From NCBI GenBank assembly GCA_903861645.1, contig CAIOVE010000053.1, positions 1-34,909 of the forward strand: a stretch of DNA of 34,909 nt, given 5' to 3'. Each line of letters starts with the position of its first letter. The stretch's first letter is position 1. The notes beneath the pieces are model-generated. The model did no database searches, was not told where the DNA came from, and worked only from the letters and a program-made list of their open reading frames with translations. Below, one piece after another: positions 1-34,909 of this stretch. The translations under genes were made by a program, and so were the position numbers. This DNA comes from an uncultured Hyphomicrobiales bacterium. Lineage in GTDB: Bacteria > Pseudomonadota > Alphaproteobacteria > Rhizobiales > Beijerinckiaceae.

Positions 1-9
1 GTCGCCTCT

Positions 10-40
10 CTTGAATCACAAACGATTCATTCGATTCAAG
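10..40. repeat. Inverted repeat CTTGAATC / GATTCAAG inside the left IS end
   Basis: Perfect 8-bp arms at 10-17 and 33-40 are separated by 15 bp, with a further CGATTCA direct repeat at 23-29 and 32-38. It lies within the presumed 5' non-coding end of the IS. It may be a transposase-binding or transcription-control element. No T-run follows on either strand, so it does not look like a terminator. Confidence 0.45.
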
Positions 41-233
41 AACTCATCGGACAGACACTAAGGCCAAAGACAATCTCTGAAAATTTTCGATCGTCATCCG
101 CTTCGATGACACCCTGTATGCCTACCAACGACACCCCATCTCGTGCGTCCTTCTGGACGAATATTTCTGCGGAGTGGGTTTGGGTGTTGGCCACCAGCGC
201 GAATGCGAAGAAGCCGATCATTGAGTTTTTCAT
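36..233 (-). pseudogene. Small secreted protein, 3' end truncated by the IS
   Basis: The start at 233 is supported by an AGGCGG ribosome-binding site and opens a 65-codon frame. The first 22 or so residues form a signal peptide (MKNS, then a hydrophobic run, then THSAE), so the product was periplasmic. The mature part has the pattern VSLVGIQGVIEADDDRKFSEIV, which loosely resembles the start of periplasmic ClpP-like proteins of the COG3904 type; that match is weak and from memory. Host sequence ends at 59. The last residues (SVCPMSS) are read from the IS, and the same SVCP peptide appears where the acyltransferase enters the other IS end. The original gene must have been longer and is probably non-functional. 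It is divergent from the ilv operon. Confidence 0.6.
48..58. repeat. IS terminal inverted repeat, left copy
   Basis: The plus strand reads CGGACAGACAC, the reverse complement of GTGTCTGTCCG at 34773-34783. Eleven identical bases at both window edges, each at the point where a host reading frame stops making sense, identify this as the IS boundary. Confidence 0.7.
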
Positions 234-259
234 TACGAGCCGCCTAATGGCAGTCCCAG

Positions 260-288
260 CTTGACCCCCGCGCCGCTCTGGTCTAACT
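260..288 (+). promoter_or_regulatory. Predicted housekeeping promoter of the ilv operon
   Basis: CTTGAC at 260-265 is followed by exactly 17 bp and then CTAACT at 283-288, matching four of six bases of the CTATAT element known for rhizobial sigma-70 promoters. Transcription would start near 295, about 20 nt before the leader peptide start, which is a suitable layout for an attenuated operon. Predicted from sequence only. Confidence 0.55.
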
Positions 289-315
289 GAAAAGGGATTA
301 ACCGGGAGTTTGATC

Positions 316-369
316 GTGCGTTCGCACAATCTCGTAGTAGGACTGGCGCTGGAGACGGGACGGGTCTAG
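316..369 (+). CDS. Leader peptide of the ilv operon (attenuator)
   Basis: A GTG start at 316 lies seven bases after GGGAG (304-308) and opens a 17-codon frame encoding [17 protein letters not shown], stopping at TAG 367-369. Six of its 17 codons are Leu or Val: CTC GTA GTA GGA CTG GCG CTG, then GTC before the stop. These are end products of the pathway encoded downstream, which is the hallmark of a ribosome-mediated attenuator. Attenuation of ilvBN by a leader transcript is established in Caulobacter, another alphaproteobacterium. The stop codon sits inside the first hairpin (360-375). An in-frame TTG at 310 would add Ile but is too close to the ribosome-binding site. The peptide is too short to be found by standard gene callers. 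Confidence 0.75.
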
Positions 370-380
370 ACCCGTTTTTC
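360..380 (+). promoter_or_regulatory. Attenuator hairpin overlapping the leader stop codon
   Basis: ACGGGTCTAGACCCGT (360-375) is a perfect 16-bp palindrome followed by TTTTT. It can form a 6-bp stem with a CTAG loop that contains part of the leader stop codon. GGGTCT at 362-367 can alternatively pair with AGGCCC at 400-405 (six pairs, one G-U), which would block the terminator at 400-422. It is therefore a candidate regulatory switch segment, or itself a weak terminator. Pairings were deduced by eye. Confidence 0.6.
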
Positions 381-399
381 CCGCCGATGGCGCTGACAC

Positions 400-422
400 A
401 GGCCCCCGAGTGGGCCTTTTTT
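400..422 (+). terminator. Attenuator terminator upstream of ilvB
   Basis: AGGCCC (400-405), loop CCGAGT, GGGCCT (412-417) form a perfect 6-bp GC-rich stem continuing into a run of six T (417-422). It lies between the leader peptide and the ilvB start, so it would stop transcription before the structural genes unless the competing pairing with 362-367 forms. An intrinsic terminator here makes no sense as the end of another transcript, because the upstream gene runs the other way. Confidence 0.7.
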
Positions 423-467
423 ATTGCCCAGAATTCCCGGACGCGACGCGAAAGACGGAGACCAGCG

Positions 468-2240
468 ATGTCGAGACAGATGACCGGCGCGGAAATGGTG
501 GTCGAGGCCCTCAAGGATCAGGGCGTCGAAACGATATTCGGTTATCCCGGCGGCGCGGTCCTGCCGATCTATGACGCGATCTTCCAGCAGAATTTCGTGC
601 GTCACGTGCTCGTTCGTCAGGAAGGCGGCGCGGCGCACGCGGCCGAGGGTTACGCGCGTTCGACCGGCAAGGTCGGCGTGTTGCTCGTCACCTCCGGGCC
701 CGGCGCGACAAACGCCGTCACCGGCCTCGCCGACGCGCTGATGGATTCCATTCCGCTGGTCTGCCTCACCGGGCAGGTGCCGACGCATCTGATCGGCTCG
801 GACGCCTTTCAGGAGTGCGACACGGTTGGCATCACCCGCCACTGCACCAAGCACAACTATCTTGTCCGCAACATCGAAGACCTGCCGCGCATCCTGCACG
901 AGGCCTTCTACGTCGCGTCGAGCGGCCGGCCCGGCCCGGTGGTCGTCGATCTGCCCAAGGACGTGCAGTTCGCCATGGGCGCCTACGAGCGGCCTGAGTT
1001 CAAGGGTCACAAGACCTATCAGCCGAAGCTCGATGGCGACGCGGACCGCGTGGCGCGCGCCGTCGAGATGATGGCGAAGGCGAAGCGGCCGATTTTCTAC
1101 ACCGGCGGCGGCATCATCAATTCCGGGCCCGAAGCGTCCAAGCTGATCCGCGAACTCGTCGGCATCACCGGATTCCCGATTACCTCGACGCTGATGGGGC
1201 TCGGCGCCTATCCCGCGTCCGGGCCGAACTGGCTCGGCATGCTCGGCATGCACGGCACGTTCGAGGCCAACAACGCGATGCACGATTGCGATCTGATGAT
1301 CTGCGTCGGCGCTCGCTTCGATGATCGCATCACCGGGCGTCTCGACGCCTTCGCGCCGGATTCGAAGAAAATCCACATCGACATCGACCCCTCGTCGATC
1401 AACAAGAACGTGCGCGTCGACCTGCCCATCGTCGGCGATTGCACGCGCGTGCTCGCCGAGATGATCCGCGTCTGGCGCGCCAGCGGCGCGGCTGTCGAAA
1501 AGGCTGCGCTGGCGTCTTGGTGGAAGCAGATCGACGCGTGGCGCGAGCGCAAGTCGCTCGCCTATCGCCCGTCGAAGAAGACGATCAAGCCGCAGTACGC
1601 CATCCAGCGTCTGTATGAACTGACGAAGGATCGCGACACCTACATCACGACGGAAGTCGGCCAGCACCAGATGTGGGCGGCGCAGTACTATCACTTCGAG
1701 GAGCCCAATCGCTGGATGACCTCCGGCGGTCTGGGCACGATGGGCTACGGCCTGCCCGCCGCCATCGGCGTGCAGATGGCGCATCCCGAGGCGCTTGTGA
1801 TCGACATCGCCGGCGACGCCTCGATCCTGATGAACATTCAGGAGCTCTCGACCGCCAAGCAGTATCGCGCGGGCGTCAAGATCTTCATCCTGAACAACGA
1901 ATACATGGGCATGGTGCGTCAGTGGCAGGAATTGCTGCATGGCGGCCGCTACGCCGAGAGCTACACGGAATCGCTGCCCGATTTCGTCAAGCTCGCGGAC
2001 GCCTATGGCGCCAAGGGCATCCGCTGCTCGGACCCCGCCGATCTCGATCGCGCCATCATGGAGATGATCGACACGCCCGGCGTGGTGATCTTCGACTGCA
2101 TCGTCGAGAAGGAAGAGAATTGCTTCCCGATGATTCCGTCGGGCAAGGCGCATAACGACATGATCCTCGCCGAGCTTGGCGACGACGCCGGCGTCGAACT
2201 CGGCGCCATCATCGACGAGAAGGGCAAAATGCTGGTGTGA
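468..2240 (+). CDS. ilvB: Acetolactate synthase large subunit
   Basis: The 590-residue product is the catalytic subunit of acetohydroxyacid synthase. It condenses two pyruvates to acetolactate, or pyruvate with 2-ketobutyrate, in the first common step of Val/Leu/Ile synthesis, using ThDP, Mg and FAD. The start at 468 has GGAG seven bases upstream; the open frame extends to 387 but that stretch is the attenuator. The N-terminal PYR domain begins [11 protein letters not shown] and has the catalytic Glu in [14 protein letters not shown] (E52). The ThDP-binding motif starts GDASILMN at residue 449 and runs through [12 protein letters not shown]. It reads GDA where the textbook motif is GDG. Length is normal for the family. 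The regulatory subunit follows after 61 bp. Expression is probably controlled by the leader-peptide attenuator. Confidence 0.97.
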
Positions 2241-2301
2241 TCGGCCGCTTTTCACGGCAACGATCCCCCGCCAGCCAACGAACCATCCCGGAAGGCCAGA
2301 C

Positions 2302-2868
2302 ATGAACGCCATCACGCCGCCCCCCGCGCCCATTCCGCCCTCGCCGTATTCGTCGGCGCTGGGCAAATCCAACAGCGAGAGCCACACGCTCAGCGTGCTG
2401 GTCGACAACGAGCCGGGCGTTCTGGCGCGGGTCGTCGGGCTGTTTTCCGGCCGCGGCTATAATATCGAGAGCCTGACGGTCGCCGAGGTGGCGCACGCCG
2501 AGCATTTCTCGCGCATCACCATCGTCACCTCCGGCCCACCCGAGGCGATCGAGCAGATCACCCATCAGCTTGAGCGGATCGTGCCGATCCACCGGGTCAC
2601 CGACTTGACTGTCCACGGCAAGGCCATCGAGCGCGAACTCGCCATGGTCAAGGTGCGCGGCAAGGGCGACGACCGCATGGAGGCGCTCAGGCTCGCCGAG
2701 GCTTTCAAGGCGCGCGTCATCGACGCGACCATCGAGAGCTTCATTTTCGAGCTGACCGGCGCGCCGGGCAAGATCAACGACTTCGTCGAGCTCATGCGCC
2801 CCATCGGCCTGATCGAGGTGTCGCGGACGGGCGTTGCCGCCATCACCCGCGGCGCGGCGGGCATGTAG
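2302..2868 (+). CDS. ilvN: Acetolactate synthase small (regulatory) subunit
   Basis: The 188-residue protein is the regulatory partner of IlvB. In this family it binds valine and confers feedback inhibition while raising catalytic activity. The start at 2302 has GGAAGG six bases upstream; an upstream extension of the frame into ilvB is not needed. A proline-rich N-terminal tail of about 25 residues precedes the first ACT domain (about 29-103: HTLSVLVDNEPGVLARVVGLF, then GYNIESLTV). The second half (about 110-185), with RELAMVKV and FELTGAPGKINDF, is the C-terminal ACT-like domain. Length and order match the long alphaproteobacterial form (ilvH/ilvN). The name ilvN is used because of its ilvB partner. 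Confidence 0.95.
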   Translation: MNAITPPPAPIPPSPYSSALGKSNSESHTLSVLVDNEPGVLARVVGLFSGRGYNIESLTVAEVAHAEHFSRITIVTSGPPEAIEQITHQLERIVPIHRVTDLTVHGKAIERELAMVKVRGKGDDRMEALRLAEAFKARVIDATIESFIFELTGAPGKINDFVELMRPIGLIEVSRTGVAAITRGAAGM

Positions 2869-2943
2869 GGGCTTTCCTCGAACGGCGACCAGTTGGCCGA
2901 CCGGCCAATGGACAAATGCTCTGAATTGCGGCCTAATCCCGTC

Positions 2944-3470
2944 ATGAACGACGATACGACACGCGAGGGTGGCCAGTCGCCGGCGCGATACTCGCGCACC
3001 CGGGTCGAGCAGGATTTTCTGGAAGCGTTTGAATCCTTCGGTTCGCGCGCGTTCTTCGATTACCTCGAACGGTATCTGCGTTCCGATGGCGTCATGGTCT
3101 GCAACTGTCCGCCGCAGTTGCTGCAAATCGGCGGCACTCATCGCGGCTATGACGACGTTGTCACGGCGCTGCGCTCGTTCTTCATCGAATTCAGGGTGCT
3201 GGCGACCTCGGTCGACGATATCGTCATCGATGGCGCGCATGTTGTCATCAACTACCACATGCAACTCAGCCACGTGGGCACGGGGCGGACGGGCCGGGTG
3301 AGCGGCATCAATCATTACGTGCTCGACGCCGACCGGAAGATCTCGAATGCAGCGTTTTCCTCGATAACGCCTCCCTCGCTGTCATTGGCGACGTGCTCGA
3401 CACGTTCGCCGATATCGCCCGGGGGATGGCTGACGTCCGGAAACGGCGCGACGACGACGACGTCCCATAG
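2944..3470 (+). pseudogene. NTF2/SnoaL-like protein with an apparent frameshift
   Basis: The frame from ATG 2944 (earlier TTG 2893 and ATG 2908 possible) encodes an NTF2-like cone-fold protein: VEQDFLEAFESFGSRAFFDYL, then VVTALRSFFIEF and VVINYHMQLSHVG. After DADRKIS (3343-3345) this frame becomes Ser/Thr/Pro-rich and runs to 3498 with poor codon use. The next frame, taken from 3348, instead reads CSVFLDNASLAVIGDVLDTF and continues to a stop at 3468-3470, with the GC-rich third positions of a real gene. One base appears to be missing around 3346-3348. The repaired product would be about 175 residues. This is either a true lesion or a sequencing error. A TTGGCC/GGCCAA inverted repeat at 2893-2908 lies upstream. 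No specific function can be given. It sits between ilvN and ilvC in the same direction. Confidence 0.65.
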
Positions 3471-3509
3471 GCGTTTCGCCGGTTTGACGGACTCGTGAAG
3501 CCCGCTTAG

Positions 3510-4589
<1,080 letters not shown>

Positions 4590-4610
4590 TCACCGACGCC
4601 TCGGTCGTTC

Positions 4611-4644
4611 ATCCCGCGTTGGCTCGCGCCAACGCGGGATTTTT
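4611..4644 (+). terminator. Strong intrinsic terminator of the ilv operon
   Basis: ATCCCGCGTTGGC (4611-4623) and GCCAACGCGGGAT (4628-4640) form a perfect 13-bp stem with loop TCGC, followed by TTTTATT. It lies 21 bp after the ilvC stop and isolates the ABC transporter genes that follow. Confidence 0.92.
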
Positions 4645-4725
4645 ATTGCCCGGTTGACGCTTGGCGGGGCTTGAAAGCGGGCCCCCCATCGGTCAGCCTG
4701 CCTGAAACACCGGAGGTTCCGCACC

Positions 4726-5556
4726 ATGGCCAGCGATCCCGATCCCGACGCCGCGCCGGCGATCGCGCTCGAGGGCGTGAGCGTGGCCTTCGGCGCGGGC
4801 GCGAGCGCCTATACGGCGGTTGCCGATGTCGATCTCGCCGTCGCGCCGGGCGAATTCGTCGCCATAGTCGGGCCGACGGGGTGCGGCAAGTCCACCTTGC
4901 TGAACGTGGTCGCCGGTCTCCTCGCGCCCGCGCGGGGCGTCGCCCGCTTTCGTGGCCGGCCGGTGGCGGGGATCACGATCGAGGCGGGCTATCTCTTCCA
5001 GCAGGACGCGCTGATGCCCTGGAAGACGGCGCTGGCCAATATCGCCGTGGCGCTGGAGGTGGCGGGCGCGTCGCGCGCGGAGGCCGACCGGCAGGGCCGC
5101 GCCTGGCTGGCGCGGGTGGGCCTCGCGCGCTTCGCCGATCGTTATCCGCATCAACTGTCCGGCGGGCAGAAAAAGCGTGTCGCGCTGGCGCAGATGCTGG
5201 TGCGCGATCCCGCCGTGCTGCTGATGGACGAGCCCTTCGGCCCGCTCGACGCGCAGACGCGCGGCCTGATGGGCGATCTGTTGCTGTCGCTATGGTCCGC
5301 CGACCGCAAGGCCGTGCTGTTTGTCACGCACGACCTTGAGGAAGCCATCGCGCTCGCGGACCGCGTGGTGGTCATGTCGGCGGGACCGGCCTCGCGCATC
5401 GTCGCCGAGCATCGCATCGATCTGCCGCGTCCGCGCGCCACCGCCGATATCCGGCTCGAACCGCGCTTTCACGCCTTGCAGCGCGCGATCTGGGCCGATC
5501 TCAAGGCCGAGGTGATGAAGGCCTATGGCGACCAGTTCGGCGAGGTCGCGCCATGA
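4726..5556 (+). CDS. ABC transporter ATP-binding protein, nitrate/sulfonate/taurine type
   Basis: The 276-residue cytoplasmic ATPase belongs to the SsuB/TauB/NrtD group. Walker A is GPTGCGKST (residues 49-57). The Q-loop is in YLFQQDALMPWKT, whose LMPW-type sequence is characteristic of this group. The signature is LSGGQKKR, Walker B is VLLMDEPFGPLD, and the H-loop is in FVTHDLEEAI. GGAGG (4712-4716) lies nine bases before the start. The permease gene overlaps its end by four bases, so the two are translationally coupled. No binding-protein gene of the matching NMT1/SsuA family is present nearby. The substrate cannot be told from the ATPase; sulfonates, taurine, nitrate, pyrimidine precursors or aromatic acids are all known for relatives. 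Confidence 0.9.
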   Translation: MASDPDPDAAPAIALEGVSVAFGAGASAYTAVADVDLAVAPGEFVAIVGPTGCGKSTLLNVVAGLLAPARGVARFRGRPVAGITIEAGYLFQQDALMPWKTALANIAVALEVAGASRAEADRQGRAWLARVGLARFADRYPHQLSGGQKKRVALAQMLVRDPAVLLMDEPFGPLDAQTRGLMGDLLLSLWSADRKAVLFVTHDLEEAIALADRVVVMSAGPASRIVAEHRIDLPRPRATADIRLEPRFHALQRAIWADLKAEVMKAYGDQFGEVAP

Positions 5557-6332
5557 GCCGCGCGCGCTTGCTGCTGTTGCAGATTCTTGTCGCCGTCGCG
5601 CTGATCGGCGCCTGGCACGTCGTGTCGAATTATCCGGTCGTGGGGGACGTGAAGAACATCCGGTTCTTCTTCTCGACGCCGGGCGACGTGGCGCTGCGCG
5701 TCTGGAAGTTCTTCTACACGGGCGTGATCTGGAAACATCTGTGGATCACGTTGGAGGAAACGCTGCTGGCCTTCGTCATCGGCGCGGGCTCCGGCGTCGC
5801 GATCGGCTTCTGGTTCGCGCGCCAGCCGCTCGTCGCCGCCGTTTTCGACCCTTACGTGAAAATGGCCAACGCCCTGCCGCGCGTCGTGCTGGCGCCGATC
5901 TTCATGTTGTGGTTCGGCCTTGGCATCTGGTCCAAGGTGGCGCTGGGCGTCACGCTGGTTTTCTTCATCGTGTTCTTCAACGTCTATCAGGGCGTGAAGG
6001 AAGTCAGCCCCGTGGTGCTCGCGAACGCGCGCATGCTTGGCATGAACGAACGCCAGTTGCTGCGCCATGTCTATTGGCCCTCGGCGCTCTCGTGGATGTT
6101 CTCGTCGCTGCACACATCCGTCGGCTTCGCGCTGGTGGGGGCGGTCGTCGGCGAATATCTCGGCGCTGCGTCAGGTCTCGGCTATCTCATTCACGAGGCC
6201 GAGGGCACGTTCGACGTCACCGGCGTGTTCGCCGGCATGGTCGTGTTGTCGGCCTTCGTGCTGGTTGTCGATTACGCGGTCACGCTTATCGAGGGGCGCC
6301 TGATGAAGTGGCGACCGGCGCGCGCGGATTGA
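5553..6332 (+). CDS. ABC transporter permease, nitrate/sulfonate/taurine type
   Basis: The 259-residue inner-membrane protein is of the BPD_transp_1 fold (SsuC/TauC-like). About six hydrophobic segments are visible, starting with an N-terminal one at residues 4-22. The EAA loop that contacts the ATPase is ANARMLGMNERQLLRHVYWP, followed by the typical GFALVGAVVGEYLGAASGLGYLI. It starts inside the last codon of the ATPase gene (ATGA overlap), so the two subunits are made together. It ends 6 bp before the stop of a convergent gene, so the operon has just these two genes. The lack of a solute-binding subunit means an unlinked one must serve it, if it is an importer. Confidence 0.9.
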   Translation: MSRARLLLLQILVAVALIGAWHVVSNYPVVGDVKNIRFFFSTPGDVALRVWKFFYTGVIWKHLWITLEETLLAFVIGAGSGVAIGFWFARQPLVAAVFDPYVKMANALPRVVLAPIFMLWFGLGIWSKVALGVTLVFFIVFFNVYQGVKEVSPVVLANARMLGMNERQLLRHVYWPSALSWMFSSLHTSVGFALVGAVVGEYLGAASGLGYLIHEAEGTFDVTGVFAGMVVLSAFVLVVDYAVTLIEGRLMKWRPARAD

Positions 6333-6338
6333 TGGCCG

Positions 6339-6947
6339 TTATCGCGGCCAGCCGATCGAAATTTCGCTGACAACCGGTTTCACCGCCAGCGCGCTGGGAT
6401 TGTTCGACAAGAGCGTCCGGTCGCCGGAAACCTTTTCCAGCGCCTTCGCGGGAGCGCCGGGGCCGGGCTCAAATCGCAGCCCCAGATGGCAGCCGCCTTT
6501 GCGATTGGCGAGCGCGCCGCCATTGAAGTCGGTGACATAGCCGCCATAGTCCCATTCGAAACCGGACAGCTTGAACGGCTTGCCATTCAGCTTCTCGATC
6601 TCGGCGAGGCTCGAACCGACACCGACGCCATCGTCGGTTTTCCATGTGGAGCCGGCGCGCGCCAGCACGTTGGGAATCTTGCGGGCCTTTTCGTCCATCC
6701 AGACAAAGTCGAGTCGCCGGGCCTTGTCCTTGCCGTTCACGATGGTGGCCGGTTGGTCCATGCCCTCGGCGCCATCGATCTTGCCAAACACGACATTGGC
6801 GGCGCCAAAAACGCTTACCAGTCTTTTGTGATCGGAGTTTCTGTCAAAGGCTCCCTCGCAGGAGAGCGTGGCTGGCGCGGACTGCGCCGCGGCCCCGGCC
6901 GGCGGCGTCGCGAGAACCACGGCGGCCAGCAGTATCAGGCGTTTCAT
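6339..6947 (-). CDS. Secreted hypothetical protein
   Basis: This gene is not recognised. The start at 6947 is preceded by GGGAG and opens a 202-residue product beginning MKRLILLAAVVLATPPAGAA, a clear Sec signal peptide cleaved near AAAQS. The mature part is soluble. It has two cysteines (LSCEGAF near the N-terminus and GGCHLGL in the C-terminal third) that could form a disulfide. Its middle is glycine- and charge-rich (WKTDDGVGVGSSLAEIEKLNGKPF, GFEWDYGGYVTDFNGG), suggesting a compact beta-rich domain. A periplasmic location is likely. It lies between a convergent ABC permease and a Bug-type binding protein on the same strand. The gap to that upstream gene's stop is 38 bp, so they may be cotranscribed. 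Confidence 0.7.
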   Translation of the reverse strand: MKRLILLAAVVLATPPAGAAAQSAPATLSCEGAFDRNSDHKRLVSVFGAANVVFGKIDGAEGMDQPATIVNGKDKARRLDFVWMDEKARKIPNVLARAGSTWKTDDGVGVGSSLAEIEKLNGKPFKLSGFEWDYGGYVTDFNGGALANRKGGCHLGLRFEPGPGAPAKALEKVSGDRTLLSNNPSALAVKPVVSEISIGWPR

Positions 6948-6985
6948 TCGGACCACTCCCATGGCGTTCGCGCCGCTGTCTCGCG

Positions 6986-7963
6986 TCATTTGGCCGCGAG
7001 ACCCGAGGCCGACACCGCATCCGCCCACATCTTGATGTCGCTGGCGATGGCGGTCGTGAATTCAGCCGGCGTGTTGCCCAGCGGATCAACGCCGTAAACG
7101 CGCAGCCTTTCGAGGAATTTCGCGTCCTTCACCGCCGCGCGGATTTCATTCGCGAGGAGCTCGACAATGGGCCTGGGCGTGGCGGCGGGCGCCAGCAGGC
7201 CGTTCCAGGTCAGTGTCTGGAAACCCGGGTATCCAGCCTCGGCGACCGTCGGGACATCGGGCAACTGTTCGCTCCGCCGCGTATCGGAAATGGCCAGCGC
7301 GCGAATGGCGCCGCCCTTCACCTGCGGCGCGGCGACCGAGAGGTTGCCGAAATAGAAGGGCACCTGTCCGCCAATCAGGTCCGCCATGGCCGGAGAATCG
7401 CCCTTGTAGGGCACGTGGATCATCTCAAGCCCCGCGCGCTTGAGAAGCAGCACCATTGAAAGGTGCGCCAGACTGCCGATGCCCGCGGAAGCGTAGGTGA
7501 GCTTGCCGGGCTGTTTGGCCACGTAATCGACGAAGTCCTTAAGCGTGTGGACCGGCGTGCTCGGGTGAGCGAGCAGCACGAAGGGGTTCGTGCCCACGGC
7601 GCTGATCGGCGCGAAGTCCTTCACCGGATCGTAGGCGACCTTCTCCATGGCCGGGAGGATGGCGATTTGCGGCAGGGCGGAGAAAAACAGCGTGTAGCCA
7701 TCCGGCTCGGCGCGCGCCACCGTGCGCGCGGCGATGGCGCCGCCGGCGCCGCCCTGATTGTCGACGACAACTGAAACGCCCAGGCGCTCGCCCAGCCACT
7801 GGGCCACGAGGCGGGCGTTGCCGTCGGTGTTGCCGCCGGCCGGAAAGGGCACGACCATCCGGATCGTGTTCTGGGGGTAGCCTTCCCGGGCGAGGCCGGG
7901 CAAGGCGCGACCTATCGCCGCGAACGCCGTGGCTGTCGCAACCAGATTTCTGCGCGTAAACAT
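6986..7963 (-). CDS. Bug/TctC-family tripartite tricarboxylate transporter binding protein
   Basis: The 325-residue periplasmic binding protein is of the Bug family, which captures carboxylates and related small acids. The start at 7963 has GGGAG about six bases upstream. The signal sequence starts MFTRRNLVATATAF and resembles a twin-arginine signal. The mature part has the classic YPQNTIRMVVPFPAGGNTD ligand-loop start, NQGGAGGAIAARTVARAEPDGYTL, and later LPDVPTVAEAGYPGF and WNGLLAPAATP, all conserved across the family. No TctA or TctB membrane gene is present, so it is an orphan. It is divergent, with a 156-bp intergenic region, from a TauD-type dioxygenase gene. The same arrangement recurs at 32296-34358. 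A shared substrate is a reasonable inference only. Confidence 0.9.
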   Translation of the reverse strand: MFTRRNLVATATAFAAIGRALPGLAREGYPQNTIRMVVPFPAGGNTDGNARLVAQWLGERLGVSVVVDNQGGAGGAIAARTVARAEPDGYTLFFSALPQIAILPAMEKVAYDPVKDFAPISAVGTNPFVLLAHPSTPVHTLKDFVDYVAKQPGKLTYASAGIGSLAHLSMVLLLKRAGLEMIHVPYKGDSPAMADLIGGQVPFYFGNLSVAAPQVKGGAIRALAISDTRRSEQLPDVPTVAEAGYPGFQTLTWNGLLAPAATPRPIVELLANEIRAAVKDAKFLERLRVYGVDPLGNTPAEFTTAIASDIKMWADAVSASGLAAK

Positions 7964-7987
7964 GCAAACTCCCGCGATTATTGGATC

Positions 7988-8013
7988 CATCGCAACCCGT
8001 CGGGGATGCGATG
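7988..8013. promoter_or_regulatory. Inverted repeat in the Bug/dioxygenase divergent region
   Basis: CATCGCA (7988-7994) and TGCGATG (8007-8013) are perfect inverted arms. The inner bases CCCG/CGGG (7996-7999 and 8001-8004) also pair around a central T. This near-palindrome of 26 bp lies 24 bp upstream of the Bug start and 106 bp upstream of the dioxygenase start. It is a candidate operator for both genes; no regulator is encoded beside it. Confidence 0.4.
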
Positions 8014-8119
8014 TCAATGCCAGGCGCTCGCCGCCGCGAACAAAATCGGCTACTTGTTGGCCATGGACCAACGGCGGCCGACTCTGGCGCGCCACGAGGC
8101 ATGACAGGGAGACGCGAAC

Positions 8120-8947
8120 GTGAGTTCGGACCGCATTTCGATCAAGCCCCTATCGCCGCACATTGGCGCGGAAATCGGCAATGTCGATCTGACCCGCCCC
8201 TTGAGCGAGCAACAGAAGCGCGAAATTCACGACGCGTTTCTGAAACATGGCGTCATCTTCTTCCACGATCAGGACATCAGCTTCGCCCAGCAGATGGAAT
8301 TGGCGCAATCCTTCGGTCACGTTCACATTCACGTGGGCGGCGAAGGCACGGCGTCGAAGCCTGTTCCCGATTATCCCGCGATCCGGCGTCAGCATTTCGA
8401 CAAGGATTCAAAGCGGATTTCCGGCGAGGTCTGGCATTCCGACCAGAGCTGCGCGGAAATTCCGCCCGCGGGCTCCATTCTGCAACAGAAGATCGTGCCG
8501 CCGGATGGCGGCGGCGATACGCTGTTCGCGAGCGCCTACGCCGCCTATGACGCGTTGTCGGCGCCGATGCAGGCGTTTCTGGAAAAACTGACGGCCGTGC
8601 ACGACGGCGCGAAGCTTTTCGACAAGGGCACGAAGACCGACTACCCGAAGGCCGTGCATCCCGTGGTCATCAGGCACCCGGAAACGGGCCGCAAGGTTCT
8701 GTTCGTCAACGAAGGTTTCACGACGCGGATCGTCGAACTTTCAAAGGAGGAAAGCGACGCCCTCCTGAACATGCTTTACGCCCATATCGCCAAGCCGCAC
8801 TGGCAAATGCGCTTCCACTGGCGTCCCAATTCCATCGCCTTCTGGGACAACCGCTGCACCCAGCACTTCGCCATCTGGGATTACTGGCCGAACGTGCGCT
8901 CGGGCTATCGCGTGCAATTCGAGGGCGACGCGCGTCCGTCCTTCTGA
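8120..8947 (+). CDS. TauD/TfdA-family Fe(II)/2-oxoglutarate dioxygenase
   Basis: The 275-residue cytoplasmic enzyme couples 2-oxoglutarate decarboxylation to hydroxylation of a substrate, in relatives taurine, other sulfonates or aryloxyalkanoates. It starts at GTG 8120 with AGGGAG upstream. The family opening IKPLSPHIGAEIGNVDLTRPLS is present. The iron ligands are H106 and D108 in VWHSDQS and H249 in CTQHFAIWDY; R264 in SGYRVQF is the expected 2-oxoglutarate-binding arginine. TauD is about 283 residues, so length is normal. DNRCTQHFAIWDYW is the usual distal motif. The real substrate is unknown. The gene is divergent from a Bug binding protein and convergent with a MetF-like gene 6 bp away. 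Confidence 0.9.
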   Translation: MSSDRISIKPLSPHIGAEIGNVDLTRPLSEQQKREIHDAFLKHGVIFFHDQDISFAQQMELAQSFGHVHIHVGGEGTASKPVPDYPAIRRQHFDKDSKRISGEVWHSDQSCAEIPPAGSILQQKIVPPDGGGDTLFASAYAAYDALSAPMQAFLEKLTAVHDGAKLFDKGTKTDYPKAVHPVVIRHPETGRKVLFVNEGFTTRIVELSKEESDALLNMLYAHIAKPHWQMRFHWRPNSIAFWDNRCTQHFAIWDYWPNVRSGYRVQFEGDARPSF

Positions 8948-8953
8948 CGCGCG

Positions 8954-9871
8954 CTAATCGTGGGTCGCCGCCAACGCGTCGGCGATCCACGCGGTCGTCT
9001 TCGATAGGCCACCGAACGGGAAGAAGTGAAAGTTCGTGACATCGGCGCCAATGTCGCTCGCGAGCGCGTCGGCGAGGCCGCGCACGACGCCATCGGGTCC
9101 GGTGTCCTTCAAGAGCCTGCCAATCGTGCCGACGTGCTTTTGCAACGCCGACACCGAGTTGCCGACGCCGCAGCGGAAGGCGAATTTCATCAGGGTGGCC
9201 GGATTGGCCGGGCCCGCCAGACCCAGCCTTATCGGGACGCCGAGACGCGCGGCATGGAGCGCGCCGAGCCACTCGACGATGGGATGCGGATCGAAGCAGA
9301 ACTGCGTCACCACGCCCATGGTCAGCCCCGCGGCGCGGGCTGCGTCGCGCTTCTCGATCAGCACGCGCGTCAGCTCATCCGTCGAAAGTCCGTTGGCTCC
9401 CTCGGGGTGGCCGGCGACATCGACGTGGCGGACGCCGTGTTTTTCCAGCACGCCGCTCTTGATGACATCGACGCTCGCCGCGAAGGGGCCACGGGCGCGG
9501 GTGGAGTCGCCGGCGATCACCAGCACGCGATCGATCCGAGCGGCCGCCGCGGCCGCCGCTATATATTCGTCGAGAAAGGCGAGGCTCAGCATCTGCCGCG
9601 CTGGCACGTGCAGCACGGGATTGAACCCGCCCTCGCGCAACGCCTTGGCGATTTCGACGCGCTTTTGCATGTCGTCGCCGGGCAGGAAGCTCACATAAAC
9701 ATCCGTGCCCGTCGCCATGTGGGCGCGCAACTGATCGGGCGCGTTTTTCGCGTAAACCTCCAGTGTCGCGGAGCGTAGCAATTGCTCGACGCGGGCCTTC
9801 GCGGTCGCGGATGGCATGGGCTTTACTCCGGTGCGAAAGGGGGCGGGCGTGGTTTCGGCGAGCGCGGACAT
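8954..9871 (-). CDS. Methylenetetrahydrofolate reductase-like protein
   Basis: The product (305 residues from 9871) has the MetF-type TIM-barrel pattern: YVSFLPGDDMQKRVEIAKALREGG, NPVLHVPARQ, RVLVIAGDSTRARGPF, HVDVAGHPEGANGLS, TQFCFDPHPIVEWL and IRLGLAGPANPATLMKFA. MetF enzymes reduce 5,10-methylene-THF to 5-methyl-THF using FAD. An internal ATG at 9817 (MPSATAKARVEQ) has a better ribosome-binding site (GGAG) and would give 287 residues. Sequence divergence from housekeeping MetF suggests a specialised role, for example oxidising methyl-THF during demethylation, but this is inference. It follows an HTH-methyltransferase gene by 12 bp and is surely cotranscribed with it. It is not adjacent to metE or metH. 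Confidence 0.8.
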   Translation of the reverse strand: MSALAETTPAPFRTGVKPMPSATAKARVEQLLRSATLEVYAKNAPDQLRAHMATGTDVYVSFLPGDDMQKRVEIAKALREGGFNPVLHVPARQMLSLAFLDEYIAAAAAAARIDRVLVIAGDSTRARGPFAASVDVIKSGVLEKHGVRHVDVAGHPEGANGLSTDELTRVLIEKRDAARAAGLTMGVVTQFCFDPHPIVEWLGALHAARLGVPIRLGLAGPANPATLMKFAFRCGVGNSVSALQKHVGTIGRLLKDTGPDGVVRGLADALASDIGADVTNFHFFPFGGLSKTTAWIADALAATHD

Positions 9872-9883
9872 GGGAGGCCCCCG

Positions 9884-11350
9884 TCAGACGGAGCGGCGGG
9901 AAATGACGAAGCTCTCGTCATTGAACCAGAGGCCGCCATTGCGTTGCAGGACTTCCTGCGTCGCCTCGAGGTAAAGATCGTTCTTGACCACCTCCGACAG
10001 ACGTTGATCCTCTATCTGCGCGACATAGATCGCGGCGTTCCACGCGGCGAAAAGCGTCGAGGTGCCGATGGAGCCCCGGACCTCGCTTGGCAGGGTGTGC
10101 ATGTCGTAGCGGAAGACCGAACGGTTGTCGGCGTAGGAATTGAAATTCAGATTGCGGCCGGCGGCGCCGAGTTCGTTTTTCACGGCCTTCAGCAGGGCGT
10201 GGCGATCGACCATGAAGGGATTCTCGCCCGGCCAGACCTTCTGGACGATTTCGAGGCCGGGATCGGCGCCGATGGAGTGGATGCCGATGAGGCGACCGCC
10301 GGGGCCGAGCGCGCGGGCGAGCGGCGCGATGACCCGCTTGGCCTTGAATTCCGCCGAGGCGCGGGCCCGATAGGGCTGCGAGGCGATGATGAGATCGTAA
10401 TCCGCGGTCACGCGGCCGGGACGCGGCAGGATCGGGTCCAGCAGGAAGCGATGATCCTCGCGGTAGAGCGTGAGAACGATGGGCCGCTCGTACATGGAGC
10501 CGCCGGTCTTGGGGCTCGTCTTGGCGTTCCAGTTCTCGGCGAGAAAACCTTGCAGGTCGGTCAGTTGTTCCTCGAACTCATGCGAGGAATTGCCGGTCAG
10601 CGCCACGTCCTTCCAGATCATGCTTTGCGCGGCGGCGGGGGACTTCGGCGATAGCCACGGCGCCTCGGAATAGTAGAGATTGGTCAGCACCAGCACGGTC
10701 GCCGGATGCTCGTAAAAGCGATCCGGAATTTTTTCCAGCGTCAGCCGCACGTCCTCGAGGCTGATTTCCTTTCCGACGATGTGGAACGGCATCGTCGGGA
10801 ACTTGTGATGCATGGCGCGCATGACGCGCGAAAGCACCGTGCCATCGCCGACGCCCGCGTCGAAAACGCGCACGGCCGGGGGCCGCGGGCTGATATGGTT
10901 CAGCTCCATCGCCACGCGGTTGGCGACGACCCACTTTTCCGAGCAGGTATTGACGAACAGCAGGTATTTTTGCCGGTTGTCGAAGAAGCGGAAGTTGGTT
11001 CCGTTCTCGTCGGTTACCGGCTCGGCGCCGGCGCGCGCGGGGATGTAGGGCGCGGGCTTGCTGGCGGGCGGCTGGATCGGCGAGCGCACGGCGGGCTCGA
11101 CGACCGCAGAAGGGCGCGCCGCCGGGGCGGCGGCCATCGACCTGACGCGCGCCGTGCCGCGCTCGCCGGGCACATGGTTCGCCATGAAGTCGCGCAGACG
11201 CGCCAACGTGTCGATCGTGACGCTGCCGCCGTCGCGCAGACGCGAGACCAGCTTGCCGTCGTTGACCGACAGGCGGCCGAATGTTGATTCCGCCAGGCCC
11301 GCGCCGCGGCAGAAGTCGCTGATTTCCCGGATGATTTCCTCGGCCGCCAT
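9884..11350 (-). CDS. HTH domain fused to a SAM-dependent methyltransferase-like domain
   Basis: The start at 11350 has GGGGA six bases upstream; a frame extension to 11413 is unlikely. The 488-residue protein has three parts. Residues 1-58 look like the helix-turn-helix segment of small alphaproteobacterial regulators (GLAESTFGRLSVNDGKLVSRL, then TIDTLARLRDFMA). Residues 65-110 form a Pro/Ala-rich linker. From about 120 there is a Rossmann methyltransferase domain with the SAM-binding motif VFDAGVGDG (D164-G170), an acidic strand end in IVGKEISLEDV, and DLIIASQPYRA as the motif-IV region. The C-terminal 150 residues (KVWPGENPFMVDRHALLKAVK and beyond) are not recognised. It is the first gene of an operon with a MetF-like protein, pointing to one-carbon or methyl-transfer metabolism. 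Substrate and DNA target are unknown. Confidence 0.7.
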   Translation of the reverse strand: MAAEEIIREISDFCRGAGLAESTFGRLSVNDGKLVSRLRDGGSVTIDTLARLRDFMANHVPGERGTARVRSMAAAPAARPSAVVEPAVRSPIQPPASKPAPYIPARAGAEPVTDENGTNFRFFDNRQKYLLFVNTCSEKWVVANRVAMELNHISPRPPAVRVFDAGVGDGTVLSRVMRAMHHKFPTMPFHIVGKEISLEDVRLTLEKIPDRFYEHPATVLVLTNLYYSEAPWLSPKSPAAAQSMIWKDVALTGNSSHEFEEQLTDLQGFLAENWNAKTSPKTGGSMYERPIVLTLYREDHRFLLDPILPRPGRVTADYDLIIASQPYRARASAEFKAKRVIAPLARALGPGGRLIGIHSIGADPGLEIVQKVWPGENPFMVDRHALLKAVKNELGAAGRNLNFNSYADNRSVFRYDMHTLPSEVRGSIGTSTLFAAWNAAIYVAQIEDQRLSEVVKNDLYLEATQEVLQRNGGLWFNDESFVISRRSV

Positions 11351-11406
11351 GTCGTTTCCCCGTGATCCTTCGTTGGAATCCCGAGGCATGATTTTGGGCC
11401 GAAGTC

Positions 11407-11447
11407 TGCCCACCTTCTACCACAAAATTCAATTTGGATAGTGGGCA
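11407..11447 (-). promoter_or_regulatory. AT-rich palindromic region upstream of the HTH-methyltransferase operon
   Basis: TGCCCAC (11407-11413) and GTGGGCA (11441-11447) are perfect inverted arms. Between them lies a locally AT-rich near-palindrome, CAAAATTCAATTTG (11423-11436), unlike the surrounding GC-rich DNA. It is the only plausible control region of the operon starting at 11350 and a candidate target for that gene's own HTH domain. No convincing -35/-10 pair was identified. Confidence 0.4.
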
Positions 11448-11475
11448 ATAAGAGTGGGATTTACCTGATGGGCGG

Positions 11476-12372
11476 CTAGACCGCCACGTCCGCCTTGATG
11501 TGCGCGTGCGGATCGTAGCCATCCACGGCGAAATCCTCGATCCTGTAATCATCGATGGACGCGGGCTTGCGCGTCAGCCGCAGGGTTGGCCAAGGGCGGG
11601 GCTCGCGGGCGAGTTGCGCGCGCGCGGCGTCCAGATGGTTGAGATAGACGTGCACGTCGCCGCCCATCCAGACGAAATCGCCGAGTTGCAGATCGCATTG
11701 CTGAGCGATCATCGCCTGCAGGGCGACGGTTCCCACCCAGTTGAAGGGGCAGCCGAGCACGAGATCGACGCTGCGCTGGAACATCAGGCAGTTCAGGCGG
11801 TCGCCCGCGACGTGGAACTGATAGACCATGTGGCAGGGCGGCAGCGCCATGGATTCGATCTCGGGCACGTTCCACGCGTGGAACAACAGCCGGCGGCTGG
11901 ATGGATTAGCGCGGATGCCCGCGATCAGCGCGGCGATCTGGTCGTATGTCTGGCCGTCGGGGCCCCGCCACTGACGCCACTGCTTGCCATAGACCGGCCC
12001 AAGCTCGCCCCATTGCGCGGCGAAGGCGGCGTCGGCAACGACGCGCGCCTCGAAGTCCTCCTGCGAAATGGCTTCGCCCGTTTCCTTGCGGTAACGCGCC
12101 AGCGGCCAGTCGGTCCAGATGCGCACGTTTTCTTGCAGCAGCGGGCGAATGTTCGTGCCGCCCGTGAGGAACCAGAGCATTTCCTTGATGGCGGTTTTCC
12201 AGAAAACGCGCTTGGTCGTCAGCGCGGGAAAATGCGCGCCCGCGTCGAACCGCGCCATGGCGCCAAAGATCGACAGGGTGCCGACGCCGGTGCGATCGAC
12301 GCGCCGGTCGCCCCGGTCGAGAACCTGGGCGAGCAGGTCGAGATACTGTCGTTCGGGATGAGGCGCGGTCAT
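11476..12372 (-). CDS. thyA: Thymidylate synthase
   Basis: The 298-residue enzyme methylates dUMP to dTMP using 5,10-methylene-THF, leaving dihydrofolate. Catalytic Cys is C180 in LPPCHMVYQFHV. Other family motifs are RTGVGTLSIFG (substrate phosphate loop), YGKQWRQW, FQRSVDLVLGCPFN and GGDVHVYLNHL, ending with GYDPHAHIKADVAV. Relative to the 264-residue E. coli enzyme it carries an insertion around residues 90-124 (ARYRKETGEAISQEDFEARV), as in long-form ThyA proteins. No dihydrofolate reductase gene follows. The start codon lies 4 bp after the stop of the CPBP protease gene, so the two are probably one transcript. Confidence 0.96.
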   Translation of the reverse strand: MTAPHPERQYLDLLAQVLDRGDRRVDRTGVGTLSIFGAMARFDAGAHFPALTTKRVFWKTAIKEMLWFLTGGTNIRPLLQENVRIWTDWPLARYRKETGEAISQEDFEARVVADAAFAAQWGELGPVYGKQWRQWRGPDGQTYDQIAALIAGIRANPSSRRLLFHAWNVPEIESMALPPCHMVYQFHVAGDRLNCLMFQRSVDLVLGCPFNWVGTVALQAMIAQQCDLQLGDFVWMGGDVHVYLNHLDAARAQLAREPRPWPTLRLTRKPASIDDYRIEDFAVDGYDPHAHIKADVAV

Positions 12373-12376
12373 GCCC

Positions 12377-13171
12377 CTATTTGCTCGCGAACATCGCGAG
12401 AATCCATCCCGCGAGGTTATAAAAACCGTGGAAAGCGAAGGTCGCCTTCATGCTGCCGGCGCGTTCTCGGACGTAGCCGAGCAAAACGCCCACGGGAAAA
12501 ACCGCCGCCGCGTACAAATGGGATTTCTCCCAATGCGCCAGCGCGAACAGGATGGCCGTGATCGACAGCGTCGCCAAAAAACCAAGGCCGGGCCGGAGGC
12601 GGGTGTAGAGCCAGCCGCGAAAAAGCGCTTCCTCGCAAAGCGGTCCGAGGCCAACGACGAGCGTGAAGGAGACGAGCCCGCCGATCCATCCCTTGGGGAA
12701 GGTCACCCAGCTCTTGGACTCCGGATAGAGATATTCGATCAGCGAGCCGACGCCGACGCCCCAGGCGACGCCCATCAGGGCGATGAGCCAGTAGGAGCGA
12801 TCGGGACTGAATCCGCGCCAGGCGATGTAATCGCGCCACGCGTATCCTCCCCGCAGACGCGCAAGCAGGAAAACCGCCGCGATAATGGCGCCATAGACGA
12901 TCGACCCCAGCAAGAAGCCCAGGAAAATGACGCCATCCTGCGTCAGGCGGGCGACCGACACGCCGGGATTGGAGAGGATGGCCATGTCGATCTTGAATTG
13001 CTCGACGCCGCGCAAGGCCGCGTCGCCCACCGCCGCGACAGCCGCGAGCAGGACGAGCACGGCCGTGGCGAAGGCGATGAAGCCGGTCATATCGACGATC
13101 AGTCGCGCGATGAAGCGCGGAAACGACCCGGGGGTGTCGACGATGGCTGGGGGGTCGTATTGGGCGTCCAT
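12377..13171 (-). CDS. CPBP-family intramembrane glutamic endopeptidase
   Basis: The start at 13171 has GGGAG eight bases upstream. The 264-residue polytopic membrane protein has about seven hydrophobic segments. The CPBP (Abi/Rce1-like) catalytic motifs are all present: EEALFR (E180, E181, R185), FALAHW with H213, and FHGFYNLAGW with H248 and N252. Bacterial members cleave or process substrates within the membrane; several protect against bacteriocins, but no bacteriocin genes are seen here. The C-terminal half carries the domain (about 165-262). It is immediately upstream of thyA (4 bp gap). The protein's substrate is unknown. Confidence 0.88.
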   Translation of the reverse strand: MDAQYDPPAIVDTPGSFPRFIARLIVDMTGFIAFATAVLVLLAAVAAVGDAALRGVEQFKIDMAILSNPGVSVARLTQDGVIFLGFLLGSIVYGAIIAAVFLLARLRGGYAWRDYIAWRGFSPDRSYWLIALMGVAWGVGVGSLIEYLYPESKSWVTFPKGWIGGLVSFTLVVGLGPLCEEALFRGWLYTRLRPGLGFLATLSITAILFALAHWEKSHLYAAAVFPVGVLLGYVRERAGSMKATFAFHGFYNLAGWILAMFASK

Positions 13172-13267
13172 GGGCCTGTCTCCCGAATCGGTCGCGCGCG
13201 GGCGGCATGGAGTGGTACAAGGCCGGAAAGTTCGCGCCAACACGCGCGGTGAAGGAAGGGATGCGCC

Positions 13268-14302
13268 GTGAGGCCAATCGGGATTTTCAGGATCGGCCTC
13301 GCCGTCGCCGCCCTGTGCGCGGCGTCAGCCGGCGCGCGCGCGCAGGACGCGGGCGCTTTTTTCGCCGGCAAGACAATCACCATTCTCGTCGGCGCGGGCG
13401 CGGGCGGAAGTTACGACCTTTACGCGCGCGCGCTCGCCAACCATCTGGGGCGGCATGTTCCCGGCGCGCCGCAGGTTGTCGTCAAGCTCGGCGGCGGCGT
13501 TGGCGGCGGCGTCGCGACCGCCATTCAGGTTGAACATTCCGCGCCGAAGGACGGCACGTTCGTCGGCATGACCCAGCAGACCAACGTCACCGGGCAGCTG
13601 ACCGAACCCTCCGTCGCGGGGAAATACGACGTTTCGAAATGGCGCTGGATTGGCGGCATGGCCTCGCTACGAAATTTCCATGGCGTCTGGTTCACGGCGC
13701 CCGCGCAAACGCTTGAAGAGGCGAAAACGCGGGAGGTCATCATCGGCGCGACCGGACGCAATTCGCCGACCTACACGCTGCCCGCCGCGCTCAACGAAAT
13801 GCTGGGCACGAAATACAAGATGGTGCTGGGCTACAATGGCGCGGCCGATCTCAACCTCGCGATGGAGCGGGGCGAAATCCAGGGGCGTGGCGCCTCGTGG
13901 ATCAGCGTCGTCCTGCAGGCGCCCAATTACATATCCGAGAAAAAGCTGAAGCCCCTCGTCGTCGACGGCCTCACGCGCGACCCGCTGCTGCCCGACGTGC
14001 CGACCCTCCTTGAGCTGGCGTCCAATGACCAGCAGCGGGCCGCGGTCAGGCTCATCTCCGCGTCGGCGGATTTCGCGCGCGCCTTTTTCCTGCCGCCCGG
14101 CGTTCCCGCCGATCGCGTCGCCGCGCTGCGAAAGGCCTTCGACGCGACCATGGCCGACCCCGAATTTCTCGCCGAGGCGAACAAGCTGCAACTGACCATC
14201 GAGCCGCGTCGCGGCGAGGAACTCGACGAACTGGCGCGCGCGGTCATCGCCACGCCGCCGGAAGCCGTCTCGGTCGCCCGTAAATTGCTGGGCTCGGAAT
14301 AG
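13268..14302 (+). CDS. Bug/TctC-like periplasmic binding protein
   Basis: The 344-residue protein starts at GTG 13268, with a GGAAGGG ribosome-binding region upstream. A signal peptide ends at GARAQDAG. The mature part opens FFAGKTITILVGAGAGGSYDLYARALANHLGRHVPGAP, the mark of the Bug subgroup shared with the genes at 17427 and 32296. Later family marks are VLGYNGAADLNLAMERGEIQGRG, LLPDVPTLLELA and FFLPPGVPADRVAALRKAF. Ligand is unknown; Bug relatives bind carboxylates. No tctA or tctB is in the window. It is followed at 68 bp by two tandem membrane-protein genes on the same strand, with which it may share a transcript. It is divergent from the CPBP-thyA pair. Confidence 0.85.
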   Translation: MRPIGIFRIGLAVAALCAASAGARAQDAGAFFAGKTITILVGAGAGGSYDLYARALANHLGRHVPGAPQVVVKLGGGVGGGVATAIQVEHSAPKDGTFVGMTQQTNVTGQLTEPSVAGKYDVSKWRWIGGMASLRNFHGVWFTAPAQTLEEAKTREVIIGATGRNSPTYTLPAALNEMLGTKYKMVLGYNGAADLNLAMERGEIQGRGASWISVVLQAPNYISEKKLKPLVVDGLTRDPLLPDVPTLLELASNDQQRAAVRLISASADFARAFFLPPGVPADRVAALRKAFDATMADPEFLAEANKLQLTIEPRRGEELDELARAVIATPPEAVSVARKLLGSE

Positions 14303-14370
14303 GGGCGTTTGGCGGCGCCATCCCGAATCGCATAGCGTCGCGGCGTTTTCCAGAACGGATGATTTGCCGC

Positions 14371-15870
14371 ATGAACAATCGTCAGTTGATCGGCGCGACA
14401 AGCGGAGTGTTCGTGCTGGGCGCCGTCGCTTTCGCGCCGTCGTTGCAACCGCTGCCCGCGCTCGCGACATTGGTTGGCTGCGCGGGCGTTCTCGGTATCG
14501 TCTGGACGAGCCGGGGCGACGAGGCCTTCCTCGCCGAAGCCATCGATTTTCGCTTTTGGGCGGGGTGCCTGCTCGCGTCGCTGCTCATTCTGGTTGTCGG
14601 CGGCGAGGGGCATTTCCTCCACGCCACCAATGACTGGCTGATCCGCGACGCCATTCTCGCCGACGTCGCGCTGCGCGGCCTGCCGGCCATCTATAATTAT
14701 GAGGGCGTGGATTACCTGCTGCGCGCGCCGCTTGGCATGTACATGTTGCCGGGCCTGGCGGGGCGCTTCCTCGGCTTGTTTCCCGCGCATCTGTTCATGC
14801 TCGCGCAGAACGCGACTTTGCTCGCCTCGGTGCTTTATTTCCTCGCCGCGCTCGCGCCCGCGCGCCGGCTCGCGATTCTCGCGCTGTTTCTGCTGTTCGC
14901 CGGGCTCGACATCATTCCCCTCGCCATCGAGGCCTATGGGCAATATGTCCTCGGGCGTGGCTTCTGGCTCGCCTCCGTCACGGCGGCCTGGGCGCCTTGG
15001 TTCTCTTTCTCCAACCATTTCACGATGCTGTTCTGGGTGCCGAACCATACGCTGCCGGCGTGGTGGTTCGCGGTGCTGGCGCTCATGTCGGCGCGCGGCA
15101 AGCTGGAACTCGCGCCGCTGGGCGCGATATTGCCGCCACTGGCCCTGTGGTCGCCGCTGGCGATTTTTTTCGCGCCGGTCTTCGTTCTGTATCTTGCCGC
15201 CCGGGCGCCGCTCGCCGCCATCGCGTCGCGCCGCAACTGGCTCGCCGCGATCGCCGCGCTGCTGATCGCGCCAATTCTCGTTTACATGACGGCCGCCGCC
15301 GAAATGGTGCGCTCCGAGTGGATGATCCTGCGCGAGGGTTTTGTTTCCATCTATGTCCTCACCCTGTGCGTGCAGATTCCGCATGCCTTCGTGGTGCTCT
15401 GGAACTGGCGACTGACGCCGCCGACGGATCGCGGACTGTTCATCGCGGCGATGTTCGTCCTGCTGGTCATACCTGCCTACAGCCTTGGGCCGACGAATGA
15501 TTTTTCCTCGCGCTGCTCCATCGCGCCGCTGGCGATCCTCGCCTTCGAGTTCGCGCTGGTCGCGACGCGCATCGACGAGCGCGAGCAACCATTGGCGCGA
15601 CTCGCGGTTGTCGCGATATTCGGCATTGGCCTTTTCGGTCCCGGCTTCGAGATCATGCGCGCGCTTACGCGCGCGCGGTTCGCCATCAGCGACTGCACGT
15701 TCATGCAGGCGTGGTACGACACGGATCACTCGGTCCTGCCGGCGAATTATCTGGCCCGCGTCGAGCGCATGCAACCATGGCTGATGCGCCTTGATGGCGC
15801 GCGGCCGCTGGCGTTATCGCCGAAGGCCTGCTGGCCCGACCATCCGATGCCGGAGACCATTCACCACTGA
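14371..15870 (+). CDS. Polytopic membrane protein, possible GT-C-like glycosyltransferase (copy A)
   Basis: The 499-residue product has roughly eleven hydrophobic segments. The start at 14371 is chosen because the paralogue at 15917 begins at the same residue; an ATG at 14359 is also open. After two N-terminal helices and a third (about 63-80) comes a conserved non-cytoplasmic loop, HATNDWLIRDAILADVALRG (D88, R92, D93), then YEGVDYLLRAPLGMY. Aspartates in such a first loop are typical of GT-C glycosyltransferases. A later conserved loop has NHFTMLFWVPNHTLPAWW, and a late one YSLGPTNDFSSR. The C-terminal hydrophilic tail contains DCTFMQAW and ends CWPDHPMPETIHH. The exact function is not known. 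It is gapless against copy B, showing a tandem duplication. Confidence 0.75.
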   Translation: MNNRQLIGATSGVFVLGAVAFAPSLQPLPALATLVGCAGVLGIVWTSRGDEAFLAEAIDFRFWAGCLLASLLILVVGGEGHFLHATNDWLIRDAILADVALRGLPAIYNYEGVDYLLRAPLGMYMLPGLAGRFLGLFPAHLFMLAQNATLLASVLYFLAALAPARRLAILALFLLFAGLDIIPLAIEAYGQYVLGRGFWLASVTAAWAPWFSFSNHFTMLFWVPNHTLPAWWFAVLALMSARGKLELAPLGAILPPLALWSPLAIFFAPVFVLYLAARAPLAAIASRRNWLAAIAALLIAPILVYMTAAAEMVRSEWMILREGFVSIYVLTLCVQIPHAFVVLWNWRLTPPTDRGLFIAAMFVLLVIPAYSLGPTNDFSSRCSIAPLAILAFEFALVATRIDEREQPLARLAVVAIFGIGLFGPGFEIMRALTRARFAISDCTFMQAWYDTDHSVLPANYLARVERMQPWLMRLDGARPLALSPKACWPDHPMPETIHH

Positions 15871-15916
15871 GCGCTCGCGCGAATAGCCTTGTTTCAGGAA
15901 CCGGAAGCGTTTTCGC

Positions 15917-17416
15917 ATGAATCATCGTCGGTTGATTGGCGCGACGAGCGGCGTGTTCCTGCTGGGCGCCATTGCTTTCGCGTCATCGCTGCAATTCTTG
16001 CCCATGTTGGCGACCATCGTGGGTTGCGCCGGCGTTTTCGCCATTGTCTGGACGAGCCGCGGCGACGACGCGTTCCTCACCGCGCCCGTCGAGTTTCGAC
16101 TGTGGACGGGCTGCCTGATCGTTTCCCTGATCATTCTCGTGCTTGGAGGCGCGGGGCATTTTTTCAACGCCACCAGCGACTGGCTGATCCGGGACTCGAT
16201 CCTCGCCGACCTGGCGTTGCGCGGAACGCCGACGGCCTACGCCTACGAGGGCGTCGATTACATACTGCGCGCGCCGATCGGCATGTACGTGCTGCCGGGG
16301 CTCGTTGGCCGGTGGCTGGGGCTTTTCCCGGCGCATATGACGATGCTCGCGCAGAACGCGGTCCTGCTCGCCTCGACGCTCTATTTTTTCGCCGCGCTCG
16401 CGCCCGGGCGGCGGTTCGCGGCGCTGGCATTGTTTCTCCTGTTTTCAGGCGTGGACATCATTCCCCTCGCCATTCAGGCGTTCACGCAATACCAGCACGG
16501 GCAAGGGTTTCTCCTGCCTTCCGTAACGGCGGCGTGGGCGACATGGTTTTTCTACCTGAACCATTTCACCATGTTGTTCTGGGCGCCAAACCATACCTTG
16601 CCGGCGTGGTGGTTCGCCGTGCTGGCGCTGCTGACGGCGCGCGGCAAGCTCGATCTCGCGACGCCCGGCGCGATGATCGGTCCCATGGCGGCGTGGTCGC
16701 CGCTCGCCATATTTTTCGCGCCCGTCGTCATGCTGTATTTCGTCGCGCGCGCGCCCGTCGCCGCCATCGCGTCGGGTCGCAACTGGCTGGCGGCCGGCGC
16801 GGTGCTGCTGTTCACGCCGATCCTGATCTATATGACGGCGGCGGCCGAGACGGTTCAGTCCGAATGGATCGTGCTGCGCTCGGGCTTTCTGGCCGTCTAT
16901 CTCCTCACCCTCTGCGTCCAGATTCCGCAGGCCCTCGTCGTGATCTGGAACTGGAGACTGACGGAGACGGCCGATCGTGGCCTGCTGATCGTCGCCTTGC
17001 TTATTCTTCTGGCGATCCCCGTTTACAGTCTCGGCCCGACGAATGATTTCAACATGCGGGCCTCAAGCGCGCCGCTGGCGATCCTCGCGCTCGAATACGC
17101 CATCGTCGCCACGCGAATTGATCCGGCCGCGCAACCTGTCGCGCGTTTCGCGGTCGTGCTGATCCTCGGGCTGGGGCTGTTCGGTCCGGGTTTCGAGATC
17201 AAAAGGGCGCTCATTTATCCGCGCTTTGGCGTCAGCGACTGCACGTTCATGCAGGCGTGGCATGATTTCGATCATTCCGCCCTGCCGACGAATTACATCG
17301 CGCCCATCGAACGCATGCGGCCTTGGCTCATGCGGCTTGACGGGGTCAAGCCTTTGCCGTTCGAGCCGAGGGCCTGCTGGCCGGATCATCCCCAGCCCGA
17401 GACGATCCACCATTGA
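15917..17416 (+). CDS. Polytopic membrane protein, possible GT-C-like glycosyltransferase (copy B)
   Basis: This 499-residue paralogue of the preceding gene starts 46 bp after it and aligns end to end without gaps. The first 40 residues differ at only eight positions, and I estimate about 70 percent identity overall by eye. The shared motifs are ATSDWLIRDSILADLALRG, YEGVDYILRAPIGMY, LNHFTMLFWAPNHTLPAWW, YSLGPTNDFNMR, DCTFMQAW and the C-terminal CWPDHPQPETIHH. Conservation is highest in the presumed periplasmic loops, so both copies are probably active and do similar chemistry. The NDFxxR pattern with nearby PLAIL recalls uncharacterised membrane proteins of surface polysaccharide loci, from memory only. 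The stop lies 10 bp from the stop of a convergent Bug gene. Confidence 0.75.
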   Translation: MNHRRLIGATSGVFLLGAIAFASSLQFLPMLATIVGCAGVFAIVWTSRGDDAFLTAPVEFRLWTGCLIVSLIILVLGGAGHFFNATSDWLIRDSILADLALRGTPTAYAYEGVDYILRAPIGMYVLPGLVGRWLGLFPAHMTMLAQNAVLLASTLYFFAALAPGRRFAALALFLLFSGVDIIPLAIQAFTQYQHGQGFLLPSVTAAWATWFFYLNHFTMLFWAPNHTLPAWWFAVLALLTARGKLDLATPGAMIGPMAAWSPLAIFFAPVVMLYFVARAPVAAIASGRNWLAAGAVLLFTPILIYMTAAAETVQSEWIVLRSGFLAVYLLTLCVQIPQALVVIWNWRLTETADRGLLIVALLILLAIPVYSLGPTNDFNMRASSAPLAILALEYAIVATRIDPAAQPVARFAVVLILGLGLFGPGFEIKRALIYPRFGVSDCTFMQAWHDFDHSALPTNYIAPIERMRPWLMRLDGVKPLPFEPRACWPDHPQPETIHH

Positions 17417-17426
17417 TCGAGCGAAG

Positions 17427-18476
17427 TCATGGCTTGAAGGCGATCGCGGCGCGCGCCTTTTCGACGATGTCCGCGGGTGTGGCGTAGAGCTTGCCGATCA
17501 GCGTCTGCAACTCCTCGCCGCTGGTGGGCGCGATGTCGACGTTGATCTTTTTCGCCTCCGCGACGAGTTCGGGGTCGTTCATTGTTTCCATGAACGCCCG
17601 GCGCAAAGCCGCGACGCGATCGGCGGGAACCTCCGGCGCGACCACATAGGGCCGGCCGAAGGCGGCCTGTGAATAGACGAGTTCGAGGATGCGCCGCTGT
17701 TCGTCGGTTTTGGCGAACTGGCGCGCCAGCGGAACGCCCATGCGATCCAGTTCAGGATAGCCGACGTTGGCCTCCTGCACCAATGGCCTGACGAGGCCGC
17801 TCCTGAACCACGCGGGATAGGTCGCCGCGACGCTCGACCAGGTTTCTCCGCAAGCGCCCTGTATCTCGCCCTTCTCCAGCGCGAGATTGATCTCCCGGGT
17901 GCCGGGATAACCCGCGACGATCTTGAATTTCACGCCCAGAAGATTGCGCAGCATGGAGGGAAAATCGCGCGTCGAGGCGCCATCGGCGCTGCCGCCGACA
18001 ACGAGCTCCGTGTCGAAGGCGTCGCCGAGGCTTTTGACGGGCGCGTCGCCGCGCACGAGGCACACATAGGCGTCCACGTTGGCGTTGCCGATGTACTGGA
18101 ATTTCTGGGTATCGTGGGTGCGGCGCTTGATGTCGCCGAACAGCGGATCGACCACCGCGCCCATGAAGATGGCGCCGATGACGGTCCCATCCTTCGGCGC
18201 GAGGTTATAGACATTCGCCGCCGCGACGTTGGACGCCGCGCCCGGCATGTTCTGCACGACGACGCCGGGCGCGCCCGGCACGTGCCTGCCGAGAAAGCGC
18301 GCGATCAGTCGACCGTAGAGGTCATAGCCGCCGCCGGGCGATGAACCGACGATAATGGTGATGGTCTTGCCGCGATAGAAGGCGGCGACGGCGTCGCGGG
18401 CGTCTTGCGCGTCGGCGGGCTTGGCGAACGCGATCATCGCCATGGCGGAAAGCAGCGCCTTCAGGGGTCGTGCCAT
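17427..18476 (-). CDS. Bug/TctC-like periplasmic binding protein
   Basis: The start at 18476 gives 349 residues, with GGGAGG about 12 bases upstream; the open frame extends to 18512. The N-terminus MARPLKALLSAMAMIAFAKPADAQ is a Sec signal peptide. The mature protein begins AFYRGKTITIIVGSSPGGGYDLYGRLIARFLGRHVPGAPGV, then VVQNMPGAASNVAAANVY, placing it in the same Bug subgroup as the genes at 13268 and 32296. Also present are GYPGTREINLALEKGEIQGACGETW and VVAPEVPADRVAALRRAFMETM. The ligand is unknown. It faces the liv-type operon divergently across 170 bp and is convergent with the membrane protein copy B. Confidence 0.87.
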   Translation of the reverse strand: MARPLKALLSAMAMIAFAKPADAQDARDAVAAFYRGKTITIIVGSSPGGGYDLYGRLIARFLGRHVPGAPGVVVQNMPGAASNVAAANVYNLAPKDGTVIGAIFMGAVVDPLFGDIKRRTHDTQKFQYIGNANVDAYVCLVRGDAPVKSLGDAFDTELVVGGSADGASTRDFPSMLRNLLGVKFKIVAGYPGTREINLALEKGEIQGACGETWSSVAATYPAWFRSGLVRPLVQEANVGYPELDRMGVPLARQFAKTDEQRRILELVYSQAAFGRPYVVAPEVPADRVAALRRAFMETMNDPELVAEAKKINVDIAPTSGEELQTLIGKLYATPADIVEKARAAIAFKP

Positions 18477-18550
18477 CGTGAACGTTCGCCTCCCGAATTT
18501 GATATTGGACACTGTCTATACGCATCGCGCGGCGGGTTCAAAGGCCGGGA

Positions 18551-18572
18551 CATGCGCCAAATGGGGCACATG
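18551..18572. promoter_or_regulatory. Operator-like inverted repeat at the liv-type promoter
   Basis: CATGCGCC (18551-18558) and GGCACATG (18565-18572) form an inverted repeat with seven of eight positions matching and a 6-bp spacer. The right arm overlaps the -35 element at 18570, a repressor-like position. No regulator gene is adjacent. Confidence 0.4.
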
Positions 18573-18598
18573 ACAGTCGCGCGGGGCTCGTCTAGATT
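18570..18598 (+). promoter_or_regulatory. Predicted promoter of the livKHMGF-type operon
   Basis: ATGACA (18570-18575), 17 bp, then TAGATT (18593-18598). In the rhizobial register, ATGAC-N17-CTAGAT matches CTATAT at five of six bases. Transcription would start near 18605, about 40 nt before the start codon at 18647. Confidence 0.5.
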
Positions 18599-18646
18599 AT
18601 GAAGGCTACGCGCTTGGGGGAACGAGCGCGGCCCGGAGACGACGCC

Positions 18647-19774
18647 ATGAATTCGAGGACATTGATCGCGGCGGCCCTGTTGCCGTTCGCGGCCCTTTGG
18701 GCCAGCGCGGGTTCCGCGCAGACGCCGATCACGATCGGGGCCATCGAGGCGCTGAGCGGACCCGCCAGCGGCTATGGAACGGCCATCCGCAATGGCTTCG
18801 ATCTGGCGCTCGACGAGGTCAACAAGGCCGGCGGCGTCAACGGCGCGCCGCTCGCGATTGCTTATGAGGATTCCGGCGGCAAGCCGGACTCGGCGATGAA
18901 CGCCGCCCGGCAGTTGATTGGCTCGAAAAAGGTCTCGTTGATCCTCGGGCCGACATTGTCGACCGAGATGTTCCCGGTGGGGCCCATCGCCAACGAACGC
19001 AACATTCCAATCGTCGGCACCTCAACGACCGCCAACGGAATTACCGCCATCGGCCCCTATGTTTTCCGAACCTCGTTGCCGGAGGCCGACGTCGTGCCGG
19101 TGACCCTGCGCGCCGCGAAGGAAAAGCTCGGCGTGAAGAAAGTCGCCGTGATGTATGGCGCGGACGACGCTTTCACCAAGTCGGCCTATGACGTGATGAA
19201 GGCCGCGCTCGAGAAGCTCGGCATCGAGACGCTGACGACGGAAACCTTCGGCGCCAAGGACACCGACTTCAACGCGCAGCTCACCAAGATCAAGGGCTTG
19301 AATCCCGATGCGATCGTCGTTTCCGCGCTGGCGGAGGCGGGCTCGGGCATTCTGCTCGCCAAGAAGGCGCTCGGCATTCCCGCGTCCGTCCGCGTGATTG
19401 GCGGCAATGGCCTCAATTCGCCGAAGGTGCCGCAGGTCGCGGGCGACGCGGCGGATGGCACGCTGGTTGGCTCGCCCTGGTTCATCGACAAGCCCGACGA
19501 CGCCAACAAGAAGTTCGTCGCCGCCTACAAGGCGAAATACAATCAGGATCCCGACCAGTTCGCGGCGCAGGCCTACGACACGCTTTTCCTTGTCGCGGGC
19601 GCGATCAAGGCGGCGGGCGGCGCCGATCCGCGTAAAATCCGCGACGCGCTCGCCAAGGCGACCTATTCCGGAGTCATGGGGTCGTTTTCCTTTACCGACA
19701 ACCGCGACCCCGCCGACACCTCTGGCGTGGTGGTGATCGAGATGAAGGGCGGCAAGTTCCAGATTCTGAAGTAG
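18647..19774 (+). CDS. Branched-chain amino acid-type ABC transporter binding protein
   Basis: The 375-residue periplasmic protein is of the LivK/Peripla_BP_6 type. The start at 18647 has CGGAG eight bases upstream. A signal peptide ends at AGSAQTP. The mature part begins ITIGAIEALSGPASGYGTAIRNGFDLALDEVNKAGGVNG, the standard family opening, followed by LILGPTLSTEMFPVGPIANERNIPIVGTSTT in the ligand cleft. The C-terminal lobe includes FAAQAYDTLFLVAGAIKAAGG. Family members bind Leu/Ile/Val but many alphaproteobacterial ones bind aromatic acids, amides or urea; the sequence read by eye cannot decide. It heads a five-gene operon (permeases at 19827 and 20710, ATPases at 21570 and 22358). A predicted promoter lies at 18570-18598. 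Confidence 0.92.
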   Translation: MNSRTLIAAALLPFAALWASAGSAQTPITIGAIEALSGPASGYGTAIRNGFDLALDEVNKAGGVNGAPLAIAYEDSGGKPDSAMNAARQLIGSKKVSLILGPTLSTEMFPVGPIANERNIPIVGTSTTANGITAIGPYVFRTSLPEADVVPVTLRAAKEKLGVKKVAVMYGADDAFTKSAYDVMKAALEKLGIETLTTETFGAKDTDFNAQLTKIKGLNPDAIVVSALAEAGSGILLAKKALGIPASVRVIGGNGLNSPKVPQVAGDAADGTLVGSPWFIDKPDDANKKFVAAYKAKYNQDPDQFAAQAYDTLFLVAGAIKAAGGADPRKIRDALAKATYSGVMGSFSFTDNRDPADTSGVVVIEMKGGKFQILK

Positions 19775-19826
19775 CCGCATTTCGCGCGTCGCCGACCCGA
19801 TCGGCGGCGCGCCATGAACGGGCCCC

Positions 19827-20708
19827 ATGCTCTCGCAGCAATTGTTCAACGGACTTGTCGTCGGCGCCACCTACGCGATCTTCGCGCTGGGCTTCACGGT
19901 CATGTTCGGCGTGCTGGGCGTCGTGAACCTCACCTATGGTTTCTATTTTTCGTTTGGCGCGCTGATCGCGCTCTGGTTGACGCAGGCCCTGAACCTGCCG
20001 GTCTGGGCGTCGTTCCTGATCGCCGTGCTCGCATCCGGCCTCGTGGCGGCGTTGGTCGATTCGTTGCTGCTAACCAGGCTGCGGCGCGCGCGCGCGCCCG
20101 AACTCGCGTCGCTCATGGTGACGCTGGGCGCGACATTGCTGCTTTATTCGCTGTCCAGTTCGCTTATCGGCGTGGAGATCAGACGCTTTCCCGCGGCGGC
20201 CATCAACGCGTCGGCGTTTGATCTGTTGGGACTGCGCGTATCGATGACGCAATTACTCATCGTGTTCGCCGCCTTCGCGATGGTTGGCGGGCTGGTCTAT
20301 CTTATCCAGTACACGCGGGTTGGCCTCGCCATCCGCGCCATGGCCGAGCGACCCGACACGATCGCGCTCATGGGCGTCAACGCGGGCGCGCTGGCGCGGC
20401 TGGTGTCATTCGTTTCCGGCTCCCTCGCGGGGGCGGCGGGCGTGCTGATCGGCCTTAACTACAACGCGATCCAGCCCTTCATGGGCGAGCAGATGATGCT
20501 CAAGGGCTTCGCCGTGATCATCCTTGGCGGGTTGGGCGACGCGCGTGGCGCGCTGGTCGCGGGTCTGATCGTTGGCATGCTTGAAACCCTGACCGCCGGG
20601 TATGTCGCGTCGAGCTGGAAGGACGCCGTCGGCTTCGCGCTGCTGGTGCTGACGCTCTGGATCAGACCCGCCGGCCTTTTTGGCCGCGCCACCGTGAAGC
20701 GGGCGTGA
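19827..20708 (+). CDS. Branched-chain amino acid-type ABC permease, LivH-like
   Basis: The 293-residue inner-membrane protein is the first of the two permease subunits. It has the LivH family opening LFNGLVVGATYAIFALGFTVMFGVLGVVNLTYG and the cytoplasmic loop YTRVGLAIRAMAERPDTIALMGVN that docks on the ATPases. GLNYNAIQPFMGEQMMLKGFAVIILGGLGDARGA is the usual late motif, and WIRPAGLFGRA ends the last helix region. About eight membrane segments are visible. The ribosome-binding site is poor. It follows the binding-protein gene by 52 bp and the next permease starts one base after its stop, so the operon is tightly packed. Confidence 0.93.
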   Translation: MLSQQLFNGLVVGATYAIFALGFTVMFGVLGVVNLTYGFYFSFGALIALWLTQALNLPVWASFLIAVLASGLVAALVDSLLLTRLRRARAPELASLMVTLGATLLLYSLSSSLIGVEIRRFPAAAINASAFDLLGLRVSMTQLLIVFAAFAMVGGLVYLIQYTRVGLAIRAMAERPDTIALMGVNAGALARLVSFVSGSLAGAAGVLIGLNYNAIQPFMGEQMMLKGFAVIILGGLGDARGALVAGLIVGMLETLTAGYVASSWKDAVGFALLVLTLWIRPAGLFGRATVKRA

Positions 20709-20709
20709 C

Positions 20710-21573
20710 ATGCCGGCTTTTCTCGACGATTTCCTTTTCACCTACGAAAGCCTCGTGCATTCGCTGGGCGTCAACGGTCTGCTCGCGTTGAGCATGTACG
20801 TGGTGCTGGCGATGGGACAGTTATCCCTCGGGCAGGCGGCTTTCATGGGTATCGGCGCCTATACGTCGGCGCTGTTGACGCTGAACGTCGGCGCGCCGTT
20901 TCCGCTCGTGCTCGTCGCGGTGATGATCACGCCCGCGCTTGGCGCGTTGATCATCGGCGCGCCGACGTTGCGTCTTTCGGGCGTCTATCTCGCGCTGGCG
21001 ACCATCGGCGTCGGCGAAATGCTGCGACTGCTCTACATCAACACGCCGCTGTTCGGCGGCGCGCTTGGTTTGTCGGGCATTCCGCGCCTTGCCGGCATCA
21101 TCTGGATTTACGGCTGTCTCGCCGTTGGCCTGATCGTTTTCGTTTTTGTCGCGCGTTCGCGGGTCGGGCGCGCGATGGAGGCGATGCGCGAGGATGAACT
21201 CGCCGCGGGCGCCATCGGCGTCAACCTGCCGCGCTACAAGCTCGGCGGTCTCGTGGTCTCGGCCGCCATCGCGGGATTGGCCGGCGCGCTCGACGCGCAT
21301 GTGTCTTCCTTCATCTCGCCCGCCGCCTATGGGTTCGACGCTGCGGTAACGATCCTGTCCTTCGCCTTGCTTGGAGGCATCGGCTCGCCGTTCGGTCCCG
21401 TGCTCGGCGCGATCATACTCACCTTGCTGCCGGAGGCTCTGCGTCCCTTGCAGGATTTCCGCCTCGTCGTGAACGGCCTCATCATCGTGCTGGCGGTGTT
21501 GTTCATGCCGCGCGGCCTGCTCGCGTGGCGCATGGGACGGCTCGCGGCGCGGCCCGGAGGCGCGTCGCGATGA
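20710..21573 (+). CDS. Branched-chain amino acid-type ABC permease, LivM-like
   Basis: This 287-residue second permease subunit has the LivM pattern LGVNGLLALSMYVVLAMGQLSLGQAAFMGIGAYTSALL. It also has the docking loop RSRVGRAMEAMREDELAAGAIGVNLPRYKL and the late SFALLGGIGSPFGPVLGAI. It pairs with the LivH-like subunit to form the transmembrane channel. Relatives are often 300-450 residues; at 287 this one is short and lacks an N-terminal extension. Its last codons overlap the start of the LivG-like ATPase by four bases (ATGA). Confidence 0.93.
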   Translation: MPAFLDDFLFTYESLVHSLGVNGLLALSMYVVLAMGQLSLGQAAFMGIGAYTSALLTLNVGAPFPLVLVAVMITPALGALIIGAPTLRLSGVYLALATIGVGEMLRLLYINTPLFGGALGLSGIPRLAGIIWIYGCLAVGLIVFVFVARSRVGRAMEAMREDELAAGAIGVNLPRYKLGGLVVSAAIAGLAGALDAHVSSFISPAAYGFDAAVTILSFALLGGIGSPFGPVLGAIILTLLPEALRPLQDFRLVVNGLIIVLAVLFMPRGLLAWRMGRLAARPGGASR

Positions 21574-22361
21574 GCGCTCCCATGCTCTCCATCGCCGCCC
21601 TGTCGGTGCGTTTTGGCGGCCTGGTCGCCGTTGACGACGTGACCTTTGATGTCGCGGCGGGCTCAACGCACGGACTGATTGGCCCCAACGGGGCCGGCAA
21701 GACGACAATGTTCAACCTGATCTCGGGGCTGACGCCGCCCACATCGGGCGCGATCCGTCTGGCGGATCGAGAAATCAATGATCTGCCGAGCTGGAAGCGC
21801 GCCGCGCTTGGCCTGTCGCGCACGTTCCAGAACATCCGCGTTTTCCCCGAGATGACGCTCGCCGAAAACGTCGCGACGGGTCTGCATCCCTCGCTTGTTC
21901 AAGGTTTCCCGGCCATTCTGACGCGCCTTGGCGGTTTCGCGGCGAGCGAGCGTCGCGCGCGCGACATCGCGATGGAGCAACTGGAATTTGTCGGCCTGGC
22001 CGCCAAGGCGCGCCAGCGCGCCGGCGATCTGCCCTATGGCGACCAGCGCCGTCTCGAAATCGCTCGCGCGCTGGCCAACCAGCCGCGACTGCTGATGCTC
22101 GACGAGCCAGCGGCGGGCATGAACCCCTCGGAAAAGCTTGAACTGCTGGGTCTTCTGGAGCGGCTGAAGGGTCGCGGCCTGACCATGCTGGTTGTCGAGC
22201 ATGACATGAAGTTCGTCATGCGCCTGTGCGACCGCATCAGCGTCATCAATTTTGGTCGCAAGATCGCCGAGGGCGCGCCCGCCGAGGTGCGCGCCAACGC
22301 CGACGTGATCGAGGCTTATCTCGGCGCCAAGGTGGCGCGCGGTCTGGAGAAGGGCGCATGA
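21570..22361 (+). CDS. Branched-chain amino acid-type ABC ATPase, LivG-like
   Basis: The 263-residue cytoplasmic ATPase energises the transporter. Walker A is GPNGAGKT (residues 38-45) and the Q-loop lies in LSRTFQNIRVFPEMT. The signature is the LivG-typical LPYGDQRRLEIARAL rather than LSGGQ. Walker B is LLMLDEPAAGMNP and the H-loop is in VVEHDMKFVM. It starts within the LivM stop codon region; the open frame reaches upstream to 21525 but 21570 gives the family N-terminus MSAPMLSIAALSVRFGGL. The LivF-like gene overlaps its end by four bases. Confidence 0.94.
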   Translation: MSAPMLSIAALSVRFGGLVAVDDVTFDVAAGSTHGLIGPNGAGKTTMFNLISGLTPPTSGAIRLADREINDLPSWKRAALGLSRTFQNIRVFPEMTLAENVATGLHPSLVQGFPAILTRLGGFAASERRARDIAMEQLEFVGLAAKARQRAGDLPYGDQRRLEIARALANQPRLLMLDEPAAGMNPSEKLELLGLLERLKGRGLTMLVVEHDMKFVMRLCDRISVINFGRKIAEGAPAEVRANADVIEAYLGAKVARGLEKGA

Positions 22362-23077
22362 GCGGCGCGGCGCTTCTCGAAGTCTCCGGTCTGACGCTCG
22401 GCTATGGCCGCTCCGACGTCATCAAGGGCGTCGACCTGCGCATCGCCAGTGGCGCGGCGGTCACGTTGATCGGCGCGAATGGCGCCGGCAAGACGACGAT
22501 CATGCGCGGCCTGTCGGGGTTGCTGAAGCCGCGCGCCGGTTCGATTGTTTTCGATGGCCACAGGATCGACGGTTTGCCCGGTCACCGGGTCGCGCGACTG
22601 GGCGTGATCCAGTCGCCGGAGGGACGGCAGGTTTTCTCCAACCTGACCATCGCGGAAAATCTCGCGCTGGGCGCTTGGCTGCTGAACGACGCGCGCGAGG
22701 AAGCGCGGCGGCGCGAGGGCGTGCTGGCGCGCTTTCCGCGACTGGCCGAGCGCCTCGATCAATCGGCGGGGTCGCTCTCGGGCGGCGAACAGCAGATGCT
22801 GGCGATCGGCCGCGCGTTGATGTCCAATCCACGCCTCCTGTTACTGGATGAGCCATCGCTTGGTCTGGCGCCTTTGTTCATCGAGGAAATCTTCCGCATC
22901 ATCGAGGATCTGAAGCGCGAGGGGCGCACGATCCTCATTGTCGAGCAGAACGCCAGCGCCGCGCTCGACGTCGCCGATTACGCCTATGTGCTGCAATCCG
23001 GCGTCATTGAAATCGAGGGGCCCGCGGCCCAGGTCGCGGCGGACCCACGTGTCGTCGCCGCCTATCTTGGGGGGTAG
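22358..23077 (+). CDS. Branched-chain amino acid-type ABC ATPase, LivF-like
   Basis: This 239-residue second ATPase of the transporter opens LLEVSGLTLGYGRSDVIKGVDL. Walker A is GANGAGKT (39-46), the signature SLSGGEQQMLAIGRAL, Walker B LLLLDEPSLGLAP and the H-loop VEQNASAAL. QSPEGRQVFSNLTIAENL is typical of LivF and separates it from LivG. The start at 22358 overlaps the LivG-like stop; an open extension to 22226 is not used. Its end lies in a CCGCCTA/TAGGCGG inverted repeat that may end the transcript, though the next gene follows after only 59 bp in the same direction. Confidence 0.94.
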   Translation: MSGAALLEVSGLTLGYGRSDVIKGVDLRIASGAAVTLIGANGAGKTTIMRGLSGLLKPRAGSIVFDGHRIDGLPGHRVARLGVIQSPEGRQVFSNLTIAENLALGAWLLNDAREEARRREGVLARFPRLAERLDQSAGSLSGGEQQMLAIGRALMSNPRLLLLDEPSLGLAPLFIEEIFRIIEDLKREGRTILIVEQNASAALDVADYAYVLQSGVIEIEGPAAQVAADPRVVAAYLGG

Positions 23078-23085
23078 GCGGGTTT
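23058..23085 (+). terminator. Possible weak terminator at the end of the liv-type operon
   Basis: CCGCCTA (23058-23064) and TAGGCGG (23075-23081) form a 7-bp stem with a 10-base G-rich loop, followed by GTTT. The stem includes the stop codon region of the LivF-like gene. The short T-run makes efficient termination doubtful. Confidence 0.3.
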
Positions 23086-23136
23086 CCCGGCGGCTTTGGC
23101 TTCTCTATGCTGATCGCCGACAGCAGGAATATCGCG

Positions 23137-24048
23137 ATGGACGGAGCCGAGCCGATTCCCCATGACAGACAGGCGTTGCCGGCCGGGCAGGTGGTCGAGC
23201 TTTCGCCGCTGACGCGCCGGCTGATCGCGCCCAACGGCGGCCCGTTCACCTTCACCGGCACCTGTTCGTATATCGTCGGCCGGGGACGCGTGGCGGTCAT
23301 CGATCCCGGCCCCGAAAACTCGGGCCACATCGACGCGTTGCTGGCGGCCACGCGCGGCGAAACCATCGCGCATATTGTCGTCACGCACACGCATCGCGAT
23401 CACTCGCCCGGCGCGCGCCTGTTGCGCGACCTCACGGGCGCGCCCATCATCGGTTGCGCCCGTCATGTTCCCATCGCGCATTCGACATCCGGGCGGCTCG
23501 ACGCCAGCCACGATCTCGATCATGTCCCCGATCAACTCATGGTCGATGGCGATACGTTTGACGGCGATGGCTTCACGCTGACGGCCATTCACACGCCTGG
23601 TCACGCGTCGAACCATCTGTGTTTCGCGCTTAACGAGGAAAAGTCGCTCTTTTCCGGCGACCATGTGATGGCCTGGTCGACGTCCATCGTCGCGCCGCCC
23701 GATGGCGTGATGAGCGACTACATGGCCTCGCTCGACCGGTTGCGGGCCCGCGACGACGTGATTTTCTGGCCGGGCCATGGCGGGCCGGTGCGCGAGCCCG
23801 GCCGCTACATGCGCGCGCTCGCCAGCCATCGTCGTTTGCGTGAATCGGCGATCGTTGGCGCGGTGGGCGCCGGCGAGCGCACGATCCCCGCCATCGTCGC
23901 GCGCATTTACGACGGGCTCGACCCGCGACTGACCAACGCGGCGGGGCTTTCCGTGCTGGCGCATCTGGAGGATCTCGTGGCGCGCGGCCGCGTGCGCGTG
24001 GACGGGCCGGCGACGCTGACGGCGATCTATGAGCCGGTCACGGCCTGA
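23137..24048 (+). CDS. Metallo-beta-lactamase-fold hydrolase
   Basis: The start at 23137 has AGGA eight bases upstream, giving 303 residues; an earlier ATG at 23107 has no ribosome-binding site. The protein has the zinc-binding motif HTHRDH (H84, H86, D88, H89), then IHTPGHASNH (H156), FSGDHVMAW (D175) and WPGHGG. These are the full di-metal set of the glyoxalase II/RNase Z/LACTB2-like branch. The last 60 residues (RTIPAIVARIYDGLDPRL and onward) resemble the winged-helix tail seen in LACTB2-like proteins. Known relatives hydrolyse thioesters, lactones or RNA; the substrate here is unknown. It follows the liv-type operon by 59 bp and may be cotranscribed. Confidence 0.85.
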   Translation: MDGAEPIPHDRQALPAGQVVELSPLTRRLIAPNGGPFTFTGTCSYIVGRGRVAVIDPGPENSGHIDALLAATRGETIAHIVVTHTHRDHSPGARLLRDLTGAPIIGCARHVPIAHSTSGRLDASHDLDHVPDQLMVDGDTFDGDGFTLTAIHTPGHASNHLCFALNEEKSLFSGDHVMAWSTSIVAPPDGVMSDYMASLDRLRARDDVIFWPGHGGPVREPGRYMRALASHRRLRESAIVGAVGAGERTIPAIVARIYDGLDPRLTNAAGLSVLAHLEDLVARGRVRVDGPATLTAIYEPVTA

Positions 24049-24053
24049 ACGCG

Positions 24054-24830
24054 TCAGCGCGCGTCGAGCTGCGCCTGCAATTCGGTGGCGAAGCGCGCGA
24101 TGCGCCGGGCGTTGACGCCGAAGTCATGCCGTCCGTAGCGCGAGGCCGAGCGAACGTCGATGCGGGTCTGCCCCGCGAGCGGGCGGATGCGTACCGTGAC
24201 GTCGTCGGGGAAACCCATGACGAGTGTTTTATCCACGGCGTCGATGTGCCCGATGCCGACACGCCCGCCGGGCCGTGATTGTTCGACAATTCGCCAACCG
24301 CGGTTTTCCATGGCCTTCAGCACGAGCGGCCAGGCTTCGTCGAGTTCAAGGTCAAGCACGATGGGTTGCAACGCGGGGTAGGCGCGTCGCTGGGCGTCGC
24401 GCCATTCGGCGGGGATGCCCTCGTGCGCCGTTCCGTTGCGCGCGCTGGTGGCGCGCGGCGAACGAGAGAACTCCGGGGGATCGTTAAGGTCGGTCGAGAC
24501 ATCGTTAAGCAAGGGCAGCCGGATGGCCTGAGCGGTCAGATAGGTCGGCATCGCCAGCACGAGGATCGACAGGAACAAGGCCGCGATGATGGCGCCAGCG
24601 CCGCGCCGACCGGTGCGCCAGATGATGACGGCCCCGGAGGCCGAAAATAGCAGGGCGAGGCAGGCGAACAGGATAGACGCGCCGAACACCGCCAGCACGG
24701 GGGCGAAATCAACCAGCGAGGAGCGGGCGAGCGCGACGGAAATCAGCGCGACGGCCACGGCGAAACTCGCCAGCCTTCGGCTCCAGACCGCCGCGGCGGA
24801 CAAGGGTTCGTCGAGAATGAGACGTCGCAT
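24054..24830 (-). CDS. DUF1499-family membrane protein
   Basis: The start at 24830 gives 258 residues beginning MRRLILDEPLSAAAVWSRRLASF; a start at 24863 is also open and neither has a clear ribosome-binding site. Three hydrophobic segments occupy about residues 22-105 (FAVAVALISVALA, VLAVFGASILFACLALLF, AGAIIAALFLSILVLAMP). The soluble C-terminal half carries the DUF1499 pattern: YPALQPIVLDLELDEAWPLVLKAME, GWRIVEQS, TLVMGFPDDVTVRIRPL and RIDVRSASRYGRHDFGVNARRI. Function of the domain is unknown. It is convergent with the hydrolase gene (5-bp gap) and divergent from pobA. Confidence 0.82.
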   Translation of the reverse strand: MRRLILDEPLSAAAVWSRRLASFAVAVALISVALARSSLVDFAPVLAVFGASILFACLALLFSASGAVIIWRTGRRGAGAIIAALFLSILVLAMPTYLTAQAIRLPLLNDVSTDLNDPPEFSRSPRATSARNGTAHEGIPAEWRDAQRRAYPALQPIVLDLELDEAWPLVLKAMENRGWRIVEQSRPGGRVGIGHIDAVDKTLVMGFPDDVTVRIRPLAGQTRIDVRSASRYGRHDFGVNARRIARFATELQAQLDAR

Positions 24831-24960
24831 GGCTACCGGCGCGCCGGTGATCCGGCCGGGCATTCATAGTGAGAAACGCGGCGGGCGGAAAGTCCGCCGG
24901 ATTGTCCGCGAGGGGCGTCGGGGTTAAGTTCCCGGCGCCATTGATGAGGGGAAGAAACGC

Positions 24961-26139
24961 ATGCACGTGCAGGTAGGCATTATCGGGGCGGGGCCGGGCG
25001 GCCTGATGCTGGCGCGACTGCTCCACCTCAATGGCATATCCTGCGTCGTGCTGGAATCCCGGGCGCGCGCCTATGTCGAAACCCGCGTCCGCGCCGGGCT
25101 GCTTGAACAAGGCTCGGTCGATCTGATGACGGAGACCGGCATGGACGAGCGCATGCGCCGCGAATGGATGGTTCACGACGGCACGGAATATATCGCGGGC
25201 GGCGAACGCTACCGGGTCGACATGTGGGACCTGATCAAGCGCCGGATCTACATCTACGGCCAGCAAGAGGTCGTCAAGGACATGATCGCGGTCAATCTGG
25301 CCGCGGGCGTGCCGATCCATTTCGAGGCCGAGGCGCGCGAGATCGGCTGCCTCGACACCCAAAAGCCCTTCATTCGCTATGAAAAGGATGGCGCGGAAGC
25401 CACGCTGACATGCGATTATGTAGCGGGTTGCGACGGGTTCCACGGCATCAGCCGTCGCGCCATCCCGGATGCGATCCGCAAGGACTATGATCGCGTCTAT
25501 CCCTTCGGCTGGCTGGGCATCCTCGCGGACGCGCCGCCGACCTTGCCCGAGCTGATCTATTGCCAGAACGAGGAACGAGGCTTCGCGCTTTTCACCATGC
25601 GTTCGACCAAGGTGTCGCGCTGCTATTTGCAGGTGCCGCCGGACGAGGACGAGGCCAACTGGTCGGATGATCGCATCTGGAATGAACTCAGCCTGCGTCT
25701 TGGCAAGCACGAGGGCATCGCCCTTTCAACCGGCAAGATCACGCAAAAATCCGTCACGGCCATGCGCAGCTTTGTATCCGAGCCCATGCGGCATGGTCGG
25801 CTGTTCATCGCGGGCGACGCCGCGCACATCGTGCCGCCGACCGGCGCGAAGGGCATGAATCTCGCCATTTCCGATGTCTATGTGCTGTCGAAGGCGCTGA
25901 TCGATTTCTACAGGAATGGCTCAACGGCGTGCTTTGATCGCTACACAGAGACGTGCCTGCGCCGCATCTGGGGCGCGCAGCATTTCTCTTGGTGGATGAC
26001 GTCGATGATGCACAACATGCCCGGCGACAATCCTTTCGATCGCAAGCGGCAGATCGCCGAACTGCGCACGGTGCTGGGGTCGCGCGCCGGTCGCACGCTT
26101 CTGGCCGAGAATTATTCAGGCCTGCCGCTCGAGATGTGA
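24961..26139 (+). CDS. pobA: 4-Hydroxybenzoate 3-monooxygenase
   Basis: The 392-residue flavoprotein hydroxylates 4-hydroxybenzoate to protocatechuate with NADPH and oxygen. FAD motifs are GIIGAGPGGLMLARLL (residues 7-22), CDYVAGCDGFHGISRRAI and LFIAGDAAHIVPPTGAKG. Against my memory of the well-studied Pseudomonas enzyme, the active-site residues are kept: Tyr201 (here Y200), Arg214, Tyr222, Pro293 and Tyr385. Ser212, which binds the substrate carboxylate, is Thr212 here, a mild change. GAGG/GGAAG lies before the start. A GGCGGA/TCCGCC hairpin at 24884-24898 lies in the upstream region. A hotdog thioesterase gene follows one base after the stop. No pobR-like regulator or pca genes are in the window. 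Confidence 0.95.
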   Translation: MHVQVGIIGAGPGGLMLARLLHLNGISCVVLESRARAYVETRVRAGLLEQGSVDLMTETGMDERMRREWMVHDGTEYIAGGERYRVDMWDLIKRRIYIYGQQEVVKDMIAVNLAAGVPIHFEAEAREIGCLDTQKPFIRYEKDGAEATLTCDYVAGCDGFHGISRRAIPDAIRKDYDRVYPFGWLGILADAPPTLPELIYCQNEERGFALFTMRSTKVSRCYLQVPPDEDEANWSDDRIWNELSLRLGKHEGIALSTGKITQKSVTAMRSFVSEPMRHGRLFIAGDAAHIVPPTGAKGMNLAISDVYVLSKALIDFYRNGSTACFDRYTETCLRRIWGAQHFSWWMTSMMHNMPGDNPFDRKRQIAELRTVLGSRAGRTLLAENYSGLPLEM

Positions 26140-26140
26140 C

Positions 26141-26557
26141 ATGGGCAAGACCTGGTCGGATGCGATGGGGGCGTTGGCGCCCTTCATCGGCTTCTGCGGC
26201 ATTCGCCGCACCCATCGAGAAAATGGCGTCGGCCGGAGCGAGGTCGACGTTGCGCCCGAGTTGCGCAATGGCGCGGATGCGGCGCACGGCGGCCTGATCA
26301 TGACCCTGCTCGACAGCGTGATGGCCAGCGCCGCGCGCTCGACGCTGGCGGACGATCATGGCGTGCTGACCGTCGACATGAACGTCGCCTTTCTGGCGCC
26401 GGGCCGTGGCAAGCTGCTGGGCGAGGGCAGGGTGGTGCGCGGCGGCCGATCGCTCATTTTCTGCGAGGGGTCTGTCAGGGACGAAGCCGGCCAGCTCGTG
26501 GCCAGGGCAAGCGGCGTTTTCAGCGCCCGTCGTCCGCGCGCTCAAGTCACCGCTTGA
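26141..26557 (+). CDS. PaaI-type hotdog-fold thioesterase
   Basis: The 138-residue product has the PaaI/YbgC hotdog pattern. NGADAAHGGLIMTLLDSVMASAA contains the HGG and downstream Asp used for thioester hydrolysis. LTVDMNVAFLAPG, GEGRVVRGGRSLIFCEGSVRDEAGQLVARASGVF completes the beta sheet. Such enzymes cleave acyl-CoA thioesters, often aromatic ones. The start is one base after the pobA stop, so the pair is translationally coupled. This suggests a role next to aromatic acid metabolism, for example releasing 4-hydroxybenzoate or a related acid from CoA. That link is inference from position. Confidence 0.85.
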   Translation: MGKTWSDAMGALAPFIGFCGIRRTHRENGVGRSEVDVAPELRNGADAAHGGLIMTLLDSVMASAARSTLADDHGVLTVDMNVAFLAPGRGKLLGEGRVVRGGRSLIFCEGSVRDEAGQLVARASGVFSARRPRAQVTA

Positions 26558-26588
26558 TCCGCGGCCCGCGCTGGCGCATCCTGCGGGC

Positions 26589-26870
26589 ATGGGAGATGGT
26601 CGATTCAACGCGACAGCCGTCGACCCGACCGTTGGTCGGTCTGAAAACGCGCGTCGCCCCGCGGAAACCGACACAACCGATTACGCCCATCGTCACCTGG
26701 TGAATCTCGTCGGGACCATCGTGCTCCTTTGCATCGCCCTGGCTACGGTGTGGACCACGAAGGCGATGCAGGAATACGAGACGCGGCAGGCTTGCATCGA
26801 TTCAGGCAGGCGCGACTGCGTGCCGCTCGACCTGCCCGTTCACATCGCCATTCGCGCGCCGGTGCGCTGA
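26589..26870 (+). CDS. Small single-span membrane protein
   Basis: This gene is not recognised. The 93-residue frame from ATG 26589 has a charged N-terminal half (about 40 residues, TDTTDYAHRHLVN). One membrane helix follows (VGTIVLLCIALATVW), then a short tail with two cysteines (QACIDSGRRDCVPLDLP). The tail would be periplasmic and could hold a disulfide. The ribosome-binding site is weak, and the frame continues upstream over the end of the thioesterase gene, so the start is not certain. Codon use in the helix region is like that of neighbouring genes. It is convergent with the TerC-type gene (5-bp gap). Confidence 0.55.
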   Translation: MGDGRFNATAVDPTVGRSENARRPAETDTTDYAHRHLVNLVGTIVLLCIALATVWTTKAMQEYETRQACIDSGRRDCVPLDLPVHIAIRAPVR

Positions 26871-26875
26871 TCGCC

Positions 26876-27553
26876 TCACCCGGCCGTGGCATGCCGACGG
26901 CGCAGCAGCCAGCCGATCCCCACAACGATGACCGCGCCCGCCGCCGCAGCCGCGTCGATCATGATATCCGTGGGTTTCATCCCAACGATGCCGGGCCAGA
27001 ACGGATCGGTGAGCAGCAATTCGCCGGCCACCCATCCCAGCAGGCCCGCGCCGCCCCAGACGAAAGCGGGAAAGCGCTGCAATAGCCCGATGATCAGGCT
27101 CGCGCCGAAAACGATCAGCGGCACGGACAGCAGCAGGCCGAAAATGATCAGCGCCATCGAGCCATGGGCCGCCGCCGCGATGGCGAGCACGTTGTCGAGC
27201 GACATGACCATGTCGGCCAGCGCGATCGTGCGCACCGCGGCCCACAGCTTTGGCGGCGCCGCGACATCCTTTTCCTCGGTCTCGTCGATCAAAAGCTTGA
27301 TCGCGATCCACAGCAACAGGACGCCGCCGACCAGTTTCAGAAAGGGCAGATACAACAGGTTCGCCACGATCGCCGTGAAAACCACGCGCAGGCCGACGGC
27401 GGCGCCCGCGCCAAGCCCGATGCCAAGCCGCCGTTTTTCGGCGGGCAGCGACCGGCAGGCCAGCGCGATGACCACCGCGTTGTCGCCGGACAACAGCAGA
27501 TTGATCCAGATGATTTCGGCGATGGCGAACAGGGTGGTCGAATCAGGTGTCAT
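26876..27553 (-). CDS. TerC/YjbE-family membrane protein
   Basis: The 225-residue protein starts at 27553 with AAGGA six bases upstream. Seven or so membrane helices are visible. The two hallmark intramembrane motifs are LLSGDNAVVIALACRSLP (D24, N25) and MSLDNVLAIAAAAHG (D120, N121), which are thought to bind a metal ion. Family members such as Alx, MntP-like YceF and YjbE export manganese or other divalent metals, sometimes at the Sec translocon. ACRSLPAEKRR is typical of the YjbE subgroup. Its first 11 bp overlap the end of the pyroglutamyl-peptidase-like gene, so it is the second gene of a coupled pair. No yybP-ykoY type riboswitch can lie in front of it for that reason. Confidence 0.88.
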   Translation of the reverse strand: MTPDSTTLFAIAEIIWINLLLSGDNAVVIALACRSLPAEKRRLGIGLGAGAAVGLRVVFTAIVANLLYLPFLKLVGGVLLLWIAIKLLIDETEEKDVAAPPKLWAAVRTIALADMVMSLDNVLAIAAAAHGSMALIIFGLLLSVPLIVFGASLIIGLLQRFPAFVWGGAGLLGWVAGELLLTDPFWPGIVGMKPTDIMIDAAAAAGAVIVVGIGWLLRRRHATAG

Positions 27554-28232
27554 CGGAAATCCTTGACGCGGCTCGCCCGACTTGTCGAGCGCTCGCGCGC
27601 GCCTGAACCGCGAGCGATAGCGCCGCTTCCTCAATGGCGCGAACAAGCGTGGCGAGAGTGGGGCGCCGCGCGTTCTTTTCACCAGGTCGCGCCCCGCGGG
27701 GCAGCGGCACGTGAATAAATCCCGCGGGGACGCTGGTTGTGGACAAGGTCAGGTAAAGCGTCTGGTTGCAGAGATAGTCGCCGGCGTCGATGGACAGGGC
27801 GGCGGGCGCGCCCGACTGGCCCGCGGCCGTGGCGATGCGCGGGGCCGACCAGCGCGCCGCCAGCATGTGCGGACCGCGCGGCAGCACGCGGGCGGCCTCC
27901 GGAGGACGGCGCGCGGCGTCGACGCGCAAGGGGTGCGATCGGTTCAGCGCGCGCGTTTCAACGCTGATGCCTTTACGCCGCGCGGCAAGGCCCAGATGGA
28001 GGATGGCGTCCGGGCGTATTTGCGCGATGATCGACGCCAGCCGCGCCTCCGAGCCAGCGTAAATCACGGGCAGCGCGCGGACCTCCAGTTCAACGCCCAA
28101 ATGGGCGAAACGCCTTGATCGCGCCAGCCGCGCGATAATGGCGAGAGTCGGATTGCCCGGCGCGCCGGGAAAGGCCCCGAAACCCGTCACCAGCAAGCGC
28201 GTTTTTCGGCGATTGTTCCGCATTGCGCCCAT
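27543..28232 (-). CDS. Pyroglutamyl-peptidase I-like protein (peptidase C15)
   Basis: The 229-residue protein starts at 28232 with AGGGA five bases upstream. It begins RLLVTGFGAFPGAPGNPT, the C15 family opening. All three catalytic positions are present: Glu92 (ISVETRALN), Cys155 (DAGDYLCNQTLYLTL) and His174 (GFIHVPLP). C15 enzymes remove N-terminal pyroglutamate from peptides in the cytoplasm. The length is a little above the usual 200-215 because of an Arg/Ala-rich C-terminal tail (VQARASARQVGRAASR) that runs into the terC-like gene. The motif DAGDYLCN differs from the common AGTYVCN, so substrate preference may differ. Confidence 0.82.
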   Translation of the reverse strand: MGAMRNNRRKTRLLVTGFGAFPGAPGNPTLAIIARLARSRRFAHLGVELEVRALPVIYAGSEARLASIIAQIRPDAILHLGLAARRKGISVETRALNRSHPLRVDAARRPPEAARVLPRGPHMLAARWSAPRIATAAGQSGAPAALSIDAGDYLCNQTLYLTLSTTSVPAGFIHVPLPRGARPGEKNARRPTLATLVRAIEEAALSLAVQARASARQVGRAASRISDDT

Positions 28233-28335
28233 GCATTCCCTTGCGCGATCGGCGCATCCATGGAAACGCGCGGGCTCAAGGCCATCGGCGTCCCATTCTC
28301 GCCAATATTGAGGCGCATTGAACGCGGGATCAAAT

Positions 28336-28363
28336 CCTTCGTTAACCCCGCCATAACCGAAGG
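28336..28363. promoter_or_regulatory. CtrA-like half-site pair and hairpin upstream of the lipoprotein gene
   Basis: TTAA (28342-28345), seven bases, then ATAA (28353-28356) matches seven of eight fixed bases of the alphaproteobacterial CtrA box TTAA-N7-TTAA. The same bases sit in an imperfect inverted repeat, CCTTCGTTA / TAACCGAAGG. The site lies about 70 bp before the start at 28427. Such short matches occur by chance, though less often in GC-rich DNA. Confidence 0.3.
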
Positions 28364-28426
28364 CCGGCTATGCGCCGCGCCCGGCTTGCCGGCCCTCGAA
28401 CAATCAATCCGCTGGAGGCGGTTTCC

Positions 28427-29614
28427 ATGATGGTGGTTCCGCCGCCGCTCAAGCATCTGCTTTGTCTCGCGCTTTGCGGCGCGTTCCTCGCGTTGGGCGG
28501 CTGCGCGTCCGGCGGCGTTGGCGACATGACCGCCTCGGTGGCGGCGTCGGCGAAAAGCCTCGTTGGCGCGCGCGAGATGGGCGAGCCGTTGATGGTGCAG
28601 ATGTTCGTCGCCTCGACGCGCCGCGACGACACGCGCGTTGGCGACGCGGTCACGGATGGCGGCGTACGCCACTCGCTGGTGCTGGCGAGCGTACCGCCCG
28701 CCCATCGGCCCGGCGCGATCGAACTGCCGACATTCGGCAAGCCCGATCTCCAGCGGCATTTTGCCTTGACGGGCGGGCGCAATCTCACGTCCGAGCGTTT
28801 CGCTTCCGAGATCGCCAATCATCTGTCGGGCCGCGTGGGCGTCAACCGCGACGTGCTCGTATTCGTGCACGGTTTCAACACCAGTCTGGACGAGGCGCGA
28901 TTCAGACTCGCGCAGATCGTCGCCGACGCGCGCTTTGGCGGTGTGCCCGTGCTCTACACGTGGCCGTCGCAGTCAAGCGTGTTTTCCTATGTCGCGGCCA
29001 AGGAACGCGCGACGAGTTCGCGCGATGGCCTCGAGGCGCTGCTGCGCGATCTCGCCGCGACGCCCGGCGTCGGGCGCGTGCATGTCCTCGCCCATTCCAT
29101 GGGATCGTGGCTGACCATGGAGGCCTTGCGTGAAAACGCCATCGGCGGTCATCCCGATCTCGATGGCAAGCTCGGCGAGGTCATGCTTGCCGCGCCCGAT
29201 ATCGATATTTCCGTGTTCGCCAACCAGATGGCGCGCTTGCAGGGACGCGCGCGCGTCTCCGTGCTGGTGGCGCGCGATGATCGCGCGCTGAACCTGTCAA
29301 GCAGGTTGGCGGGCGACCGCCCGCGCGTTGGCGCGCTTGATCCCAGCAAGCCAGGCGACGCGGCGCAACTCGCGCAACTCGGCGTGCGCGTTTACGATGT
29401 CAGCGCCTTTGCTGGCGGTCTTATCGGCCACAACGCCTTCGCCGACGCGCCCGAGGTTATCAGGGGCATCGGCGCGCAATTGAATCATCCGCGCGCGGGG
29501 GAAGAGCCGAGCATGGCGATGCTCAAGGCTCCAGACGAGGCCGAGCCGTTACCGAAGGCGGCCGCGCCCGCCGACGCGGTCGCTTCAACCGCGTCGGACG
29601 CATCGGCGCACTGA
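28427..29614 (+). CDS. DUF900-type alpha/beta-hydrolase lipoprotein
   Basis: The start at 28427 has GGAGG eight bases upstream, giving 395 residues. A lipobox LALGGC with Cys26 marks a lipoprotein signal peptide, so the protein is anchored in a membrane facing the periplasm. The hydrolase core shows MFVASTRR near the N-terminus (typical of DUF900), FVHGFNTSLDEARFRLAQI (oxyanion strand), VLYTWPSQSSVFSYV and the nucleophile elbow LAHSMGSWL with Ser224. VLVARDDRAL and GLIGHNAFADAP supply candidate Asp and His. The last 55 residues are Ala/Pro/Glu-rich and disordered. Substrate unknown; an esterase or lipase role is inferred. It is convergent with the mutase gene (12-bp gap). Confidence 0.85.
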   Translation: MMVVPPPLKHLLCLALCGAFLALGGCASGGVGDMTASVAASAKSLVGAREMGEPLMVQMFVASTRRDDTRVGDAVTDGGVRHSLVLASVPPAHRPGAIELPTFGKPDLQRHFALTGGRNLTSERFASEIANHLSGRVGVNRDVLVFVHGFNTSLDEARFRLAQIVADARFGGVPVLYTWPSQSSVFSYVAAKERATSSRDGLEALLRDLAATPGVGRVHVLAHSMGSWLTMEALRENAIGGHPDLDGKLGEVMLAAPDIDISVFANQMARLQGRARVSVLVARDDRALNLSSRLAGDRPRVGALDPSKPGDAAQLAQLGVRVYDVSAFAGGLIGHNAFADAPEVIRGIGAQLNHPRAGEEPSMAMLKAPDEAEPLPKAAAPADAVASTASDASAH

Positions 29615-29626
29615 CGCCGGGGCGTT

Positions 29627-31792
<2,166 letters not shown>

Positions 31793-31878
31793 GGCGCGCC
31801 ATCATGATCGGATTGGCGATTTATAGTCGCAAGCGCGCGCGCCGGCCATTGTTCCTTTGGCGGGCCATTACCGGGCTC

Positions 31879-32232
31879 CTAGCGGGCCTTGCGCGCCGTC
31901 CAGCGCCCGCCGCAATAGGCGGTGTTCGACGACCACGCGCCCGACGCGCTGGCGCCGTGGAAGCGTCCGTTGGCCCGCGCCTGCCCGGCCTCGCTGGTGA
32001 GCCGCGCCCAGACGGTTCCGCCATTGTCGATGGAGCCGACCGCCCGCGCCGTGGCCCCCTCGGCGCCGACAATGTCATTATGTTCAATGCGGATTTCGCC
32101 CTTGAAAGACTTTTCGCAAGGGCCAACGTCGGTCGTGCCCTCGATCGTCCAGACGCCGTCGAAATTCGGCGCGCCGGCGGCGAACGCGGGCGTGGCGGCG
32201 GAAAGGAACAGGCAGGCAATCATCAGGCGCAT
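31879..32232 (-). CDS. Small secreted hypothetical protein
   Basis: The start at 32232 yields 117 residues beginning MRLMIACLFLSAATPAFAAG, a Sec signal peptide. The mature domain of about 97 residues starts NFDGVWTIEGTTDVGPCEKSFKGEI. Two cysteines (VGPCEKS and NTAYCGGRWTARK at the C-terminus) could form a disulfide bridging its ends. The alternating hydrophobic pattern and many Gly/Thr suggest a small beta-barrel. No enzyme motif is seen, and I recognise it only as a type of conserved rhizobial secreted protein. A GGAG lies about 12 bases upstream; the frame extends to 32277. It lies between the mutase and a Bug gene, both on the same strand. Confidence 0.65.
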   Translation of the reverse strand: MRLMIACLFLSAATPAFAAGAPNFDGVWTIEGTTDVGPCEKSFKGEIRIEHNDIVGAEGATARAVGSIDNGGTVWARLTSEAGQARANGRFHGASASGAWSSNTAYCGGRWTARKAR

Positions 32233-32295
32233 GGGACAATCAGGCTCCGTCGGTGCAATAGCGCGGGCTGATACCATGATTCGCCGGGCGACGGT

Positions 32296-33345
32296 TCAGG
32301 GCGTTTCCGGCGCGAGCAGCTTGCGCAGATAGGCGAGCACTTCCGGCGGGGATTTATCCATCGCGGCCACGAGCCCGCCGACCGTTTCGCCATCGAGCGG
32401 GCTGATGTCGACGCTCATTTTTTCCGCCTCTTCCCGCAGCGCCTTGCTGTTGGCGGCTTCCATGAAGGCCTTGCGCAGGGCCGCACGCCGATCGTCCGGC
32501 AAGCCCGGTGGCAGGACGTAGGGACGGGCCAGTTGGTAGGGCAGTTCCATGGCGTCGACGATCGCTCGTCCGCGATCGTCGCGGGCGAGTTCGCGCGCCA
32601 TGGGCACGTCGGGCAGGCTCGCCAGCCGGGTTTTTCGACCGATCTGCACGAGCGGATGAACGGGGCCGTCGGGCCGCAGCCAGTCGGGATGGGTGGCGGT
32701 GACGGAGCTGACGCCCGTGGTGCGCGCCTCAAGTTCGCCGCGCTCCAGCGCCAGCGCGATGGAATTGCCATCGGGATAGCCGGTGATGAGCTTCAGCCGC
32801 ATGCCCGTCACATCGCGCAGGAACAACACGGTGGCGTCGTCGGTCGAGCCCGAGGCCGAGCCGCCGACCTTCAACTCCGGGCCGTCGGGGCGCATCAGAT
32901 CGACGAGCGATTTGGCGGCGGCGTCGCGCCGCGCCCACAGCACGAAGGCGTCGTCCGCATAACTCGACAGCGTGCCGAGAAAGACCATGTCGGCCGCCCG
33001 ATATTTGATCGCCGGGTTGCCGCCGAGCACGGCGGCGACCGGCGCCTGCCGATCCAGCGCGCCGATGATCGTGCCATCGCGCGCGGCGACGCTCTGGATA
33101 TATTGCGCCGCGCGCAGCGAACCGACGCCGGGCATGTTCTGGACGACGACGGTTGGATGGCCGGGGATGAAATCGCCCAGATGCCGCGCCAGCAGGCGCG
33201 CGTAGAGGTCATAGCCGCCGCCCGCGCCATAGCCGACAACGATCTGAACCTGCTTGCCGCGATAGAAATCGGCGACGTCGTCGGCGCGCGCGGTCCCGGC
33301 GAACACGCCGAAAAACATGACGCAAAGCGCGGCCAGTAAACGCAT
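32296..33345 (-). CDS. Bug/TctC-like periplasmic binding protein
   Basis: The 349-residue protein starts at 33345 with GGGAG six bases upstream. A signal peptide ends at GTARADD. The mature part begins DFYRGKQVQIVVGYGAGGGYDLYARLLARHLGDFIPGHPTV, then VVQNMPGVGSLRAAQYI, the same Bug subgroup as 13268 and 17427. GYPDGNSIALALERGELEARTTG and VLPPGLPDDRRAALRKAFMEAA are the later marks. There are no tctAB partners. It is divergent, across 119 bp, from a second TauD/TfdA-type dioxygenase, mirroring the pair at 6986-8947. That earlier partner belongs to a different Bug subgroup. Confidence 0.88.
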   Translation of the reverse strand: MRLLAALCVMFFGVFAGTARADDVADFYRGKQVQIVVGYGAGGGYDLYARLLARHLGDFIPGHPTVVVQNMPGVGSLRAAQYIQSVAARDGTIIGALDRQAPVAAVLGGNPAIKYRAADMVFLGTLSSYADDAFVLWARRDAAAKSLVDLMRPDGPELKVGGSASGSTDDATVLFLRDVTGMRLKLITGYPDGNSIALALERGELEARTTGVSSVTATHPDWLRPDGPVHPLVQIGRKTRLASLPDVPMARELARDDRGRAIVDAMELPYQLARPYVLPPGLPDDRRAALRKAFMEAANSKALREEAEKMSVDISPLDGETVGGLVAAMDKSPPEVLAYLRKLLAPETP

Positions 33346-33464
33346 GTCGTTCTCCCTCTGGCGACATATTCGGGCGGGCGCCGGCCCGCGTCAAACCGCC
33401 GTGGCCGCAGGACTTGCGCCCGTGGCCGGGGTCGTTACCCTCGACCGCGTCAAGGGAGATCGAC

Positions 33465-34358
33465 ATGACGCTCGCAATCGAGCCTCTGCATCCGCTTTAC
33501 GCCGCCCGGCTGACGGGCGTCGACATCCGCCAGCCCGTCGACGAGGCGATGATGAGCGCGGTGCGCGCCGCCCTGGCGCGATATGTCGTGTGCGTCATCG
33601 GACACGATAAACCGCCAACGAACGAGCAACACATCGCGTTCAGCGCGCGCCTTGGGCCGCTGGAGCGGGGCAAGTCGCCCAAGATCAAGGGCACGGAAAC
33701 ACGCGTGCCCTATCCCGAGATCGTCGACCAGAGCAATCTCAACGATGTCGGCGAGATTTACGCCGATGACGATCGCCGCCTCGCCTACAAGCGCGCCAAT
33801 AGGCTCTGGCACACCGACATGAGCTTCTACGAGGTGCGCGCGACGTACTCGCTGCTCGTGGGGCACGTGACGCCGCCATCAGGCGCGGATACCGAATTCA
33901 CCGACATGCGCGCCGTCTGGGATGCGTTGCCGGCCACGCGACAGGCGGAACTCGAGCGGCTCGTCGTCGAGCATTCCTACTGGTACAGCCGCGTGCAGGG
34001 CGGCGGCCCGGAACCCACGGAAGAAGAGCGCGCGTCAAGGCCGCCCGCGCGCCATCCGCTCGTCCATGTTCACGCGCCTTCCGGTCGCAAGGCGCTTTAT
34101 CTCGCCTCGCACGCCAGCGACATCGTCGGCTGGCCGCGCGAAAAGGCGCGCGCGCTGATCGCGGAGTTGATGGACTTCGCGGTGCAGCCCCGCTTCGTTT
34201 ACGCGCACAAGTGGCGGCGTGGCGACGTGCTGATCTGGGACAATCTCGCGACGATGCATCGCGCGACGGCCTTCGATGACCGGCATTTCGTGCGCGACAT
34301 GCGACGCACGACCTGTCGCGAGAGGTCGATGGAGTCGGGCGACTCACGCATCGTCTGA
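33465..34358 (+). CDS. TauD/TfdA-family Fe(II)/2-oxoglutarate dioxygenase
   Basis: The start at 33465 has AGGGAG upstream and gives 297 residues. Iron ligands are H116 and D118 in LWHTDMSFYE and H265 in NLATMHRATAFDDRH; R280 in VRDMRRTT is at the spacing of the TauD 2-oxoglutarate-binding arginine. ALYLASHASDIVGWPREKARALIAEL is the conserved region preceding the distal His, as in TfdA-type enzymes. It is only distantly similar to the other dioxygenase at 8120, so the two are not recent duplicates. Substrate unknown; taurine, alkyl sulfates and aryloxyalkanoates are used by relatives. It stands alone on the strand, divergent from a Bug gene. Confidence 0.9.
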   Translation: MTLAIEPLHPLYAARLTGVDIRQPVDEAMMSAVRAALARYVVCVIGHDKPPTNEQHIAFSARLGPLERGKSPKIKGTETRVPYPEIVDQSNLNDVGEIYADDDRRLAYKRANRLWHTDMSFYEVRATYSLLVGHVTPPSGADTEFTDMRAVWDALPATRQAELERLVVEHSYWYSRVQGGGPEPTEEERASRPPARHPLVHVHAPSGRKALYLASHASDIVGWPREKARALIAELMDFAVQPRFVYAHKWRRGDVLIWDNLATMHRATAFDDRHFVRDMRRTTCRERSMESGDSRIV

Positions 34359-34540
34359 AGGTCCGGAGATCAGAGCGGTTTCAATCCAGCCGCCCGTTCC
34401 GGCCCGCGGGCGCCGGGTTTCGCGGCGAACTGGCGTTTCCGTCAACTTGCGTTAAATAGCGGGAGTTGGCGCGTGCCAGCGGCATGGCTTTCGCTTTTTC
34501 GCGGCGAGCGCCGGGTGGTTTTTTCCAGAGTTCCCATTTC

Positions 34541-34807
34541 ATGAACCAAACCGATAAGCCCGCGAGCGCCGGGGCATCCAGCCATGGCGAACGCATCGAA
34601 TCGCTGAACGGACTTCGCGCGGTCAGCGTGTTTCTGGTGATCGCGTCGCATCTCGCCACATCCGACGGCACGCCGAAGTGGCTCGCGCCAGCGTTCGCCG
34701 TTTTCAACGGCCGGCTTTTCGATGGCGCGCTTGGCGTAGGCATGTTTTTTTGCATCAGCGGGTTTCTGATCAGTGTCTGTCCGGAGAGATCATGCTGGAT
34801 TGCATAG
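34541..34807 (+). pseudogene. Acyltransferase 3 family membrane protein, truncated by the IS
   Basis: The frame from ATG 34541 has the acyltransferase-3 opening RIESLNGLRAVSVFLVIASHL, including the family's conserved Arg and His, then GALGVGMFFCISGFLIS. After GFLI the host gene should go on for another 270 or more residues. Instead the IS begins at 34773 and the frame ends after VCPERSCWIA at 34807. Only about 77 host codons remain, so the product cannot fold as a full transporter-like acyltransferase and is presumably inactive. Intact relatives O-acetylate surface polysaccharides. The 182-bp gap upstream (34359-34540) holds no gene; it contains a small TGGC/GCCA hairpin and no convincing promoter. 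Confidence 0.85.
34773..34783. repeat. IS terminal inverted repeat, right copy
   Basis: GTGTCTGTCCG, identical in inverted orientation to 48-58. The flanking host triplet is TCA (34770-34772). It begins exactly where the acyltransferase frame stops resembling its family. Confidence 0.7.
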
Positions 34808-34909
34808 CTTTCTGAGCATAAGCCTTATTGACGCGAGGCGCAGGAACGCGAGCGCTCTTCGGTTGAGATTTTCCCAGTCCTTGGCTAGGCGCCTGCACCT
34901 CCCGAGCCA
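34790..34909 (-). CDS. IS5-family transposase, C-terminal fragment
   Basis: The minus strand from the edge reads WLGRCRRLAKDWENLNRR, then ALAFLRLASIRLMLRKLCNP and a final Ala before TGA at 34792-34790. WLGRCRRLAKDWENLN is the very typical C-terminal signature of IS5-family DDE transposases, with the catalytic Glu in the DWEN region or just before it. The fragment is open at the window edge and shows no frameshift, so the full copy may be intact. Subgroup cannot be fixed from 39 residues; a TNA target would fit the IS1031 group. Confidence 0.93.
   Translation of the reverse strand, partial: WLGRCRRLAKDWENLNRRALAFLRLASIRLMLRKLCNPA

Follow-up and report, generated by a model that had tools for sequence, protein, structure and literature searches.

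The attenuation of ilv genes was known in alphaproteobacteria before this analysis. An attenuator of ilvBN has been described in Caulobacter crescentus (Tarleton et al. 1994, as cited in PMC4117421), as the sequence-only reading of the present DNA had noted. An article from 2005 counts the ilvB leader peptide among the alphaproteobacterial elements called previously described (PMC1273637, citing Vitreschak et al. 2004). The same work on alphaproteobacterial ilvB leader peptides is also cited in PMC6123439, and PMC2573895 refers to it when listing an 'ilvIH cis regulatory' element of S. meliloti. That reading had also held that the exact form of the leader may be undescribed in its lineage. This claim is weak, given the Caulobacter system, the earlier ilvB leader peptide and the Rfam family RF02502 (Atu_C8), of which the element described here is, judged by sequence comparison, a homologue.

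The window, i.e., the whole stretch of 34,909 nucleotides that was analysed, belongs to a genome of 4.18 Mb in 108 contigs. The elements of the putative attenuator lie upstream of ilvB, ilvN and ilvC, and a frame with a SnoaL-like domain (2893-3498) is located between ilvN and ilvC. The following features were assigned, the start of ilvN being taken from the reading frame:

261 to 288, + strand: putative promoter of the leader RNA, with the -35 box TTGACC at 261-266 and a weak -10 box near 282-288 (sequence and TTGAC conservation)
304 to 308, + strand: Shine-Dalgarno-like GGGAG, 7 nt before the GTG (sequence)
316 to 369, + strand: leader peptide gene with GTG start, 17 codons and TAG stop (leaders of the same form in relatives)
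331 to 345, + strand: putative control codons CTC GTA GTA GGA CTG (Leu Val Val. Leu), among which GTA is rare
345 to 394, + strand: P1-P3 hairpin, the putative anti-antiterminator, with the stop codon in its apical loop (folding, covariation in relatives)
380 to 414, + strand: predicted antiterminator, GGC(G)CUG 389-395 with CAGGCC 399-404, extended by 380-386 with 407-414 (folding)
400 to 422, + strand: intrinsic terminator AGGCCC-CCGAGT-GGGCCT followed by a U run (terminator scan)
468 to 2240, + strand: ilvB, acetolactate synthase large subunit, ATG at 468 (Pfam TPP_enzyme N, M and C)
2302 to 2868, + strand: ilvN, acetolactate synthase small subunit (Pfam ALS_ss_C and ACT_AHAS_ss, 2332-2868 searched)
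3570 to 4589, + strand: ilvC, ketol-acid reductoisomerase (Pfam KARI_N and KARI_C)

Most parts that had been proposed from the sequence alone were found again. GGGAG and the GTG-started leader can be read directly; the codons of the latter are GTG CGT TCG CAC AAT CTC GTA GTA GGA CTG GCG CTG GAG ACG GGA CGG GTC TAG, six of them for Leu or Val. The terminator was recovered by the scan, with AGGCCC (400-405) and GGGCCT (412-417) as the arms of its stem and T417-422 as its U run. The palindrome over the leader stop codon is perfect (ACGGGTCTAGACCCGT, 360-375). As for the promoter-like pair at 260-288, its -35 part is good and conserved in place; its -10 part is poor, and no sigma-70 pair above the cut-off of the consensus scan was found in window positions 1-2500. 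In 28 of the 30 genus sequences, counting the window, and in 61 of 67 others, a TTGAC is present at a distance of 30-75 nt upstream of the leader start; the background is 12.6% of the 45-nt windows taken from genus upstream regions, promoters included. The Shine-Dalgarno-like motif precedes the leader start in 23 of the 30 genus sequences but in just 30 of the 67 others. The locus thus presents several features expected of an ilv-type attenuator: by sequence, a short frame with codons for the product amino acids; an anti-antiterminator hairpin overlapping the leader end; an intrinsic terminator between the leader and the first structural gene; and a promoter upstream of the leader, recognised by TTGAC conservation and not by a scan-passing pair.

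The recurrence of this arrangement was followed in relatives. From named genomes, the best 80 of 596 matching stretches were used. Sixty further relatives were added, of which 54 had a match and six had none, and upstream regions were read for 49 of the 54. No IlvB match was obtained at the cut-off in six of the 37 genus genomes. Among the matches listed, the named genomes with a close ilvB include Methylocystis, Methylocella, Chelatococcus and Bosea, which points to a lineage in the Rhizobiales, probably in the Beijerinckiaceae. The resulting 137 loci gave 129 ilvB upstream regions, the window included, after leaving out L002-L008, which encode other thiamine-pyrophosphate enzymes, and L100, which has no upstream sequence. 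A script called a leader where a frame of 7-30 codons contained at least three Leu, Ile or Val codons among five consecutive ones and ended 5-90 nt before an intrinsic terminator.

Both leader and terminator were present in 101 of the 129 regions. Four mis-picked leaders (L021, L023, L024 and L029) were re-assigned, two regions (L106 and L118) removed and two duplicates (L093 and L120) left out; in the 97 regions kept, 22-44 nt separate the end of the leader stop codon from the terminator. In the other 28 of the 129 regions the script did not find the pair: 24 had no terminator of score 18, and four (L063, L104, L124 and L128, with L104 truncated) had a terminator and no leader. Several of the 24 are partial cases. 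A Leu/Ile/Val leader is present in L053, L055, L062 and L084, the model search placed the element further upstream in L098, and L113 is truncated. For loci L038-L117, 58 of 79 ilvB upstream regions passed the loose cut (at least three of five Leu/Ile/Val codons plus terminator) and 55 of 79 the strict cut (four of five), compared with 18 and 5, respectively, of 88 control terminators elsewhere in the same loci. Within the genus, most leaders read LIVV..AP.TGRG with small changes. The window leader has retained GTA GTA and lacks Ile codons, as do several other genus members, e.g., L013, L017 and L021. Its CTG 349 replaces the proline codon of most genus members, and its CTG 343 falls at a variable position of the genus alignment.

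Covariation supports the hairpin. In the free-leader fold, P1 comprises 345-351/388-394, P2 356-360/379-383 and P3 361-365/370-374. Across 30 aligned genus sequences, 97.5% of the cells in the P1-P3 and terminator pairs are paired, and 22 cells are changed on both sides, compared with a shuffled mean of 6.3; none of 500 shuffles reached this value. Column pairs of P1-P3 reach z 13.6 in 77 sequences, in an alignment fitted to the covariance model itself. When own and swapped segments were compared, the own pair was better for the terminator (z -17.1) and for P1 (z -10.5). The terminator helix is paired in 99.4% of the cells of the 30 genus sequences, and its own covariation amounts to z 0-1.7 only; with so little variation in the terminator arms, covariation can hardly decide there. 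A covariance model built from the genus finds one strong copy in the window's own genome (E 2.6e-25; next hit E 0.39). It matches 31 of the 31 genus loci searched, 30 of which had trained it, and gives 77 matches among the 100 sources presented to it, a subset of the loci. Taken alone, 296-425 does not fold with unusual stability (z -0.63; 48 of 200 shuffles had an energy as low), and the evidence is therefore comparative and not thermodynamic. The alignment of relatives which had been proposed as a check thus bore out the conserved Leu/Ile/Val codons and the covarying stem P1-P3, and it gave no covariation for the antiterminator pair of the sequence-only reading (see below).

Codon usage points in the same direction. 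GTA accounts for 126 of 242 Val codons (52%) in the 97 leaders and for 58 of 3,611 (2%) in the ilvB genes of the same set, short or interrupted ilvB stretches having been skipped. In the window, two of the three leader Val codons are GTA, compared with one among the 108 Val codons of four neighbouring genes. This strong enrichment in the ilv leaders suggests that the tRNA reading the rare GTA codon is the sensor. Since GTA GTA is kept, Ile is missing and CTG occurs at 343 and 349, the window attenuator should sense valine first and leucine perhaps.

Taken together, the leader, its rare codons, the hairpin, the terminator, the promoter and the place before ilvB recur in relatives, and the view of the element as a ribosome-mediated transcription attenuator of ilvB(N) has stood up, with a probability of roughly 0.87. 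RNA polymerase would start about 20 nt before the GTG. With charged Val-tRNA and Leu-tRNA available, a ribosome translating the leader would reach the stop codon at the apex of P1-P3, the terminator helix (400-417) would form, and transcription would end before ilvB. If no ribosome is present, P1-P3 and the terminator would form together and transcription would end as well. When charged Val-tRNA is short, the ribosome would stall at the rare GTA GTA and cover the 5' arm of P1 (345-351); CTG 343 could be a second sensor, for leucine, although CTG codons are common in this DNA. The freed 3' arm of P1 would then pair with the 5' arm of the terminator (389-395 with 399-404), and the polymerase would read through.

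For this last step, the folding of the window and the comparison with relatives differ. In the window, 389-395 with 399-404 is predicted by folding as the better antiterminator candidate. When the leading edge of the ribosome is moved stepwise along the leader, the computed probability of the terminator is 0.99-1.0 for edges up to 346, 0.78 at 349, 0.37-0.19 at 352-361, 0.96 at 364, 0.40-0.15 at 367-379 and 1.0 at 382. At edges 352-361, the terminator 5' arm pairs upstream with a probability of 0.52-0.67. With this edge taken at about +15 from the A-site codon, stalling on GTA 337 or CTG 343 is thus predicted to favour the alternative hairpin, and a ribosome at the stop codon the terminator. 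The probability also drops at 367-379, so that the predicted release depends on the assumed footprint; averaged over offsets of 12-17, it is 0.99 for the free, 0.60 for the stalled and 0.69 for the stop-codon state.

Across the 97 sequences, the mean terminator probability in the stalled state is 0.97, with values below 0.8 in only three, the window among them. Termination should occur in the free and stop-codon states as well, yet values below 0.8 were obtained there for 9 and 7 of the 97 sequences, respectively. In the stalled state, the terminator 5' arm is paired to a greater extent than in shuffles for only 44 of the 97 sequences; this control also destroys P2 and P3 and is hence biased. 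In a second test, the P1 3' arm and its neighbours alone were shuffled. The 2:3 segment was then higher than the mean of its shuffles for 26 of the 30 genus sequences, which are related and do not count as independent, and in 22 of 47 others, and p <0.05 was reached in 2 of 30 and 1 of 47, respectively. With own versus swapped partners, 2:3 pairing gave z -3.0 in the genus and +1.7 outside. Among pairs canonical in more than 70% of the sequences, no column pair between the terminator 5' arm and upstream positions exceeded z 1.9. A conserved antiterminator is thus not evident from comparing the relatives, and either the antiterminator would act kinetically or the family would let the polymerase pass in another way.

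The latter reading, attenuation without a classical antiterminator, differs from the main explanation in its last step alone and overlaps it. The ribosome would act through P1-P3 by pausing, by coupling to the polymerase or by kinetic capture of the terminator 5' arm. The strong covariation of P1-P3, beside the low z values of upstream pairing with the terminator arm, the stalled-state terminator probability of at least 0.8 in 94 of the 97 sequences and the few significant 2:3 segments speak for it. On the other side, covariation is a weak test for terminator arms that are nearly invariant, equilibrium folding ignores kinetics, and an antiterminator is predicted for the window. For Corynebacterium ilvBNC, the terminator and the antiterminator, which overlap, are described as interchanging rapidly (PMC11857589). 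Overall, a non-classical last step is considered rather unlikely.

Further alternatives concern the Rfam family RF02502, which is catalogued as 'Rhizobiales sRNA Atu_C8'. Its model matches window positions 315-433 over the full length with 24.7 bits (E 0.0059 for 251 bases searched), which is below the gathering cut-off of 50 bits; in the stricter search of the whole genome, no match was obtained at E 0.01. Three of nine loci tested were above the cut-off, i.e., the ilvB leaders of Agrobacterium (L099), Sinorhizobium (L076) and Mesorhizobium (L068), with 100.9-121.2 bits. Conversely, the genus-built model R1 finds the Agrobacterium (E 3.3e-5) and Sinorhizobium (E 1.2e-5) leaders, these E-values being rough, so that a homologous element sits at the same locus. 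Among 199 genomes of the order, 110 have an RF02502 match at E<=0.01 and 27 exceed the cut-off, compared with none of 14 controls. In 29 of 30 fetched loci, the N-terminus of IlvB lies just downstream of the element. This position, together with the leader content, indicates that the catalogued Atu_C8 small RNA is, by place and content, an ilv attenuator leader. In full-text searches of openly accessible papers, none was seen to name Atu_C8 as an ilv attenuator, and the term itself returned one unrelated rice paper.

Some copies of the element deviate from the usual pattern. Two genomes carry two Atu_C8 copies each (G059 on contigs C1559 and C1049, G223 on C120 and C67), and the second copy of G059 is closely followed by an IlvB paralogue that shares 64% identity with the IlvB of the window. 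In another genome (G163, contig C2 near 433741; L143:1502-1612), an Atu_C8-type element precedes an MFS transporter gene, and its leader, read by eye, is MIAIDMVVVGRRMGTAA. It would be a branched-chain attenuator that has moved to a new gene, and the transporter is accordingly predicted to respond to valine. In the Sinorhizobium locus, RF02346 (ar35, an alphaproteobacterial sRNA) exceeds the cut-off at L076:7940-8068, about 4 kb downstream of the ilvB leader. A weak match of Rfam BcKCsr2 (RF02883) at 310-422 of the window was set aside as unspecific, because the family gives matches below the cut-off in 8 of the 14 control genomes and, in the window's own genome, at four places that lie outside the window.

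A second life in trans for the terminated leader RNA, and perhaps its peptide too, has been reported for the Sinorhizobium trp attenuator (PMC10117765), and is improbable in the present case. If it were true, one conserved hairpin would serve both attenuator and small RNA, the same module having been taken up in front of a transporter gene by at least one relative (L143). A leader RNA acting mainly in trans as a small RNA, with the terminator as its 3' end and ilvB transcribed independently, would agree with the catalogue name and with the copy before the transporter gene. Such a role is very unlikely, as ilvB adjoins the element in all but one of the fetched loci and the conserved in-frame Leu/Ile/Val run with its rare GTA would have no role.

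The exact model of the sequence-only reading had GGGTCT (362-367) freed by stalling so as to pair with AGGCCC (400-405) and block termination. The two segments are able to form six pairs, one of them G-U, and 78% of the cells pair in the 30 genus sequences, more than in any slide by one to three columns. Shuffles did as well, however, in 144 of 500 cases on cells paired and 101 of 500 on covariation, and own partners had no advantage over swapped ones (z -0.5 within the genus and +0.6 for all sequences). In the full leader, none of the leading edges that leave the pair free gives it a probability above 0.00, and before the terminator 3' arm is made the probability is at most 0.06, because 362-367 is held in the 356-383 hairpin. 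The folding of competing structures that had been suggested thus yields an alternative hairpin at 389-395 with 399-404 in place of this pair, whose part in antitermination is highly improbable. Finally, a riboswitch or a leader sensed by an RNA-binding regulator, with the short frame incidental, would suit the conserved structured hairpin P1-P3 and is hardly credible, given that no Rfam family, riboswitches included, reaches its gathering score anywhere in the window and that relatives share the frame, the control codons and the codon bias.

The attenuator reading has consequences beyond this locus. It points to an ilv attenuator leader, present well beyond Rhizobium, behind the catalogue entry of a Rhizobiales small RNA. 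Moreover, the aligned covarying hairpin and control codons offer a basis for testing alphaproteobacterial attenuation.

Among the known systems, the ilvBNC leader of Corynebacterium glutamicum, from another phylum, encodes 15 residues, MTIIRLVVVTARRLP (PMC11857589). Its terminator and anti-antiterminator have counterparts in the window, and CUU and GUA are the control codons there; its antiterminator was tested by mutation, whereas that of the window is predicted. The Caulobacter ilvBN attenuator resembles the window in its leader of branched-chain codons and its rho-independent terminator before ilvBN. Its leader differs in sequence and has, as summarised in PMC4117421, tandem Ile and Val codons, in contrast to the Leu and Val codons, without Ile, of the window; in Caulobacter sp. 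Root655 (L110), the leader MIVLMERPFTA is followed by a terminator. RF02502 is labelled as a small RNA and not as an attenuator, and its hairpin sequence and leader differ from those of the window, the Agrobacterium leader (L099) being VLIVVGRRMGRMV. Leader, long hairpin, terminator and the place before ilvB are alike in both.
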